Origin: an uncultured Candidatus Melainabacteria bacterium
Lineage (GTDB): Bacteria; Cyanobacteriota; Vampirovibrionia; Gastranaerophilales; Gastranaerophilaceae
Assembly: GCA_949741915.1 (NCBI GenBank)
Contig: CATJOM010000048.1
Span: 1-64,000 of the forward strand
Reading direction: 5' to 3'
Length of the DNA stretch: 64,000 bases
How positions within the stretch are numbered: position 1 is the stretch's first letter; the number at the start of each line of letters is the position of its first letter. Of the stretch, positions 1-64,000 are shown piece by piece. The notes under the pieces are model-generated. The model was not told the DNA's origin. It was given only the letters and a program-made list of their open reading frames with translations, and did not search any database. A program made the position numbers and the translations under genes.

Positions 1-4
1 CAAA

Positions 5-81
5 TGGTCGGGACGACAGGATTTGAACCTGCGACCCCCTCGTCCCAAGCGAGGTGCGCTACCAAGCTGCGCTACGTCCCG
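5..81 (-). tRNA. tRNA-Pro (anticodon TGG), with encoded CCA
   Basis: Read on the minus strand this folds as a complete cloverleaf. The acceptor arms CGGGACG and CGTCCCG pair, the D arm is GCGC/GCGC, the anticodon stem CCTCG/CGAGG closes the loop CTTGGGA with anticodon TGG, and the T arm is GCAGG-TTCAAAT-CCTGT. The discriminator A (position 8) is followed directly by CCA, so the 3' end is genomically encoded. UGG reads proline codons. The 260 bp between it and the next gene hold nothing else I can support. Confidence 0.95.
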
Positions 82-341
82 ATATAATGATTTTAAAGAT
101 CAACCAAAAAATAGTAACTAATTTAAATTGTTTTAACAACAAAATAATAATAACACAAATAAGAAAACTTGCAAATAAAAATATTGTTAATTTTCGCAAA
201 TACCATCAATGGTGTAAAGCTTATTTCATAAATAAAATCATGGCGCAAGCTTTCAGATAAATAAGCAACGTCTATTATATTTATTCTTAAAAAATACAAA
301 TTCCAATATTTGCTATAGTCATAAATTCTTAGAGTTATTAG

Positions 342-1607
342 TTAAACTCTCGCAAGGCTTTGCTCGATATCACAAATTATATCGTCAATATCTTCAAGGC
401 CAACTGAAAATCTTACTAAACCAGGATTTATACCACAGGCAGCAAGCTGTTCATCAGTTAGCTGCCTGTGGGTGGCACTTGCAGGGTGCAAAACACAGGT
501 TCTAATGTCAGCAACATGCACCTCATTTGAAGCAAGTTTAAGACCATCCATAAATTTAATTGCTGCCTCCTTGCCACCTTTGATAGTCAATGAAATCACA
601 CCGCTTTGACCATGGGGCAAATATTTCATGGCGAGGTTATAATACTTATTATCCTTTAGTCCTGGATAATTTACGTTTTCAAACTTTCCTGTGCTTTCAA
701 AATATTGTGCCACCTTTATCGCATTTGAACAATATTTCTCCATCCTGATTGCAAGGGTTTCAAGTCCAAGATTCAATAAAAATCCGGAATTTCCAGATGG
801 ATAAGCTCCAAAATCACGCATCAACTGCATCCTTGCCTTTATAATATATGGAGCAAAAGAATAATCTCGCACATAAACAGTTCCATGATAAGATTCATCC
901 GGGTTTGTGAATTCGGGAAATTTACCGTTTGCAAAGTCAAATTTACCGCTGTCAACAATCACACCCCCTGTCTGCAGAGCATGCCCATCCATATATTTTG
1001 ATGTTGAATGAATAACTATATCAGCACCATATTTAATGGGTTTACACAAAATAGGGGTTGGAAAAGTATTATCGACAATCAAAGGAATACCATTCTTGTG
1101 TGCAGCATGTGCAAATTTTTCAATATCCAAAACCTGCAAAGAAGGATTGGTCAAAGTTTCTCCAAAAATAGCCTTGGTATTTGGTTTGATTTTTGCACAA
1201 ATTTCATCTTCGCTGGCATCAACATCTACAAAAATACACTCTATGCCAAGTTTCTTCAGTGTGTAAGCAAATAAATTTAAAGTTCCGCCATAAATAGATG
1301 AAGAACTTACAAAGCTATCACCTGCACCGCAAAGATTTAAAATTGACATCAAAGATGCCATTTGACCACTTGAGGTGCACATTGCAGCTACACCGCCCTC
1401 AAGATCAGCTATTTTCTTTTCAACAACGTCAACCGTGGGATTAGTAAAGCGCGAATAAATATGCGCCTTTGTAGGATCATCAAAAACATCTCCAATCTCT
1501 TTCGTTGAATTAAATTTAAATGTTGTGCTTTGATAAATAGGCATAACCCTTGGTCCGCCGTTTTCTGGCGTATATCCTGAATGCAGACATTTTGTATTAT
1601 CTTTCAT
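342..1607 (-). CDS. metY: O-acetylhomoserine sulfhydrylase (MetY-type, PLP enzyme)
   Basis: A 421-residue Cys/Met-metabolism PLP enzyme, probably making homocysteine from O-acetylhomoserine and sulfide. The family signature YSRFTNPT is at residues 51-58. The SSSSIYGGT cofactor segment is near 101-109, the Asp of VDNTFPTP near 179, and the Schiff-base Lys is K204 in STSKYMDGH. The length fits MetY (about 420-430) better than cystathionine gamma-synthase (about 380). ATG has AGGA 10 nt upstream. metX and metW, which supply O-acetylhomoserine, lie 20 kb away on the same strand, supporting direct sulfhydrylation. Methionine gamma-lyase is an alternative within the same fold. Confidence 0.9.
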   Translation of the reverse strand: MKDNTKCLHSGYTPENGGPRVMPIYQSTTFKFNSTKEIGDVFDDPTKAHIYSRFTNPTVDVVEKKIADLEGGVAAMCTSSGQMASLMSILNLCGAGDSFVSSSSIYGGTLNLFAYTLKKLGIECIFVDVDASEDEICAKIKPNTKAIFGETLTNPSLQVLDIEKFAHAAHKNGIPLIVDNTFPTPILCKPIKYGADIVIHSTSKYMDGHALQTGGVIVDSGKFDFANGKFPEFTNPDESYHGTVYVRDYSFAPYIIKARMQLMRDFGAYPSGNSGFLLNLGLETLAIRMEKYCSNAIKVAQYFESTGKFENVNYPGLKDNKYYNLAMKYLPHGQSGVISLTIKGGKEAAIKFMDGLKLASNEVHVADIRTCVLHPASATHRQLTDEQLAACGINPGLVRFSVGLEDIDDIICDIEQSLARV

Positions 1608-1625
1608 CTTTTATATCCTTAAAAT

Positions 1626-3080
1626 TTATGTCCCAATTTTATGAACCCTTACAAAGTTTGTACGGCCCGAAATTAATTTCGGCGCAGAGCCAGTAATTAT
1701 CACATAGTCATTTTGCTTAAGCCCAACTTCATTTATTAAAAATTCATCAATTTTTACCAACAGATTGCTGTCCACCAGTGTATCCCATTTTTTACAGAAA
1801 GGATACACACCCCAGCAAAGAACCATTTTTCTGCAGGTTTCATCCAAATCTGAAACCATAATAACAGGGGCAGAGGGTTTCAATTTTGACATAAGCCTTG
1901 TGGAATATCCAAAATGCGAAAAACTTAAAATTGCTTTTGCATTTACATATTCAAGCATTTTGTCTGCCCCAAAAACAACTGCTTGTCTTGTAAGTGCAGC
2001 CTCATCCTTTATATCATTATCTGTATCAAATTTATAAAAACAGCTATTTTCAGCAGTAGCCGCAATTCTTGACATCATCTTAACTGCTTCAACAGCAAAA
2101 TTCCCTACAGACGTTTCACCTGATAACATAACAGCATCTGTTCCATCCAATATTGCATTTGCAACATCAGACGCTTCTGCTCTTGTCGGTATTGGCTCAT
2201 TAATCATTGATTCAAGCATTTGCGTTGCAACGATTACTGGCTTTTTCTGTTTATTTGCCTCTCCAATTATTAATTTTTGACAGATAGGCACCTCGACTGG
2301 TGAAAGTTCAATTCCAAGATCACCTCTTGCTACCATTATGCCGTCTGAAACAGAAACAATTTCTTTTAAATTCTTAATAGCATCAGGTTTTTCAAGCTTT
2401 GAAATCACTGGAATTGTTGAATCAAAATCGCTTATATATTTTTTTGCCAGAAGAACATCTTCTTTCTGCCTTACAAATGATAATGCAATTAAATCAGCCT
2501 TTTCCTCGACAGCGAATCTAATAAAATCTATATCCTTTGGTGTAACAGCAGCAAGGCTTGCAGTTGAGCCAGGAATATTTAAACCTTTTCTTGATTTTAA
2601 AATTCCCCCATTTACAACAGTTGCATAAACTTTTCCATCTTTTACGCTGTCAACCAAAACTTCAAGCTTGCCATCATCGATCAAAACTCTGCTTCCAGTT
2701 CTGACATCATTTGAAATTCCAGCATAATCAACTGGAATAATACCTTCATCAGTCTGCTCTAATGAATGTTGAAAAACAAGCTTATCGCCGTTCTTAATCT
2801 CAATTTCCTTAAACAGATTGCCTATTCTAATCTTAGGTCCCTGTAAATCTACCAGTGTTGCAATATAAATCCCCATATGTTTTGCAACATTTTTAATGAG
2901 ACGAATTTTTTCCCTATGATAATCCATTGTTCCATGGGAAGTATTTAGCCTGAAAACATTTGCGCCAGCTAAAATTAATTCTTTTATTGTTTCTTCTTTT
3001 TCAGTAGCCGGACCAAGTGTTACAACGATTTTTGTCCTTTTTAAAAAATTTCTTTTCATATTCTTATTTACCATTGTCAT
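1626..3080 (-). CDS. pyk: Pyruvate kinase
   Basis: A 484-residue cytoplasmic glycolytic enzyme converting PEP and ADP to pyruvate and ATP. Visible motifs in order: the N-terminal RLNTSHG substrate segment, the SKLEKPDAI catalytic-Lys motif, VARGDLGIEL, IVATQMLESM, and PTRAEASDVANAILDG followed by TDAVMLSGETSVG. The allosteric-type C-terminal domain ends in VHKIGT. The length is normal for bacterial Pyk. Eighteen bp separate its stop from metY, so the two may be cotranscribed although functionally unrelated. The first ATG (MTMVNKNMKRN) has only a weak Shine-Dalgarno, and the Met at residue 8 is an alternative start. Confidence 0.95.
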   Translation of the reverse strand: MTMVNKNMKRNFLKRTKIVVTLGPATEKEETIKELILAGANVFRLNTSHGTMDYHREKIRLIKNVAKHMGIYIATLVDLQGPKIRIGNLFKEIEIKNGDKLVFQHSLEQTDEGIIPVDYAGISNDVRTGSRVLIDDGKLEVLVDSVKDGKVYATVVNGGILKSRKGLNIPGSTASLAAVTPKDIDFIRFAVEEKADLIALSFVRQKEDVLLAKKYISDFDSTIPVISKLEKPDAIKNLKEIVSVSDGIMVARGDLGIELSPVEVPICQKLIIGEANKQKKPVIVATQMLESMINEPIPTRAEASDVANAILDGTDAVMLSGETSVGNFAVEAVKMMSRIAATAENSCFYKFDTDNDIKDEAALTRQAVVFGADKMLEYVNAKAILSFSHFGYSTRLMSKLKPSAPVIMVSDLDETCRKMVLCWGVYPFCKKWDTLVDSNLLVKIDEFLINEVGLKQNDYVIITGSAPKLISGRTNFVRVHKIGT

Positions 3081-3128
3081 TAATTTCAGGTTAATTTTAT
3101 CACATAAATCTTAAAATATCTTAAAAAA

Positions 3129-3165
3129 TAGGCAATTTTTTTTCGAATATTTACTTTATATATAC
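3129..3165 (+). promoter_or_regulatory. Putative promoter element of the EF-hand gene
   Basis: GGCAATTTTTTTTCGAAT followed by ACTTTATATATAC. From GCAA there are 17 nt to ACTTTAT. The same GGCAATTTTnTTTTnGAAT to ACTTTAT arrangement, with identical spacing, occurs upstream of the other EF-hand gene (minus strand, around 56035-56061). Confidence 0.4.
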
Positions 3166-3194
3166 AAGAGAGTAATTTAGCGAGAGGACTAAAC

Positions 3195-3986
3195 ATGCCT
3201 GAAAATAATATCATGGGTTTAACCTTTAAACTGGAACCTGCAAAAAATAATAAAGGCGAAGAAATAAAAGGCGTAAGTGAAGCCGATTTTTCAATGCAGA
3301 CAAAAAGCATATTTTCAAACTTGAATCTAAACATTTCCAGTGTTTTTGAAGAGCTTGATGAAGATGGTGATAAAATATTGACCGATAAAGAACTTAGGGA
3401 ATTAACGAGTTATCTTGATGAAATAGAAACTGGGGATTTCAATGGTAAAGAAGATATTACAGACGAAATACAAAATATCATAAATAGCAGCAACGATTTA
3501 TCCAAAAAACTTGATCAGATAAAAGATTTAAATCTGAATAAAGACGATATAAAAGGCTTAACGGTTTCCAAAACCCAAGAGCTTTTAAATTTGATTGCAG
3601 GCGCATATGCCAATGAACCCGACAAGATGACAAACGATTCACTTTATAATGCGATTGAAAAAAATGTTCCAAGTAACGTTTTCAAAGATGCAGTAACAAG
3701 TCAAAATTCAGGCTATTGGCTAAAAAAATATGGCATAGAACAAATGACAAAATCTTTTAATTCAAAGAATACACATAGGATTGATACCAAAAAACCAGCA
3801 CAAACTGCATACAAAGACAATACTTATGAATACTCTTTCAATACACAGGCTGATGAAGAACAAAATTCAGCTAATCTTATGTTTTCAAAAGAAGATGATT
3901 TCATGCCAAAAAAGCAGAACTTCTTTAGTATAGAAAATGCTGATAATTTCTTTAATTTTGATATGAATTTTTCAAATGATGAATAA
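3195..3986 (+). CDS. EF-hand-containing hypothetical protein
   Basis: 263 residues, no signal peptide and no membrane segment. One textbook EF-hand loop is visible: D55-x-D57-x-D59-x-I61-x-T63-x-x-E66. A weaker acidic GDFNGKEDITDE segment follows near 80-91. The C-terminal third is low-complexity (Asn, Phe, Lys, Asp). Calcium binding is inferred from the loop; no enzymatic domain is recognised. RBS GAGAGGACT precedes ATG. The upstream sequence at 3129-3165 carries GGCAATTTTTTTT and a TATATA box, with the same layout as upstream of the LysM/EF-hand gene at 54864-55973, suggesting common control. It is transcribed divergently from pyk. Confidence 0.7.
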   Translation: MPENNIMGLTFKLEPAKNNKGEEIKGVSEADFSMQTKSIFSNLNLNISSVFEELDEDGDKILTDKELRELTSYLDEIETGDFNGKEDITDEIQNIINSSNDLSKKLDQIKDLNLNKDDIKGLTVSKTQELLNLIAGAYANEPDKMTNDSLYNAIEKNVPSNVFKDAVTSQNSGYWLKKYGIEQMTKSFNSKNTHRIDTKKPAQTAYKDNTYEYSFNTQADEEQNSANLMFSKEDDFMPKKQNFFSIENADNFFNFDMNFSNDE

Positions 3987-4005
3987 GAATAAAAAGAAAA
4001 ATAAA

Positions 4006-4071
4006 AGCGCTCCAACACTCTTTGCGGGTAAAATATCCGGGCATGAGAACTATGGATATTTTATTAGCGCT
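4006..4071. terminator. Possible bidirectional terminator hairpin
   Basis: Nested inverted repeats between convergent genes: outer AGCGCT (4006-4011/4066-4071) and inner 10-bp TAAAATATCC/GGATATTTTA (4029-4038/4054-4063). No clean T-run flanks it, and it overlaps the stop of the minus-strand transporter gene, so confidence is limited. Confidence 0.35.
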
Positions 4072-4651
4072 AAAATGAATTTAAAATATGTCTAAAATGT
4101 AATAACACACCGCAAGTTCCTCCTATTAAAAGATAAATAAGCGGGTCCCTTTTTAATTTAAGACTTAATATAAAAAGGAATAAAAATAAAATTAATGCTT
4201 TTATATCAATAAAGTTTATTATGGAATAACTGAGGGCATCTTGTTTTAGTATTGTACTGTCTTTAAAAAGTCTTACTCCAACTGCCGCAATCATTGCAGC
4301 CGCTGCCGGACGCAGGGCATATAGTGCTGACTTTATATAAAAATTGTCGCTAAATTTTTTAAGCATTTTAGATATAAAAATAACAATTGCAAAGGATGGA
4401 AGCATAATTGCAAAAGTTGCTGTAATTGAGCCAATAATGCCTGCTGTTTTGAAACCTGCAAATGTTGCAACATTTAAGCCAACAGGACCTGGTGTGATGC
4501 TTGAAATGGCAAGCATTCTAGATAATTCAGATAAACTAAACCATCCATATGTTTCAGACATATGATAAAGAAACGGCAAAGTGGCGTAACCTCCACCAAA
4601 AGAAAAAAGTCCGATTTTTAAAAACTCCAAAAACAACTGAAGATAAATCAT
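4070..4651 (-). CDS. Chromate-transporter-type (CHR) half subunit, second of pair
   Basis: A 193-residue integral membrane protein of the CHR family, roughly half the length of full ChrA. The N-terminal signature FLKIGLFSFGGGYATLPFL and the SSITPGPVGLN loop are diagnostic. About five to six hydrophobic segments follow. The ATG overlaps the stop of the upstream half by 4 nt (ATGA) and is preceded by GGAGG, so translation is coupled and the two halves probably form a heterodimer. Short-chain CHR pairs are known in the family. The substrate (chromate, sulfate or another anion) cannot be told from sequence. Confidence 0.85.
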   Translation of the reverse strand: MIYLQLFLEFLKIGLFSFGGGYATLPFLYHMSETYGWFSLSELSRMLAISSITPGPVGLNVATFAGFKTAGIIGSITATFAIMLPSFAIVIFISKMLKKFSDNFYIKSALYALRPAAAAMIAAVGVRLFKDSTILKQDALSYSIINFIDIKALILFLFLFILSLKLKRDPLIYLLIGGTCGVLLHFRHILNSF

Positions 4652-5208
4652 TCCTTGCCTCCAGGAATTTCACCATGCCCAAAAAATTTTTTGTATAAAA
4701 TTCCTAAAATTGCAGATAAAATAATAGAGATTGACGGAGAAACTCCAAAAACTGACAATATCAGAATCCCTAAAAATATTAAAAATGTAAATCTATCTAC
4801 AATGCTATTTTTCCAAACCTCCTTAACAGTCAAAAGCAAAAGAATTATTATTGCAACATTAACACCCCAAAAAATATCATTCACTATAATATTTTTCGCA
4901 AGTTTCATCAGTATTGATGCAAGAAAAATTATCGCTAAAAACGGCGGCAAAATAAGTCCAAAAAAAGCAGCGAGAGCGCCTGTTTTCCCCCTTAATTTAT
5001 ATCCTACAAAAAGAGTTGTATTTACTGCAATGATACCTGGAACACACTGGCCAAGAGCATAATAGTTAACAATATCTTCTTCATTTACCCAATTATTTTT
5101 TTCAATTAATTCACTCCTTAGCAACGGCACAATAACATACCCTCCACCCAAAAGCAGACAGCCAATTTTAAGGAATGATAAAAACATTTTTAAAAGAGAA
5201 GGTTTCAT
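4648..5208 (-). CDS. Chromate-transporter-type (CHR) half subunit, first of pair
   Basis: A 186-residue membrane protein, paralogous to the next gene. It shows FLKIGCLLLGGGYVIVPLL at the N-terminus and YYALGQCVPGIIAVN in place of the partner's SSITPGPVGLN loop, then several hydrophobic helices. It carries the CHR domain only once. It is translationally coupled to the second half. I see no good Shine-Dalgarno in front of its ATG and no metal regulator nearby, so a role in chromate resistance is not supported by context; a general anion exporter is equally possible. Confidence 0.85.
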   Translation of the reverse strand: MKPSLLKMFLSFLKIGCLLLGGGYVIVPLLRSELIEKNNWVNEEDIVNYYALGQCVPGIIAVNTTLFVGYKLRGKTGALAAFFGLILPPFLAIIFLASILMKLAKNIIVNDIFWGVNVAIIILLLLTVKEVWKNSIVDRFTFLIFLGILILSVFGVSPSISIILSAILGILYKKFFGHGEIPGGKE

Positions 5209-5337
5209 AAAAGATATTTTACATTAAAAATTTAGTAATTATATTCAATTTTACATAAATATCGTCGCAGACCGTTTAAATAATACGGCGATATTCATAC
5301 AAAAGGAAAAATAATTAAACCATGTTAAAATTTTAGT

Positions 5338-7323
5338 ATGATAGAAAAGAAGTTTAAAATTGAATCTGAACATACACCACAAGGCGATCAGCCAAAAGCT
5401 ATAGATGCCCTTGTCAAAGGCATTCAAGATGGAATGCCAACCCAAACTTTGCTTGGTGTAACAGGTTCAGGTAAAACTTTTACGATTGCAAACGTAATAG
5501 AAAAAGTGCAAAAGCCAACACTTATAATTGCGCACAATAAAACTCTTGCAGCACAGCTTTACAATGAATTCAGAGAACTTTTTCCAAATAATGCGGTTGA
5601 GTATTTTATAAGCTACTATGATTATTACCAGCCAGAAGCATATATTCCAAGAACAGATACATATATTGAAAAAACAGCCTCAATCAATGACGAGATTGAC
5701 CGTTTGCGCCACAATACAACAAGAAGCTTGTATGAAAGAAAAGATGTGATTGTTGTAGCATCTGTAAGCTGCATATACGGCTTAGGACTTCCTGAAAATT
5801 ATTTTAAGGGTGCAATAAATTTATCAGTCGGCGAAGAAATAGACAGACAGGCACTTTTGGAACATCTTGTTCTTGTAAGATATGAAAGAAACGATGTCGA
5901 ACTAAAACGTGCAACATTTAGGGCCAGGGGCGACATTGTTGAAATCATGCCAAGCTATGAAAAAATTATTACAAGGATTTATTTTTTTGGTGATGAAATT
6001 GAAAAAATTTCAAGAATCGACCCTGTAACAGGCGAAATTCTTGAAAACGTACCTGAAACTGTTATATATCCTGCTGTACATTACCTGGCAGATGATGAAG
6101 ATATAGATGGCACAATAACAGAAATCCGTCGTGAACTTAAGGCGCGTTTGAATGAATTATACGCAGAAAATAAGCTTGTAGAGGCGCAAAGGCTTGAACA
6201 GCGCGTGAATTATGACATTGAAATGATAAAAGAAATGGGCTATTGCTCAGGTATTGAAAATTATTCAAGAATTTTTGAAAAAAGATTGCCAGGAACACCA
6301 CCTGCAACACTTTTAGACTATTTTCAGAATGATTTTCTTGTTGTTGTGGATGAATCCCACGTTACTTTGCCTCAGTTAAGGGGTATGTATTTTGGCGACA
6401 AAGCAAGGAAAGAAACCCTTGTAGAGTATGGTTTCAGGCTGCCTTGTGCTAAAGATAACAGGCCTTTAACATTTGATGAATTTTGGAATAAAATCGGCCA
6501 AAAAGTCTTTATTTCAGCTACTCCGGCTGAATTTGAGAAGCAGGAATCAGCCCAAATCGTAGAGCAAATCATCCGCCCAACAGGGCTTCTTGATCCTGAA
6601 ATTGATGTAAGGCCAACCGAGGGACAGGTTAGTGACCTTATTAAGGAAATAAATACAACCGCAGAAAAGAAAGAGCGCATTTTAATCACCACCTTAACCA
6701 AAAAAATGGCCGAAGAGCTAACTGAATATTTGACACAAAAAGGTATAAGGGTAAGATACCTGCATAGCGAGGTGCAATCCTTAGAAAGGGTTGAAATCTT
6801 AAGGGATTTAAGGCTTGGAGAGTTTGATGTTTTAATCGGCGTAAACCTTTTAAGAGAAGGGCTTGATATACCAGAAGTATCGCTTGTTGCCATAATGGAT
6901 GCCGACAAGGAAGGTTTTTTAAGATGCGAAACCTCTTTAATTCAGACAATCGGCCGCTCTGCAAGGAATTCATCCGGCAGGGTTATTATGTATGCCGATA
7001 AAATAACCGATTCAATGAAGGTGGCGATTGAAGAAACTAAAAGGCGCCGCAAACTACAGATGGTATTTAATAAGGAACATAATATCACCCCTAAAACCAT
7101 TAAAAAATCTATTGAAAATAACCTCTTATCTCTTGTTCAAAGCTATAGAAGCATTGAAGATATTGTGGCAGAAGAGATGTGCGAAATGAACATTGAAAAG
7201 AAAGATTTACCAAAACTTTTAAACCAGCTTGAAAAAGATATGCACAAAGCTGCTAAAATTCTTGACTTTGAGCGGGCAGCAGAACTCAGAGACCAGATTA
7301 AGAAATTAAGAGAGATGGTGTAA
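5338..7323 (+). CDS. uvrB: Excinuclease ABC subunit B
   Basis: A 661-residue DNA-damage-recognition helicase of nucleotide excision repair, loaded by UvrA and partnering UvrC. Walker A GVTGSGKT lies near residue 40, the beta-hairpin [10 protein letters not shown] near 92-101, the DESH Walker B near 340, [13 protein letters not shown] and QTIGRSARN near the end of the helicase core, and a C-terminal UVR domain ([16 protein letters not shown]) that contacts UvrC. The length is typical. No Shine-Dalgarno is visible, but TGTTAAAAT lies 6 nt before ATG, the geometry expected of an extended -10 for a leaderless transcript. uvrA and uvrC are not in the window. Confidence 0.97.
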
Positions 7324-7391
7324 AAACAGCCTTTGATTGCAAGAAAAAATGCGATACACTACACGGAAGCCATAACGAAATCAAGTTTTTT

Positions 7392-7418
7392 TAGCAATTT
7401 TTATCATTAAAATGTTTT
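7392..7418 (+). promoter_or_regulatory. TAGCAA-N15-TGTTTT element, copy A
   Basis: TAGCAA at 7392-7397, 15 bases, TGTTTT at 7413-7418, then TATATA. The same two blocks at the same spacing precede three minus-strand genes (27614-27640, 28254-28280, 35569-35595). This copy lies 30 nt before the ATG at 7448. Confidence 0.55.
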
Positions 7419-7447
7419 TATATATTTAAGTGTTCGGAAAATATTTT

Positions 7448-8404
7448 ATGATAACTCTTAACCTGAAAAATATTCAAAACTTTTCAAATAATTTAAAAAT
7501 TACAAAGAAGGCGCCAAATATTCTCTCGGATGGAAAATTGCTCGGCAGGATAACGCCTGCACGTCTTGCGGAAACTCCATCCAGTGATGTGTTTGAGAAG
7601 ACAATAAGCAAAGAGCAGACTTTTTGGAAAAATTTTGGGTTTACATTGCCTTTGAAAGATGAAGTTCTTCAACAACTTAGCGGGATAATTCAAGATACTT
7701 GCAAGGGCATATTTGAATATGAGTATACTCCTGTTTTAAAAAAACATTTTGCAGGTACGGGTTCAAAATTTTCAGGTAGACTTAAAGAGGCAAGCTCGAT
7801 ATTGCCAAAACTTCAAAGACGGATAGATGATTTGGAAAAATGTCATAGCGTATCGCAGATTTATTCTGTAGTGCCGGATTTGTGCGGATTTAAATTGACA
7901 ACCAATGGGGGCAGCAAAGAAACCGAAAAAATTATCAGCAAAATTAATGATTTAATAAAACTAGACAGATTTAAGCCAACCCATATTATAAACCGCGGGA
8001 AAATTCCCTATATAAATCAAGAACAGCTTGGTGAATTGTCAAATAAGGGTTTTTATATTATTGAACCCAAAGGTGCCTCAAATTTTAATTGTTCAAGTGT
8101 TTATTTTTTAGATAAAAAACACGGCATCCCGATTGAGCTTCAAATAATGGGTGATAAAACAGATAAAATAAATGCGAAGGAACATATATTTTATAACTAT
8201 AAAACAAAGGGCGGCGCAACAGAACATGGAACTATAAATGAAAAATTTCAAAAAGCTCTTGATTTAATGACGAATGATGAGATTAATCAATATCAAAAAT
8301 ATATTGATGACTGTTATTCCTTTGCAAGAGCACAGGAACTTAATCTGAAATCAACAAAGCCTATTTTGCCATATGGATTTGATAAGGTTTTAGAAGTGGT
8401 CTAA
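7448..8404 (+). CDS. Stand-alone RelA/SpoT-like nucleotidyltransferase-domain protein
   Basis: About 318 residues from ATG 7448; an in-frame GTG at 7430 would add six. The first 100 residues are lineage-type and unrecognised. The central part matches the order of motifs in (p)ppGpp synthetase domains: RLKEASSILPKLQRR (R-x-K-x-x-S...K), DLCGFKL (the D-x-x-G-x-R motif, with Lys for Arg), then IELQIM (the E-x-Q motif) and KEHIFYNYKT (AE-H-x-x-Y-K-like). No HD hydrolase, TGS or ACT domain is present, so it resembles a small alarmone synthetase or toxSAS-type enzyme. The catalytic Asp and Glu appear kept. Activity, and whether it pyrophosphorylates nucleotides or tRNA, is unknown. It carries the TAGCAA-N15-TGTTTT element upstream. 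Confidence 0.6.
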   Translation: MITLNLKNIQNFSNNLKITKKAPNILSDGKLLGRITPARLAETPSSDVFEKTISKEQTFWKNFGFTLPLKDEVLQQLSGIIQDTCKGIFEYEYTPVLKKHFAGTGSKFSGRLKEASSILPKLQRRIDDLEKCHSVSQIYSVVPDLCGFKLTTNGGSKETEKIISKINDLIKLDRFKPTHIINRGKIPYINQEQLGELSNKGFYIIEPKGASNFNCSSVYFLDKKHGIPIELQIMGDKTDKINAKEHIFYNYKTKGGATEHGTINEKFQKALDLMTNDEINQYQKYIDDCYSFARAQELNLKSTKPILPYGFDKVLEVV

Positions 8405-8431
8405 TTATGACAACTTTTAAAATTATGTATC

Positions 8432-8477
8432 AAAATGCTGCTCAAGACTTTTTATTAATCATCTTGAGCAGCATTTT
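8432..8477. terminator. Bidirectional terminator between RelA-like gene and dapA
   Basis: A perfect 16-bp inverted repeat (AAAATGCTGCTCAAGA at 8432-8447, TCTTGAGCAGCATTTT at 8462-8477) with a 14-nt loop and A/T ends on both sides, exactly between two convergent genes. Confidence 0.85.
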
Positions 8478-8496
8478 AAATTAATTATATGTAAAC

Positions 8497-9411
8497 TTAT
8501 GGCTTGGTATTTTTTCCTATGCTTTCAAGGACCTGGTTTAAAACATCAAACAATTCTGCACGCTCTATTTCGTTTAATTCAACAAGTGGTCTACGGACAA
8601 AATTTTCTATCATCTTGAGCCTCGATAATACAGCTTTTACAGGTACAGGGTTTGGCGCCATAAATAATTTTCTAAATAATGGGTAAAGCTTTTGGTGCAT
8701 ATTACGCGCTGCCTTAATTTGCCCTGATTTAAAGTTGTGAATCAAAGATTTTAATTCATCACCAACAACATGTGACGCAACGGAAATTACACCATGGGCA
8801 CCAAGGGATAGCATTGGGAGGGTTAGGCTGTCATCACCGCAATATATAGCAAAATCTTCAGGACATAGCGATTTTAGTTCTGTTATAACATCCATGTCAG
8901 GAAAGCTTTGTTTAAGACCAATAATGTTTGGGTATTCTTTTGCAAGAAATGCAACAGTTGATGGTTGCATATTAACGCCTGTTCTTCCCGGGATATTGTA
9001 TAAAATAATTGGAATATCAACATTTTTTGCGATTGCGCCAAAATGCTCAATCATTCCCTGTTGATTTGGCTTATTGTAATATGGCACAACGGATAATATT
9101 GCATCAGCACCTAATTCCAGCGCTTTTTTTGATGAATTAATAGCTGTTCTTGTGCAATTAGAGCCTGCGCCCATAATTATTTTTGCAGAGCCCGAAACCG
9201 TACCCTTTACTGCATATAGAAGCTCAAATTCTTCATCATGAGTTAATGTTGGGCTTTCGCCTGTTGTGCCTGCAACCAAAAGAGTATCAGAGCCTGTATT
9301 TACAAGATGTTTGGCAAGTTTTTCAACGGCAGGAAAATCAATCTCCCTTTTTTCATTAAAAGGTGTCACCATTGCGGTTATAACTTCACCGGCATCATAT
9401 CTTAATGTCAT
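8497..9411 (-). CDS. dapA: 4-hydroxy-tetrahydrodipicolinate synthase
   Basis: A 304-residue aldolase condensing pyruvate with aspartate semialdehyde, the first step specific to lysine/diaminopimelate. Visible: the N-terminal GEVITAMVTPF, VAGTTGESPTLTHDE, VVPYYNKPNQQG, the active-site Tyr in YNIPGRTG, the Schiff-base Lys in IIGLKQSF, and the GDDSLTLPMLSLGAHGVISV segment. GGAG precedes ATG. It is the last gene of dapB-asd-dapA and is separated from asd by 87 bp, which contain a short TAACCAG/CTGGTTA hairpin at 9485-9501 overlapping the asd stop. Confidence 0.96.
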   Translation of the reverse strand: MTLRYDAGEVITAMVTPFNEKREIDFPAVEKLAKHLVNTGSDTLLVAGTTGESPTLTHDEEFELLYAVKGTVSGSAKIIMGAGSNCTRTAINSSKKALELGADAILSVVPYYNKPNQQGMIEHFGAIAKNVDIPIILYNIPGRTGVNMQPSTVAFLAKEYPNIIGLKQSFPDMDVITELKSLCPEDFAIYCGDDSLTLPMLSLGAHGVISVASHVVGDELKSLIHNFKSGQIKAARNMHQKLYPLFRKLFMAPNPVPVKAVLSRLKMIENFVRRPLVELNEIERAELFDVLNQVLESIGKNTKP

Positions 9412-9498
9412 ACTTTTCTCCTTAGCTCAATAAAATTTTGCGTATTATGACCATACCCCAAAAACAAAAACGAAGCAGGCCCCTTAACCAGCACCTGG

Positions 9499-10527
9499 TT
9501 ATTTTTGTGCCGCAGGGTATAATCCCATTTCAGCAACTTTTTCTGCAAGCCTTACGGTATTTAATGCTGCCCCAATTCTTAAATTATCAGCAACACAGAA
9601 CAAATCTATGGCATTATCAAAGGCAATAGATTTTCTTATCCTGCCGACATATACAGGGTCTTTTCCAGCACAATCTTTAGGTGTCGGATAAACATAATTA
9701 TCAATATCATCTACAACCTCAACACCCCAGGCTGCTGATAAAATTTCTCTTGCTTTATTTGCATCAATCGGTTTTTCAAATTCTATTGTTACAGCCTCCG
9801 AATGTCCTCTGTACACAGGCACTCTTACGGCAGTACAAGAAATAGGAACAGATGAATCAAGGTGAAGAATTTTTCTCGTTTCGTTTGTTACCTTCATTTC
9901 TTCTTTTGTGTAGCCGTTTTCCGTAAATGAATCAATCTGCGGAATAAGATTGAATGCAATTTCATACTTAAATACCTGATTTTCATAAGGCATGCCAACA
10001 AGACTCACCTTTGAATTATCTGTTAATTCATTCATTGCAGCAAGGCCTGCACCTGAAACGGCCTGATAGGTTGAAACAATAAGTCTTTTGATATTTGCAT
10101 AATCGTGTAATGGTTTTAAAACAAGCATTAATTGGGATGTCGAACAGTTTGGATTTGCAATAATGCCATTATGCTTTCTTAAATCATCATCATTAACACC
10201 AGCAATTACAAGCGGAACATCCTTTTCCATCCTGAAAGCGCTTGAATTATCAATATATACAGCGCCTCTTTTTGCAGCCTCCTTTGCAAGAGCAAGACTT
10301 GTGGAGCCGCCAGCCGAGGCAAGCACTATATCTAAGCCTTCAAAAGCTTCAGGTGTGGCTTCAATTACGGTATAATCTTTTCCCATAAAATCAAGCTTTG
10401 AGCCCGCAGAGCGTTTTGACGCCAGCATTTTAATTGTATTAAATTCAAACTTTTTTTCTTCCAAAATACTTAAAATTTCGCGACCAACCACGCCAGTGGC
10501 GCCAAGAACAGCTATATTAGGTTTCAT
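9499..10527 (-). CDS. asd: Aspartate-semialdehyde dehydrogenase
   Basis: A 342-residue NADPH-dependent enzyme making aspartate semialdehyde for the lysine, threonine and methionine branches. The Rossmann motif GATGVVGREIL is at the N-terminus, the catalytic Cys is in NPNCSTSQLM, and the RVPVYRGHSEAV segment carries the substrate-contacting Arg and the active-site His. The length is typical of bacterial Asd. GGAG lies before the ATG, and the start overlaps the dapB stop by 4 nt (ATGA), so translation is coupled. The kinase that feeds it (lysC) is 30 kb away at 40529. Confidence 0.96.
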   Translation of the reverse strand: MKPNIAVLGATGVVGREILSILEEKKFEFNTIKMLASKRSAGSKLDFMGKDYTVIEATPEAFEGLDIVLASAGGSTSLALAKEAAKRGAVYIDNSSAFRMEKDVPLVIAGVNDDDLRKHNGIIANPNCSTSQLMLVLKPLHDYANIKRLIVSTYQAVSGAGLAAMNELTDNSKVSLVGMPYENQVFKYEIAFNLIPQIDSFTENGYTKEEMKVTNETRKILHLDSSVPISCTAVRVPVYRGHSEAVTIEFEKPIDANKAREILSAAWGVEVVDDIDNYVYPTPKDCAGKDPVYVGRIRKSIAFDNAIDLFCVADNLRIGAALNTVRLAEKVAEMGLYPAAQK

Positions 10528-11321
10528 AGTATATTCTCCAATCCATAAACAAATTCATTATTATCAAAAACATATTTAATGGCCAATTCAACGCCTGACA
10601 TAAAACATTCACGGTTAATTGAATCGTGTCTGATTTTAAGCGTTTGTCCAAGAGAGCCAAAAATCACTTCCTGGCTTGCGACAAATCCGGGCATTCTTAC
10701 TGAGTGTATATGAATATTTCCCCTGTCATTCTCCTTAAAGTTGCCGCCCCTTGCACCTTTTATTATTTCGGTTTCATAGGCATTATTTTTTGCCATATCA
10801 GGATTAACTTCTGCCATCATCTGAGCAGTTTTTATTGCCGTGCCTGAAGGAGCATCTTTTTTCTGATTGTGGTGAAGTTCTATAATTTCAGCATTATCAA
10901 AATATTTTGCAGCCATCTTTGAAAACATCATCATTAAAACTGCACCAACAGCAAAATTTGGAGCAATAATACAGCCTGTGTTATTATCGTTAGCCAGTTT
11001 TTTTAATTCCTCAATCTGCTCCATAGAAAGACCAGTGGTGCCAATTACAGGCTTTACTTTTGCATTAAGATATTTTTTTGTATTTTCAAAAACCGTTGTG
11101 GGCTGTGTAAAATCAACCACAACATCAGGCTTATTTGCCTCAATGGCTTTTTCAATGTCACTTTCTATAATAACATCACCATAAACATTTTCACCCGTTC
11201 TAAATTTATCAACAGCCATTACCAAAGTCATCTCATTTTTGGTTTCATTATTATTTATAACTGTTTTTATAACCTCACTGCCCATTTTTCCAAGGGCACC
11301 AACCACACCGACTTTTATCAC
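10524..11321 (-). CDS. dapB: 4-hydroxy-tetrahydrodipicolinate reductase
   Basis: A 265-residue NAD(P)H-dependent reductase, the second step of the DAP pathway after DapA. The N-terminal nucleotide motif GVVGALGKMGSEV, VDFTQPTTVFEN, GTTGLSMEQIEEL, APNFAVGAVLMM, and the diagnostic ELHHNQKKDAPSGTAI (catalytic His pair and Lys) are all present. GGAG precedes the ATG. It is the first gene of the operon. The 216 bp upstream, towards the sigma-factor gene, are AT-rich and contain no ORF or hairpin I would name. Confidence 0.95.
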   Translation of the reverse strand: MIKVGVVGALGKMGSEVIKTVINNNETKNEMTLVMAVDKFRTGENVYGDVIIESDIEKAIEANKPDVVVDFTQPTTVFENTKKYLNAKVKPVIGTTGLSMEQIEELKKLANDNNTGCIIAPNFAVGAVLMMMFSKMAAKYFDNAEIIELHHNQKKDAPSGTAIKTAQMMAEVNPDMAKNNAYETEIIKGARGGNFKENDRGNIHIHSVRMPGFVASQEVIFGSLGQTLKIRHDSINRECFMSGVELAIKYVFDNNEFVYGLENIL

Positions 11322-11537
11322 TTTTAATTCTCCAGTCTGTTTTGCAAATTAGATACAGCCTGAATTATTTCATAAAAGAATACGTATTTCAAGATTTTTA
11401 TGATATGTATAATAAATTTTCTGAAATTTGCCAAAACTTTGCTATAGATTGAATTATCCAATATGAACAGTCGCAAAAGTAGCATAAATCTATCACGATA
11501 GGCTTCACAACACCATAAATATCATTTAGACAAAACT

Positions 11538-12176
11538 TTATGTCATTTCTTGTTCTATAAGTTTATCCTTGATTTTATCAAGTCCAGATTTAATAATTCT
11601 TGAAATCCTTGAAGGAGAAATTGAAAATTCTTCAGACAGCTGCATCAACTTTTTTTCCTGGAAAAATCTTGCTTCTATCAGTTCTCTTTCACGCCTTGGA
11701 AGCAAAGCTACGGCATCCTTGATTGCAGCTGAAATCTGATTAAACTCACATATTTCTTCAGGATTTCTGCTTGCATCCTTTATTTCAAAAGGCTTATCTG
11801 ATTCATGCATTTCATCAGATGAAAGAATGGTTTTATATATAGCTTCCCTTATCTCACTTTTATCAGCCTCTGCTGTGCGATGAAACTTAACCCCATGCCA
11901 TCTGTATCTTCGCCTTAATTCATTTCTTATTGCCCATTTTATTGCAGTTGCAACATAAGATTCATTGTATTCTTCATCATTATAGTCATTATAATGATTA
12001 CATAAAATATCCACTGTTTGAATGCCAATATTTATAAGCTCGTCATATTCAACCAAATGCTGCGCTGCAATTGATTTATACTCAACCTTAACTATTTTAT
12101 TAATTAAATTAAGATATTTTCGAAGTCTTGCGTTCTTTTCAATTTTTTCTTTTAGATTTTCCATCTTTTGAAACAT
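11538..12176 (-). CDS. Alternative sigma factor (sigma-70 family, group 3-like)
   Basis: 212 residues with region 2 (DELINIGIQTVDIL, then YVATAIKWAIRNELRRRYRW) and region 4 (LPRRERELIEARFFQEKKLMQLSEEF and a recognition helix around SPSRISRIIKSGLDKI). Region 1 is absent and region 3 is short. The linker between regions 2 and 4 is acidic. It is too long for a typical ECF factor and lacks the primary-sigma signatures found in rpoD at 56316. The regulon is unknown; the TAGCAA-N15-TGTTTT genes of this window are candidate targets only by the N15 spacing. A promoter with an overlapping palindrome lies directly upstream. The start at 12176 lacks a Shine-Dalgarno; the Met at residue 5 is an alternative. 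Confidence 0.85.
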   Translation of the reverse strand: MFQKMENLKEKIEKNARLRKYLNLINKIVKVEYKSIAAQHLVEYDELINIGIQTVDILCNHYNDYNDEEYNESYVATAIKWAIRNELRRRYRWHGVKFHRTAEADKSEIREAIYKTILSSDEMHESDKPFEIKDASRNPEEICEFNQISAAIKDAVALLPRRERELIEARFFQEKKLMQLSEEFSISPSRISRIIKSGLDKIKDKLIEQEMT

Positions 12177-12188
12177 TACACAATCAAA

Positions 12189-12230
12189 ATGTTAGGCTAA
12201 CATAATATAACTTAATCATATAATTTTCAA
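12189..12230 (-). promoter_or_regulatory. Promoter and operator-like palindrome of the sigma-factor gene
   Basis: On the minus strand: TTGAAA (-35, 12225-12230), 17 bp, TATTAT (-10, 12202-12207). A 15-bp palindrome ATGTTAG-G-CTAACAT (12189-12203) starts in the -10 box and covers the predicted transcription start, the position of a repressor site. Confidence 0.6.
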
Positions 12231-12414
12231 CAAAAAACTTTTTTTGTTAAGAAACGTTACATTATATCAAAAGAAATCAATGAAGCGGTGCATTAAAATA
12301 CCCAAAGCCATTTATATTCAATAGGGTAAGATTCACGAAATACAAAGTTTTTACAAAAACAAAAACGAAAAGTATTTTTGTAAAGTTATTTATATATCAA
12401 TTATCAACTTCCAT

Positions 12415-12443
12415 TTGACAAGCTGTTTTGTTTTTTATATTGT
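12415..12443 (+). promoter_or_regulatory. Promoter of rplJ-rplL
   Basis: A consensus -35 TTGACA (12415-12420), 17 bp, and TATTGT (12438-12443). This would start transcription near 12450, just before the L10 leader. Confidence 0.5.
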
Positions 12444-12454
12444 AATTATAAAAT

Positions 12455-12522
12455 ACACCAAAGACAGTCAGGCGGCCTAAATTATAATTGGCCTTAAAAA
12501 ATGAAAGCCGGCTCAGGTAACA
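12455..12522 (+). promoter_or_regulatory. Ribosomal protein L10 leader RNA
   Basis: Matches the conserved core of L10 leaders, which bind L10(L12) and autoregulate the operon: CAAAGACAGTCAGGCGG, then GGCC-TAA...TTGGCC-TTAA, then GAAAGCCGGCTCAGGTAA, in which the AGGCGG and GCCGGCT arms pair. It lies between the promoter and rplJ, as expected. Confidence 0.8.
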
Positions 12523-12553
12523 AAATAAATTAAATATTATGTTATTGGAGATG

Positions 12554-12596
12554 TTTTGCGTGTATAAATGTGCAAAACTTTTTTAGTATTTGCACA
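12554..12596 (+). promoter_or_regulatory. Attenuator with two mutually exclusive hairpins
   Basis: Hairpin 1 pairs TTTTGCG with TGCAAAA (12554-12577) and runs into CTTTTTT, like an intrinsic terminator. Hairpin 2 pairs TGTGCAAA (12569-12576) with TTTGCACA (12589-12596), and its left arm uses the right arm of hairpin 1. The pair sits between the L10 leader and rplJ. Confidence 0.55.
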
Positions 12597-12632
12597 AAAA
12601 ATCCCAAAACCGTTTGAAAGGAGAAAGTTACA

Positions 12633-13154
12633 ATGTCAACAAAGGCTTTTAAAAACGAAAAAGTTGAACACTTTAAAAAACAATTCGAAAATGCCAAGGT
12701 TGCAGTTGTTACTGACTATCGCGGATATAGTGTTGAAGAAATTACTGATTTAAGACGCAGACTTCAAAAAAATGATGCTGACTATACAGTAACAAAAAAC
12801 ACTCTTTGTAAACTCGCCTCAAAAGGCACTTCTTTTGAAACAATTGAAGAATTATTAACAGGCCCATCAGCCATTGCTTTTGGTTTCGGTGACGAAGTAG
12901 GTGCAGCAAAAGTTGTTGCAGGCTTCATTAAAGAAAGCAAAAAAGGTGAAATTAAAGGCGCTGTTTTAGATGGCAAAGTTTTAAATGCTGAAGAAGCTAA
13001 AAAGCTTGCTCTTCTTCCTTCAAAAGAAGAACTTTATGCAAAAATCCTCGGCAGTATCAACTCACCTGCATCAGGTATCGTATTTGGTATCAATGGTGTT
13101 ATGTCCGCTTTAGTGCGTGCAGTTGATGCAGTTGCAAAACAAAAAGAAGCGTAG
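12633..13154 (+). CDS. rplJ: 50S ribosomal protein L10
   Basis: 173 residues. L10 anchors the L7/L12 stalk on the large subunit. The N-terminal domain shows VAVVTDYRGYSVEEITDLRRRL, YTVTKNTLCKLA and TGPSAIAFG, all typical. The C-terminal helix that binds L12 dimers ends in VDAVAKQKEA. A strong GGAG precedes ATG. The gene is expressed through the L10 leader and attenuator just upstream. rplA/rplK are not upstream and rpoBC not downstream, so the usual rplKAJL-rpoBC block is broken here. Confidence 0.97.
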   Translation: MSTKAFKNEKVEHFKKQFENAKVAVVTDYRGYSVEEITDLRRRLQKNDADYTVTKNTLCKLASKGTSFETIEELLTGPSAIAFGFGDEVGAAKVVAGFIKESKKGEIKGAVLDGKVLNAEEAKKLALLPSKEELYAKILGSINSPASGIVFGINGVMSALVRAVDAVAKQKEA

Positions 13155-13380
13155 ACAGTATCGCCAATAAGCAAACAAAATTTGCGACTGGAACATTAAA
13201 AAGATAATTTGGCCTAATCTACAAAACACTGCGAACAAAAACTCTGCAAATGTTTTTACCCTCAGTAGGGTGGGATATAAATTTAAAAGTAACAGTGTTA
13301 AGTTATACAAGCAAAGGCGAAGCACCCTAAGGGCCAAAACAAAACCAATCAATAGAAAAAAATAAAAGGAGAAAAAAATT
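13155..13380 (+). other. Long rplJ-rplL spacer
   Basis: 226 bp without an ORF, unusually long for this gene pair. It contains a small hairpin ACCCT-CAGT-AGGGT (13258-13271). No -35/-10 pair convincing enough to call a separate rplL promoter is visible. Confidence 0.4.
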
Positions 13381-13761
13381 ATGAGTAATGTTGAAGCTAT
13401 TTTAGAATCAATTGAAAAATTAACTTTAATAGAAGCAAGCGAATTAGTGAAAGCTATGGAAGAAAAATTCGGCGTTTCTGCTGCTGCTCCTGTGGCTGTA
13501 GCTGCTGCTCCTGCAGCAGGCGCTGCTGATGCTGCTGCTGATGCTGGCTCATCAGAAGTAAGCGTTATCCTTGCTTCTGCAGGCGCTAACAAGATTCCGG
13601 TACTTAAAATTGTTAGAGAAATCACCGGCCTAGGCTTAAAAGAAGCTAAAGATTTAGTAGACGGCGCTCCAAAACCTGTTAAAGAAAACATTAAAAAAGA
13701 AGATGCTGAAGCTATCAAGAAACAACTTGAAGAAGCTGGCGCTACTGTAGAAATTAAATAG
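13381..13761 (+). CDS. rplL: 50S ribosomal protein L7/L12
   Basis: 126 residues. It forms the flexible stalk that recruits translation factors. The N-terminal dimerisation domain is [19 protein letters not shown]; an Ala/Gly-rich hinge spans about residues 35-58; and the C-terminal globular domain has [37 protein letters not shown] and [16 protein letters not shown] precedes ATG. An intrinsic terminator follows 36 bp after the stop. Confidence 0.98.
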
Positions 13762-13797
13762 TTTCTTAGTATCTCAACAAGATACACATAAAAAAGT

Positions 13798-13837
13798 AAA
13801 ATCCGGTGCTATATAATCATAAAAAGCACCGGATTTT
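13798..13837 (+). terminator. Intrinsic terminator after rplL
   Basis: A perfect 13-bp stem (AAAATCCGGTGCT / AGCACCGGATTTT) with a 14-nt loop. The following 290 bp, up to the convergent bioA stop, hold no gene and no other structure I would name. Confidence 0.9.
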
Positions 13838-14130
13838 ATATACAACACGCATATTACTATCGGCACTACAAATAGACAACTTTTACAGCTTTACAAAAAT
13901 TTACACCAAATACACAACAAAACACTGGCTACAAAAACATACCCACTATTTCTGTGCAGTCTAAAACATATATTTATACATATATAAAAACAAAAATTTT
14001 AATAGGTCAAAAGCAAATAACAAACTTTATGCTAACACAAAAAAGCCCCTGCAGGTTGCCTAAAATTTGCCAGGTATTTTACTTTAGTATCCTTCTAATA
14101 ATGTTTAAGTAAAACCATTTCAAAATGTGA

Positions 14131-15381
14131 CTACAAACATTCCTTTAATGATTTCTCTATAACATCGAAAACTTTTATCAGGCTCTCGTTTGAAATACAG
14201 TACGGAGGCATAATATAAACAGTATTACCCAATGGACGCAGCAAGACGCCATTTTTTCTATAATAATCATAAAGCTTCACTCCGACACTTGAAACATAGT
14301 CATTGCCTGATTTTTCAACATCAAATGCAAAAATATCCCCCAGAATACGCACGTTTTTGGCAGGCAGGTGTTTAAACCTTTCTAACTGCATATAATAAAA
14401 ATCATTAACCCTCTTAACATCAGCTAAAACATCTGTATTTTGCCATATTTCAAGGTTTGCATTCGCTGCAGCACAGGCAATCGGATTTGCCGTGTAGGAT
14501 GAAGAGTGGAAAAACATTTTGGCTTTGTCCTTTGATAGATACGCATCGTATATCTCCTGTTTGCAAACCGTTACAGCAAGCGGGATAGAGCCTCCTGTTA
14601 AACCTTTTGAAAGACAAATAATATCAGGAACTATATTTGTCTGATTGAATGCAAACATTGTTCCCGTCCTTCCAAAGCCAGTCATTACTTCATCTAAGGC
14701 AAAGATAACACCGTATTCTTTTGATAATTTGTACAATTCATCTATCACAAAGGGCTTATAGAAAAACATGCCGCCAGAGCCTAAAACTAAAGGCTCTAGA
14801 ATAATTGCCCCAATTTTATCGCCTTCTTTATCTAAAAGTTCCTTGTATGCTTTTATTGTGTCATTCTCTTTGCCTTCCATCGGGCATGGAATCCTTTCAA
14901 CCTCAAAAAGCATTTTTGTGTAGGGCTCATTAAATACGCTTCTCGCACCTGAGGCCATGCCGCCAAAGGTATCACCATGGTATGAATGCTCCATTGCAAC
15001 AATTTTGCTTCTGTTTTCACCTTTGTTGTAGTAATACCCCACAGCCATTTTTAAGGCCACCTCTACACTTGTCGAGCCTGAATCAGAAAAAAATATATGG
15101 CTGTAATCGTCTGGTAAAAATACGCTTAAGTTTTCAGCAACTTTTTTGGCGGGCTTGTGCACAAAGCCTGCAAATATTATCTGATGGAGCTTTTTAGCCT
15201 CATCCTCGATAGCTTTTGTAATAACTGGATTTTTGTGTCCCAAAGTATTCACCCACCAGGAAGATATACCGTCAATTATTTTTTCACCCGTTTTTGTGAT
15301 TAAAAATTCTCTGTCCGATGTCTCAATCTCAATTATATCTTCATTTAAGCCATGCTGCGTGAATGGATGCCATATTTGCAT
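14131..15381 (-). CDS. bioA: Adenosylmethionine-8-amino-7-oxononanoate aminotransferase
   Basis: A 416-residue class III PLP aminotransferase making 7,8-diaminopelargonate in biotin synthesis. The N-terminal IWHPFTQ motif is characteristic of BioA, as are ISSWWVNTLGHKNP, FSDSGSTSVEVALKMA, SYHGDTFGG and the Schiff-base Lys in CLSKGLTGGSIPLAV. The length is normal. AGGG precedes ATG. It stands alone: no bioB, bioD or bioF neighbours. It is divergent from tpiA across 74 bp. Confidence 0.93.
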   Translation of the reverse strand: MQIWHPFTQHGLNEDIIEIETSDREFLITKTGEKIIDGISSWWVNTLGHKNPVITKAIEDEAKKLHQIIFAGFVHKPAKKVAENLSVFLPDDYSHIFFSDSGSTSVEVALKMAVGYYYNKGENRSKIVAMEHSYHGDTFGGMASGARSVFNEPYTKMLFEVERIPCPMEGKENDTIKAYKELLDKEGDKIGAIILEPLVLGSGGMFFYKPFVIDELYKLSKEYGVIFALDEVMTGFGRTGTMFAFNQTNIVPDIICLSKGLTGGSIPLAVTVCKQEIYDAYLSKDKAKMFFHSSSYTANPIACAAANANLEIWQNTDVLADVKRVNDFYYMQLERFKHLPAKNVRILGDIFAFDVEKSGNDYVSSVGVKLYDYYRKNGVLLRPLGNTVYIMPPYCISNESLIKVFDVIEKSLKECL

Positions 15382-15455
15382 GAAAAATTCCCTCCCAAAG
15401 ATATTTTTATGATACTATAAAGGTGCTTTAATTTAAATAAAAGGAGTTTAAGTTT

Positions 15456-16235
15456 ATGAGAAAACCAATCATTGCAGGCAACTGGAAAATGCACAACAAC
15501 AGCGAACAATCAAAAGAATTAATCAAAGGAATCAGAAACAAAGTTGATGAGCTTGAATTAGACAAACTTCCTGAAATTGTTGTGGCACCGGTGTTTACAT
15601 CTTTATATGCAGTTAATGAAGAAATTTGCCACTGTGGCTGCGGCAGAATCAAACTTGCTGCACAGAATGTTTATTTTGAACCAAAAGGTGCATTCACAGG
15701 TGAAATTTCAATTGATATGCTAAAAGATTTTTCTGTTTCTTATATTATTATAGGTCACTCTGAAAGACGCCAATACTTTGGTGAAACAGATGAAATGATT
15801 AATAAAAAAGCTAAAGTTATCCTTGATAATGGCATTGTGCCTATTATTTGCTGCGGTGAAACGCTTGAGCAAAGAGAAGAAGGCGTAACTGACGCTCATA
15901 TTGAAAAACAAATCACAGAAGCGCTTAAGGGTTTAAGTGTTGATGAAGTGAAAAAATCAGTTATAGCATATGAACCCATCTGGGCTATCGGCACCGGCAA
16001 AACCTGTGATTCAGCCGAGGCAAATAGAGTAATTAAACATATTAGAAGCGTTGTTGAAAAGGTTTCAAATAAAGAAGCAGCTGATGCTATAAGAATTTTA
16101 TATGGCGGCTCTGTAAAACCTGAAACAATTGCTGAACAAATGGCCCAGTCTGATATTGACGGTGCCCTTGTTGGCGGAGCCAGCCTTAAAGCTGACAGTT
16201 TTGCTGAAATCGTAAAAGGAGCAATGACAAAATAA
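15456..16235 (+). CDS. tpiA: Triosephosphate isomerase
   Basis: A 259-residue TIM-barrel enzyme interconverting DHAP and glyceraldehyde-3-phosphate. Catalytic residues are visible: Asn/Lys in AGNWKMHNN, His in IIGHSERRQYFGE, and Glu in AYEPIWAIGTGKT. The phosphate-binding segments LYGGSVKPE and GALVGGASLK are also present. GGAG precedes ATG. It is probably monocistronic, with an intrinsic terminator 78 bp after the stop. Confidence 0.97.
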   Translation: MRKPIIAGNWKMHNNSEQSKELIKGIRNKVDELELDKLPEIVVAPVFTSLYAVNEEICHCGCGRIKLAAQNVYFEPKGAFTGEISIDMLKDFSVSYIIIGHSERRQYFGETDEMINKKAKVILDNGIVPIICCGETLEQREEGVTDAHIEKQITEALKGLSVDEVKKSVIAYEPIWAIGTGKTCDSAEANRVIKHIRSVVEKVSNKEAADAIRILYGGSVKPETIAEQMAQSDIDGALVGGASLKADSFAEIVKGAMTK

Positions 16236-16312
16236 GCTTGTTTTGGTTTTAAGATTTCGATGCGAGCGCATGCCCTTATATGTCTTTGACAGGGCAACGA
16301 AATATAGATTAA

Positions 16313-16346
16313 AAAAAGCCTCTGGAGTTTATTTTGGAGGCTTTTT
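16313..16346 (+). terminator. Intrinsic terminator after tpiA
   Basis: Stem AAAAAGCCTC / GAGGCTTTTT (16313-16322/16337-16346) with a 14-nt loop; the T-run is part of the stem. Confidence 0.85.
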
Positions 16347-16426
16347 GGTGTTGTTATAAAAATTGCTGTCTTTTAATTTGGCTGGCTAAAATAATGCAAA
16401 AAGCCTCATAAAACAAGCGGATAAGG

Positions 16427-16747
16427 CTATTTTATCAGCCCTTCTTCCCTTAAAATCTCTATTACTTTTTGTTTAAATTCAATATCTGTGGGTCCGTTTG
16501 GCTTTTTGCCGGTTTTTGCAGCAGAGCCTGTGGGGTTAAACATTTCGCCAATGCCCCCAACAAGGTAATTCATATTAATATTGTAGTCTATTAAAAGTGT
16601 ACTTAAAATTTCTAGTGAAACAAAAGTTTTGTCATTTTCAACTGCTGATATGCCTGATTTTGATAAACCTATTTCTTTGCCAAAAGCCTCCTGAGACAAG
16701 TTCAGCGAAATTCTTATGTTTTTAAATCTTTTTCCCGTTGTGGTCAT
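16427..16747 (-). CDS. XRE-family helix-turn-helix regulator
   Basis: 106 residues with a cI/Cro-type HTH at about residues 7-62: FKNIRISLNLSQEAFGKEIG, then LSKSGISAVENDKTFVSLEIL. A short tail ends in DIEFKQKVIEILREEGL. There is no peptidase or sensor domain, so it is a simple repressor or activator of unknown ligand. Upstream lies an 11-bp inverted repeat overlapping a near-consensus divergent promoter (16779-16817), a likely autoregulatory operator. It is the first of three small regulators in tandem on the minus strand. Confidence 0.85.
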   Translation of the reverse strand: MTTTGKRFKNIRISLNLSQEAFGKEIGLSKSGISAVENDKTFVSLEILSTLLIDYNINMNYLVGGIGEMFNPTGSAAKTGKKPNGPTDIEFKQKVIEILREEGLIK

Positions 16748-16778
16748 ATTTATGCTTTGTAAAGTTTTGTTGCTAAAT

Positions 16779-16817
16779 ACATAATTTATTGACTTCTATC
16801 GATAAATTATGTACAAT
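16779..16817 (+). promoter_or_regulatory. Plus-strand promoter overlapped by an inverted repeat
   Basis: TTGACT (16789-16794), 17 bp, TACAAT (16812-16817). It is embedded in ACATAATTTAT (16779-16789) / ATAAATTATGT (16802-16812), an 11-bp inverted repeat with a 12-bp centre. No credible ORF lies downstream on the plus strand, so the product could be a short RNA running antisense to the next gene. Confidence 0.5.
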
Positions 16818-16935
16818 AATTTCATTACGATATCTGGAATTTAGTTTAACTATACCATAAAAACCGCCAAAAATGGGGTTTGCTTTCATCTGCACATTTT
16901 ATATTTTATCTAAAGAAAGCGTTAGGGGCACTCTA

Positions 16936-17154
16936 TCAGCTTTTTGTATGTTTTCTTTCAAACTTTATTTCATAGCCAAGCATTTCGGCAATTTCATCTA
17001 CTTCATTATAGCGGATTGTGCCTGTGTTCATTCTTGTTAAAAATGATGCCACAGATATATCTTTGCCTGCATGTACTGCAAAGCGTCTTATTAATTCCGA
17101 TGTGGTTATTCCTTCTTGTGCAGCAAGAATGTTCAAAAGCTTTTTTACATCCAT
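16936..17154 (-). CDS. Small helix-turn-helix-like regulator, copy 1
   Basis: 72 residues, paralogous to the 71-residue protein at 17287-17502. Shared positions include MDV at the start, SELIRRFA / AELIRRFA, a second helix with S-F and R-x-x-G-T, and EIAEMLGYEIKFE / QIAKMLGYRIKFE. The pattern of a Ser/Thr-rich recognition helix followed by an I-A-x-x-L-G-Y element resembles compact phage-type repressors, but I cannot assign a named family. No Shine-Dalgarno precedes ATG. A tandem 19-bp repeat lies upstream at 17206-17241. Confidence 0.65.
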   Translation of the reverse strand: MDVKKLLNILAAQEGITTSELIRRFAVHAGKDISVASFLTRMNTGTIRYNEVDEIAEMLGYEIKFERKHTKS

Positions 17155-17205
17155 TTTTTGATAGTATATTTTTCTTGCAAAAATTGCAAAATGTGTTATT
17201 ATTTA

Positions 17206-17241
17206 AAATATATATTGAAACTTTAAATATATATTGAAACT
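17206..17241 (-). repeat. Tandem 19-bp-period repeat, candidate operator
   Basis: AAATATATATTGAAACT occurs at 17206-17222 and again at 17225-17241. It is placed 50-90 bp upstream of the small regulator gene 16936-17154. Confidence 0.5.
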
Positions 17242-17286
17242 ATGTTTACATAATGAAAGGTTTAAACTAGAAAACAGCAAAAAAAA

Positions 17287-17502
17287 TTATTGCTCATCCT
17301 CTTTTTCAAATTTTATTCTATAGCCAAGCATTTTTGCAATCTGCTCCACTTCGTTAAAGTGCACGGTGCCGTTTCTCAGCCTGTTTGAGAATGATTGGGT
17401 TGAATATTCCCTGCCCGAATATTTTGCAAACCGTCTAATCAGCTCAGCCACGCTGATATTTTCTTCTGCTGCGAAGATTTTAATAGTTCTGCTTACATCC
17501 AT
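17287..17502 (-). CDS. Small helix-turn-helix-like regulator, copy 2
   Basis: 71 residues, the closest visible relative of the protein at 16936-17154, with the same length and the same core (AELIRRFAKYSG, RLRNGTVHFNEVEQIAKMLGY). The gene probably arose by tandem duplication. No RBS is apparent; both genes begin ATGGATGTAA. Its upstream region holds two AT palindromes bracketing a weak minus-strand promoter, unlike the tandem repeat in front of copy 1, so the duplicates have separate control. DNA binding is inferred from composition and context. Confidence 0.65.
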   Translation of the reverse strand: MDVSRTIKIFAAEENISVAELIRRFAKYSGREYSTQSFSNRLRNGTVHFNEVEQIAKMLGYRIKFEKEDEQ

Positions 17503-17549
17503 TTTTTTATTTTAATTTCTCTATTGACATAAAGGCAAATTATGTTAGC

Positions 17550-17604
17550 ATGTAATTTATAAATTACATAATATTGTATAACTTATTAAGTAATTTATAA
17601 ATTA
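17550..17604 (-). promoter_or_regulatory. Two palindromic operators around a minus-strand promoter
   Basis: A perfect 20-bp palindrome ATGTAATTTATAAATTACAT (17550-17569) and a perfect 14-bp TAATTTATAAATTA (17591-17604). Between them lies TACAAT read on the minus strand (17573-17578), with TTTATA 17 bp upstream inside the second palindrome. The core matches the half-sites of the 16779-16812 inverted repeat. Confidence 0.55.
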
Positions 17605-17689
17605 GCCAATGTGACAATATATTACAAGGGGGAAATAAAAATATTAAAATCATCTTTCCGCGCTAAATACAATTTAATCCAAGGGTGGC

Positions 17690-17882
17690 AAGGTAGCAAA
17701 AAAGAAAACCGCTCCATGTTGATACTTTTTAATATTTAACCTGACATATGAAATGTGAAGGGAGAACTTGAGAGCGACCATAACAAGTTGGCTGCAATAA
17801 AGAAAATCTTTAATCCAAATTAGCTTAAGCGAAAAGTGCTCCTCTGAATAGCTTAAGGAAGGTTAAATATTAAAAAGAGTAT
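17690..17882 (+). ncRNA. Candidate structured RNA, unit 1
   Basis: An 18-bp arm CTTTTTAATATTTAACCT (17725-17742) pairs with AGGTTAAATATTAAAAAG (17860-17877) and encloses 117 nt. Inside are AACTTG/CAAGTT and GGAG/CTCC helices and a repeated TAGCTTAAG. It has no coding potential. The rod-like, closed-end shape recalls 6S-type RNAs, but I cannot assign a class. Confidence 0.4.
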
Positions 17883-17906
17883 GATAATCATTCCAATTAA
17901 GCCAAA

Positions 17907-18051
17907 GGTTCTTTTCTTTTTGGTTCTGTTTTTCTAAGTGAGAACCGTGTGTGGAAGCCCTGTATGGGCTGAAACCGTACGATGGCGACGTGCGACCTTG
18001 GTCGCCCAGGAGCTCTTGCCTTACGGCGTTTGAGTTCAAGAAAAGAAAAAT
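17907..18051 (+). ncRNA. Candidate structured RNA or leader, unit 2
   Basis: TTCTTTTCTT (17909-17918) pairs with AAGAAAAGAA (18038-18047) and encloses three hairpins: GGTTCT/AGAACC (17922-17946), AGCCC-TGTAT-GGGCT (17956-17970) and GCGACC-TT-GGTCGC (17992-18005). It ends 40 bp before the prepilin-like gene, so it may be that gene's leader. GC content is higher than in the flanks. Confidence 0.45.
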
Positions 18052-18091
18052 GAACAATCAAGATAAAACGGAATTATTTAAGGAATAAGAT

Positions 18092-20980
18092 ATGATAATT
18101 AAATTGTTTAATATGACACCTGATAAGATTCTGAAACCGGATTTTAAGAGGAGTCCAGCCTTTTCCCTAGTAGAAATGCTCCTGGCCCTCCTTGTTGCCT
18201 CACTTCTAATGGCAGCATTAGCGCCTGTCATGACAAAGAAGTTTAGTGAAAATGTCACAGTCTCAGGAACAGGGAATGCCATAGTTCCTGAAGGAGGGTG
18301 CGTATTAACAGAAGGCATAGAGGAAGAAGGATGCACCGTGCCGAATAATACCCATTCTATCAATGTAATCCTTGCTTCTGGCGGTGGAGGTGGAGGCGGG
18401 GCAGCAAAAATGTCTCTTGGAACAACAAAATACACAGATATTGTTAATGGAAACACTTTAGATAATGAAACATCAAAAACAATAACTCTAAGTCCCAATA
18501 TGATGGATGTTTCTGTGCAATTAACAGGCGGAGGCGGAGGCGGCGGTCTTGGCTTTTCAAACAGGGGAGGTTATCCCGCAGGACAAAGCGACTGCGGAAA
18601 TTGGGGCGTATTTATTGGCCCTGAATATGAAGGTGCAACAGGCACAGGCGCTACTACTCTTCCAGATGCAGCTGGAGAACATCCTGCTCCAAGTGCCGGA
18701 TATCATTCTATATGTGTATCAAGGTATAATCCTGCAACTTCGGCAAATGGCGGCTCAGCAACAGGCCCCACACCATTGATTAACCCTAACAATACAGTGA
18801 CTTGTTCTGCTTCAGATTGGACAGGTTGCAAGGCCGAAAATTGTCCCTGGGGCGGCGGGTGTTGTCTTGAAGGTGATACCGGAACAAGTGCGGCTGATTG
18901 CGCTGCGGCTGTAAATGGAAATTCATATAGTGGCTGCAAACGTTCCGTGTGCATGCATAATGCAGCTCAAACGATATGCTCAATATGGCGGCCAGCTACG
19001 GTGAATGGCGGTAGATTGCCAAAGCTAGCCGAGTTAAAAGGTTGGGAGCCTGGCGTAAGGTATAATCTTACATTGCCATCTAAAACCGGTATCTTAAATC
19101 AATATAATAGCGGCTATGGCAGTTCAAGCTATCCCGGCGCACCTGCTAATGCCACATATCCCGGGCTACAGCTATGCTCTTGGAATTCTGGCTATGGCAG
19201 CGTTTCATGCGGAGTAATGTGGCATTTTTGCGACAGCACTCATTGCTTAGGGCACAAAGCTAGCAATATATGGTCACAGGAAATGACAACAATTGCAGAC
19301 TTATATGCATCAAATTTTGTTTATGAGCCCAGTGATGGCTATTCAGAATTTTTCTCCACCCGCTGTGTCATAGACCGCATATCAACCTTTTCTACAACTG
19401 TTGGAGGGGGAGGCTCAGGAGGTTTGTATGCTGAAATAAAGATACCTAATGAAGTATTAAGAAAAGCATTCAAAGAAAGCAATAATGTAAAACTTACCTA
19501 CGCTGCAGGCGGAGGTGGCACTGGCGGCAGAATTAGGATGAATTCTGCAGACAGCATATATGCAAAAGTTTTAAGCCAATCTGCTGATGATAAAGCACGT
19601 TTTATTGAAGGAAAAGATGGCAAAAGATCTTATGCCGCACTTACAGCTGGTGCAAAAGAAGTATGGAAATTCTCTGCTCCCGGCGGCAAAAAAGGCGGAA
19701 ACTCAGGCGCAACAGGCTGCGGCGGCGGAGCGCACCCAGCATATATAAACAATGCGGGAGAAGTTGACGGTTGCTTTTACAAAAACATATATAGCGACAA
19801 TGCAAACTACAGAGCTGGCGGATATTTTGCCTGTAATTCAATATCTGATGATGGTATAGTACCCACTTTAGCACAAGGTGCAGTTGGTGAGTGTGGCGGA
19901 AAGGGTGGCAATTCAAGCTTTGCCGGTGTATCAAAAGCAGGAGGTACCATAAATGCAGCTGGTACATCGGGCGGTGCTGGCGGGGGTGGTGCAAACTGTA
20001 CAGAAGGCCCCACAAGAGCATTTGCAAGGTGCAATGGTGGCGGCAATGGTGGTGGCGGCATGGCAAGGGCATCGTATAAATTAGCTAAACCAGGTGCAGG
20101 AGGTGGCGGAGGCGGTGCCGGTGCAGTTGTACATATTACAAACATAACAGCAGGAATAAGACCAGGAGTAAAAATTACAATGGGCGCAGGAGCAGGCGGT
20201 AATGGAGGAGCAGCAGGAAACACAGGCACAAACGGTGCAAATGGTATAAAAGGTGGAGACAGTTATATAGAATATTCAACAAACGGAATAAATAAGTATA
20301 AGTTTGAAGCAATAGGTGGATACGGTGGAGGAGGCGGTATAGCCGGTAAACCGGATGATACAACAAACGGAACTATAGCAATAGATGGATTAGGTAATAT
20401 TGCAAGAGGTATAGATTCTATCCCGGGAACAGGAGGTAAGGCAGGAAGTATAGATACTAATGCAATTAGAAAACTTGCAGGAAATAACTTTATTACTTTC
20501 CCTGAAGATTTATCAAAGACAGAGGGTAAAAGCGTAAAAGCGAATGAAGATTATACAGTAACCTTCTATAGTGCACCCGGTGGAAATGGAGGGATAAATA
20601 ATAAAATATCACCTGCTGATTCTATTCCATGCGGAGGATTTTCAACTATTCCTATAGATTTCTATGATGCAAAAACAGGAGTTGATGAAGAAGTACTTAA
20701 ATGTAATCTTTCAGATAAAGATGATGGATTAAATCAATATATACCTCTAACCCTGACTGAAACCATTATTCCAAGAGCATTCACATCAAACTTTGCAAAG
20801 ATAATGTCAAAGATAAACATTGATACTTATGCTGGGACTATACTTCCAGGCGCCACAGGAGGAGGCGGAGGTGCCTGGATATGGCCGGGTAATGGCGAGG
20901 AACAGGCAGCACAAGGTGCAAAAGGTATGCCAGGCTTTGTTATTATCTATTGGAATTTGAAGGAGGAGGAGTCAAAATGA
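18092..20980 (+). CDS. Giant glycine-rich protein with type IV prepilin N-terminus
   Basis: 962 residues. A short basic leader ends at SPA, then FSLVEMLLALLVASLLMAAL, a class III/type IV prepilin signature with Glu at +5 and a hydrophobic helix; cleavage is expected after A23 by a prepilin peptidase. The rest is mostly Gly-rich repeats (GGGGGGG, GGAGGGG, GNGGGGMA) interrupted by a Cys-rich segment (about residues 230-330) with multiple Cys pairs. The C-terminus ends in GFVIIYWNLK. Ordinary pilins are 120-250 residues, so this would be a very large surface or adhesin-like minor pseudopilin. No pilus assembly gene is adjacent. The start has a weak AGGA. GC content is higher than in neighbouring genes, driven by Gly codons. 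Confidence 0.75.
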   Translation: MIIKLFNMTPDKILKPDFKRSPAFSLVEMLLALLVASLLMAALAPVMTKKFSENVTVSGTGNAIVPEGGCVLTEGIEEEGCTVPNNTHSINVILASGGGGGGGAAKMSLGTTKYTDIVNGNTLDNETSKTITLSPNMMDVSVQLTGGGGGGGLGFSNRGGYPAGQSDCGNWGVFIGPEYEGATGTGATTLPDAAGEHPAPSAGYHSICVSRYNPATSANGGSATGPTPLINPNNTVTCSASDWTGCKAENCPWGGGCCLEGDTGTSAADCAAAVNGNSYSGCKRSVCMHNAAQTICSIWRPATVNGGRLPKLAELKGWEPGVRYNLTLPSKTGILNQYNSGYGSSSYPGAPANATYPGLQLCSWNSGYGSVSCGVMWHFCDSTHCLGHKASNIWSQEMTTIADLYASNFVYEPSDGYSEFFSTRCVIDRISTFSTTVGGGGSGGLYAEIKIPNEVLRKAFKESNNVKLTYAAGGGGTGGRIRMNSADSIYAKVLSQSADDKARFIEGKDGKRSYAALTAGAKEVWKFSAPGGKKGGNSGATGCGGGAHPAYINNAGEVDGCFYKNIYSDNANYRAGGYFACNSISDDGIVPTLAQGAVGECGGKGGNSSFAGVSKAGGTINAAGTSGGAGGGGANCTEGPTRAFARCNGGGNGGGGMARASYKLAKPGAGGGGGGAGAVVHITNITAGIRPGVKITMGAGAGGNGGAAGNTGTNGANGIKGGDSYIEYSTNGINKYKFEAIGGYGGGGGIAGKPDDTTNGTIAIDGLGNIARGIDSIPGTGGKAGSIDTNAIRKLAGNNFITFPEDLSKTEGKSVKANEDYTVTFYSAPGGNGGINNKISPADSIPCGGFSTIPIDFYDAKTGVDEEVLKCNLSDKDDGLNQYIPLTLTETIIPRAFTSNFAKIMSKINIDTYAGTILPGATGGGGGAWIWPGNGEEQAAQGAKGMPGFVIIYWNLKEEESK

Positions 20981-21012
20981 TTATTTTGGCAAAGTCAAAC
21001 TTAACAAGTTAA
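20977..21012 (+). pseudogene. Start-only micro-ORF after the prepilin gene
   Basis: AAGGAGGAGG lies a few bases before an ATG that overlaps the prepilin stop (ATGA), but the frame closes after 11 codons (MIILAKSNLTS). This looks like the initiation region of a lost, translationally coupled gene, or a tiny peptide. Confidence 0.25.
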
Positions 21013-21103
21013 CTTATTTTAATTACAACAAGTTTTAACTATAAACTTTTGTAACGAAATATTAAGGCTAAAAATTAAAATAAATTTAGATGAACAACTT
21101 TTC

Positions 21104-21140
21104 GGGCACTCTTTGTAACCTTTAAGTGCCCTCTTTTTAT
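21104..21140 (+). terminator. Intrinsic terminator after the prepilin gene
   Basis: GGGCACT (21104-21110) / AGTGCCC (21125-21131) followed by TCTTTTTAT. Confidence 0.85.
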
Positions 21141-21150
21141 TATTTTTAGT

Positions 21151-21273
21151 ATGAGTTTAAAAAGTCTTGCTGTGCCAGGGTTTTGGACGTGGGATTTTGC
21201 TGAAAGGCTTTGGAAACAAACCAGAAGAGGCGATTTGGATTTTTATAGAAAAGCAAGATGCCTTGTAGAGTAA
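21151..21273 (+). CDS. Possible 40-residue small protein
   Basis: An ATG-to-TAA frame of 40 codons just after the terminator. It begins MSLKSLAVPGFWTWDFAERL and ends RKARCLVE. Its composition (three Trp, balanced charges) is protein-like, but there is no Shine-Dalgarno and no promoter I can point to. It may be a gene remnant. Confidence 0.25.
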   Translation: MSLKSLAVPGFWTWDFAERLWKQTRRGDLDFYRKARCLVE

Positions 21274-21867
21274 GCTTTTAAGTGTTGCAGTTTGCGGAAA
21301 ATGCTTTTGCTGCTGTGTTATTAACTATTTTTGTTTAAAATTTTGCTGTGAATTGGCCCGTCGTAAATTAGCATGGGGGTGAAAAGCTCTATAAAAATAA
21401 CATTCTGATGGAATTTTACACGTGCAAAGCAAGAATTTATAAGGTTCTTTAGAATTATAATGTTTTAAAAGGCTTGCTGTGTGCGGATATAGCGCGTTAT
21501 TTTAAAGATTTATAGCTTAATAGAGTCTTTATCGTTTTGCCGCCTGGGTTTTAGGCGTGTAAAAATCTTATAACCCTTACAGCAGCAGGGGTTTAGGGTT
21601 TATTATTTATAAAAATTCAGGATAAATATTTTATCATAAGGTTTTTGCGCTGTTAATATTGGATTTTAAGGAGGAGATGCGCGCAAAATCCTTAAAATAA
21701 AAGCTTTTTTAGTAATTGCAATCAGATAAATGCTTATTGGACATGCATTTTACGCGTGAAATACGACCATATGCCAGATACACAAAGCATTTTGGTTGAA
21801 TCAAGACTATTTACAATTCAAAATTGCAAAATTTGTCAGACAAAATTTTTGCACGCACCATAAAAAA
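21274..21867. other. Gene-poor stretch
   Basis: About 600 bp without a credible gene. It contains a hairpin ATTTTAAGG/CCTTAAAAT (21663-21698) and degenerate echoes of GCTTGCTGTG and GGGTTTTnGnCGTG, also seen near 21170. The word AACCCTTACAG occurs at 21572 and again at 22602. It looks like decayed or repeat-derived intergenic DNA. Confidence 0.4.
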
Positions 21868-22482
21868 TTATTTTGAAATTACAAAAATTGCCTCTTCTGT
21901 GAAAAAATTTGTTATAGTTTTTATCAAAAGCCCGCTTCTAATTTTGTTTCTTGTCAAATATGCAGATTTTAAAATTTTTATGTTTCTTTTTTTACAAAAT
22001 TCAAAAAAGTCGTTAACCGTCATCAGATGGATATTTGGGGTGTTATACCACTCGTATGGCAAAGCGTGAGATTTTGGCATTTTTCCCTTAAAAAACAAAT
22101 AAAACCTAACTTTCCAGTATGCAAAGTTTGGAAAACTAACTATAGCTTTGTTTGCGACCCTTAGCATCTCATCCACAACTAAGTCAGGCTTCTCCACTGC
22201 CTGAAGGGTTTGATTTAATATTGCATAGTCAAAACCCGCATCAGGAAACTGCTTCAAGCCTTCATCAATGTCCCCCTGAATTACTGCAACGCCTTTATCA
22301 AGCGCCTTGATAACCTCGTCCTGATTGATTTCTATACCTACACCTGTTATTTTTTTTTCATTTATTAATTTTGAAAAAAGTGTACCATCGCCGCAGCCAA
22401 GGTCTAAAACTCTTGCCTCCGTTGGGATTAAGCCCGTTACTACTTCATAATTTAGTTGTCTTGTTATATGTTCTGTATTCAA
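21868..22482 (-). CDS. metW: MetW-like SAM-dependent methyltransferase-fold protein
   Basis: 204 residues. The SAM-binding motif VLDLGCGDGTLF is near residues 25-36, and GVEINQDEV, VIQGDIDEGLKQFPD, FDYAILNQTLQAV and KAIVSFPNFAYWKVRFYLF follow, all highly characteristic of MetW. In many bacteria MetW works with MetX, and metX lies directly upstream here on the same strand. The 181-bp gap between them is larger than usual for the pair. Its exact biochemical role, as an activator or partner of the acetyltransferase, is known only in part. Confidence 0.9.
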   Translation of the reverse strand: MNTEHITRQLNYEVVTGLIPTEARVLDLGCGDGTLFSKLINEKKITGVGIEINQDEVIKALDKGVAVIQGDIDEGLKQFPDAGFDYAILNQTLQAVEKPDLVVDEMLRVANKAIVSFPNFAYWKVRFYLFFKGKMPKSHALPYEWYNTPNIHLMTVNDFFEFCKKRNIKILKSAYLTRNKIRSGLLIKTITNFFTEEAIFVISK

Positions 22483-22663
22483 TTTTTTTCTCTTTTAATA
22501 TGTCTGTATTCCTTGATGTTTAAGGGTTTTGACTGTTTTATTATTTTAATATGCGTCTTAAAGTCTTACTAGCCTTGCTTTTTTTAGAATTTCGCATCTA
22601 CAACCCTTACAGTATTGTATTTTATAGATTTCTATGTGGTAAAACCATTATTATATCTATGTT

Positions 22664-23791
22664 TTACGCTATATTGGTCTTGGGACTGTCTTTTTTTAAG
22701 AAACTTTTGATTATCTTTGTCTGATTTTCATATTCTATCAAAAATGCGTCATGCCCGCATGGGCTTTTTAGTTCAACGTACGAAACATCACGCCCTGCCT
22801 TAATTAGCGCGTTTACCAACTCTTTAGATTGCTCTGATGTAAAAAGCCAGTCTGAATCAAATGAGATTATTAAAAACCTGGAATCGCTTTGCCTGAAAGC
22901 ATTTTCAAGGGTGCCAAATTTTGTAATCGGGTCGTAATAATCAAGTGCTTTTGTAATGTATAAGTAACTATTGGCGTCAAACCTGTCGACAAAAATTCTT
23001 CCCTGATATTCAAGATAACTTTCTACCTGAAAATCAACCCCAAAATCAAAGCTGGGGGCGGCTTTAAAGTCTCTACCGAATTTCGAGTGCATAGCCTCTT
23101 CGCACAAATACGTGATATGGCCTATCATTCTTGCAATTGCAAGGCCATAATCCGGCGTATTGCAGTTATCATAATAGTTTCCGCCATTAAAATATTTATC
23201 TTGAATTATAGCATTTCTTGCAACAGCATTAAAGGCTATTGCCTGGGCGGAAAGCCTTGCAGTGGAGGCGATTACGATGGTTGTCTTAACAATATCGGGG
23301 TACTTTATTGACCATTCGATTGCCTGCATACCGCCCATAGAGCCACCTATCACGATTAATTTTTTTATGCCGAAAAAATCCACGAGTTTTTTTTGGACCT
23401 TTACCATATCCTCTATGGTAATCACCGGAAAGTCGTGTCCCCATGGCGTTTTAGTCTCGGGATTGATAGAGCATGGCCCAGTTGTTCCCTTGCAGCCGCC
23501 TAAAACATTTGATGAAATTACAAAATATTTATTGGTGTCAAGCGCTTTGTTTGGGCCAATCATAGCATCCCACCAGCCGGGTTTTTTGTCTTCAAGGCTG
23601 TGATAGCCTGCAGCATGGGCATCTGCAGTCAGAGCATGACATACTAAAATTGCGTTATCTTTATTTTTGTTTAAATTACCATACGTTTCGTATGCTATTT
23701 CTACATTTTTTAAGACTTTTCCACCCTCAAGCAGAATTTCATCTTCAAGTTCATAAAATTTTGTTTCTGTTAAAATTTTTTCAGCGTTCAT
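22664..23791 (-). CDS. metX: Homoserine O-acetyltransferase
   Basis: A 375-residue alpha/beta-hydrolase-fold enzyme that acetylates homoserine for methionine synthesis. Visible: the oxyanion segment CHALTADAHAAG, ISSNVLGGCKGTTGP, the nucleophile elbow GGSMGGMQAIEW, the acid in SFDSDWLF, and the catalytic His in GHDAFLIE. The length is typical. No Shine-Dalgarno; TGTTAAAAT lies 9 nt before ATG, the same box seen upstream of uvrB. With metY (342-1607) and metW it completes a direct-sulfhydrylation route. Confidence 0.94.
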   Translation of the reverse strand: MNAEKILTETKFYELEDEILLEGGKVLKNVEIAYETYGNLNKNKDNAILVCHALTADAHAAGYHSLEDKKPGWWDAMIGPNKALDTNKYFVISSNVLGGCKGTTGPCSINPETKTPWGHDFPVITIEDMVKVQKKLVDFFGIKKLIVIGGSMGGMQAIEWSIKYPDIVKTTIVIASTARLSAQAIAFNAVARNAIIQDKYFNGGNYYDNCNTPDYGLAIARMIGHITYLCEEAMHSKFGRDFKAAPSFDFGVDFQVESYLEYQGRIFVDRFDANSYLYITKALDYYDPITKFGTLENAFRQSDSRFLIISFDSDWLFTSEQSKELVNALIKAGRDVSYVELKSPCGHDAFLIEYENQTKIIKSFLKKDSPKTNIA

Positions 23792-23941
23792 AATTTGTCT
23801 ATTTTAACATATTTTACATACTCTGGTTAGATTTTTGTAAACTTTAGTATAATTTTTTAAAGTTTTTTTAAGAAAAGGCAAAAGTTTTTTAAAAAGCTGC
23901 CGATATAGTTTATATAAAGAATTTTATTTTAGGAAATTGTA

Positions 23942-25228
23942 ATGGAAAATTTTAAAGACCCGAAAAAGATTAATGACAGCGATTTAGCTGATGCTATGAC
24001 GGTTTGTCTCCTTGAAAATGACCCTATGGAAGAGATTTTCGCCCTAAACCTTGGAGATTTTTTGTGCGAGCATCTTATCAGCTCTGATTTTGCCCACAAA
24101 ATAGGCGATAAGGTAAAAACCAAGAATGAAAGGCTAAAAGACCAGCTTTTAGAGCTAATTTCAATCTATTCCATTGATTCGACCCTGTCAATTCTCGGGT
24201 TTGATTCAAATGAGGATTATATTATTTATAATTCAATTGCAAAAACCATTAAGCTCATGCTTTCTTTGGAAGAGTGCATTATTTACCTTGCAAAAAAGGA
24301 TGAGCCTATAAAGCTTGCTGGCGCTTCATCTGAGGCTGTCAAGAAAGATGTGAATCTAAACATTACAAAAAGTTACGAAAATGAAGAAGTAATCATGCTG
24401 AATGAAAATGGCAAACAGGTGATTATCTTCCCCATGAAGAATAAATTTGAGTGTATCGGCGCAATCGAGACAGTGAGGGATTTAAGCCGTCCTCTTGAGG
24501 CTGATTTTATTGACCTTTTAAAAATTACTGCGGGCCTTTTTGTAACGTCTCTTGGCATTCAAAAATTAATAGAGCAGGTAAAAAGGGTTGTCGATATCGA
24601 GGCTGTTTCAACAAGCGAGCTTTTAAACCTTCGCGCGCAATTAACCTCTATAATTGGCGATTTAGGCGACAAGCAGCAGGCTTTTGTTGAAAAGCTGGCC
24701 GTTGCGGTTGATTTAAAGGGCAAATACAAAAATAATCACTCAAGACGCACAGCAGAATTGTCCAGAGAGATTTGCCGTTTCCTTAAACTGAATGAAAAAA
24801 CAACCGATTTAATATATTATGCCGGGCTTTTACAAAATATCGGCAAAATTACAATTGAGGATGAGCTTTTACACAAAAAGGGTAAACTTACGACTGATGA
24901 GTGGGACAAATTACAGGAACATCCGAATGCTGGCGTAAATTTACTTATGAATATAAACTTTATGTCTGAGGTTGTACCGTACATACACTACCAGAAAGAG
25001 CGCTGGGACGGCCTTGGCAAGCCTGAAGGCCTGGGCGGATTTTCTATTCCATTCGGCTCAAGAATTATTGCAGTGGCAGATGCATACTGCGCCTTAACTG
25101 AGGACAGGCCCCACAGGGTGGCACTTTCAGACGATGATGCGTTTGAAATTTTAAGGCAGGAAAGCGCAATAAAATGGGATCCGAACGTTGTAAATGCCCT
25201 TATAGAAATGAAAAGCAAGGCTAAATAA
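23942..25228 (+). CDS. GAF plus degenerate HD-GYP domain protein
   Basis: 428 residues. A GAF-like sensory region spans about residues 75-205. A C-terminal HD-GYP-type domain follows: NNHSRRTAELSREI (H266), AGLLQNIGKITI, KKGKLTTDEW, EHPNAG (H327), KERWDGLGKPEG and RIIAVADAYCAL (D380). The HD dyad is Gln298-Asn299, the HH of the HHE motif is Gln351-Lys352, and GYP reads GKP. Canonical members hydrolyse c-di-GMP using those metal ligands, so this one is probably catalytically dead and may act as a sensor or binding protein. AGGAAA precedes ATG. Confidence 0.85.
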   Translation: MENFKDPKKINDSDLADAMTVCLLENDPMEEIFALNLGDFLCEHLISSDFAHKIGDKVKTKNERLKDQLLELISIYSIDSTLSILGFDSNEDYIIYNSIAKTIKLMLSLEECIIYLAKKDEPIKLAGASSEAVKKDVNLNITKSYENEEVIMLNENGKQVIIFPMKNKFECIGAIETVRDLSRPLEADFIDLLKITAGLFVTSLGIQKLIEQVKRVVDIEAVSTSELLNLRAQLTSIIGDLGDKQQAFVEKLAVAVDLKGKYKNNHSRRTAELSREICRFLKLNEKTTDLIYYAGLLQNIGKITIEDELLHKKGKLTTDEWDKLQEHPNAGVNLLMNINFMSEVVPYIHYQKERWDGLGKPEGLGGFSIPFGSRIIAVADAYCALTEDRPHRVALSDDDAFEILRQESAIKWDPNVVNALIEMKSKAK

Positions 25229-25331
25229 GGTTTTTAGCTGTAGTATTTTGATGAAACACTTAAGGGTAGTGTATTTTGCCCATGTAATGCCTTATTAAAA
25301 TTATGATTTTCTTTCTACAGCAGCGTTTGGC

Positions 25332-25367
25332 GCCTATATAAAAGCCTATATAAAAGCGTATATAAAA
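25332..25367. repeat. Three tandem 12-bp repeats
   Basis: GCCTATATAAAA twice, then GCGTATATAAAA, in the spacer between the HD-GYP-like gene and its terminator. Confidence 0.8.
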
Positions 25368-25386
25368 TTTAGAATATGAAGTATGA

Positions 25387-25420
25387 AAATCGCCCCGCTT
25401 TTTGGGGCTTTTATTTTTGT
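25387..25420 (+). terminator. Intrinsic terminator after the HD-GYP-like gene
   Basis: GCCCC (25392-25396) / GGGGC (25404-25408) followed by TTTTATTTTTG. Confidence 0.75.
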
Positions 25421-25477
25421 GCGGGGTGGGGATTTTAGGGCATGTGCATCTGGATGCATATGGCAAGAAAAATAAGC

Positions 25478-25508
25478 AAAATAAAAGGCATTTAATATCT
25501 AAATGCCT
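25478..25508 (-). terminator. Terminator of the 25541-27571 gene
   Basis: AGGCATTTA (25486-25494) / TAAATGCCT (25500-25508) with a 5-nt loop. On the minus strand it is followed by TTTTATTTTG. Confidence 0.75.
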
Positions 25509-25540
25509 GTATGAGTAAATAGAAAGGATAGCATGAAAAT

Positions 25541-27571
25541 TTAGTCTGTGAGCTTGTCTAAGGCATTATAATAGCCTTTTAGGATGCCTTCTTTTTTGTT
25601 TTTATTATAGGCTTCAAGCTCTTCTTTGTTCATTTTTTTAGATGGCATGCCGGATAGGAATCTGGAAACGCTATCTGTAATAAGGGTGACACCCGCTGTA
25701 ATTGTGCCGGCACCTATCAGGCTTTCAGAGTATGGAATTTTAAACAGATTGTTTAAGCCTAAGATTACATTTTGCGTGCAGGTTCTGATTATTTTATTTA
25801 CACCCCTTAAACGTGCATCTTTCTTGGCTTTTTCAACATCGCCTGTTTGTTTCAGGGTAGAGTTGTAATCATCGGTTGTTGCAAAATAAATGCCACTGAA
25901 TATGCCCAAAAGTGCGGTTAATTTACCTATGTCGCAGTTGTTTACGTTTGATTTTGTTTCTTTGTTTAGGGCGGCAAATCTGTTTTGTTCTAAATGTTTT
26001 TTATAATGCTCAATAAATTCTGCACTGGTTGTGTCTCCGCCAAATTTTTCAGCCTGCGTCTTAAGGTCAAGCAGCGTATTTACAAGGTTGTAATCATTCT
26101 TTAATTTTGCACTTTTTGGTTTCTTTATTACGCTGATACCTTCAAGTGCCTTGCTAACAGCCTTATACGGATAAGACACTACTTCTTTTACTATCTTAAA
26201 TGGCGCCAAAGGTATTGTATAGAGTTCTTTTTTTGATAATTTTACATTTATTAAAGGAACTTTTACAAATTTCTCGTATTCGCCAATGAAGATTTTGCCG
26301 TCCTTAACTAAATTAGGATCTGCAAAAGCTTTATCGAGCTCATTTTTGTAGTGCCGTTGCATATTTTTAAATCCGGTGTTACGCAGTGTATCAACAAATT
26401 TGTCTGATGACTCTTGGTTTATCCAAATTTCACCAATGGTTGCTTTTTTAAATTTATCTGAAATATTTTTAATAGGCCAAGCGCCATTAAGTGTTTCAAA
26501 GGCTTTTGTTCCCTTTAAGCCTCTTATTGCAAAACCTCCCGCAATGCTTGCAAGGCAAGCCAAGGCGATATTTTTAGCAGATAATAAGTGCTTTTTCTTT
26601 TTGTTATCATTTTTTTCTGCATGTGTATTCAGGCTGCCAAATGAAGGTTTCAGGATAAAATCTCTTGCTTTATTATTTTTTGCAGCCTCTTTAAAATCAT
26701 TTATTGATGTAAAGCTTAAAGCTGGCTGCTGCGCCTGTGTGTTTTCAGGCATTTTAATTCTTGTTAAGGGGCGGCCTGTTGATAGCCTTGAAGTTATATG
26801 AAAGCCAAGGCCAAGAAGGGTATTCAGTATCGGGGCACCAAAGGTTGAATTATTAACAAAGCCTGAAAATGCACCAAGGAGGAAATATTGTGAAACCGCC
26901 TCTTCCATTGTGGCTATCATTTCCTGTTTGCGCTTATTTTTAGCTTCTTCTGTTGCTTCTGTTTCTGTTTTACCGTTTTTAATTGCCTTATTGTGAAAAT
27001 CAAACCCTAGCATTACGGCAGGCAAAAAGCCTGAAACTAATCTTGCGACAGTTCTTTCATGGGTAGTGTTATATTTTGCTTTGCCGGCAGTAAGGTTTTC
27101 ATCAAACAGTTTATAAAATTCCTGTGCAGCATCTTCCTTGTTGTCACCTTTAAGAAAAGTGTCGCTATTCTGGATAAATCCCCGCATTGCCCGTTCGCAT
27201 TGTTCATTTTCTTTGACCTTTCTAAAATCAACCAGCATTTTACTGTTATATAAATTATCTATTTTAAAAGTTTTTGCAAAGGAGTTTAAAAATTCTTTCG
27301 GCATTTTGGTAAATGGATACACAATAGTATCCACCAGTGCATTTGCCTTTTTATAGGTGGCTGTGCCGTCTGCCCCTATTTGTATAAAACCATCCCCTAG
27401 CTTATTATTAAGTGCATTAAAAATGCCATCCAGATTTCTTTTTGATAATTTCTTCGCTTCTGCGAGGTTGGAAATTTTACCTGTGTTAATGCCTGTAAAA
27501 CTTAAATTTTTTTTACCAGTTTTTAACACGGCCGAAGAATTTTTATTCAAATTCTTTGCCGAAATTTCCAT
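25541..27571 (-). CDS. Lineage-type membrane protein with N-terminal LSFTG motif
   Basis: 676 residues, no recognised family. The N-terminus is polar and Lys/Asn-rich up to KKNLSFTGINTG (about residues 20-31), with no classical signal peptide. Hydrophobic Gly/Ala-rich stretches occur around VSGFLPAVMLGFDF, GAPILNTLLGLGFHI, IALACLASIAGGFAI, LTALLGIFSGIYFAT and IGAGTITAGVTLITD, separated by long Lys-rich cytosolic-looking segments. This layout is shared in style with the proteins at 33552 and 34448. The TAGCAA-N15-TGTTTT element lies 43-69 bp upstream of ATG. Function unknown; membrane location is inferred. Confidence 0.75.
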   Translation of the reverse strand: MEISAKNLNKNSSAVLKTGKKNLSFTGINTGKISNLAEAKKLSKRNLDGIFNALNNKLGDGFIQIGADGTATYKKANALVDTIVYPFTKMPKEFLNSFAKTFKIDNLYNSKMLVDFRKVKENEQCERAMRGFIQNSDTFLKGDNKEDAAQEFYKLFDENLTAGKAKYNTTHERTVARLVSGFLPAVMLGFDFHNKAIKNGKTETEATEEAKNKRKQEMIATMEEAVSQYFLLGAFSGFVNNSTFGAPILNTLLGLGFHITSRLSTGRPLTRIKMPENTQAQQPALSFTSINDFKEAAKNNKARDFILKPSFGSLNTHAEKNDNKKKKHLLSAKNIALACLASIAGGFAIRGLKGTKAFETLNGAWPIKNISDKFKKATIGEIWINQESSDKFVDTLRNTGFKNMQRHYKNELDKAFADPNLVKDGKIFIGEYEKFVKVPLINVKLSKKELYTIPLAPFKIVKEVVSYPYKAVSKALEGISVIKKPKSAKLKNDYNLVNTLLDLKTQAEKFGGDTTSAEFIEHYKKHLEQNRFAALNKETKSNVNNCDIGKLTALLGIFSGIYFATTDDYNSTLKQTGDVEKAKKDARLRGVNKIIRTCTQNVILGLNNLFKIPYSESLIGAGTITAGVTLITDSVSRFLSGMPSKKMNKEELEAYNKNKKEGILKGYYNALDKLTD

Positions 27572-27613
27572 ATTAAAGTTACTGTTTTTTCCTAACTGAC
27601 TTACAAGTATAAA

Positions 27614-27640
27614 AAAACAGATGAATAAAATAATTTGCTA
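27614..27640 (-). promoter_or_regulatory. TAGCAA-N15-TGTTTT element, copy C
   Basis: On the minus strand TAGCAA (27640-27635), 15 bases, TGTTTT (27619-27614), then TTTATA. It is preceded by CT, giving ACTAGCAAATTATTTTATT, nearly identical to copy D. Confidence 0.55.
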
Positions 27641-27641
27641 G

Positions 27642-27673
27642 TTTATTACAATAACTGTTACAATTTGTAATAA
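27642..27673 (-). terminator. Possible terminator of the 27684-28208 gene
   Basis: TTTATTACAA (27642-27651) / TTGTAATAAA (27664-27673), a 10-bp AT-rich stem placed just after the stop. No long T-run follows on the minus strand. Confidence 0.45.
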
Positions 27674-27683
27674 AAGTAAAATT

Positions 27684-28208
27684 TTAGTCTAGTTGGAAGG
27701 GAAAATCTTCCTTTGGGTCGAAAAATCTAACATCAATCTCAGGCCCATGGCTTTTACGTTCAGGTTTTGGCCCCTCTTCTGCTTTTTCTAAATCATCACA
27801 CAAGCTACTCGCATCTTTATAGTCTTCCATTATAGTTAAAAAGTCTGGTTCTTTATCTATTATTCCAGCATCTTTTGCGGGCTTATTATACTCCAATCTT
27901 CGCCAACTGATATAGTTGTCAGCCACTTTATCAAACATTTCTTTGTTAGGATGTTTATCAGTAACTTCTCTATTCAGTACCGCATAAAAAAAGTTATCAT
28001 GGCGTTTTACAGTTACAAATGGTTTTTCAAAATATTCAAATGTATCTAAATCTTCTTCATCTTCGAGTAATACATCTGTCCAAAAAGATTGTTTAGTTTC
28101 AGCACTTTCATATGTTCCAAAGCTTATGTTCTGTTTTTGATTATTATTCTGCTTTTGCGGTTTACAATTTAGGCTTTTATACGCCATATTGATTGGTGAT
28201 ATTCTCAT
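27684..28208 (-). CDS. Lineage-type hypothetical protein with N-terminal ISFG motif
   Basis: 174 residues, no recognised domain and no hydrophobic helix. The N-terminus MRISPINMAYKSLN is followed by an Asn/Gln/Lys-rich tract and NISFGTYESAE (about residues 28-38). This is the same arrangement (short basic start, polar linker, then a Phe-Gly motif) as in the other lineage-type proteins here. The rest is acidic and mixed helical. GAGG precedes ATG. It has the upstream element at 28254-28280, nearly identical over 20 bases to that of the neighbouring 25541-27571 gene, so the two are probably coregulated but separately transcribed. Confidence 0.65.
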   Translation of the reverse strand: MRISPINMAYKSLNCKPQKQNNNQKQNISFGTYESAETKQSFWTDVLLEDEEDLDTFEYFEKPFVTVKRHDNFFYAVLNREVTDKHPNKEMFDKVADNYISWRRLEYNKPAKDAGIIDKEPDFLTIMEDYKDASSLCDDLEKAEEGPKPERKSHGPEIDVRFFDPKEDFPFQLD

Positions 28209-28253
28209 AATATTCCTCTATTTTATTGTAAATTTTCCTCTAAGGGTTTATAT

Positions 28254-28280
28254 AAAACATGTAAATAAAATAATTTGCTA
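28254..28280 (-). promoter_or_regulatory. TAGCAA-N15-TGTTTT element, copy D
   Basis: On the minus strand TAGCAA (28280-28275), 15 bases ending in ACA, TGTTTT (28259-28254), then ATATAA. Confidence 0.55.
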
Positions 28281-28319
28281 GTAATGTAAAGAAATGTTAA
28301 AATATTTTTTTTGCAATTT

Positions 28320-29900
28320 TTATTCAGGGTTTACAGGGGTTTGCGCCTGGGTTTGCATTTTCTCTATTTCCCTGTGTTTTCTATAGCCATAGGCAAAATA
28401 AATGATTGCACCTATGATTACCCACAATGGGAACAATATTGCCGAAATGCCAAGAGTCATAAACCCATGGACCATAATGCCGCCGCACAAAATTACCCCA
28501 AGGATAGGAAACAGGGGCACAAATGGCACCTTGAAAGGGCGTTTTCTGTCAGGGTCGGTTTTTCTTAAGATTATAACTGCAATACAGATTACCATAAAGT
28601 TTGCAAATGTGCCAAAGTTGCAGAGCTCTGCTGAGATATTAAGGTCCATAAATATTGCACCCACTATAACAAGAATGCCGGTAGCCCAGGTAACAATGTA
28701 TGGCGTGTTGTGTTTTTTGTGTATCTTCTGAAAAGAATTCGGGAAAAAGCCATCTCTTGCCATAGCATATAATATTCTTGCCGAGCCAAGCTGAAATACA
28801 AGAATTACAGATGTAATGCCTGCAAGTGCGCCCGCTGCTATTATTCCACCGACTTTTTTTAAGCCTATTGAATTCATAGCGGCTGCAATCGGCGCTAGTG
28901 TGTTTATATTTTTTGTTGCAACCATGCCCGATAAGACAAGGGCAGTTGCAATATATATTATTGTACAGGCAATAAGCGTGCCAAGCAGGCCTATCGGAAG
29001 GTTTTTCTGCGGGTTTTTGGTTTCCTCTGCAGCACTTGAAACAGCATCCACGCCAACATATGCAAAGAATATAAGGAATGCGCCTGATAAAATTCCCTTG
29101 AAACCATTCGGGGCAAAAGGTGTCCAGTTTTCAGGCTGAACATAAAAAGCACCGGCAAAGATGAATAAAAATATTACGGCAAGTTTTATAAATACTAAAA
29201 TTGTGGCTGCTCTTGTACTTTCTTTTATGCCCTGCACCAAAAGGATAGTTATTATTAAAAGAAGGAGAATTGCGGGCAGATTTATACAAAATGGGATAAT
29301 GCCAAATATTTTAGGAATTTCAACAGCAGGGTCTAGGCCTGAATTTGCACAGATTGTAAGCGCTGTTTTGTAATCATTAATCAGCCAGAATGGCGGATTC
29401 ACAAGCCAGTTTGGAAGGATGTGGGAAAACCCTCTTAAAAGCTCCATAAAATACCCGGTCCAGGAGCTTGCCATCGTGACATTTCCTATGACATATTCAA
29501 GCATTAAAACCCAACCTACAATCCAGGCGAGGAATTCGCCCATGGTGGCATAGGTGTATGTGTATGTAGTTCCCGCCACAGGAACCATTGAGGTAAATTC
29601 CGAATAGCATAGTATTGAAAAAAGTGATGCAAACATTGCAATGAACATTGAAATAATAACAGCAGGGCCAGCGCCGGAGTTTGCCTGCTCTCCCACCATT
29701 GCAACACCTACTATTGTAAAGATGCCAGAGCCTATAACAGCGCCAATTCCAAGCATTATTAAATCAAAGGCACTCAGCGTGCGCTTCAGTTCAGACTTTT
29801 CTGCCGTTTTAAGTATTTCATCTGGTGTTTTTTTCTTTAAAAGATTTTGAATAAAACCTTTACAAGCATTGTTTGTGTTATATTCCACTATTTTTTTCAA
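28320..29900 (-). CDS. APC-family amino acid permease
   Basis: A 526-residue inner-membrane transporter with about 12 hydrophobic helices. The first-helix signature FDLIMLGIGAVIGSGIF and the FAYVGVDAVSSAAEETKNPQKN loop identify the cationic-amino-acid-transporter (CAT/YfnA-like) branch. A 45-residue polar N-terminus precedes helix 1. The start codon is TTG inside the end of the upstream permease gene (23-bp overlap), with AGAAAGA nearby; no Met occurs before helix 1. It is a tandem duplicate of the next gene. The substrate is unknown. Confidence 0.9.
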   Translation of the reverse strand: MKKIVEYNTNNACKGFIQNLLKKKTPDEILKTAEKSELKRTLSAFDLIMLGIGAVIGSGIFTIVGVAMVGEQANSGAGPAVIISMFIAMFASLFSILCYSEFTSMVPVAGTTYTYTYATMGEFLAWIVGWVLMLEYVIGNVTMASSWTGYFMELLRGFSHILPNWLVNPPFWLINDYKTALTICANSGLDPAVEIPKIFGIIPFCINLPAILLLLIITILLVQGIKESTRAATILVFIKLAVIFLFIFAGAFYVQPENWTPFAPNGFKGILSGAFLIFFAYVGVDAVSSAAEETKNPQKNLPIGLLGTLIACTIIYIATALVLSGMVATKNINTLAPIAAAMNSIGLKKVGGIIAAGALAGITSVILVFQLGSARILYAMARDGFFPNSFQKIHKKHNTPYIVTWATGILVIVGAIFMDLNISAELCNFGTFANFMVICIAVIILRKTDPDRKRPFKVPFVPLFPILGVILCGGIMVHGFMTLGISAILFPLWVIIGAIIYFAYGYRKHREIEKMQTQAQTPVNPE

Positions 29901-31437
29901 TCTTTCTTTGTTGTTTGTAGCCGTATATAAAATAAATCACTATTCCAAGAAGTATCCACAGAGGGAACAGAATTTTTGAGGTTGTTAAAAATTTCATTGA
30001 ATAAAACATTAATGTGCCGCAACATAATATACCAAGAAGCGGAAACACAGGCGAAAATGGCACCTTGAAGGGGCGGTTTCTGTTTGGGTCTGTTTTTCTT
30101 AAGATTAAAACCGCAACACAGACTATTATAAATGATGTAAATGTGCCAAAGTTACAAAGCTCTGCCGCTGTAGAGATGTCTAAAAATGTGGAGCCTATAA
30201 TGCATATTAGGGCAGCAAGAATGGTTACCACATATGGCGTTTTGTGTTTTGGGTGAAGGGTTTTCAGGATTCTCGGCAAAAAGCCGTCTCGTGACATGGC
30301 ATATAGAATCCTTGTTCCTGCAAGAAGCATCACCATTAAAACAGAAGTTAAGCCTGCCAGTGCACCGATTGAGATTAATCCAGCTATTTTATTCTGTCCG
30401 ACAGAGCTTATTGCATGGGCAAGCGGGGCCTGCAGATTAATTTCACTTATGGGGTTTATGCCTATCAAAACAAGTGCGGTCAAGATATAAACAATGGTGC
30501 ATATTGCAAGAGAGCCTATAATACCTATCGGGAGATTTTTTTGCGGATTTTTGGTTTCTTCTGCGGCGGTTGAAATAGCATCAAAACCAAGATATGCAAA
30601 GAATATCAAAAATGCACCCACCAGTATGCTATTGAAGCCGTTTGGCGCAAAGGGCATCCAGTTTTCAGGCTTTACATAAAATGCTCCGGTTACCACAAAA
30701 AGCGCTATGACACCAAGCTTTATGAACACCAAAATCCCTGTCATTGCAGCACTTTCTTTTATTCCCTTAATTAGAATCGAGGCCACAATCATTGTAAAAA
30801 TTATCCCGGGCAGACTAAAACACACAGGAACCGGCCCAATGTGCGGAATGATTAAAGCAGGGTCAAGTCCTTGTTTTGAAAGATTGTGTGCTGCTGTTGT
30901 ATAGTCTTGAATAAGCCATATTGGCGGATTGTAGAGCCATTCGGGAAGATATTTTGAAAAACCTTTGATAAATTCCATTAAGTATCCGCACCAGGCCGAA
31001 AGCACTGCAATGTAGCCTATTAAAAATTCCATAATTAAGGACCAGCCTACAATCCAGGCTACAAATTCACCCATTGTGGCATATGTATAAATATAGGCAG
31101 AGCCTGTAACCGGTATCATTGTTGCAAATTCGGCATAGCACATAGCCGAAAATATACATGCAAATGAGGCTAAAAGCATTGAAACAATAACTGCAGGGCC
31201 TGCCCCCAGTGTCCCATTTCCGCCGACGGCAGCAATTCCAAGGGCTGTAAATATGCCGGAGCCTATCATTACACCAATTCCAAGAATTATTAAATCAAAG
31301 GCGCCGAGAGTTTTTTTAAGCCCGCCTTGTTTAGAATCATCTATCATCTTATCCGGGCTTTTTGTTTTGAGCATATTTTTGCCAATGGCAGCAAGCATCG
31401 TATACTCTTCTTTATCAAAATTTATTTCATCTTTCAT
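29878..31437 (-). CDS. APC-family amino acid permease (tandem paralogue)
   Basis: 519 residues, colinear throughout with the 28320-29900 permease: FDLIILGIGVMIGSGIF in helix 1, LGAGPAVIVSMLLASFACIF, FAYLGFDAISTAAEETKNPQKN, and the KTDPNRNRPFKVPFSP loop near the end. About 12 membrane helices. ATG has AGGA 7 nt upstream. The two genes form an operon with overlapping ends and probably differ in substrate range. 26 bp separate it from glyQ upstream, so cotranscription with aroF-glyQ is possible. Confidence 0.9.
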   Translation of the reverse strand: MKDEINFDKEEYTMLAAIGKNMLKTKSPDKMIDDSKQGGLKKTLGAFDLIILGIGVMIGSGIFTALGIAAVGGNGTLGAGPAVIVSMLLASFACIFSAMCYAEFATMIPVTGSAYIYTYATMGEFVAWIVGWSLIMEFLIGYIAVLSAWCGYLMEFIKGFSKYLPEWLYNPPIWLIQDYTTAAHNLSKQGLDPALIIPHIGPVPVCFSLPGIIFTMIVASILIKGIKESAAMTGILVFIKLGVIALFVVTGAFYVKPENWMPFAPNGFNSILVGAFLIFFAYLGFDAISTAAEETKNPQKNLPIGIIGSLAICTIVYILTALVLIGINPISEINLQAPLAHAISSVGQNKIAGLISIGALAGLTSVLMVMLLAGTRILYAMSRDGFLPRILKTLHPKHKTPYVVTILAALICIIGSTFLDISTAAELCNFGTFTSFIIVCVAVLILRKTDPNRNRPFKVPFSPVFPLLGILCCGTLMFYSMKFLTTSKILFPLWILLGIVIYFIYGYKQQRKIEKNSGI

Positions 31438-31463
31438 TTATTGTCCTTAACGGCCGAGGGCAT

Positions 31464-32366
31464 TTAGGCCTCATTGGGCATTACACTGTAGTTATTTTTA
31501 AGGAGCGGATAACCAAGCTCTTTTCTTTGCTCCACGTACAATTTTGCAACTGCAGCAGCCATTTTTCGCACCCTGTTAATATAATTAATCCTTTCGTCCT
31601 TACTTATAACTCCTCTTGCATCCAAAAGATTAAAAGTGTGCGAACACTTTAAAACCCAGTCGTAAGCAGGGAGCACGATTTTAGCATCAAGACAAGAGTA
31701 ACATTCTGCCTCAGACAAATCAAACAAATTAAAAAGTCTCTCAGAGGTTGAGTATTCAAAATTATACTTAGACTGCTCTATTTCATTTTGCAAATATATA
31801 TCGCCGTATTTAAGGCTGTTATTCCACATAACATCATAGACGGAGTCAACATTTTGAAGGTACATAGCAATTCTCTCAAGCCCGTAGGTTATTTCAAGAG
31901 CAACAGGTTTTACTTCAAGCCCGCCGACCTGTTGAAAATATGTAAACTGTGTAATTTCCATTCCATCAAGCCAGACTTCCCAGCCTACACCAGCTGCGCC
32001 AAGAGTTGGAGATTCCCAGTTATCTTCAACAAACCTAACATCGTGTTTTGATAAGTCTATTCCCATCGCCTCAAGAGATTTTAGGTATATTCCCTGGGCG
32101 TCATCTGGTGACGGTTTTAATATTACCTGATATTGAAAATAATGTCCCAAGCGGTTTGGATTTTCGCCATACCTGGCATCAGTTGGACGTCTGCAAGGCT
32201 CAACCATCGCAGTATTAAAAGGCTCAGGCCCCAATGCCCTCAAGAATGTTGCAGGGTTCATTGTACTTGCACCTTTTTCAATATCATAGGGCTGTTGAAT
32301 AATGCAGCCATAATCTGACCAGTATTTTGAAAGATTTAAAATTAATTCTTGAAATATGAGTGCCAT
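31464..32366 (-). CDS. glyQ: Glycine-tRNA ligase alpha subunit
   Basis: 300 residues. It is the catalytic alpha subunit of the tetrameric bacterial glycyl-tRNA synthetase. [43 protein letters not shown]-type sequence (here [15 protein letters not shown]), [17 protein letters not shown] and [28 protein letters not shown] are all family hallmarks. GGAA lies before ATG. The beta subunit gene glyS is not adjacent, although glyQ-glyS is the usual order. The upstream partner is a DAHP synthase whose stop lies next to the glyQ start. Confidence 0.96.
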
Positions 32367-32367
32367 C

Positions 32368-33432
32368 TTAATTTTCCTTAGCTATTTTTTGCTGCCTCTC
32401 GGTTGCCTTATTATCGTAATCAATTCTTCCAATTAATTTATTAATGCGTTTTGTAATTTCCTTAAACTGCGGAATGCTTAAGCTTTGCGCACCATCTGAG
32501 CTTGCATGATCAGGGTCATGATGCACTTCATACATAAGTCCATGAGCGCCTGCAACAAGGGCTGCTTTTCCCATAGGTTCGATTAAATATCTTTTCCCTG
32601 TACCATGAGATGGATCAACAACAACAGGAAGGTGTGAGTATTTTCTTAAAATTGGAACAGCTGCTAAGTCAAGCGTATTTCGAGTAAAATCATGATCAAA
32701 AGTTCTAATGCCTCTTTCACATAAGATTACGTTTGGATTGCCATTAAATATTACGTATTCTGCTGCAAGCAGGAATTCTCTAATGTTTGCCGATGGACCT
32801 CTTTTTATCATGACAGGTTTTTTAATATTCCCCAGAGCCTTTAAGAGCTTAAAATTTTGCATATTTCTTGCGCCAACCTGAATAACATCAGCATATTTGT
32901 TCAACAAGGGTATATCAATTGTATCCATGACTTCTGTTACAACAAGAAGGCCTGTTCTTTTACTTGCCTCATGAAGATATTGGAGGCCTTTTTCTTCAAG
33001 GCCCTGAAAATCATATGGAGAAGTTCTTGGCTTAAAGGCGCCGCCTCTTAAAAATTCGCAGCCCATTTCTTTTGCTGCAACAGCAACCTCAAGTAAGCCC
33101 TCAAACTCTTTTTCGACAGAACAGGGTCCCACCATTAATACGGGCTTTTCAGAGCCGCCAATTTTTACACCGTTTTCAAAGGTTATAACTGTATCCTCAG
33201 GATGGGCGCCCCTTCCGGCAAGTTTATAAGGTTCCTGAATAAGTTTCACCTCATGAACTCCCTCAAAAGAATTTATTACAGATGTTGAAACCATTCTTTT
33301 ATCGCCAATTGCTGCAATAACAGTTAAAACCTCGCCTCTGTTTAGATTTATTTTAAAACCATGCCCCTCAAGGTAATTTGCTACTTTTTGAATTTGGGCT
33401 TCTGTGGCTTTTGGCTCCATTACAACAATCAT
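32368..33432 (-). CDS. aroF: 3-deoxy-7-phosphoheptulonate (DAHP) synthase, type I-beta
   Basis: About 354 residues from ATG 33432, which has GGAGG 11 nt upstream; in-frame upstream starts would add 17. It catalyses PEP plus erythrose-4-phosphate to DAHP, entry to the shikimate path. An N-terminal ferredoxin-like/ACT-like regulatory domain ([16 protein letters not shown]) precedes the barrel: [35 protein letters not shown] and [13 protein letters not shown]. This layout matches Thermotoga-type enzymes, where the extra domain gives Tyr/Phe feedback. The remaining pathway genes aroB, aroK and aroC lie at 49-52 kb. Confidence 0.94.
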
Positions 33433-33551
33433 CTTTAAATTTTCCTCCATACGTAAATCAATTTTATAACTATTAAAGCACAAAAATGATTAATAGAGAA
33501 AAATTTGCATTTTTAAAGTTTTGGTAACATTTAAGAGATTATTTTAAATAG

Positions 33552-34448
33552 CTATACGTAGAGCGATTTAAATTTGTTTTCTTTATTGTGCTCATCAAAA
33601 TTTAAAATTGGTACATAGCCTTGTGTGGTATTTAGTTGGCTTTGCGCTATACCTTGTTTTGCTGTTGCAAATTCTATAGTTTGATTATTATTCCCTTGAG
33701 TATTCTGTGCAGTCTCCTGGTTATTATTGTTTGCAGCTTCTTCTTCCTGTGCTTTGTTTGCTTTCATTTTTTCAACGATTTTTCCTACAACAGGAACCAT
33801 TAACACGGGAACAATGAACCTTACAACGGCTGTGAATACGGTATTGGTTTTAAATTTGCAAGAGGCGTCATAGAAATCCTTGGTGCCCATTGCAGCATCT
33901 TTTCCTTTTTCTGCAAGCTCTTTGAGTTCTTCAGCAGAAAGTCCCTTGGCTCTGATTTCTGCGAGTTTTTTAATCTTTTCTTTAGGGAGGTTTTCATATG
34001 CTTCTGTAAGTTTATTAATGAAGGGCTGGCATGCTTCGTCAATAACAAGTGCTGCGCCTGATGATGCAATGGTTACGGCGGCATTTTGAATCATTGAGGG
34101 AACTTTTCTGTCTTCTTCTATTTTATCTGATTTCCAGGTATTCCACATATAAAAAATGGTAATAGCTACAGATTCAAGGTCTGCCCATCTGGCAGTTGCA
34201 TTTGGTAGTTTTTGCGTCCATTCCACTAATTTTTCTGAGGCCTTTGTTTGCGAAAGCCATGCTACGCCTTTTGCAATCTGCTCTTGTAAATCTACTTTGC
34301 AAATATTATTTACTGCGCGCGTAACAAGGGAAAGTTTTTTGTCTCCCGTAAATGACAGGCTATTTTGGGGCAATTTATTAGCGACAGCCCTATTTTTCAG
34401 GTTGGTTTGTTTTTGATAGCTGTTGTTTATGGAAGGAGTTATTTTCAT
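33552..34448 (-). CDS. Lineage-type membrane protein with LSFTG motif (second of pair)
   Basis: 298 residues, no recognised family. The basic, Asn-rich start (MKITPSINNSYQKQ) leads to NSLSFTGDKKLS at about residues 28-39. Hydrophobic segments lie near residues 115-135 (AAVTIASSGAALVID) and 195-220 (FTAVVRFIVPVLMVPVVGKI). An Asn/Gln-rich tract follows. The ATG overlaps the stop of the upstream gene by one base (TAATG), so the two are translationally coupled. Residues 45-150 resemble, in layout only, parts of the 34448 and 25541 proteins. Function unknown. Confidence 0.7.
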   Translation of the reverse strand: MKITPSINNSYQKQTNLKNRAVANKLPQNSLSFTGDKKLSLVTRAVNNICKVDLQEQIAKGVAWLSQTKASEKLVEWTQKLPNATARWADLESVAITIFYMWNTWKSDKIEEDRKVPSMIQNAAVTIASSGAALVIDEACQPFINKLTEAYENLPKEKIKKLAEIRAKGLSAEELKELAEKGKDAAMGTKDFYDASCKFKTNTVFTAVVRFIVPVLMVPVVGKIVEKMKANKAQEEEAANNNNQETAQNTQGNNNQTIEFATAKQGIAQSQLNTTQGYVPILNFDEHNKENKFKSLYV

Positions 34449-35557
34449 TAAGCTGCTCCTCCTTGTCGTTCTGCGTTTTGTGCCTTTATGTCACTTATAG
34501 GTGTAATATTTGATGGCTGCATTTGCAGCACAGGGGCTGTTTTTGCACCTTTTGTAAATACATCGAATGTTTTGTTTTGGCCTATATTGTTCATATACAT
34601 AGGGTTAAGGAGCGGTTCCATATATAATGGAGGCTGTTCCTTCGGTAATTCTTTTGATTTTTTATCGCCAAAGAGGAATTTTAGTGCAAGAGGCATAATC
34701 ATAATCGTAAGGGCTGCTTTTAGTGGTGCAACAATCAGTCCCGGAGCATTTTTATATGTGGTTTTTAATGCTACGCGCTGGTTTATTTTTGTAGTGCCAA
34801 AGGCCCAGCGTTCTTTGCGGCTTTGAAGTTTAAATGCTTCTTCGCTGTCTTGTTTAAATTGCTGAATGAGACTTTGACCCTTTGCTCTCTTCGCTTCACT
34901 TCCAAGCTGGTTAATATATTTTTCAGGATTATCCATAAAGGCATTCAAACCATCTGAAATAGGATCACATATTACGTTTGATAATAGATAACCAAGAAAG
35001 GCTGAGAGGGCATTTTTTGTTGCTGTAAATTTTTTGTCATCCTCATCTGCCCCGGGCATTGCAATAACGCAAATAGGTTTCAGCATGCCTGCAAGACCAA
35101 GGGAAAGCAGTGCTTTTATCTTTACTTCATTCTTTTCCGAGAAATTAAGTATTTTATGAAATTTTTCATTGCCTGCCATTCTTTCATAAACATTGCCTTT
35201 TTTTATTGAATGAATTAGTGCACCTGCACTCGCTATTGCAGCTGTTAATCCTAAGAATAGTGCTGCATTTTTTGCAAAGCTGTTTTTTTTCTTTTCTTCA
35301 GGCCTTTTACCGGATTCATCCGTATTTAAACCCGCAGACCCACTGAAGCTTACACTCTCAGTGGGTCTGTTAATATCCTTAAAATTACTCTTTTCCTGTA
35401 TATTTCCCAGGCGCATGTTTTCACCTGTTTCACTGTTGCTCCAGCCATACTGCAGGTTCGGATGCGGGGCAGAAGCCGGTAATTTCTTCATATGTGGCGA
35501 AATACCTGTAAATGTTTTATCGCCAAAATTATTATGAGATGATAATCTGACTTTCAT
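34448..35557 (-). CDS. Lineage-type membrane protein with FTG motifs (first of pair)
   Basis: 369 residues, no recognised family. Two Phe-Gly motifs are visible: DKTFTGISPH (about residues 13-22) and ESVSFSGSAG (about 68-77). They are followed by a Lys-rich break, a hydrophobic helix KNAALFLGLTAAIASAGALI (near 95-114), further weak hydrophobic segments, and PLKAALTIMIMPLALKFLFG towards the C-terminus. The gene starts 11 bases after the TAGCAA-N15-TGTTTT element, which would leave a very short or absent 5' leader. It is coupled to the following gene. Confidence 0.7.
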   Translation of the reverse strand: MKVRLSSHNNFGDKTFTGISPHMKKLPASAPHPNLQYGWSNSETGENMRLGNIQEKSNFKDINRPTESVSFSGSAGLNTDESGKRPEEKKKNSFAKNAALFLGLTAAIASAGALIHSIKKGNVYERMAGNEKFHKILNFSEKNEVKIKALLSLGLAGMLKPICVIAMPGADEDDKKFTATKNALSAFLGYLLSNVICDPISDGLNAFMDNPEKYINQLGSEAKRAKGQSLIQQFKQDSEEAFKLQSRKERWAFGTTKINQRVALKTTYKNAPGLIVAPLKAALTIMIMPLALKFLFGDKKSKELPKEQPPLYMEPLLNPMYMNNIGQNKTFDVFTKGAKTAPVLQMQPSNITPISDIKAQNAERQGGAA

Positions 35558-35568
35558 TATACTATTTT

Positions 35569-35595
35569 AAAACATGTGAATATAAAAAATTGCTA
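35569..35595 (-). promoter_or_regulatory. TAGCAA-N15-TGTTTT element, copy B
   Basis: On the minus strand TAGCAA (35595-35590), 15 bases, TGTTTT (35574-35569), then AAAATAGTATA directly before ATG. Confidence 0.55.
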
Positions 35596-35629
35596 GTAAT
35601 TTTGAAATTTAAACAAAACTTTACAAATC

Positions 35630-36625
35630 TTATGAAACACCAACAGAAGAAGGAATTTTAGCCGCATGTTCCATTGTGTTTAGAATCTTATCCAATATAA
35701 TATCTTCAAAATGTATATCGTATATAGAGTTAATTTCATTTATAAAAAAGCATGGGCTTGTAATATTAATTTCAATTATTTTGCCGTCAATAACATCAAG
35801 GCCTGCCATATATACTCCGTCATTAATTAAAGTTGTGGCAATTTCTTTTTCTATGAGTTTTTCTTTTTCATTTAAATCGCCTTTGATTAAATTTGCACTT
35901 GTATGTTCATTAAACTTAAAATCATTATTTGTTGCGACTTTTCTTACAGCATATTTGAAAATTTCCCCGCCAATAAATACAAGCCTTTTATCGCCTTCTG
36001 AAATTCCAGGTAAAAATTTCTGCACCATAACCTGGGTCTTACCATTATTTGTTGCCGTATCTATTATTGCATTTATATTTTTATCCTTGCTGTGAAGATA
36101 AAATACGCCGCTTGAAAAGCACCTATTTAGAGGCTTTATAATGATTTCGTGTTCATTGAATAAAAACTCTTTTATGATATCCTTGTTTGCGCTTACTATA
36201 TTCTTCGGTGCAAGATGCGGAAATTTATTAATATATAATTTTTCATTATAATCCCTAAGTGCTTTTGGAGAATTTGCAATAAAGGTGCTTTGTTCATTTA
36301 CATAACTTAAGATATAGGTGGCATTAATATAATCAATATCAACAGGAGGATCTGGCCGCATAAAGATTGTATTAAATTCATTCAGGCAGATTGTTCTCAT
36401 TTTGCTGATTTTAAAGATATTGTTATCTTTCAAAGATGTTTCATATATCTTGGCCATTGGCTGGCTGCCATCTAAATAAAGAAGATTTTTGACCGTTATT
36501 AATACATCAAATCCTCTTTCTATAAACCCTTTAATAAGCCAAAAATTTGTAACAAGTCTGTTGAATTCAAAATATTTAAGCTCTAATTCATCAATTATAA
36601 ATAAAATTTTATTATTTGTTTTCAT
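35630..36625 (-). CDS. gshB: Glutathione synthetase (prokaryotic type)
   Basis: A 331-residue ATP-grasp ligase joining gamma-glutamylcysteine and glycine. The N-terminal domain shows FMRPDPPVDIDYINATYIL, and the hinge NSPKALRDYNEKLYINKFP is diagnostic. The grasp domain has EIIIKPLNRCFSSGVF, VQKFLPGISEGDKRLVFIGGE and the metal-binding GLDVIDGKIIEINITSPCFF. The length is typical (about 310-330). No gshA is in the window. There is no Shine-Dalgarno; TAGAAT lies 7 nt before ATG, another leaderless-like geometry. Confidence 0.92.
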   Translation of the reverse strand: MKTNNKILFIIDELELKYFEFNRLVTNFWLIKGFIERGFDVLITVKNLLYLDGSQPMAKIYETSLKDNNIFKISKMRTICLNEFNTIFMRPDPPVDIDYINATYILSYVNEQSTFIANSPKALRDYNEKLYINKFPHLAPKNIVSANKDIIKEFLFNEHEIIIKPLNRCFSSGVFYLHSKDKNINAIIDTATNNGKTQVMVQKFLPGISEGDKRLVFIGGEIFKYAVRKVATNNDFKFNEHTSANLIKGDLNEKEKLIEKEIATTLINDGVYMAGLDVIDGKIIEINITSPCFFINEINSIYDIHFEDIILDKILNTMEHAAKIPSSVGVS

Positions 36626-36782
36626 ATCGCTAATTCTATCACAATGGCAAACATTGTAAATGATAGTTGGTATTGAATATATAGGCTATTTTTCAAAAGA
36701 AGAACAAGTGCTTTATAATTCAAATTTATGGTGTATAATTATAAACATTGATTTTTAACTTGTTTTAATTAGAAAGATTTAT

Positions 36783-37844
36783 ATGCATAACAGTATAGAA
36801 CATAGTAAAATTTATATAGAAAGTCTAAGACAAAAAATTGAAAAAGCTCCTAATGCGATTGACAACTATAGAGAACTTGCCAATATATATGTCTCAAATG
36901 AAGATTTTGACAGTGCTTTAAGTATTTATAACAAAATGCTTGAAAACTTTCCTGATGATGTTCAGGCACTGATAAATTCAGGCAGCATTTATTTTTATAA
37001 GAAAAATTTCCAAAGAGCTGTTGAATTATACTTAAGAGCTGCAGCCATAGAGCCTGAAAACAGTACGATATATTATAACCTTGGTAATGTTTATGCGGAA
37101 ATTGGAAATTTTACCAGTGCACTTCGGTATTACACAAAAACAATAGAACTTGGAGAAGTTCAAAGTTATGTATTTTGCGCTCTTGGTATATTGTTTCAAG
37201 ATAATAATGACCTTAAAAATGCAAAAGAAAATTATGAAAAAGCAATTGAATTAGACCCTTTGAATGATGAGTATTATGTATATCTTGCAAATGTTTATCA
37301 AAAAGAGGGAAAACTCATTGAAGCTTGTGAAAATTACAAAAAGGCCTTTGATTTAAACCCAGAAGATTATAAAGCATCATTAAGCCTGGCGAACACCTAT
37401 TCATCAATGCATCTGCCAGAGAAAGCTTATGAATATTTTGACATTACAACAAAGCTTGTGCCGGAGAATTATTCCGTATGGGTATGTTGGGCAATAGCAT
37501 ATTCTGATGCCGGCAATATTGAAAAGGCGATAGAATTATACAAACATGCTATAGAAATAGACCCAACCAAACCAAACGCCCATATTTTGCTTGCAAATAT
37601 TTTAATAAATGAAAAACGTTATGAGGAAGCGATTGAACTTTATAAAAATGCAGCAAGGCTTTCTTTTGAAAAACCTAAAATATTTGTATTTATAGCCAAT
37701 GCCTATATGCTTTTAAAAGATACGCATAACGCCATAAAGTATTATCGAAAAGCATTAAGAGAAGCGCCTGACAATAACGAGGTGAGGCTTATTTATGTTG
37801 AAACTATGAATGAATATATAATAAGGAAAATAAAAACAAAATGA
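36783..37844 (+). CDS. TPR-repeat protein
   Basis: 353 residues made almost wholly of about nine to ten 34-residue tetratricopeptide repeats (recurring Y-x-x-L-A/G-N-x-Y, A-x-x-x-Y, A-I-x-L-x-P), with no signal peptide or membrane helix. TPRs form a protein-binding superhelix; the partner is unknown. AGAAAG lies before ATG, and GTGTATAAT about 45 bp upstream is a likely -10. It leads a co-directional run (Tic20-like, KdsC-like, TPR, lysC). Its stop overlaps the next start by 4 nt, so the next gene is translationally coupled. Confidence 0.85.
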   Translation: MHNSIEHSKIYIESLRQKIEKAPNAIDNYRELANIYVSNEDFDSALSIYNKMLENFPDDVQALINSGSIYFYKKNFQRAVELYLRAAAIEPENSTIYYNLGNVYAEIGNFTSALRYYTKTIELGEVQSYVFCALGILFQDNNDLKNAKENYEKAIELDPLNDEYYVYLANVYQKEGKLIEACENYKKAFDLNPEDYKASLSLANTYSSMHLPEKAYEYFDITTKLVPENYSVWVCWAIAYSDAGNIEKAIELYKHAIEIDPTKPNAHILLANILINEKRYEEAIELYKNAARLSFEKPKIFVFIANAYMLLKDTHNAIKYYRKALREAPDNNEVRLIYVETMNEYIIRKIKTK

Positions 37845-38260
37845 ATAATATAAGACAAGGGGCATCATTGTGGGACAGGTTTGTATCTATCACAAGCTAT
37901 TTTACTTTTGGAATGACAGGGTTAATCTGGCTTATTGCTTCATTTTTAATATTTAAAAAATCTGCAACACCTTTTGCTTGCTATCACATTTACCAGTCAA
38001 TTTTTATATCGGTACTTCTTTATGTTTTAAGTATGTTTTTTGACATAGTATTTTCTTTGATTCGTGCTGTGCCATTCATTGGCGAATTATTCTCATATAT
38101 TAATTTGTATTTATTTAGAACGCCAGTGTTTTACACATTCACGTTATGCAATTTATTAATATTCTTAATACTTGCATATCTTTCATTAGGTGCTTTTTTA
38201 GGAAAATTATCATATTTTCCTTTTGTCTCAGATGTTATCAGATCTAATTTCAGGAATTAA
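37841..38260 (+). CDS. Tic20-like four-helix membrane protein
   Basis: 139 residues with about four membrane helices. The order of landmarks fits the Tic20/Ycf60-type family of cyanobacteria and plastids: FACYHIYQSIFISVLLYVL in the position of the family's R-F-x-A-x-Q-A helix, and the C-terminal GKLSYFPFVSDVI matching G-x-x-x-x-I-P-x-I-S-D-x-V. Plastid Tic20 takes part in protein import; bacterial members have no settled role. The match is by remembered pattern, so DUF4870-type proteins remain an alternative. It is coupled to the TPR gene upstream and followed 5 bp later by a KdsC-like gene. Confidence 0.6.
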   Translation: MNNIRQGASLWDRFVSITSYFTFGMTGLIWLIASFLIFKKSATPFACYHIYQSIFISVLLYVLSMFFDIVFSLIRAVPFIGELFSYINLYLFRTPVFYTFTLCNLLIFLILAYLSLGAFLGKLSYFPFVSDVIRSNFRN

Positions 38261-38265
38261 TCATT

Positions 38266-38754
38266 ATGGAAAAAAATTTAAAACTTTCTTCTGACATAAA
38301 AATGGTAATATCTGATTTCGACGGCGTTTTTACGGATGGCACTTTCCTTTTGGATGAAAACCTCAATCAGCAAAAAAGCGTTAACTTTATTGATATTATG
38401 GGTGTTTCCATGCTTCTAAAAAACAACATCATTTTTGGCATAATTTCAGGCGAAACATCGAATATTTTAGAATATTTCAGACACCAGTTTGGAGTTGATG
38501 AAATTCATAAAGGAATCAGGCAAAAAGGCATTGTGCTTAATTCAATAATGGAAAAATACAATCTTAAAGATGATGAAGTTTTATACATTGGAGATGATAT
38601 TAATGATATACCGGCTTTTGAGTGCGTAAAATACAGAATTGCGCCAAAAAATGTAAATCCCATAGTAAAAATTAGTGTTAAAAATCTTCAAGTCACAGCT
38701 TCGCGCGGCGGTATGGGTGCATTTAGAGAAATGGTTGATAATTTGTTAAATTAG
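38266..38754 (+). CDS. HAD-family phosphatase, KdsC-like
   Basis: 162 residues. HAD motif I is ISDFDGVFTDGTF, motif II is GIISGETSN, and motif III/IV is EVLYIGDDINDIPAFE. There is no cap domain, as in the tetrameric KdsC/YrbI subfamily that dephosphorylates 3-deoxy-octulosonate 8-phosphate or related sugar acids such as N-acylneuraminate 9-phosphate. The C-terminal RGGMGAFREMVDNLL matches that subfamily. No kdsA or kdsB lies nearby, so the sugar substrate is uncertain. It belongs to the TPR/Tic20-like run. Confidence 0.85.
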   Translation: MEKNLKLSSDIKMVISDFDGVFTDGTFLLDENLNQQKSVNFIDIMGVSMLLKNNIIFGIISGETSNILEYFRHQFGVDEIHKGIRQKGIVLNSIMEKYNLKDDEVLYIGDDINDIPAFECVKYRIAPKNVNPIVKISVKNLQVTASRGGMGAFREMVDNLLN

Positions 38755-38803
38755 TAGTATTTGTAACGTTAATAAATAGATTTTTACGATTGATTTTGGA
38801 TGT

Positions 38804-40525
38804 ATGGTTTTGGATTTTTTAAAAAAATTATTATTTAAGACAAATAGGCTCAATGCATTTGTAAATAAATATAAAACAGCTGCAGGAGAAGTGGGGCTGC
38901 CATCCCTTGCTTATGTAAACTGGGGCATTAAACTTTTAGATGAAGGACACTCAAAAGAGGCCCTTAGAAGGTTTGAAACCAGCATAAATATGGCCTACAA
39001 AAACCCCGAAGCATATATTAACATAGGAATGTTTAAAGCCAAAAACGAAGAATACGAAGAAGCTATAGAATATTTTAGAAAGGCAATAAGGGCTGATAGA
39101 GCATCAGCTAAGGCATATTCAATGCTCGGGGTTGCATATAGTGAATTATCCAATTTTAAAAAAGCAGAAAAAGCTTTTGAAATATCTCTGAAGCTTGAAC
39201 CGAGGAATTCCCAAACCTATATAAATCAGGCAATTTTTCTTGCAAAGTTTGATAAAAAAAATGAAGCAAACTCATCATTTCAAAAAGCATGTGCATATAA
39301 TCCGTCAAACATACAGGGTATTTTTCTTTGGGGTGTTTTGCTCTCACAAATGAATGAGTTTGAGGCTGCAATTGAAAAATTTCAAAAAGTATATTCAATG
39401 CTTCCATTCCATAGTGAAGCCCTGTATTATCTTGCTTTCTGTTTCTTTAATTTAAAAAACTTTAAACATGCAGTTGAGTATGCTAAAAAATCAATAGCAA
39501 TTGCACCAAATAAACTTGATGCTCATATAATCCTTGCGGAATCATATCTGAATCTAAAGGATAAAGTTAACTCTCTTGATGCTTATACAAAAGCTCTAAA
39601 TATCACACCTCTAACAGCTAGATTCTATTCATCCTGGGGATTAGCATGCCAGAACTTTCAAATGTGGAACGAGGCACTTGATAATTTTAAAAAAGCAATT
39701 GAGATTAATCCTAATGAAGTATTTCCGTATTACGGGCTTTCAGTATCCTATTTAAAGCTTAATTTGGAAGACGAAGCCTATAATGTAATGCAAAAAATAA
39801 TTGAACTTTGCCCTGAGCATACAATTACACTTTATAACATAGGACAATATTTTTTTAAGAAAAAAGAGTATGACAATGCCATAGACTATTATAATAGAGC
39901 ACTAAATTCAGGGCATGATACAAAGCATATGTATTTTAATATTGCAAACGCCTATCACCAAAAAGGGGATTTTGAAAATGCCCTAAAGTATTGGCAAAAA
40001 ACAGTGGAATACAATCCTGAGAATATTGATGCAAAGGTTAATCTTGCTAATGCATATGCAGCTGCCGGCGATAAAGAAACAGCGGTCAAAAAAATAAGAT
40101 CAGCTTATCTTCTTGATAAAAAAAATCCAAAGATTATTTTTATGTATGCAGTTTTGCTTCTTAAAAATGATGAGTTCTATGATGCAATAGAAAAATTTGA
40201 GGCTGCATATAAGCTTGACAATTCAATGTTTTTAGCTGAATTTGGCAAGATTGAATGTTTAATTAAACTCAAAAAACCAAAAGAGGCGCTTGGGCTTTTA
40301 GAAAATTACGAGAATAAATATGGCGAAAATAAAGAGTTTTTACTTCTCAAGGTTATTGCATACTTGAAACTTTTAGACATTTCTGAAGATGCTGAAAATA
40401 AATATTTAATCAAGACAACTATTGAGGTTTGTGATAAAATATTCTCAATCCATGGTGAATGTGAACCGTGGATTATTGAAAAATATGGTGAACTTAAACA
40501 AAAACTGGAGAAAAAAGAAGAGTAA
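38804..40525 (+). CDS. Large TPR-repeat protein
   Basis: 573 residues. About 14 tetratricopeptide repeats cover residues 35-545 (for example NPEAYINIGMFKAKNEEYEEA and KHMYFNIANAYHQKGDFENA), with no signal peptide and a short basic N-terminus (VLDFLKKLLFKTNR). It is likely a cytoplasmic scaffold. It ends 3 bp before lysC, whose RBS is in its last codons, so the two are probably one transcript. It is the second TPR protein of this run; the one at 36783 is shorter. Partner unknown. Confidence 0.85.
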   Translation: MVLDFLKKLLFKTNRLNAFVNKYKTAAGEVGLPSLAYVNWGIKLLDEGHSKEALRRFETSINMAYKNPEAYINIGMFKAKNEEYEEAIEYFRKAIRADRASAKAYSMLGVAYSELSNFKKAEKAFEISLKLEPRNSQTYINQAIFLAKFDKKNEANSSFQKACAYNPSNIQGIFLWGVLLSQMNEFEAAIEKFQKVYSMLPFHSEALYYLAFCFFNLKNFKHAVEYAKKSIAIAPNKLDAHIILAESYLNLKDKVNSLDAYTKALNITPLTARFYSSWGLACQNFQMWNEALDNFKKAIEINPNEVFPYYGLSVSYLKLNLEDEAYNVMQKIIELCPEHTITLYNIGQYFFKKKEYDNAIDYYNRALNSGHDTKHMYFNIANAYHQKGDFENALKYWQKTVEYNPENIDAKVNLANAYAAAGDKETAVKKIRSAYLLDKKNPKIIFMYAVLLLKNDEFYDAIEKFEAAYKLDNSMFLAEFGKIECLIKLKKPKEALGLLENYENKYGENKEFLLLKVIAYLKLLDISEDAENKYLIKTTIEVCDKIFSIHGECEPWIIEKYGELKQKLEKKEE

Positions 40526-40528
40526 GGT

Positions 40529-41788
40529 ATGAGTGTTATTGTTCAAAAATTCGGCGGCACCTCGCTTGCTGATACCGATAAGATTAAAAATGTTGCCCGT
40601 GCAGTTGTCAGAGAAAAAAAACTTGGAAATGATGTTATTGTCGTTGTTTCAGCCATGGGACATACAACCGATAATTTAATTAAGCTTGCCCACCAAATTT
40701 CAGAACACCCGTCAGACAGAGAGATGGATATGCTTATGTCAACAGGGGAACAGGTTTCGATTGCGCTTTTAACAATGGCGATTCAGGAAATGGGCTATAG
40801 TGCCGTTTCTATGACTGGCGCCCAGGTTGGAATTTTAACTGAAGAAACCCATTCAAGGGCGAGAATCGTTGATATCAAGACAGATAAACTTAAAGAACAT
40901 CTTGGCGAAGGCAAAATCATTATAGTTGCCGGTTTTCAAGGCATAACTGCAAAAGGTGAAATCACAACACTTGGAAGAGGCGGCTCCGATACTTCGGCTG
41001 TTGCAATTGCTGCAGCCCTAAAGGTTGACAGGTGCGATATTTATTCAGATGTTGAAGGGATTTATACAACAGACCCCAGAGTTGTTCCAACAGCACAAAA
41101 ACTAAAAGAAATTTCTTATGAAGAAATGCTGGAGCTTGCAAGGGTTGGAGCAAATGTATTGCACCCAAGATCAGTTGAAACTGCTAAGCAATTTTCAGTG
41201 CCTATGAGGCTTAGAAGCTCATTTAAACTTGATGATTTAGGAACATTGATAATAGGAGTTAATGAAATGGAAATTTACAAACCCGTGACAGGTTTAGCCT
41301 GTGATAATTCGCAAGTAAGGGTTGTAATCTGTGATGTACCTGATAAGCCAGGTAATGCAGGAAAATTATTTACACTTCTTGCAAAATATGAGCTTTCTGT
41401 TGATATGATTATCCAGTCTTATGCAAGAAGCCATGACAATACAAACGACATAGCCTTCACAATCAGCAAGGATGATTTAACAAGATTTTGCGGCTTTAAA
41501 GATGAAATCATGAAATTAATGAATCCGAGCAATATTCATATAGATGAAGATATTGCTAAAGTTTCGATAGTAGGGGCAGGTATGATAGACAGGCCTGGTA
41601 TTGCTTCTATGATGTTTGAAACCCTTGCAAGAGAAAATGTTAACATTAAAATGATTGCAACTAGTGAAATCAAGATTAGCTGTCTTGTTGAAAAATTTAA
41701 CGCAAACAAAGCGGTTCAGGCACTTTGCAAAACATTTGAACTTGACGGAGCTGAGGCTGCTATCGTAAAAGGCACCCTGCCAGACTAA
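40529..41788 (+). CDS. lysC: Aspartate kinase
   Basis: A 419-residue aspartokinase, the entry step to lysine, methionine and threonine. KFGGTSLAD at the N-terminus, VVSAMGHTTDNL, the LMSTGEQVSIALL catalytic segment, GFQGIT, TTLGRGGSDTSAVAIAAAL and YTTDPRVVPTAQ are standard. Two C-terminal ACT domains follow (about residues 265-410), as in monofunctional feedback-inhibited enzymes. It completes the route used by asd-dapA-dapB at 8.5-11.3 kb. A terminator-like hairpin follows. Confidence 0.96.
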   Translation: MSVIVQKFGGTSLADTDKIKNVARAVVREKKLGNDVIVVVSAMGHTTDNLIKLAHQISEHPSDREMDMLMSTGEQVSIALLTMAIQEMGYSAVSMTGAQVGILTEETHSRARIVDIKTDKLKEHLGEGKIIIVAGFQGITAKGEITTLGRGGSDTSAVAIAAALKVDRCDIYSDVEGIYTTDPRVVPTAQKLKEISYEEMLELARVGANVLHPRSVETAKQFSVPMRLRSSFKLDDLGTLIIGVNEMEIYKPVTGLACDNSQVRVVICDVPDKPGNAGKLFTLLAKYELSVDMIIQSYARSHDNTNDIAFTISKDDLTRFCGFKDEIMKLMNPSNIHIDEDIAKVSIVGAGMIDRPGIASMMFETLARENVNIKMIATSEIKISCLVEKFNANKAVQALCKTFELDGAEAAIVKGTLPD

Positions 41789-41833
41789 ATTTTCACACTC
41801 ATTTATGTGTGCTTTGAATTTTAAATAAATTTT

Positions 41834-41871
41834 ATCAGGATGTATAAAAATTTCCATTTGTACATCCTGAT
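41834..41871 (+). terminator. Hairpin after lysC
   Basis: ATCAGGATGTA (41834-41844) / TACATCCTGAT (41861-41871), an 11-bp perfect stem, 46 bp after the lysC stop. No strong T-run follows. Confidence 0.6.
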
Positions 41872-41958
41872 ACTATTAAAACATTCTTTAAAAACTTTAT
41901 ACAGAACCCAACCAAAAAGAATGTTAGAATATAAAAAGAATTAATATCGGATAAAAAA

Positions 41959-42960
41959 ATGCCATTAAACAATAAAACTAAGTTTAAGCTAATACTGGGG
42001 CTTGGCAATAAAGATATAAAAAGCGCTCTTGAGGTTGCACTTTTGTATGCAAAAGCAGGTGTGAGATTTTTTGATGCTTCCCCGGAAATATTACCAGAGC
42101 TGAGTAAAGGGCTGATTAAATTAGGTTTTAACAGGGATGACTTTACGCTTTGCGCCTCAGCACCTATACTTGGAGACATTCATGGCAGAAAAGCCTTTAT
42201 AAGCGAAAGCATTTGTTCTGGATGTTCTTTATGTATGAAAAACTGCCCAGAGGATGCTGTTTATAAAAATAAAAAATCCGGCAAATATGAAATAGATTCT
42301 AAAAAATGCATCGGCTGTTCTGCCTGCAAAAAGATAACAAATTGTTATGCAATATCTTTTGAATACAGCAATGGTGAGATAAATAGTCTAAAAAAGCTTA
42401 TTGATGAAGGTTTTAAAATTGATATGGCAGAGCTTCATGCCTCGATATCAGACAAAAAACAAATAATAAAGGATTTTAAAGATATCTTAACATTTTTCAG
42501 AGGCGATATAAGTGTTTGTATCAACAGAAGACAATTTCCGTTGGATGACACTGTAAAATTATTAAAGGAACTAAAAAGACTGCATTCTGTTTCAAATACA
42601 CAAAATTCCGATAATAGTTCTGAATTTTATGTACAGGCAGATGGCGCCTCTATGAATGGCGGAGACTCTTCTGACGATTCAACACTTGAATGCGTTTTAT
42701 TTGCAAAAGAGCTTGCACCATACGGCTTTAACCTTATAGTTTCAGGCGGCACCAATAATAATACTCCAAAGATTTTAAATGATATAATGTCTGAGGATGA
42801 TGAGTACAATATGCCTGTGATAGCATATGGCACATATGCAAGAAAGCTTATATCTGGCCTGCCGCCCAAAGAAGCTCTTATTAAAGCAAAGGTTCTATTT
42901 GAAGAAACAGAAAATTATGACAGATATGATAGAAGAGACTCAACGGTTTCTATCGGATAA
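41959..42960 (+). CDS. LdpA-like 4Fe-4S protein
   Basis: 333 residues. After an N-terminal segment (FKLILGLGNKDIKSALEVA, then AGVRFFDASPE) come two ferredoxin-type Cys clusters: C86-x2-C89-x2-C92-x3-C96, and C117-x2-C120-x2-C123-x5-C129, the second unusually spaced. The C-terminal half has YVQADGASMNGGD, LIVSGGTNNNT and IAYGTYARKLISGL. These match the order I know from cyanobacterial LdpA (DGRPMSGDIG, AGGTN, AYGSYARK), a redox-sensing protein that tunes the circadian clock with light. In a non-photosynthetic lineage the role must differ. GGAT lies before ATG. Its end overlaps tilS by 44 bp. Confidence 0.75.
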   Translation: MPLNNKTKFKLILGLGNKDIKSALEVALLYAKAGVRFFDASPEILPELSKGLIKLGFNRDDFTLCASAPILGDIHGRKAFISESICSGCSLCMKNCPEDAVYKNKKSGKYEIDSKKCIGCSACKKITNCYAISFEYSNGEINSLKKLIDEGFKIDMAELHASISDKKQIIKDFKDILTFFRGDISVCINRRQFPLDDTVKLLKELKRLHSVSNTQNSDNSSEFYVQADGASMNGGDSSDDSTLECVLFAKELAPYGFNLIVSGGTNNNTPKILNDIMSEDDEYNMPVIAYGTYARKLISGLPPKEALIKAKVLFEETENYDRYDRRDSTVSIG

Positions 42961-44368
42961 TAATATAAAAAATAAATGCGTTTTAATGGCGCTCTCTGGC
43001 GGCGTTGACAGCTCTGTTTTGTTTTTTATATTAAATAAATTGAAATCCGAATTTAATCTCAACTTAAAGGCAATTCACCTTAACCATAATTGGCGTGGTA
43101 AAGAATCCATTGAAGATTTGAGATTTTGTGAGACCATTGCAAAAAAAAATGAATGCGAATTCTTTTCAAAGACCCTTGATGATTCTATAAAAAAAACCGA
43201 AGTATCAGCAAGAGAGGCAAGGTACGCATTTTTTGAAGAAGCTCTTATAAGATTTAATTCTGATATCTGTTTTTTAGCACACAATAAAAATGATAATGTC
43301 GAAACACTTTTGTATAGAATAGCAAAAGGTACGGGCCCAAGCGGACTATCATCCATACCAAAAATCAGAAAACCATATTATAGGCCCATACTGGATGTTT
43401 CACGGACCGAAATAGAAAACTTTGCAAGCCTTCACAGGATAAAATTTTGCACAGATAAATCAAACAATGACACAAAATACAAAAGAAATTTTATTAGAAA
43501 AAATATTATTCCAAATTTTGAAACCATAAATAATAATGCAGTTAATGCCATTAATTCCTTGATAAAACTTTCATCCGAGCAGAACGAGCTTGTGAATGAT
43601 TATATTCTGGACATTGAAAAAGAAATCTTTGATAATACAGAACTATGCTCAGCTGGGCTCTTTGATGCATCGCTCAAACCATTAAAAGAAAAAAAACCAA
43701 TAAAAAGAAAAGATTTTCTCTTCCTTAAAGATTCCATACAAAGAGAAATTTTATCAAGATATTTTAAGGGAATTTTAAAAAACAGAGATTATAAGACAAT
43801 ACTCAAAATTCAAAATTTTATCAAAGAAAATGAAAATTCGCTTCTGTCCTTAAATTCAGATTCTTTTTTAAAGATTCAGAATGACAAAGTATATATACAT
43901 AAACCATCCAAAAATAAGGCTTCCGATATTGAGATACCCATTTTATCTCCAGGTGAATATAAAATTTTAGATTATATAATTTCAATTAAAAAAGTCTCAT
44001 TTACAAAAGCGCCATTAAAAAGGCACAAAAAAAATGGAGAAGAGTATGTAAATCTTAATGAGCCATTGGATTATGTTCTAAGATTTAGAAAAGACGGTGA
44101 TATTTTTTCACCACTTGGCACGGTTCAAAACAGCCTGGATGATAAACAAAAAAAACAGCCAAAGCTTAAGGATTATTTTATAAACAAAAAAATTCCCCAA
44201 AATTTACGCTCTAAAATTCCACTTCTTTGTCATAAAAATGAAGTATTTTGGGTTACAGGTGTTCAAATTTCTGATAAGATAAAACTGGATTTTCAAAATA
44301 AAACCCAAGATAAAACAAAAAACACATATAAACTTTCAATAACTAGAAAGGACAAAGAAGATGGATAA
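42917..44368 (+). CDS. tilS: tRNA(Ile)-lysidine synthase
   Basis: About 483 residues from ATG 42917 (MTDMIEETQRFL). The frame is open 90 bp further up, but that would overlap the LdpA-like gene by 134 bp. The PP-loop is ALSGGVDSSVLFF near residues 24-36, followed by HLNHNWRGKESIED, LAHNKNDNVETLLYRI and GTGPSGLSSIP. The C-terminal substrate-binding domains end with DYFINKKIPQNLRSKIPLL and VFWVTGVQISDKIK. The enzyme converts C34 of the CAU isoleucine tRNA to lysidine, and is essential. It is coupled to hpt. Confidence 0.93.
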   Translation: MTDMIEETQRFLSDNNIKNKCVLMALSGGVDSSVLFFILNKLKSEFNLNLKAIHLNHNWRGKESIEDLRFCETIAKKNECEFFSKTLDDSIKKTEVSAREARYAFFEEALIRFNSDICFLAHNKNDNVETLLYRIAKGTGPSGLSSIPKIRKPYYRPILDVSRTEIENFASLHRIKFCTDKSNNDTKYKRNFIRKNIIPNFETINNNAVNAINSLIKLSSEQNELVNDYILDIEKEIFDNTELCSAGLFDASLKPLKEKKPIKRKDFLFLKDSIQREILSRYFKGILKNRDYKTILKIQNFIKENENSLLSLNSDSFLKIQNDKVYIHKPSKNKASDIEIPILSPGEYKILDYIISIKKVSFTKAPLKRHKKNGEEYVNLNEPLDYVLRFRKDGDIFSPLGTVQNSLDDKQKKQPKLKDYFINKKIPQNLRSKIPLLCHKNEVFWVTGVQISDKIKLDFQNKTQDKTKNTYKLSITRKDKEDG

Positions 44369-44900
44369 ATCTCAATTAAAAACCCTTGTGAACAATGAAG
44401 ACTTGCAAAACAGAATCAAAGAGTTAGCAGAAGAAATAAATAATTATTATGAAAGAAAATACAGCCTAAATGAAGAATTAACAATTGTTTGCGTCCTAAA
44501 GGGTGCTGTTATGTTTTTTACTGAATTGTCAAAATATTTGAAGATGCCCGTAAGAATGGAATTTGTTAGCCTTTCAAGCTATGGCTGCAGCGAAAAATCT
44601 TCTGGCAAAGTTTCAGCCTTAAATTTATCCTTGCCGCCACTAGAGAACAAAAATGTTCTTGTGGTTGAAGATATTATGGATACTGGGCTTACACTAAAAT
44701 TTTTGCTTGATTTTTTAAACACAAAATGCAAGGCAAAGGATGTAAAACTTGCCGTAATGTGTGATAAAAAATGTGCCAGAAAATACGATATTTCGCCAGA
44801 TTTTTATGCATTTGATGTGGACGATAAGTTTATTGTAGGTTTTGGCCTTGATTATAATGAAATTTACCGAAATATTCCCTATATCGGATATTTTGAATAA
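44361..44900 (+). CDS. hpt: Hypoxanthine phosphoribosyltransferase
   Basis: 179 residues. The purine salvage enzyme makes IMP/GMP from hypoxanthine/guanine and PRPP. Visible: VCVLKGAVMFFTELSKYL, the flexible-loop segment VSLSSYG, the PRPP motif VVEDIMDTGLTLKFLL, and a C-terminal FIVGFGLDYNEIYRNIPYIG. AAAGGA lies before ATG, and the start overlaps tilS by 8 bp. The tilS-hpt order is common in bacteria. The downstream 188 bp to the convergent gene hold a weak GTGCAA/TTGCAC hairpin (44962-44985). Confidence 0.95.
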   Translation: MDKSQLKTLVNNEDLQNRIKELAEEINNYYERKYSLNEELTIVCVLKGAVMFFTELSKYLKMPVRMEFVSLSSYGCSEKSSGKVSALNLSLPPLENKNVLVVEDIMDTGLTLKFLLDFLNTKCKAKDVKLAVMCDKKCARKYDISPDFYAFDVDDKFIVGFGLDYNEIYRNIPYIGYFE

Positions 44901-45088
44901 GGTTTAAATATACCTGCCACATACGTATAATTTTATTTAATTAAATGTGCTAAATAATTTAGTGCAATTATTTGCAATTTTGCACAAAAATACTTTTCTT
45001 TTTCCTCTACACTAATCATATACGATTTCTAACCCATAATTTGAAATAACGCAAATTCACATTAGCCGCAACAAATATTATTCAGAAT

Positions 45089-45622
45089 TCACCCAAACAT
45101 CCATCTGCATATAAATATGGCTGCAATAATTCCCGTAATATCAGCCAGAATGCCAACAAGAATAGCATGCCTGAATTTTTTAATGCCAATAGCGCCAAAA
45201 TAAACGCTCAACACGTAAAATGTTGTCTCAGAGCTTCCTGTTATTATAGCGGCAAGTTTTGCAGCGTAAGAATCCGGTCCGTTTGAATTAACTATATCTG
45301 AAAATATTCCAAGTGTAGCACCGCCTGAAAGAGAGCGAGTAAGCATTAATGGCAGTACATCTGCAGGTATTTTTAAAAATTCAAGCGGCGCTCTTAAGAT
45401 TTCACCGAGCCAGTCAATTATACCTGAGGCTCTTAGCATTGCCACCGCCGTCATTATCGCAACAAGATACGGAATTATCTTGACGCTTATCCAAAATCCT
45501 TCCTTTGCACCCTCCGTAAATGCTTCATAGGCTGGAATTTTTTTAATTATTGCGCAAATTAATATTACAAGTATAATTACAGGCAAAATCCAAATAGAGA
45601 GCTGGCTTAAAAGTTCTTTCAC
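45089..45622 (-). CDS. spmB: SpmB-like nucleoside-recognition (Gate) membrane protein
   Basis: 177 residues with about five hydrophobic helices. The family features are EAFTEGAKEGFWISVKIIPYLVAIMTAVAMLR, RSLSGGATLG and ITGSSETTFYVLSVYFGA. The start is GTG with GGAG 7 nt upstream, overlapping the stop of the SpmA-like gene by 4 nt. Named for Bacillus spore maturation, but the pair is widespread in non-sporulating bacteria and probably forms a small transporter. No sporulation gene is in the window. Confidence 0.88.
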   Translation of the reverse strand: MKELLSQLSIWILPVIILVILICAIIKKIPAYEAFTEGAKEGFWISVKIIPYLVAIMTAVAMLRASGIIDWLGEILRAPLEFLKIPADVLPLMLTRSLSGGATLGIFSDIVNSNGPDSYAAKLAAIITGSSETTFYVLSVYFGAIGIKKFRHAILVGILADITGIIAAIFICRWMFG

Positions 45623-46239
45623 AGATTGTCTCCATCACTTGCCTGTGGTTTGTCACAAAAAAACGGCGCTAAAATTTTTGCAATAATTATTGCACTAATA
45701 AAGGCAATTAAGGTTACGATTAAAACAGGCAATATAATATCTGTAGGGTTTTTAGCCTTTGCTGATAAAAGAATTGCAATAACACTTGCAGGAATTAATT
45801 GAAACCCTGCTGTGTTCATCCCTAAAAAAATACACATGGAATTTGAAGCCGTTTTTGCATCTTCGCCATTTTTTAGAGCCTCTTCCTTAAGATCTTCCAT
45901 TGCTTTTATACCGAAAGGCGTTGCAGCATTTGCAAGCCCAAGGGCATTAGCACTAAAATTCAAGGCTATGTTTGAAAATGCAGGGCTATCTTTTGGAAGT
46001 TCATTAAATATAAATCTTAACAGAGGGGATGTAATTTTTGCAAACCATTCAACAAGTCCTGATTTTTGGGCAATCTTTACCATGCCAAGCCAGAATGCCA
46101 TAATCCCAATAAGTGAAATCGCAATAGTGACAGCGTTTTGGGCAGATGACAACATAGCATTTACAACATCGGATAAGCTTCCATTTATAGCCCCGAAAAT
46201 AATTGAAATTATAATTAAGCCACACCAGATGTAGTTCAT
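45619..46239 (-). CDS. spmA: SpmA-like nucleoside-recognition (Gate) membrane protein
   Basis: 206 residues with about five to six hydrophobic helices. MNYIWCGLIIISIIFGAINGSL, AVTIAISLIGIMAFWLGMVKIAQ, ALNFSANALGLANAATPFGIKAM and FLGMNTAGFQLIPASVIAI are the expected landmarks. It is coupled to spmB by a 4-nt overlap. Its ATG lies one base after the stop of the unrecognised acidic protein upstream, so the three genes form an operon. The transported substrate is not known. Confidence 0.88.
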   Translation of the reverse strand: MNYIWCGLIIISIIFGAINGSLSDVVNAMLSSAQNAVTIAISLIGIMAFWLGMVKIAQKSGLVEWFAKITSPLLRFIFNELPKDSPAFSNIALNFSANALGLANAATPFGIKAMEDLKEEALKNGEDAKTASNSMCIFLGMNTAGFQLIPASVIAILLSAKAKNPTDIILPVLIVTLIAFISAIIIAKILAPFFCDKPQASDGDNL

Positions 46240-46240
46240 G

Positions 46241-47020
46241 TTAGTGCCTTACAAGGTCGTAATTATGATAATTCCAGGCATTTTCATTAATAGAATACTG
46301 GGTAGTTTTACCTTCTCTGTGTACTTCAATTAAAACCCTGTCTATTGCCTGATTAATAATATTTGAGCTTGCAAGACGTCCAAAAGCAGGATATAACTTA
46401 GAATTTAGCTGCTTCAAACTAAATTTTTTAATATTTAAAATTTCATCCAAATAACATGCTCCTGCAACAAATTCATCAAGTGGTGTATTTATATCCTTAT
46501 TTTTTATATAATCACCGAAAGAAAGAATTTTATCCTTGGTTTTTTGCTTCTTAATGGGTGTCCCGGGTATCTCTTTAGCAGTTTCATCTTCTTCCTTCTT
46601 CTCCTCAGAAGTTGGCAAGTTAATTTCAGCTGCCTCAATGCAAGATTTTTCTTCCTTGATTTCAGATACAACATTTTCATTCAAAACATCTGGCAATTTA
46701 TCAATAGAAGTCTCATCTTCAATAAAAACAGGTGCATCATCGGCACAGGGTACGTCCACAGGTGTTTCAGACAAATTATCTGTATCCTCTATAACCTCTT
46801 CATTCTTGTCAGAAACTTGTTCCTTGTCTTGACCTATATTTCCATATTCTTGTTTTGCCGCCTGCTTAAAACTTGTTTCAAAATTTTCCCATTCATCCTT
46901 TTTAAACAGCATAGATTTAACATACTGATCAAATTCGTTGCCGATAATATCTGGAATATCACCGGCTATTGACAGGTCGCACACATCATTATATTTTACG
47001 GTTAATTTATATTTTGCCAT
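46241..47020 (-). CDS. Hypothetical acidic protein with N-terminal MA-x-Y module
   Basis: 259 residues. An N-terminal module of about 50 residues (MAKYKLTVKYNDVCDLSIAG, then IPDIIGNEFDQYVKSMLF, W45) resembles the entire 44-residue protein encoded just upstream (47047-47181). Residues 60-160 are a Glu/Asp/Ser-rich linker, probably disordered. The C-terminal 95 residues (GDYIKNKDINTPLDEFVAGACYL onward) look globular and may be a winged-helix-like fold, but I do not recognise a family. AGGAT lies before ATG. It precedes spmA by one base. Confidence 0.7.
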   Translation of the reverse strand: MAKYKLTVKYNDVCDLSIAGDIPDIIGNEFDQYVKSMLFKKDEWENFETSFKQAAKQEYGNIGQDKEQVSDKNEEVIEDTDNLSETPVDVPCADDAPVFIEDETSIDKLPDVLNENVVSEIKEEKSCIEAAEINLPTSEEKKEEDETAKEIPGTPIKKQKTKDKILSFGDYIKNKDINTPLDEFVAGACYLDEILNIKKFSLKQLNSKLYPAFGRLASSNIINQAIDRVLIEVHREGKTTQYSINENAWNYHNYDLVRH

Positions 47021-47046
47021 AAATCTTTATCCTGCCTGCCTTTGCC

Positions 47047-47181
47047 TTAGTTTTCACCTTGTTGCATTCTTAATATATCCTGACGCCACTTTGCAAGCTC
47101 GTCCTCAATAAATTTTGGATCATCAGATGAAATTTCAACCTCAATTTCGCCCTTTTTAATTTTAAATATATAATCTGCCAT
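47047..47181 (-). CDS. 44-residue protein, single MA-x-Y module
   Basis: A small ORF with a good AGGAG 6 nt before ATG. It begins MADYIFKIKKGEIEVEISSD, continues PKFIEDELAKWRQDI and ends in MQQGEN. It shares start, length of the beta-rich first half, the P-x-I/F-I pattern and a terminal Trp-containing helix with the N-terminus of the 46241-47020 protein. The gene is therefore real rather than noise and is first in the spmA/spmB operon. Function unknown. Confidence 0.7.
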   Translation of the reverse strand: MADYIFKIKKGEIEVEISSDDPKFIEDELAKWRQDILRMQQGEN

Positions 47182-47497
47182 CTAAAACTCCTTTTGATAA
47201 TACAAATATTATCTATCATGTTGAAAGTTTTTACAATAGAATTTTTTGACTTTTAAACAAAAATTATTAAAAATAGTATTGCAAGAGAAAACAACATGCC
47301 CTCTATGCAAAACATCTTTTTATTGGCAGATTCTCCTTTCCATAGTTATAATAATTTTAAAAATAAGCATAAAACTATCTTAAACTCACTTTAGGTGTTT
47401 TTTAAAAAAATCAACCATTTAGATGACATAACGCAATATAAAATCTTCTATACTAGTGTGTGGGAGAATAGGTTTTAAATATTAAAGGCAAAAGTTA
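47182..47497. other. Divergent intergenic region
   Basis: 316 bp between divergent genes, AT-rich, with no ORF. It must hold both promoters; I see TTGCAAG-like and TATAAT-like words but no pair with good spacing. Confidence 0.3.
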
Positions 47498-49450
47498 GTG
47501 TTTAACTATAATTTGTTAAATCCTGTAAATATTACATATAGAAATCCGAAACAAAATCCTGCATATGTGGATAGCGACGGTGAATCCTCTAATACCCAAA
47601 AACAGGCCCAAAAACCCGTCACTATGGATGAAAACAGAGAAGGCCGCCACTTTCCCAATGGCAACAAGGTCCAAATTGACTATACAAAAAACAAAGTTAA
47701 TATTTCACAGGTAATTGAAGATTTTAAAAGCACAATTGCTGCAATCAATGCCCCGGAGGACATTTCAAGAGAGGTGCACTCATATTTAAACCTTGTTGAA
47801 ATGGAATCAAAAAAGGAAAATCCTTCCAGAGAGATTATTTTAGCTAATCTTAAAAACGCTTCCAAAATATCTGATAAATTCATTGAAGACAGCCTAAAAA
47901 AGCCATCAACCGTTGTGCAAGATTGGGTTAATGCTTTGTTTTTACAAAATGTGGAATTAAAGGCCGACCCAAGTTATATCAACGAGGCATTCAGGGTTCA
48001 AATTCCTGAAAATAAAAGAAAAACAGGCATACAAACCGATGCTGCTGCTACTTTTACTGATGGCACACCTGCAAATACTATGCACAATGTGTCTTCTAAC
48101 CAGCAAACTACATATACGCCCGCTCCAAATGGATACAATAAGAGTATTTCAAATATTCAAACTCCATCAAATACTCTAAACACAATTTCTTCAACAAATG
48201 ATTTCCAGAATTCACCTGTAAATATTTACGATATACCCAAAAACAGGATAACACTCAACGAAATCAAACCCATCGGCCAAATAAATCCTGAATTTTTCAT
48301 CCAAAATGAGGTACAGGATTCTTCTACTGTAGCTGGCAATATTGATGCTGCTCCATTCGGGAAAACTACTCCCAGTGTAAAAATCAATATAAAGCCTGAT
48401 TCAGGAATTCAAAATTTAACCTATTCAACCACGGCGCCTCTTAAGGATGCTAGTACGTCTTTAGGGGCCCCTGTTTCTTTAGGTAACAATGCTTATAAAA
48501 CAGCAAGCAGTGCTAGTTTGCACGCATCAAATACTGCTCAAAATATTGATAATATTCCATTCAGCGGTGCTTCTAACAACACTATAAGTGTTGCCAAAAA
48601 TTCTATGCTGCCAGAAAATAGTTATTTAGCTGGTATTTCAGATATCCAACAGGACAAAAATACTTATCAGCAACAAAATTTAGCTAAGCAGCAGGCTGAA
48701 CTTCCAATACTAGAGCGCCTAAGCAAAAAAGAACGTACAGCTAAGAGTAATTTTGTAAAGGCAAAAAGGATTATAAAAGGCAGCGGCAACCCTGAAAATG
48801 CTCTCAAGCTCTACAACGAAGCCCTGAGCCTTATGGAAAATTCAACCGATAATAACCTAAGAGCTGCAATACATTTTGAACGCGGCAAACTTTTTGATGA
48901 TTTCGATTATGCCGAATTTGCCCTAAAAGACTACAATAGTGCCACAAAATGCACTGATAATAACCTCAAAACCCACGCCCACCTTAAGATGGGAAGGATT
49001 TATGATGACTATGTAATGTTTGACCCTGCGGTTGAACAGTATTCACTAGCAGTTGAAACATCCGAAGAAGCCAAGAATCCAAACGGCAAAACCAAGGCTC
49101 TCACTTATCTTGCAGCATTATTTGCAGATAGATACGACAAAGAAAACACAGAAACCTTTAACGCTTTATCAGTTGATGCTGCTTATGAAACCGGTAATAT
49201 GAAAACCGTTGCAAAAACCCTTATGGGCGCAGGTGAAAATTTTGAATACATAAACGAAGATATCAAGGCGCTTTCAGCGTACAAGGAAGCTGCAAAGGCT
49301 GCCCATTCAATAAAGGACTACAATTTGCTTTCAAAAAGCTACGAAGCTGCATCTGGAACCATGGACAGGCTTGGAAATGGCGCTAAAGCAATGACGCTTT
49401 TATCAAAGGCTCTTCTGTATCGTCAAAAATCCGAACTTCAAGAGGACTAG
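47498..49450 (+). CDS. TPR protein with long disordered N-terminal region
   Basis: 650 residues from GTG 47498. Residues 1-75 are polar; a short helical region spans about 75-160; a Ser/Thr/Asn-rich linker runs to about 400; and TPR-type repeats occupy about 425-640 (ENALKLYNEALSLMEN, RAAIHFERGKLFDDFDY, KTKALTYLAALFADRYD, AYKEAAKAAHSIKDYN). No signal peptide. A scaffold or assembly role is inferred. No strong RBS. Its last 68 bp overlap the 3' end of aroB on the opposite strand. Confidence 0.8.
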   Translation: MFNYNLLNPVNITYRNPKQNPAYVDSDGESSNTQKQAQKPVTMDENREGRHFPNGNKVQIDYTKNKVNISQVIEDFKSTIAAINAPEDISREVHSYLNLVEMESKKENPSREIILANLKNASKISDKFIEDSLKKPSTVVQDWVNALFLQNVELKADPSYINEAFRVQIPENKRKTGIQTDAAATFTDGTPANTMHNVSSNQQTTYTPAPNGYNKSISNIQTPSNTLNTISSTNDFQNSPVNIYDIPKNRITLNEIKPIGQINPEFFIQNEVQDSSTVAGNIDAAPFGKTTPSVKINIKPDSGIQNLTYSTTAPLKDASTSLGAPVSLGNNAYKTASSASLHASNTAQNIDNIPFSGASNNTISVAKNSMLPENSYLAGISDIQQDKNTYQQQNLAKQQAELPILERLSKKERTAKSNFVKAKRIIKGSGNPENALKLYNEALSLMENSTDNNLRAAIHFERGKLFDDFDYAEFALKDYNSATKCTDNNLKTHAHLKMGRIYDDYVMFDPAVEQYSLAVETSEEAKNPNGKTKALTYLAALFADRYDKENTETFNALSVDAAYETGNMKTVAKTLMGAGENFEYINEDIKALSAYKEAAKAAHSIKDYNLLSKSYEAASGTMDRLGNGAKAMTLLSKALLYRQKSELQED

Positions 49451-50495
49451 TTGGCAGCACCAGCTTAATTTTTGAATGCGATACCTTTTTGTCTGATTTC
49501 ATGCCATCGTATATTTTGTCTTTGTCAAAATTTTTCATATCAGCTAAAATCAAGCCATAGTCTTTGATTAACTTGATTGCATCTGTGTAATAGTTTTTAT
49601 CAATTAAGTTTCTAGACAATGCCGTGTTAAAAGCCATAATCATACCAGCCGCCACTGCCTCTCCGTGTGTATATTTTTTATAGTCTGTAATTTTTTCTAC
49701 ACTATGCCCAAATGTGTGTCCGAAATTTAAAATCGCCCTTAAACCCTTCTCGCATTCATCTTTTGAAACTACGCTTGCCTTCATCGAAACTGAAGCATAA
49801 ATTATTTGCTCAGCGTGTTTTATAATGTCTTCATAAAGTCTATTTATATTAGCTTTTTCCGGGCTGTCATTCTGCAATTGGCTTTGCACAAATAGATTTT
49901 TCAAAAAATTAAAAAAGTCAAAAAATTCTCTGCAGCCTGTAGTTTTTTCTATGAATGCATACTTTAAGACTTCACTCATGCCTGTTTTTAATTGTCTTAA
50001 ATCGAGCGTAGCAAGAGTGTTAGGGTCAATTAAAACTTTTTTTGGCTGCTTAAAAGCACCAATTAAATTTTTTCCCATTTTATGGTTAAAACCCGTTTTC
50101 CCGCCAACAGATGAATCCACCTGAGAAAGAAGCGTTGTGGGAATTTGTATATAGTCAACCCCCCTAAGGACGCTTGCTGCCGCAAAACCCGCTAAGTCAC
50201 CAACTACACCCCCTCCAAATGCTATAACACAGTCGCTTCGCTCAATTTTAGCTTCAAGCAGCTTATCAATTATATATTCGAATGTGGAAAAATTCTTAAA
50301 TTCCTCCCCATCCTCAATCACCACAAGGTTTTCAAACCTGCTAAGAAAATCTTTATAAATACTTTGAATGCTCTTATTAGTTATGACAAAATATCGTCTG
50401 CCGCCGTCAAGATATTTTTCAATATCACTAAGAAGCCCATGCTGTATAGTTATAGGGTAACTTTTTTCATTTAATTCAACCGTTAATTCTCTCAT
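49383..50495 (-). CDS. aroB: 3-dehydroquinate synthase
   Basis: A 370-residue NAD- and metal-dependent cyclase, second step of the shikimate path. GGGVVGDLAGFAAASVLRGV carries the NAD-binding Gly-rich loop. QIPTTLLSQVDSSVGGKTGFN, the metal ligand in LNFGHTFGHSVE and the HGEAVAAGM motif are all intact. The start lies within the end of aroK (20-bp overlap), so it is translationally coupled. The 3' end overlaps the convergent TPR gene by 68 bp; the C-terminal residues after KIKLVLPTSPLEV are the overlap. Confidence 0.95.
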   Translation of the reverse strand: MRELTVELNEKSYPITIQHGLLSDIEKYLDGGRRYFVITNKSIQSIYKDFLSRFENLVVIEDGEEFKNFSTFEYIIDKLLEAKIERSDCVIAFGGGVVGDLAGFAAASVLRGVDYIQIPTTLLSQVDSSVGGKTGFNHKMGKNLIGAFKQPKKVLIDPNTLATLDLRQLKTGMSEVLKYAFIEKTTGCREFFDFFNFLKNLFVQSQLQNDSPEKANINRLYEDIIKHAEQIIYASVSMKASVVSKDECEKGLRAILNFGHTFGHSVEKITDYKKYTHGEAVAAGMIMAFNTALSRNLIDKNYYTDAIKLIKDYGLILADMKNFDKDKIYDGMKSDKKVSHSKIKLVLPTSPLEVRIFDDTEEPLIKASLL

Positions 50496-51015
50496 AAATT
50501 TCTGTTATTTCATCCACAATCTCTTTTGCCATCTTATTTTCAGTGTTAATCTTAAAATCAGCACACTCATAACGGGCACGCCTTCTATCTAGGATTTCCT
50601 TCAATGTTTTTTTGGGGTCTTTTGTTAACAATAGCGGGCGTTTAACATCATCCTTAATTCTTTCATACAAAACATCATGCGATGCCGAAAGATAATAAAT
50701 GCGCCCCGTTTCTCTTAGCTTGTTAAGATTCTTTTTGGATTCCACAACCCCGCCCCCTGTTGAAATTACGAGGTTTCTACCGGGCTCAATATCACATATG
50801 ACACCACATTCAAGCTCTCTAAAGTGTTCCTCCCCATATACTTTGAAAATTTCAGGGATTGTCATTTTGTGTTTTTTTTCAATCAGGGTGTCAAGGTCAA
50901 TGAAACCAAGTTTCAATTTTCTTGACAAAATGCTTCCCACAGTTGACTTTCCAGCACCCATCATACCCGTTAGAATTATTGTTCTATTCTTAGAATTTTC
51001 TTGTATATTCTTCAT
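50476..51015 (-). CDS. aroK: Shikimate kinase
   Basis: A 179-residue P-loop kinase phosphorylating shikimate. Walker A GMMGAGKSTVG is near residues 17-27, the shikimate-binding Asp is in FIDLDTLIE, and the Gly-rich STGGGVV and lid segment RPLLLT complete the signature. The length is typical. The ATG lies 26 bp inside the end of aroC, and the gene ends inside aroB, giving a tightly overlapped aroC-aroK-aroB operon. Confidence 0.95.
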   Translation of the reverse strand: MKNIQENSKNRTIILTGMMGAGKSTVGSILSRKLKLGFIDLDTLIEKKHKMTIPEIFKVYGEEHFRELECGVICDIEPGRNLVISTGGGVVESKKNLNKLRETGRIYYLSASHDVLYERIKDDVKRPLLLTKDPKKTLKEILDRRRARYECADFKINTENKMAKEIVDEITEIYERING

Positions 51016-52162
51016 AATTCTTAAAATTTTTCATTGTTTCATCAAAATTATCTGGCCCAAATTTTTCAAAAAACGCGTCCAGTATTATAATAGACGCCAT
51101 ATTTAGTGCAACGGTTCCAAGTGCCTCCACAGCGCAGGTGTCCGCCCTTTCAAAATGCGCTTGTTCGGCAGCTTTAGTCTTTATATTTATTGAATTCAAA
51201 GGCTTTCGCATGGTTGGAATAGGCTTCATTGAAAGCCTTACTATAACATTCTCTCCATTTGTCATGCCGCCTTCTATACCGCCTGCATTATTAGTTTTTC
51301 TATATATTGTTGGATTTACAAAAGAGGCGCCATTGGTATTATCCGGCATATCAGTGTTTGCAGTATTTATAAATATTTCATCATGTACCCTTGAGCCGCA
51401 TAGACCAGAAACCCCTTTTCCCATGCCGATTTCCACTGCTTTTACAGCGGGAATACTCATCATAGCACCAGCCAGGCGTCCGTCAAGCCTCCTATCCCAG
51501 TGTACAAAACTTCCAAGACCCACAGGCAGGTTTTTAAACTGGATTTCCAGTTCTCCGCCAAGGCTTTCACCCTCTTTTTTTGCTTCTTCAATAATTTTAT
51601 CAATTTCATCTTCGGTTGTTTTCCCGCCAACAGAAAGGGTTTTGAATTCTCCTGTAATATTAAAATTTCTTAAGATATCCTGACAAATTGCCCCAACAGC
51701 TACTCTGGTTGCGGTTTCACGGGCACTTGATCTCTCCAAGACATCTCGCATATCTTTATGGTGATACTTTATAGCGCCTGAAAGGTCTGCATGGCCAGGT
51801 CTTGGGCGGGTTATAGATTTTTCATTTATTTTTTCTTCAATTTCTCTTTTTGCCGTTTCATCAAATACAGCAAAGTTAATAGCCTCAGGGCTCATGGGAA
51901 TTTTCCAATTCTCAAAATCTTTATTTTTAATTTCTATACAAATTGGCGCACCAGTTGTTTTTTGAAACCTAACACCCGATTTTAGTTCTATAGTATCGGT
52001 TTCAATCTTCATCCTGCCGCCCCGGCCTTTTCCCTGCTGCCTTTTGGCTAGTTCATTATTTATGAAATTCAAATCAAGAAAATATCCAGCACCAATGCCT
52101 TCTATGATTGCATTTAGGCACTTTCCATGCGATTCTCCTGATGTTAGAAATCTTATTGGCAA
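50990..52162 (-). CDS. aroC: Chorismate synthase
   Basis: A 390-residue FMN-dependent enzyme making chorismate from EPSP. The signature SGESHGKCLNAIIEGIGAG opens the protein. Further segments include KRQQGKGRGGRM, TRPRPGHADLSG, RSSARETATRVAVGA, SLGGELEIQF and NAGGIEGGMTNGENVIVRL. The start is TTG with GGAGG 4 nt upstream (GGAGGaaaaTTG), which fixes the N-terminus at PIRFLTSGESHG. It is the first gene of the aro operon. Confidence 0.96.
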   Translation of the reverse strand: MPIRFLTSGESHGKCLNAIIEGIGAGYFLDLNFINNELAKRQQGKGRGGRMKIETDTIELKSGVRFQKTTGAPICIEIKNKDFENWKIPMSPEAINFAVFDETAKREIEEKINEKSITRPRPGHADLSGAIKYHHKDMRDVLERSSARETATRVAVGAICQDILRNFNITGEFKTLSVGGKTTEDEIDKIIEEAKKEGESLGGELEIQFKNLPVGLGSFVHWDRRLDGRLAGAMMSIPAVKAVEIGMGKGVSGLCGSRVHDEIFINTANTDMPDNTNGASFVNPTIYRKTNNAGGIEGGMTNGENVIVRLSMKPIPTMRKPLNSINIKTKAAEQAHFERADTCAVEALGTVALNMASIIILDAFFEKFGPDNFDETMKNFKNYEEYTRKF

Positions 52163-52233
52163 TTTTCCTCCAAATACCTTAGTGTCTTATTTTTTACTCT
52201 ATAATGCGTTTGAAAAGCATATATAGCAAAACT

Positions 52234-52971
52234 TTATACATATTCCCATGGTATGTGTTCTTCTGCTATAAGGGTTTCCACGCCTGCCTTAGCTATAAGC
52301 CCTTGAATCAAGGGCAATACAGGCAATTCTGATTCAAAGTGTCCAATATCAGCCACCGCAAACCCACGCACCTCAAGAGCTGCATGGAATTTCACGTCGC
52401 CTGTAATATATAAATCAACATCATAATCATTTAACTTCTTGATAGAGCTGCCACCAGCCCCTGCGCATAAAGCCACATTGCGCACAGTTTCTATGTTTGA
52501 AGGATTTATTAATTTTATTCTCTCGCTTCCAATCGAAATTTTGATACTATTTAACAGCTCCATCAGCTCGATTTCGTCCTTTAGGTGGGCAATTTTTATG
52601 TATTCATCGACCGTCACAAGGTTTTTAAACCCCAAAACTCCCGCAAGCGCATCTGTGGTTGAACCATAGGTTTTATCAAGGTTTGTATGCGCGCTATAGA
52701 CACAAATATTGTGTTTTATGGCCTGGACAATTGTTGTATCATCAATTTTGCTTAACTTGTTGAAAATCAGCGGATGGTGCGTGATTATAAGGTCGCAATC
52801 GTTTGTAATAGCCTGAGAGAGCGTTTCTTGAGTTAATGATAGTGCTATTAAAACCCTATTAACATAGTCGTGATGCAGGTTTATTTGCCATCCAGAATTG
52901 TCCCATGGCTCCATCAAATCAAGTGATGCGTATTTTTCTATTTTTGAAATAATTTCTTCAGTTTTAATCAT
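52234..52971 (-). CDS. Nif3-like dinuclear-metal hexameric protein
   Basis: 245 residues of the NIF3/YbgI/YqfO family. Metal-ligand motifs: WDNSGWQIN, LIITHHPLIF (HH), YSAHTNLDKTYGSTTDALA, and the C-terminal DIGHFESELPVLP (H-x-x-x-E). It lacks the PII-like insert, so it is the short form. The biochemical role is unsettled; members have been linked to GTP cyclohydrolase-like activity and tRNA methyltransferase TrmK. The ATG overlaps the coaBC stop by 4 nt (ATGA), placing it last in gmk-coaBC-nif3. Confidence 0.92.
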   Translation of the reverse strand: MIKTEEIISKIEKYASLDLMEPWDNSGWQINLHHDYVNRVLIALSLTQETLSQAITNDCDLIITHHPLIFNKLSKIDDTTIVQAIKHNICVYSAHTNLDKTYGSTTDALAGVLGFKNLVTVDEYIKIAHLKDEIELMELLNSIKISIGSERIKLINPSNIETVRNVALCAGAGGSSIKKLNDYDVDLYITGDVKFHAALEVRGFAVADIGHFESELPVLPLIQGLIAKAGVETLIAEEHIPWEYV

Positions 52972-54188
52972 AAAACTCGCTCCAGTATGGCTTTTGCCAC
53001 ATTTTGTTTTGTATTTTTGCTTATATGAATTATATTTTTAGCTTTGTCTATTATCCAAACCTCGTTTTCATCTGTGTTTAGGGCAACTTTTGCCTCATTT
53101 GCTATTATAAAATCTGCCTTTTTTGCCTCCAGCTTGGCTTTTGCGGTTTCCAGAATATTTTCCGTGGACAGTGAAAACCCAATTATTTTTTGGCTTTCTT
53201 TTTTAATTTTACCCATTTCTTTTAGTATATCAGGGTTTTGGACCAACTCTATATTTATTGTATCACCATTTTTTTCTTTTGAAATTTTCTGCAAAGCAGG
53301 ATTTTTAACCCTATAATCAGAAACAGCTGCAGCCATAATTAGAAAATCCGCATCAGAAAAGGATTTGCAGACTTCTTTGAACATTTCTTCTGCCGTGTTA
53401 ACATATGTAACATTGTAAGGACGTTCCTCAATTTTTACTGTACTAATTAAGTGCACGTCATACCCCATAGCATAGGCAGAATCCGCCAGGCACAAGCCCA
53501 TACGGCCACTTGAGGCGTTAGAAATAAAGCGCACCGGGTCTATCCACTCTTTTGTTCCGCCAGTTGTCAATAATATCTTCTTTTTTTGCGTGCAAGGGTC
53601 CAAAACCTTTGGCACATCTAGGTTTTCTAAAATTTTTTCATATATTTTTTGCACGCTCGCCATTCTACCATTTCCAACAATTCCGCAAGCAAGCTGTCCT
53701 GTCTCGGTTTCAACCACCTGTACGCCCTCATTTTTTAAGGCTTTTGTGTTATTTTTAACAAATGGATTATTCAGCATCCCTGTATTCATCGCAGGAGCAA
53801 TAATAACAGGCTTTTTGGCGCCAATGTAAGCGTTAAACACACTCGTAATCAAATTATCGGCGATTCCATTAGCAAATTTAGAAATAGTATTTGCCGTAAT
53901 TGGCGCTATGACAAATAAATCAGCCCAATCCGCAAGCGAAATATGCTCTGTACTTTGCTTTGGAGCAAACGTATCTGTGTAAACTTGGCTATTTGTCAAT
54001 GTTTCAAGCGTCTTGATACCCATAAATTCAAGAGCCGAAGGGCTTAAGACCACTTTTGTTTCAATGTTAGCTTTAACTAACATTCTTATGAGCTCACAAG
54101 TTTTGTAACACGCGATAGAACCCGTCAAACCAATAAGAACACGCATTTTAGGGGTATTGTTAAGATTTGCTAATGAATTACTGTTCAT
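52968..54188 (-). CDS. coaBC: Bifunctional phosphopantothenoylcysteine decarboxylase/synthetase
   Basis: 406 residues. The N-terminal flavoprotein (CoaC) domain has GLTGSIACYKTCELIR, ITANTISKFANGIADNL, the catalytic His/Asn region and APAMNTGMLNNP. The C-terminal CoaB domain begins ILLTTGGTKEWIDPVRFISN with ASSGRMG, then AAVSDYRVKNPA and the Lys of KISKEK. Together they convert 4'-phosphopantothenate to 4'-phosphopantetheine for coenzyme A. GGAA precedes ATG, which overlaps gmk by 4 nt. Confidence 0.95.
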   Translation of the reverse strand: MNSNSLANLNNTPKMRVLIGLTGSIACYKTCELIRMLVKANIETKVVLSPSALEFMGIKTLETLTNSQVYTDTFAPKQSTEHISLADWADLFVIAPITANTISKFANGIADNLITSVFNAYIGAKKPVIIAPAMNTGMLNNPFVKNNTKALKNEGVQVVETETGQLACGIVGNGRMASVQKIYEKILENLDVPKVLDPCTQKKKILLTTGGTKEWIDPVRFISNASSGRMGLCLADSAYAMGYDVHLISTVKIEERPYNVTYVNTAEEMFKEVCKSFSDADFLIMAAAVSDYRVKNPALQKISKEKNGDTINIELVQNPDILKEMGKIKKESQKIIGFSLSTENILETAKAKLEAKKADFIIANEAKVALNTDENEVWIIDKAKNIIHISKNTKQNVAKAILERVL

Positions 54189-54754
54189 GCTTTTTCCTTA
54201 TTGTAAATTTTTTGTAATTTTTCAAGCGCATTCTCAACTTTGTCATTTTCTATAGCATATTGGTAATTTTTTGATAGTTCAAGCTCTTTTTTTACTTCAT
54301 GCAAGCGCTTTTGTATAGCCTCTTCATCCTCAGTATTCCTTCCCCTGAGGCGTTTTTCAAGTTCATCAAAATTTGGCGGCCTCAAAAAAATCGTGACACA
54401 ATCCGGAAATTTTTCCATAATTTTTTGCGCACCATTTGTTTCAATCTCCAAAAATACATCATAGCCCGAGTTTAAGGCGGTGAGCACCTGGGTTTTACTT
54501 GTACCATAATAATTATCTGAATATCTCGCCCATTCTAAAAATTCATCATTTTTTATAGATTTTTCAAATTCTGCCTTAGTTACAAAAAAATAATTTATAC
54601 CATGAACCTCGCCAGGACGCGGATTTCTAGTTGTTTGCGATACTGAATAAACCGCATTTTTATTATTTTTAAAAAATTTTTCAAGAACAGTACCCTTACC
54701 AACCCCCGAAGGCCCTGTAATTATAAACAATTTACCATTTTTCTTATTTTCCAT
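54185..54754 (-). CDS. gmk: Guanylate kinase
   Basis: About 189 residues from ATG 54754; a GTG five codons upstream is the other possible start. P-loop GPSGVGKGTVLEKFF, SQTTRNPRPGEVHGINYFFV, LEWARYSDNYYGTSKTQV, FLEIETNGAQKIM and TIFLRPPNFDELEKRLRGR are standard for GMP kinase. TATAAT ends 6 nt before ATG 54754, so the transcript may start at or next to the initiation codon (leaderless). It leads the gmk-coaBC-nif3 operon; the usual rpoZ neighbour is missing between gmk and coaBC. Confidence 0.94.
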   Translation of the reverse strand: MENKKNGKLFIITGPSGVGKGTVLEKFFKNNKNAVYSVSQTTRNPRPGEVHGINYFFVTKAEFEKSIKNDEFLEWARYSDNYYGTSKTQVLTALNSGYDVFLEIETNGAQKIMEKFPDCVTIFLRPPNFDELEKRLRGRNTEDEEAIQKRLHEVKKELELSKNYQYAIENDKVENALEKLQKIYNKEKA

Positions 54755-54863
54755 TTGTAAATTATACACTAAATTTTGTTTTTAAAAAAGATGGAAAAAT
54801 ATTTTTTTAAAAAACACACAAATACTTGCTATTGCAGGATTTGAGACTTTATCTACTGTTGCT

Positions 54864-55973
54864 CTATTCAAATTTTTCAGGATACAAAGTTTTATATTGT
54901 TCAGTAAAGTTTGTTTTTTGTTCTTTTTCTTTTGCCTTTAGCTCTTTCAATTCTTTTTCTTCTTCACTTGTAAGGTTATCTTTACTTTCAAGTTCTACTT
55001 TTCTAGCGTATTCATTACTTGTTAACCCTGGGTGTAAATTCCAATGCAGATATGAACTGTATTCTATTTTGCCATCCGCTGTGTTGTCTTTGCTATCTGA
55101 AACATCCAAAATGCGGTAATATTGCTTGATTTCTATATCATCCAGCTTTCCATCACTGTTGAAATCAAAGAAATTATGTATTTTTGCAATATCTCTAAGG
55201 GTTGTAAAATCTTCATTTTTCGAGGTTAGCTCTGGGTATTGTTCATAAATTTGGATAAATTTATCTATGCTTTCTTCTGATATACTTAGCTCAGTATCAC
55301 CAGAAGTATTGTTATAGCCATTTATTTCAGATATTAAAAATTCTTTCAGATTAATTGTACCATCGTTGTCTATTGTATCCATTTTTTCTATTTGACTTTG
55401 AGCTATTTTTGCATACATTTCAATCGGGTTTGCGCTGTAATTTTCTGCGCTGTCGCCACTTTCCAGAATTGAAAAATCTGGAGCATTTGCTATTGCTGAT
55501 TGATAGGCTTCCCCATAAATGACATTATATTGTTTATCATATTCTTCAGCCATTAAATTTTCCTTTGAAACAGTTGAGCCTGCAGAAGCGCCTTTATTGG
55601 CTGCATTTTGCAGGATTTCTGCAATCCAGCCTCCAAATGCTTGGTATGGAGATTCAGCATCAGATGCATTGGTTGCAGTTTCAATGTCTTGCCCGTTTAA
55701 GTTATTGCCTGTTTCTATATTACTGTCATATGTTTGACTATCAATTTCTAATTCTTCATCATCACTGTCCATCAAAGTAAAGGTGTCAAAAGCCGCTAAT
55801 TTCAATGTATCACCTGCAAAAATGAGATTTGCATCTTTTATATTATTCATTCTTGCTAATGAATTTACAGTATTTGCAATCTGAGCATTACTTAATGTTT
55901 TTCCATCATCTGTCCTGTAATTTTTCTTAACAATATTCCACAAGCAATCGCCGCTTTTAATTGAATAATTCAT
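54864..55973 (-). CDS. LysM plus EF-hand protein
   Basis: About 369 residues from ATG 55973, chosen because GAGG lies 8 nt before it and the LysM begins at once; the frame is open 72 bp further up. LysM at residues 2-57: YSIKSGDCLWNIVKKNY to FAGDTLKL. A Ser/Asp-rich linker follows. The second half has EF-hand-type loops: NDGTINLKE (first ligand Thr), DFNSDGKLDDIE (all ligands present) and DNTADGKIEYSS (no Glu at 12). The C-terminus is a Glu/Lys-rich coil. LysM suggests peptidoglycan binding, but there is no signal peptide. Promoter layout is shared with the 3195-3986 EF-hand gene. Confidence 0.75.
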   Translation of the reverse strand: MNYSIKSGDCLWNIVKKNYRTDDGKTLSNAQIANTVNSLARMNNIKDANLIFAGDTLKLAAFDTFTLMDSDDEELEIDSQTYDSNIETGNNLNGQDIETATNASDAESPYQAFGGWIAEILQNAANKGASAGSTVSKENLMAEEYDKQYNVIYGEAYQSAIANAPDFSILESGDSAENYSANPIEMYAKIAQSQIEKMDTIDNDGTINLKEFLISEINGYNNTSGDTELSISEESIDKFIQIYEQYPELTSKNEDFTTLRDIAKIHNFFDFNSDGKLDDIEIKQYYRILDVSDSKDNTADGKIEYSSYLHWNLHPGLTSNEYARKVELESKDNLTSEEEKELKELKAKEKEQKTNFTEQYKTLYPEKFE

Positions 55974-56034
55974 CTCATATCCTCGCATAAATATATCTGC
56001 ACAATTAGAAGGTGCTTTCTCTCTATAGAATAAT

Positions 56035-56061
56035 AAAGTTGTCATTCAAAATAAAATTGCC
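56035..56061 (-). promoter_or_regulatory. Putative promoter element of the LysM/EF-hand gene
   Basis: On the minus strand GGGCAATTTTATTTTGAAT, then ACTTTATTATTC. GCAA to ACTTTAT spacing is 17 nt, the same as in front of the EF-hand gene at 3195. Confidence 0.4.
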
Positions 56062-56249
56062 CTGTTTTTAAGAAATATTAATAAATATTAAGTTATTATC
56101 TATCTGCTGCGCCTATTGCTCACCTGCTAGTACATTGCATTTTTGCTGCCCGAAATTAAGCTAACGGCAAGCAACATACACCCAAACTTGCTTTTAAATA
56201 TAGAGTGCTGATAACTAAAACAAAGAGCTGCTTTATTAAAAGTGCAAAA

Positions 56250-56292
56250 ACAACTTCCTAAAAAGCCCTGCAGTAATTGATTGCAGGGCTTT
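56250..56292 (-). terminator. Intrinsic terminator after rpoD
   Basis: AAAGCCCTGCA (56262-56272) / TGCAGGGCTTT (56282-56292), 11-bp stem with a 9-nt loop, followed by T residues on the minus strand. Confidence 0.85.
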
Positions 56293-56315
56293 GTTAAAAT
56301 TTTTAAATACAGAGA

Positions 56316-57386
56316 CTATACCTCAATATATTCTTTTAACCTTTTTGAACGGTTTGGATGCCTCAGTTTTCTTAAGGCTTTTGCTTCAATTTGCCTGATT
56401 CTTTCTCTGGTAACGCCAAATAGCTGTCCCACTTCTTCTAGCGTTCTTTGTCTGCCATCATCCATACCAAATCTTAATCTTAAGACATCTCTTTCTCTTG
56501 GAGAAAGACTGCCTAATACTTCAGCTAAATCTTCCCTTAAAAGTTCATGAGCAACAGTTTTTACAGGAGCATCCGCATCTTTGTCTTCAATAAAATCACC
56601 AAGACGAGAGTCCTCTTCTTTGCCTATAGGGGTTTCGAGACTCAATGGTTCCTGGGCTACCTTAATAATTTCTCTTAATTTGTTTATTGAAATTCCCATC
56701 TCAGCTGATAATTCTTCTTCAGATGGTTTTCTTGCAAGTTCCTGGGCTAATTTTCTTGTTACTTTTTTAAGCTTGTTAATTGTTTCAACCATATGAACAG
56801 GAATTCTAATTGTTCTTGCCTGGTCAGCAATTGCTCTTGTTATAGCTTGTCTTATCCACCAGGTAGCATATGTTGAGAATTTATATCCTCTTTCATGGTC
56901 AAACTTTTCAGCAGCGCGAATCAACCCAAGGTTACCTTCCTGAATAAGATCTAAAAATAGCATTCCACGGCCCACATATTTTTTTGCAATACTTACAACT
57001 AATCTTAGGTTTGCCTGAACAAGTTTTCTTTTTGCAACAGCACCAGAGTTTCCACCTGCAACAATTTTTCTTGCAAGGTCAATCTCTTCATCAGCGGTTA
57101 AAAGCTTGATTCTGCCGATTTCTCTTAAATACATTCTCACAGGGTCATCAATAGAAATTCCCTTTGGAACAGCCATCCCATCACCTTCTTCGTCATCATC
57201 TTCTTTTTCAAAGAAAGTTGAGCTTGAAAGAGTGCTTACATCAATTCCTGCCTGAGACCTTATAATATTTGAAATATTATCTGTTTCAAGGGCAGAATTT
57301 TCAAAAAAGCTGTCATCGCCCATATCTTCTGAATCTTTATCAACCACGCTGATTACAGATTGGTCCGAACTTCTTTTTCTTGTCAT
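56316..57386 (-). CDS. rpoD: Primary RNA polymerase sigma factor
   Basis: 356 residues, compact group 1 sigma-70. Region 1.2 is [18 protein letters not shown]; region 2 contains [42 protein letters not shown] split across 2.1-2.4; region 3 is [14 protein letters not shown]; region 4.2 ends in [22 protein letters not shown]. Region 1.1 is short and acidic ([22 protein letters not shown]), and the long non-conserved insert of E. coli RpoD is absent. It follows dnaG by 31 bp, the classic dnaG-rpoD macromolecular-synthesis order. Confidence 0.97.
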
Positions 57387-57417
57387 TTAGATTCTCCATT
57401 TTGTTTGTGCTGTCGTA

Positions 57418-59295
57418 TTAAATATTTCCACTCAGAATTTCTTTTGAGATTGTAATCTTATCTTCTTCTGTCAGGTTTCTATCCCTGTTTTTCTGCCGCA
57501 GTTCTTCCTTTTTCTGGCTTCTTCTTAATTGATTCAGTCTAAGAAATGTCTCCTGAACAGATTGTACATAGTCATTGTATGTTAATGTTTCAAATTCGGC
57601 TGAGGAAAAAACTTTATCTGTTAAATCTTTTTGTATTTCTATATCATTATAAAACCTGGAAAAAAGTTTTTTTGCTATTGATTCAACATTATCGGATTCT
57701 AATATAGTTTTGTCAATGTCTTCAAGTATCTTTAAATTCGCTTCCGATGCGGGTTTATACCCATCAATTGCTTTTATAAAATAGGCTTTTTTTTCGGGCG
57801 TATTTGCTTGAAGAGCAAGTTTTACCAAATTGTCCTCCATCCTTTCATAGCGGGCATTCAGATTTGTTTTTGCTATTTTTTTATAAAGAATTTTGGATGG
57901 TTGAATTGTTACATTTTGATACAATTCATCAGACTGAACCTGATTAATCTCAACCTGATTTTTCAAGGTAGACTCATCTATATTAAGTTTAAATGAGATG
58001 TTTTTAATGTAATCGGCTAAAATAATGGGATTTTTGATTTCTTGTAAAATATACACTATTTGTTGTACTAATTCACTCTTTTCCTGTGCTGTAGGATCTT
58101 TTGGAAAATTTTCAAAAAGCATATCAAGTTCAAAATCCAATAAAAGCGGAGCTTTGTTGATTTCTTGTTTATAGTTTTCAGCACCAAATTCCCTTATGTA
58201 TTCATCAGGGTCTTTCCCGCCTGCCTGCGGAACTACACGTATCTCGCAAACATTATCAGATGTGCCCGAGTAACTTGAATCATATTGTTTTATATTGCCA
58301 AGGCCTGAAAATATTTCTTTTATGACCTGCGCGCCAAGCTTTACCGCTTTTCTTCCCGCTGCATCCTGGTCAAACGCTAAAAATATTCTTCTGCTTGTAG
58401 TGTAACGGCTCAAAAGCTTGATATGCTGCGGCGTAAGGGCAGTACCACAGGATGCAACAGCATTTTTAACACCATTAACCTGAGCTGAAATTACATCAAA
58501 ATATCCTTCCATAATAATCACACCGTCTTCATCTTTTATTGCATCTTTTGCCCGGCTCAAACCGAAGAGGACAGAGCTTTTATTATAGATTGAGGAATCC
58601 GGCGAATTTAAATACTTGGGGTTTTGTCCGTCAATTATTGCTCTTGCACCAAAAGCTATCGGACTGTTATTTATATCCATAATAGGGATGATAAGCCGGT
58701 TTCTAAATCTGTCAAGGAAATCGCCGTTTTTTTCATACAAAAGACCGGCTTTATACATTTCATCATTGGTATACCCCAGTTCCCTTAAATGGTTCTTTAA
58801 TTCGAAATTCGTTTTTGGCGCAAGCCCTAAGAAAAAGCTTCCTATTGCAACTTCGCCAACCCCTCTTTTTTCAAGATATAAAAGGGCGGCATCATTCTTG
58901 AGAAGATTATTATGATAAAATTCCATTGAATATTTAACAGCCTCAAGCAGCCTGTCTTTTTCTTTTTTATATTCTTTGCCTGATGCAGAAGAACCGCTCT
59001 TAGGAAGCTGTATTCCAAATATATCAGCCTGCTCTTGCAGTACTTCCGCAAAATTTTGATTGTTTATCTTCATAAGAAATGAAAAAACATCTCCACCCTC
59101 GCCGCATCCAAAGCATTTAAATATTTGCCTTGAAGGTGTCACAGTGAAAGATGGGGTTTTTTCATTATGAAAAGGGCAAAGTCCCATATAATTGTGCCCT
59201 GATTTTTTAAGCACAACATACTTTGATATTACATCTACGATATCAAGCCGGTTTTTTATTTCTTCTGTCGCCTGTTGGTAGGTTAAATCTGCCAA
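57418..59295 (-). CDS. dnaG: DNA primase
   Basis: About 625 residues from TTG 59295, chosen because AGGAG lies 8 nt before it and the protein then begins at the family's usual distance from DIVDVI. An ATG at 59403 would add 36 residues but has no close RBS and sits in a hairpin (AATCAAAAC/GTTTTGATT). The zinc-ribbon is GLCPFHNEKTPSF with FKCFGCGEGGD; the TOPRIM core has MEGYFDVIS and AFDQDAAGRKA; the C-terminal region binds DnaB. It makes RNA primers at the fork. Cotranscribed with rpoD. Confidence 0.95.
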   Translation of the reverse strand: MADLTYQQATEEIKNRLDIVDVISKYVVLKKSGHNYMGLCPFHNEKTPSFTVTPSRQIFKCFGCGEGGDVFSFLMKINNQNFAEVLQEQADIFGIQLPKSGSSASGKEYKKEKDRLLEAVKYSMEFYHNNLLKNDAALLYLEKRGVGEVAIGSFFLGLAPKTNFELKNHLRELGYTNDEMYKAGLLYEKNGDFLDRFRNRLIIPIMDINNSPIAFGARAIIDGQNPKYLNSPDSSIYNKSSVLFGLSRAKDAIKDEDGVIIMEGYFDVISAQVNGVKNAVASCGTALTPQHIKLLSRYTTSRRIFLAFDQDAAGRKAVKLGAQVIKEIFSGLGNIKQYDSSYSGTSDNVCEIRVVPQAGGKDPDEYIREFGAENYKQEINKAPLLLDFELDMLFENFPKDPTAQEKSELVQQIVYILQEIKNPIILADYIKNISFKLNIDESTLKNQVEINQVQSDELYQNVTIQPSKILYKKIAKTNLNARYERMEDNLVKLALQANTPEKKAYFIKAIDGYKPASEANLKILEDIDKTILESDNVESIAKKLFSRFYNDIEIQKDLTDKVFSSAEFETLTYNDYVQSVQETFLRLNQLRRSQKKEELRQKNRDRNLTEEDKITISKEILSGNI

Positions 59296-59563
59296 ATGTA
59301 TTGCTCCTGTGGGTATTTCGCAAAACTCACTATCACTTGCAATGCCGCTCGTTTGCTCAATTATCCTACGTCGCCATCGTTCAGTTTCAAAATCAAAACT
59401 CATCGTTTTGATTTATCACCTTGGCTTACGCTTTCGGTATACCACCAAGATGAAACTTTTTGTATATATTTAAGAGATTTTGTCAAAAAAGTTTACAAAG
59501 AATGCAAAAACAACATTTTTTGTAGTATTTTATTATCAGGAAGGCAGTTTTTTGGGTTTATAA

Positions 59564-60523
59564 ATGGAGGAAAAACCGTATCTAGTTAAACTGGCACCAG
59601 ATGCTATTTCATGCTTAATTGATTCGCTTGAAGAATCACTAAAAACTTATAAGGGTGATTTTTCATCGTTCTTTCTAGAGCTGAGACAAAAATACGATAG
59701 AAATGATTTAGCCTCTATTTATTCTGTCCTTCTGCAAAAAAGTATTGATTTAGAATTTTTAAAAACATTAATAAAAGAAATTGACAGATTAAGACACCCC
59801 TCTAACCTTAATGACTTATTAGATTTCCTCCTTATAAAAGATTCACATGCTATAAGCAATGAAGATTCAAACTCCTTTATTGATGCTCGCGTATTGTGTC
59901 TTAAGGCTATATCAAACTATAAAGATATAAGGTCAATCACGCCAATCCTTTACTGCCTTAATAACAAGGGTGAAAATTATAAATTCCGCCTTGCAGCATG
60001 CGAAGCGCTCGGAAAAATTGGAGACAAGAATGCTGTGGAGCCATTAATAGATGTAGTTTCCGATGAAAATGAAAAATCTGTATATGTAAGGGAATCTGCT
60101 GCTGTAGCACTTGGCATGATTGGTGATATGCGGGCAATTGACCCATTTCTTACTATTCTTGAAGCAAAGAAAAGCTTCTTGGATAAATTTACATTCCTTA
60201 AAGAAAGAGTTATAGAGGCACTTGGAAAAATTGATATTTCAAGGAACAAAAGGGTTATTTCAGCACTTAAAGAGGCCCTTTTGGACGAATCACAGCAAAT
60301 ACGTCTAAATGCCATAGAATCATTAATGAATTCTGGCTCTGATGAGGCATATAGTTTAATTAAAAAGATGTTGTTTGATTCAGATGAAGAAGTTGCAAGA
60401 AATTCTGTCATTGCATTGTATAATCTTTCTGGAAAAGATGCGCTCAAAGAAATCTTAGAAGACGAAAACATCCCATACTACTGTAAGGATGAGGCAAGGA
60501 ATATACTAGAAGATGAAGAATAA
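59564..60523 (+). CDS. HEAT-repeat (PBS-lyase-like) protein
   Basis: 319 residues. Residues 100-315 are HEAT/PBS-lyase-type repeats: RLAACEALGKIGDKNAVEPLI, VRESAAVALGMIGDMRAIDPF, LKERVIEALGKIDISRN, IRLNAIESLMNSGSDEA and VARNSVIALYNLSGKDAL. In photosynthetic cyanobacteria such repeats occur in phycobilin lyases, but the generic function is protein binding, and no phycobiliprotein gene is present. AGGAAGG lies 20 nt before ATG, rather far. Its end overlaps the queC start by 11 bp. Confidence 0.85.
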   Translation: MEEKPYLVKLAPDAISCLIDSLEESLKTYKGDFSSFFLELRQKYDRNDLASIYSVLLQKSIDLEFLKTLIKEIDRLRHPSNLNDLLDFLLIKDSHAISNEDSNSFIDARVLCLKAISNYKDIRSITPILYCLNNKGENYKFRLAACEALGKIGDKNAVEPLIDVVSDENEKSVYVRESAAVALGMIGDMRAIDPFLTILEAKKSFLDKFTFLKERVIEALGKIDISRNKRVISALKEALLDESQQIRLNAIESLMNSGSDEAYSLIKKMLFDSDEEVARNSVIALYNLSGKDALKEILEDENIPYYCKDEARNILEDEE

Positions 60524-61232
60524 TTTTTTAGATAATACTTATTTAAGCGAATTTTATAACAAGAAAACTGTTGTCTTACTATCAGGCGGGCTAGATTCTT
60601 ATGTAAGCTTTGTCTGGGCAAAAAAATACTGTGACTTAAAACTTGCTCTAACATTTGACTATGGACAAAGAGCAAGCAAAGATGAGATACATTCTGCTAA
60701 TGAAATATGTCAGTTTTATAACATTGAACATAGAGTGATAAAACTGCCATTCCTTGATGAAATCAGTAATTCAGCACTCAATAATAATGATGACATTGAT
60801 TTTGATACATTAGATAAAAACAGCGCTCGTGCGGTTTGGGTGCCAAACAGAAACGGTTTATTTATAAATATTGCAGCATGCTTTTGCGATTCATATAATT
60901 ATGATAGTATAATCTTTGGTGGCAACAAAGAAGAGGCAGAAACATTCAGGGACAATTCAAACGATTTTTGTCTTTGCGCAAATGAATTTCTTAAATACTC
61001 AACAAGCGTCCACCCAAAGGTTTTCAGCCCTTTGATAAATTTAGAAAAGCATGAAATAATAGATTTTGCAATAAAGCTTAATGTTAATTTTAAACTTTTA
61101 AAAAGCTGTTATAATAGTACTAAAAATAATATAAGCCACTGTGGCAAATGCGAAAGCTGCAAACGCTTGAAGAGTGCAATTCTAAAAAGCGGACACAAAG
61201 ATATTATAAATCTTTTATTTAGCGATTATTAA
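60513..61232 (+). CDS. queC: 7-cyano-7-deazaguanine synthase (QueC)
   Basis: 239 residues. PP-loop VVLLSGGLDSYVSF, LTFDYGQRASKDE, VWVPNRNGLFINIAACF, GGNKEEAETFRDNS and the zinc-binding C-terminus C-x7-8-C-GKCESC. It converts carboxydeazaguanine to preQ0 in queuosine synthesis. It is a little longer than average and has an Asn/Asp-rich segment near 85-95. No queD, queE or queF lie adjacent. The next gene is a DUF366 protein, a neighbour I associate with deazaguanine genes. Confidence 0.92.
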   Translation: MKNNFLDNTYLSEFYNKKTVVLLSGGLDSYVSFVWAKKYCDLKLALTFDYGQRASKDEIHSANEICQFYNIEHRVIKLPFLDEISNSALNNNDDIDFDTLDKNSARAVWVPNRNGLFINIAACFCDSYNYDSIIFGGNKEEAETFRDNSNDFCLCANEFLKYSTSVHPKVFSPLINLEKHEIIDFAIKLNVNFKLLKSCYNSTKNNISHCGKCESCKRLKSAILKSGHKDIINLLFSDY

Positions 61233-61257
61233 TATGGATAACAATAAGTAATTAATT

Positions 61258-61812
61258 ATGAAGAGCATATTTATAGACAAAGAGATAACATATACAGGCA
61301 GAGAACTTTCACCTCATTGGATTTATAAAAATTTCAATATTAAAGGCAGTGCAATCTGTGCTTTTATTGGTCCGGTTAAGGTTGATTTGGCCGAGATGGT
61401 CGACATTGAAGATGTTATTAATGATGAGCCTATATCATCTGATAAAATGCTCAACTTTATAATTGAGGATTTTGAAGCCAATTTAGCCAATATGGTTTCA
61501 AACCAGAGACTTTTTATCTGTATAATCAAAGAAACCCTTGAAGAATACGGACTGTCGCCCAAAAGATTTGGAGATGATTTATACATTAATGACAAAAAAC
61601 TTTCCGTTTCAATAGCTACAAAATCACTAACCTCATGTCTTATCCATACAGCACTTAATATTGTCTCAACAGGTGCTCCTATCAGTGTTTCTTCATTAAA
61701 TGAAGCAGGTATAACTAATATAAAAGAATTTGCAGACAAGGTTTTAAATAAATTTATAGCTGAAATTGAAGATATGAATTTTGCAAAATCAAAGGTAAGG
61801 GGGGTTTTATAA
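61258..61812 (+). CDS. DUF366-family protein
   Basis: 184 residues. ELSPHWIYKNFNIKGSAICAFIGP, VDLAEMVDIEDV, MLNFIIEDFEANL and QRLFICIIKETLEEYG fit the DUF366 pattern as I remember it, and its place after queC agrees. Function not established. It is soluble, with no membrane helices. The stop overlaps the start of the SPOR gene by one base (TAATG), so HEAT-queC-DUF366-SPOR is one translationally linked set. Confidence 0.75.
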   Translation: MKSIFIDKEITYTGRELSPHWIYKNFNIKGSAICAFIGPVKVDLAEMVDIEDVINDEPISSDKMLNFIIEDFEANLANMVSNQRLFICIIKETLEEYGLSPKRFGDDLYINDKKLSVSIATKSLTSCLIHTALNIVSTGAPISVSSLNEAGITNIKEFADKVLNKFIAEIEDMNFAKSKVRGVL

Positions 61813-62642
61813 TGATAAAAAATTCTTCATCAGATTATCTTACCTACAAAAAAAGTAGAATGAATCCCTCAAGAGTACAAAGGGTTGAAAAAAGGGTTGA
61901 AAAAGTAAAAAGAATTCTAAAACTTTCCTTTGTCACATTTTGTATAATGTTTATTTGTGTTGTCGTATTTATTAAAAAATATGCTAAGCGCGTTGATATT
62001 GAATATGGCAGAAATTGGGCTGAAGCATCAAAACAGGCACCAAATTCAAGCATAAATGACAACTATTTTAATGACACTTACGACAGCGACAAGAGAAGTA
62101 TTGATAAAAGACTCACTTTAATTCAGCAAGAAGAGAACGCTCCATCAGAAAGCCGCGTTTTACCTCAAGATAGAGATAAAAATGAAGTCATGAATTTTGA
62201 GCACTTTGAAAGATTGAAATCAAACACTGAAGAAGATATTGATACAGACTTAATAGAACCTGTGCAAAGCGAGCCAAAACCTGAAAAAAAACAGGTGCAA
62301 AAAACAACACAAGCAAGTCAAGATAAAGAAAAAGCACAACTTTTACCAAAACAAACAGGTGAGACAAACGCTTCAAACACCTCGAGCACCAATTTTGCCC
62401 CGATTGAACTCCCTGCTAAATCTAACATCAAAGTGTTGATAGGGAAATATTCAACATTTGATGAAGCAAAGACTGCACAAAGTGCTATGAAAAATTCCAA
62501 GGCAAAAATTGCACCATTTATTAGAAAAGTAGATGATGTTTATTGTCTTCAAATCGGATCGTACTCCAATATGGATGTCGCAAGAAGCGTAGCTGGCAGT
62601 TTTGGCAAAGAAGGCTTTGACGTTTGGATATATCAGCAGTAA
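61812..62642 (+). CDS. SPOR-domain inner-membrane protein
   Basis: 276 residues. A basic cytoplasmic start (RVQRVEKRVEKVKRILK) is followed by one membrane helix at about 38-55 and a long polar periplasmic linker rich in Glu, Lys and Ser. The C-terminal SPOR domain spans about 200-276 (IKVLIGKYSTFDEAKTAQ, VYCLQIGSYSNMDVARSVA). SPOR domains bind denuded glycan strands at the septum, so a role in division or wall remodelling is likely. The layout resembles FtsN or DedD, without enough similarity to name it. Confidence 0.88.
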   Translation: MIKNSSSDYLTYKKSRMNPSRVQRVEKRVEKVKRILKLSFVTFCIMFICVVVFIKKYAKRVDIEYGRNWAEASKQAPNSSINDNYFNDTYDSDKRSIDKRLTLIQQEENAPSESRVLPQDRDKNEVMNFEHFERLKSNTEEDIDTDLIEPVQSEPKPEKKQVQKTTQASQDKEKAQLLPKQTGETNASNTSSTNFAPIELPAKSNIKVLIGKYSTFDEAKTAQSAMKNSKAKIAPFIRKVDDVYCLQIGSYSNMDVARSVAGSFGKEGFDVWIYQQ

Positions 62643-62883
62643 TTTTGTGCAACTTTTTAAACAAAATATTCAACACCATTTTTTGATTAAACACTTTTTG
62701 CACAAACAGAAAGCCCAGACAGACCTAATTAATAGCCTGAAAGTTTTGTAAATTTTAATAACAGTAAATAAACAGGCTCCTATTAAGTTCAATATTTTAT
62801 ATTTTCCAGACACCTCTTGACTATTGAGCTTTTTGTCATAAGATAGAAATACTGATAAAATACATTTGAAAGGATAAATTATA
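62643..62883. other. Intergenic region upstream of rpmB
   Basis: 241 bp without an ORF. It must hold the rpmB promoter; TTGACT at 62817-62822 with TAGAAATAC-like sequence about 18 bp later is the best candidate. Confidence 0.3.
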
Positions 62884-63075
62884 ATGTCAATAGTTTGCGA
62901 ATGCTGCGGAAAGAAATCAAAAAAAGCTTCTAAACTTTCATTCTCACATAAGCATCATATATACAGACAGTTACCTAATCTTCAAAGCGTTAAGGTAATT
63001 ATTAATGGTCAGGCAAAGAGAATTAAAGTTTGCACATCCTGTATCAGAGCAGGCAAAGTTCAAAAAGCTGTATAA
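62884..63075 (+). CDS. rpmB: 50S ribosomal protein L28, zinc-binding form
   Basis: 63 residues. SIVCECCGKKSKKASKLSFSH and RIKVCTSCIRAGKV give CxxC pairs near residues 5-8 and 50-53, the zinc-ribbon (C+) form of L28. AGGA lies 10 nt before ATG. It is monocistronic, with a terminator just downstream. The Zn-free paralogue, used by some bacteria under zinc limitation, is not seen here. Confidence 0.95.
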   Translation: MSIVCECCGKKSKKASKLSFSHKHHIYRQLPNLQSVKVIINGQAKRIKVCTSCIRAGKVQKAV

Positions 63076-63098
63076 GCTTGACTGGTAAAAATTTCAAA

Positions 63099-63161
63099 AC
63101 ATAAAGCTTGAGGCGGGCAAGAATTTTTTCTTAACATAGCTTCAAGTTTTATGTTTTTTTG
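63099..63161 (+). terminator. Intrinsic terminator after rpmB
   Basis: ACATAAAGCTTGA (63099-63111) / TCAAGTTTTATGT (63142-63154), 13 bp with one mismatch, followed by seven T. Confidence 0.8.
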
Positions 63162-63227
63162 TAAATAAATTTAAGCTGCAAGTTTTTATAGAAATATATT
63201 GTCTGTAGTTTTTTTGAGAAATAAAAT

Positions 63228-64000
63228 ATGTCATTAACTGGAAGTGAAATTAATTTTAAGCCCATATTGAATGGACAAATAGAAACACCTGGTATCCGAG
63301 GTATTCGAAAAGAACATCCCCACGCAACAAACTCTCATTACGAAAGAACTCCCGAAACAGATGCATTTGAACAATCATCAAAAGATAAATGCCGCAAACA
63401 CAAGTATCCTTCCAAAACAATGCGGCAAAAACAAATTGCTAGAAGATTAGCTGCTTTTGCTGCTGCTATTGCTGCACTTGGAGGCACACTGACTGCAGCA
63501 AACACCGGCGCAAGTCATCAAGACAAAATTGCAATTGAATCTGCCGCAACGAATTATGTTGATTCAGAAACAGGAATTGTTTCACACGATTTAGAAGAAT
63601 TAGATAAAGAACAGTCCACTATAAGCAATAGCAGCAAAGAAGAAAATTCCAAAACCGACAAAACCTCATACCAAAATACAACAAATGACAAAGATGCTGT
63701 TGAAATAATTTCTGACGACGACACTATAAAGAATATTCAAAGTTTAGATAAAAACGACAATGTAAAAGCTAGTTCAACAAGTAAAGCCCAAATAGATAAA
63801 TTAAACGAAATTTTTGAAGCAGACCCAAACGCCAAAAGAGCATTTGACGATATTGAAATAGCACTAAAGCGCGCATCATTTGAATTCAAAGAAAATGCCG
63901 TTGATGTTCTAAAAAGAACACAAGAAAAATATGCTCCAAATCTTCCTCTAGCACTCCTTATGTGTGTTATGGAACAGGAAAATGGAGGCTATGCCAGAGA
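63228..64000 (+). CDS. Truncated gene: membrane-anchored, lytic-transglycosylase-like protein (5' part)
   Basis: An open frame from ATG 63228 to the window edge (257 codons, no stop), so the gene continues outside. Residues 1-65 are polar. A basic-hydrophobic segment (RQKQIARRLAAFAAAIAALG, about 66-85) may be a membrane anchor or internal signal. A long Ser/Asn/Asp/Lys linker follows. The last visible residues, PLALLMCVMEQENGGYAR, look like the helix around the catalytic Glu of SLT or lysozyme-like glycosidases. The name is tentative because the domain is cut off. Confidence 0.6.
   Translation, partial: MSLTGSEINFKPILNGQIETPGIRGIRKEHPHATNSHYERTPETDAFEQSSKDKCRKHKYPSKTMRQKQIARRLAAFAAAIAALGGTLTAANTGASHQDKIAIESAATNYVDSETGIVSHDLEELDKEQSTISNSSKEENSKTDKTSYQNTTNDKDAVEIISDDDTIKNIQSLDKNDNVKASSTSKAQIDKLNEIFEADPNAKRAFDDIEIALKRASFEFKENAVDVLKRTQEKYAPNLPLALLMCVMEQENGGYAR

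Follow-up and report, generated by a model that had tools for sequence, protein, structure and literature searches.

A divergent LdpA-family protein with two ferredoxin-type cysteine motifs in an apparently non-photosynthetic, Kai-less member of the Cyanobacteriota

Introduction

LdpA of Synechococcus elongatus is reported to copurify with CikA and KaiA and to affect the level and stability of CikA (PMC6378743, PMC13421787); PMC13421787 gives the mechanism of this control over CikA as unknown. In the literature, LdpA is treated as feeding redox information into the Kai clock. The protein has been reported to be exclusive to cyanobacteria (PMC5520375). Homologues of RpaA, RpaB, and NblS have been reported in Melainabacteria (PMC3787301), with rpaA and rpaB also appearing in PMC5877343, and the literature searched contained no paper reporting LdpA in Melainabacteria, Gastranaerophilales, or Vampirovibrio, or LdpA together with R3H.

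Here we describe an ldpA-like gene in a window of 64,000 nucleotides, the whole stretch of DNA that was analyzed. The window belongs to a contig of 251 kb; the host genome, of the Gastranaerophilales (Vampirovibrionia/Melainabacteria), measures 2.45 Mb and is 98% complete. A sequence-only reading of the window had proposed an LdpA-like iron-sulfur protein in an apparently non-photosynthetic host, with an ancestral redox-sensing role independent of photosynthesis and possibly of the Kai clock.

Results

The window protein is a divergent member of the LdpA family

The open reading frame that had been read as LdpA-like from its letters was confirmed as such. The gene and its parts are as follows.

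41959 to 42960, + strand: ldpA-family gene of the GLGN lineage (see below), 333 amino acids, ATG to TAA
41983 to 42165, + strand: predicted barrel strands beta1 FKLILG (K10), beta2 FFDAS (D39), and beta3 LCAS (S67), all three residues invariant (model, alignment)
42193 to 42366, + strand: putative two-cluster [4Fe-4S] ferredoxin module between beta3 and beta4, residues 79 to 136 (Pfam Fer4 and Fer4_10, cysteine spacing, model)
42415 to 42861, + strand: LdpA_C match, rest of the barrel, beta4 to beta8 (Pfam)
42424 to 42441, + strand: beta4 AELH, with invariant E158 and H160 (alignment, model)
42634 to 42666, + strand: QADGASMNGGD at the end of beta6, with invariant Q226, D228, and G229 (alignment, model)
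42742 to 42765, + strand: SGGTNNNT at the end of beta7, phosphate-loop-like, with invariant G263 and G264 (alignment, model)
42823 to 42846, + strand: AYGTYARK at the end of beta8, with invariant G291 and R295 (alignment, model)

The protein matched the Pfam LdpA_C model (PF12617) over residues 153 to 301 with 37.3 bits (E = 2.7e-9), the curated cut-off being 22.2 bits, and its C-terminal half can thus be aligned to LdpA. Fer4 and Fer4_10 also scored above their cut-offs, giving two Fer4 motifs, and the two cysteine motifs lie N-terminal to LdpA_C. The barrel residues follow the LdpA order, including the three motifs picked out in the sequence-only reading, QADGASMNGGD, SGGTNNNT, and AYGTYARK (residues 226 to 236, 262 to 269, and 289 to 296). 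The NCBI LdpA equivalog NF045992 aligned to residues 5 to 301 (E = 1.1e-15) with 57.6 bits, compared to 632.9 bits for a cyanobacterial LdpA and 154.7 bits for a canonical Gastranaerophilales LdpA. Since the cut-off of this equivalog is 450 bits, the window protein is a divergent family member and not "the clock protein". Judged from these profile comparisons, it is a genuine LdpA-family member, and it is the sole LdpA of the 98%-complete host genome.

Cyanobacterial LdpA (NF045992, PF12617, PF25160) and the window protein share their domain order, an LdpA_C match over the cut-off, the invariant barrel residues, and two four-cysteine motifs. However, they are only about 24 to 26% identical, the window protein scores far under the equivalog cut-off, and the two differ in cysteine spacing: the first motif of the window protein (C86-x2-C89-x2-C92-x3-C96) has a short CxxC spacing, and the second (C117-x2-C120-x2-C123-x5-C129, that is, CxxCxxCx5C) ends with x5 instead of x3. 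The two clusters, and the unusual x5, had been pointed out from the sequence, and the comparison bore this out, as x3 is the rule in other LdpA proteins (75/75 readable loci of a wider scan) and x5 was seen in the window protein alone among the LdpA sequences read. The x5 spacing could change one of the clusters; none of the eight cysteines is missing.

Structure prediction yields a barrel with an inserted ferredoxin

AlphaFold2 predicted eight alternating strand-helix units, a (beta/alpha)8 barrel, both for the window protein (pLDDT 80.8, pTM 0.78) and for a canonical relative (pLDDT 92.4, pTM 0.91). In either model the two-cluster ferredoxin module forms an insertion that follows beta3 and precedes beta4. 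Foldseek matched the models to TIM, DERA, TrpA, ThiE, aldolases, and RPE, which are phosphate-binding barrels, in keeping with membership of the TIM barrel fold. TM-scores to solved barrels were modest (0.4 to 0.6) and hence indicate no specific enzyme. What LdpA has in common with the phosphate-binding barrels TrpA, TIM, DERA, ThiE, and RPE is the predicted fold and the glycine-rich beta7 and beta8 loops, whereas no specific sequence relationship to them was found. A sequence search for an LdpA of known structure matched only the ferredoxin region. To our knowledge, no phosphate-binding TIM barrel with a two-cluster ferredoxin after beta3 has been described.

The active sites of TIM barrels lie at the carboxy ends of the strands. 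In an alignment of 49 diverse sequences from photosynthetic and non-photosynthetic lineages, the invariant columns, among them D73 and H75, sit at or just past these ends, suggesting that in the predicted fold they are placed like an active site. The window protein retains every invariant column of this alignment, plus all eight cysteines.

The barrel is related to Ycf23/DUF561

Beyond LdpA and iron-sulfur families, the main Pfam family reached by LdpA members was DUF561 (19/32, best E = 3.7e-7). Profile-profile alignment of LdpA with Ycf23 by hhalign gave 98.4% (E = 8e-15) over the barrel, and 96.7% with a narrower alignment. On these profile comparisons the LdpA barrel is homologous to Ycf23/DUF561 (PF04481), the beta1-to-beta3 region included. 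The likeness extends over the whole length of the barrel and can be followed in paired LdpA/Ycf23 motifs: KLICG/KVISG, DxxA, CVS, IELH/IEIG, QADG/QTEG, SGG/ASG, and GSYAR/GSA. By contrast, Ycf23 has no ferredoxin insert, and its annotation says no more than unknown function. For the window protein, no Pfam match to DUF561 was obtained at E 0.1, and the canonical Gastranaerophilales LdpA L057 reached 20.7 bits against a cut-off of 21.6; LdpA is thus a relative of Ycf23/DUF561, not a member. Like LdpA, Ycf23 is phylum-wide: a Ycf23/DUF561 gene was found in 19/20 genomes tested across the phylum, non-photosynthetic ones included. That of the host lies on the same contig, outside the window (G000:C48:183392-184105).

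LdpA occurs independently of photosystem I and the Kai clock

The sequence-only reading had called the host apparently non-photosynthetic and had seen no kai gene in the window. Both statements remain true when the entire genome, 98% complete, is considered: neither PsaA/PsaB nor KaiA or KaiB was found in it, and the only match to KaiC was partial and RadA-like (34 bits, cut-off 546) and was rejected. The host therefore has no Kai clock for LdpA to serve, and in this it differs, as in its lack of photosystem I, from the cyanobacteria in which LdpA was described.

Across the phylum Cyanobacteriota, LdpA_C was present in 377 of the 386 genomes drawn and in 140/142 genera. Some misses reflect insensitivity of the model, because one genome that it missed (G160) has a full-length relative of the window protein, 44% identical. 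Most of 60 family genomes have such full-length relatives; a few matches, e.g., in G396, cover the ferredoxin region only. All 30 non-Cyanobacteriia genomes tested were without PsaA/B, and 29 of them have LdpA. KaiB over the cut-off was absent from 28/30 (exceptions, G096 and G013), and among 24 genomes tested KaiC over the cut-off was confined to three cyanobacteria, with 0/21 in the others. LdpA is thus found whether or not photosystem I and the Kai clock are there, and to this extent the independence proposed from the sequence stands. One of the two exceptions, a PsaA-less genome of family f13, carries adjacent KaiB- and KaiC-like genes (G013:C17:3357-5191), the KaiC-like protein scoring 174 bits, under the clock cut-off.

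The test for occurrence outside the phylum covered 14 control genomes searched with LdpA_C, of which Synechococcus elongatus alone was above the cut-off. Within the scope of these control genomes, the reported exclusivity to cyanobacteria holds only for the phylum in the wide sense. The 80 best loci of a locus search with a narrower alignment were essentially all from the gut order, which makes that search uninformative on occurrence outside the phylum. One of the Gastranaerophilales ldpA loci (L159, JAMPCZ010000075.1) sits in a metagenome-assembled genome labeled Muribaculaceae, a mislabeled or contaminated bin.

Two LdpA lineages in the order of the window

In a maximum-likelihood tree computed from 79 LdpA proteins, the branching broadly matched the organism groups: the Cyanobacteriia, the window's order, and the remaining non-photosynthetic lineages fell into separate, well-supported clades. 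Because the tree broadly follows the organisms, LdpA appears to be an ancient gene and not a relic or a recent import; the sequence data favor mainly vertical inheritance, broadly, throughout the Cyanobacteriota. The Cyanobacteriia clade sits on a long stem (support, 100/100). The drawing is midpoint rooted, and any direction of change is inferred from that rooting.

The window's order holds two LdpA lineages, a common one with the motif FKL(V/I)CGAGN (GAGN) and one whose members mostly start with FKL(V/I)LGLGN (GLGN). The latter includes the window protein, is supported as a clade (98/85), and has a long branch (1.49). Canonical GAGN proteins of the Gastranaerophilales, such as L092 (CALUPW010000001.1) and L057 (genome G055), which encode the same LdpA, share with the window protein the fold, all invariant residues, and usually a single copy per genome, but they are only 29 to 38% identical to it and keep the x3 spacing. 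The last spacing is x1, x2, or x5 in six of nine GLGN members, against x3 in 69/69 other sequences with a readable motif. Genome G152 has both lineages; in almost all of the other genomes surveyed a single one is seen. We read this pattern as an old duplication or replacement, and the two types would be exchangeable in function.

A separate discordance was noted for L085 (G223:C1:1173123-1173629), from a small-genome cyanobacterium bearing PsaA and KaiB (family f32, genus g106), whose LdpA groups with the non-photosynthetic family f20 (100/99). Its sister species, G165, has no LdpA_C match. Replacement of this LdpA by transfer is possible.

Gene neighborhood

The genes and hairpin around ldpA are as follows.

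40529 to 41788, + strand: lysC, aspartokinase, upstream of ldpA
41833 to 41872, + strand: single-copy 16-bp hairpin between lysC and ldpA
42917 to 44368, + strand: tilS, tRNA-Ile lysidine synthetase, its start overlapping the end of ldpA
44361 to 44900, + strand: phosphoribosyltransferase (hpt-like), downstream of tilS

The upstream lysC is shared with the two nearest relatives (L033, L036). The lysC-ldpA intergenic region folds better than 200/200 shuffles (z = -5.4) and contains a second hairpin (41874-41931); the first had no Rfam match and is not a repeat, occurring once in the genome. This region is probably a lysC terminator or an ldpA leader.

Downstream, ldpA precedes and adjoins tilS in 8/9 loci of the GLGN lineage, whereas the canonical gene lies directly behind a gene for a Beta-lactamase2-type serine hydrolase in 79/80 Gastranaerophilales loci (L092-L171, about 4780-6000). 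Elsewhere in the phylum the gene downstream of ldpA usually encodes a SpoIIIAA-like AAA ATPase (PF19568, PF25516), designated Spore_III_AA-like in our analysis and which we take to be of the Ycf45 family. This was the case in 30/30 cyanobacterial loci and in 18 of the 24 non-photosynthetic loci outside the window's family (L062-L086 minus the cyanobacterial L085). All checked pairs (43/43) are on the same strand, and in G341 the two genes are 1.3 kb apart. Being common to photosynthetic and non-photosynthetic classes, the pair probably predates their split, as far as gene order can tell. The host retains the ATPase gene unlinked to ldpA (G000:C27:1648-3138), and ldpA has moved next to tilS in the window's subclade.

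Discussion

Taken together, we consider it probable that the window encodes a divergent LdpA, that ldpA is an ancient gene of the phylum, that its product is a barrel of the phosphate-binding kind with an inserted ferredoxin, and that the circadian-period effect is secondary. The best reading makes LdpA a redox-coupled barrel protein, either an enzyme or a ligand sensor, that predates both the clock and photosynthesis. In such a protein, a two-cluster bacterial-type ferredoxin would be inserted after beta3 of the barrel, whose mouth would be lined by the invariant Lys10, Asp39, Ser67, Glu158, His160, Gln226, and Asp228. The beta7 SGGTN and beta8 G(S/T)YAR loops would hold a phosphorylated small molecule, and the conserved polar residues would either do chemistry or sense binding. 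The two clusters beside beta3 might then pass electrons to the barrel site or report the cellular redox state, and the period effect seen in Synechococcus elongatus would reflect a secondary use to which an older module was put. The analysis shows the family membership, the distribution, the lack of photosystem I and Kai proteins, the predicted fold, the Ycf23 homology, and the conserved gene pair; the phosphate ligand, the electron transfer to the barrel, and the chemistry are inferred.

The main alternative is a pure redox sensor, in which the barrel is a scaffold or protein-binding surface and LdpA has another partner in the gut bacterium. The association of S. elongatus LdpA with CikA and KaiA (PMC6378743, PMC13421787) speaks for it, and so do the RpaA, RpaB, and NblS homologues of Melainabacteria (PMC3787301), through which other pieces of the regulatory network are present; the S. 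elongatus period phenotype itself is equally compatible with a sensor and with an enzyme. However, the Kai proteins are absent, and photosynthetic and non-photosynthetic lineages alike keep at least eight barrel-mouth positions, polar or glycine, unchanged, which exceeds what a scaffold would require, so that we regard this alternative as unlikely. The independence from photosynthesis and Kai was upheld. As for the sensing role, the predicted fold, the Ycf23 homology, and the polar pattern at the barrel mouth point to a redox enzyme or ligand-binding barrel at least as much as to a pure sensor.

Somewhat less likely still is that the window copy is a decaying or neofunctionalized paralogue from a fast lineage, with a second cluster that may no longer be normal. 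The long branch of the well-supported GLGN clade, its irregular last cysteine spacing, the co-occurrence of both lineages in G152, and the different neighbor, tilS, would fit such a copy, but it is the only LdpA in the genome and keeps eight cysteines and every invariant barrel residue, and nearly all surveyed genomes carry one of the two types, which is what a shared job would predict. As the family takes its name from cyanobacteria and has been reported from their phylum alone (PMC5520375), a photosynthetic cyanobacterium might be suspected as the source, through recent transfer or contamination. We rejected this origin as highly improbable on tree and synteny, as ldpA is embedded in the 251-kb contig between lysC and tilS and its nearest relatives are Gastranaerophilales, the Cyanobacteriia forming a separate clade on a long, fully supported stem. 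Finally, an unrelated ferredoxin carrying the motifs by chance would account for the many Fer4 families that match the ferredoxin region, but it has a negligible probability, given the LdpA_C match over the cut-off beyond that region and the full-length alignment with 22 invariant columns.

For LdpA as a redox-coupled barrel enzyme or ligand sensor, near-universal presence of the gene and an enzyme-like barrel with an iron-sulfur module imply that the original job probably predates photosynthesis and the clock. Clock input cannot be the role of LdpA in this host, and it is unlikely to have been the original one. A more specific proposal, which we put forward tentatively and hold to be rather less than evenly likely, is that LdpA is a phylum-wide, pre-photosynthetic housekeeping redox enzyme working with the SpoIIIAA-like ATPase, that circadian input arose late as a by-product, and that the gut lineage has kept the first function and started to rebuild one cluster site. 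The pairing with the ATPase gene offers a lead to the ancestral function. LdpA is carried by almost all members of the phylum that lack photosynthesis and Kai, which reverses the question usually put to this protein: what was its original reaction or ligand, of which the period phenotype may be a side effect?
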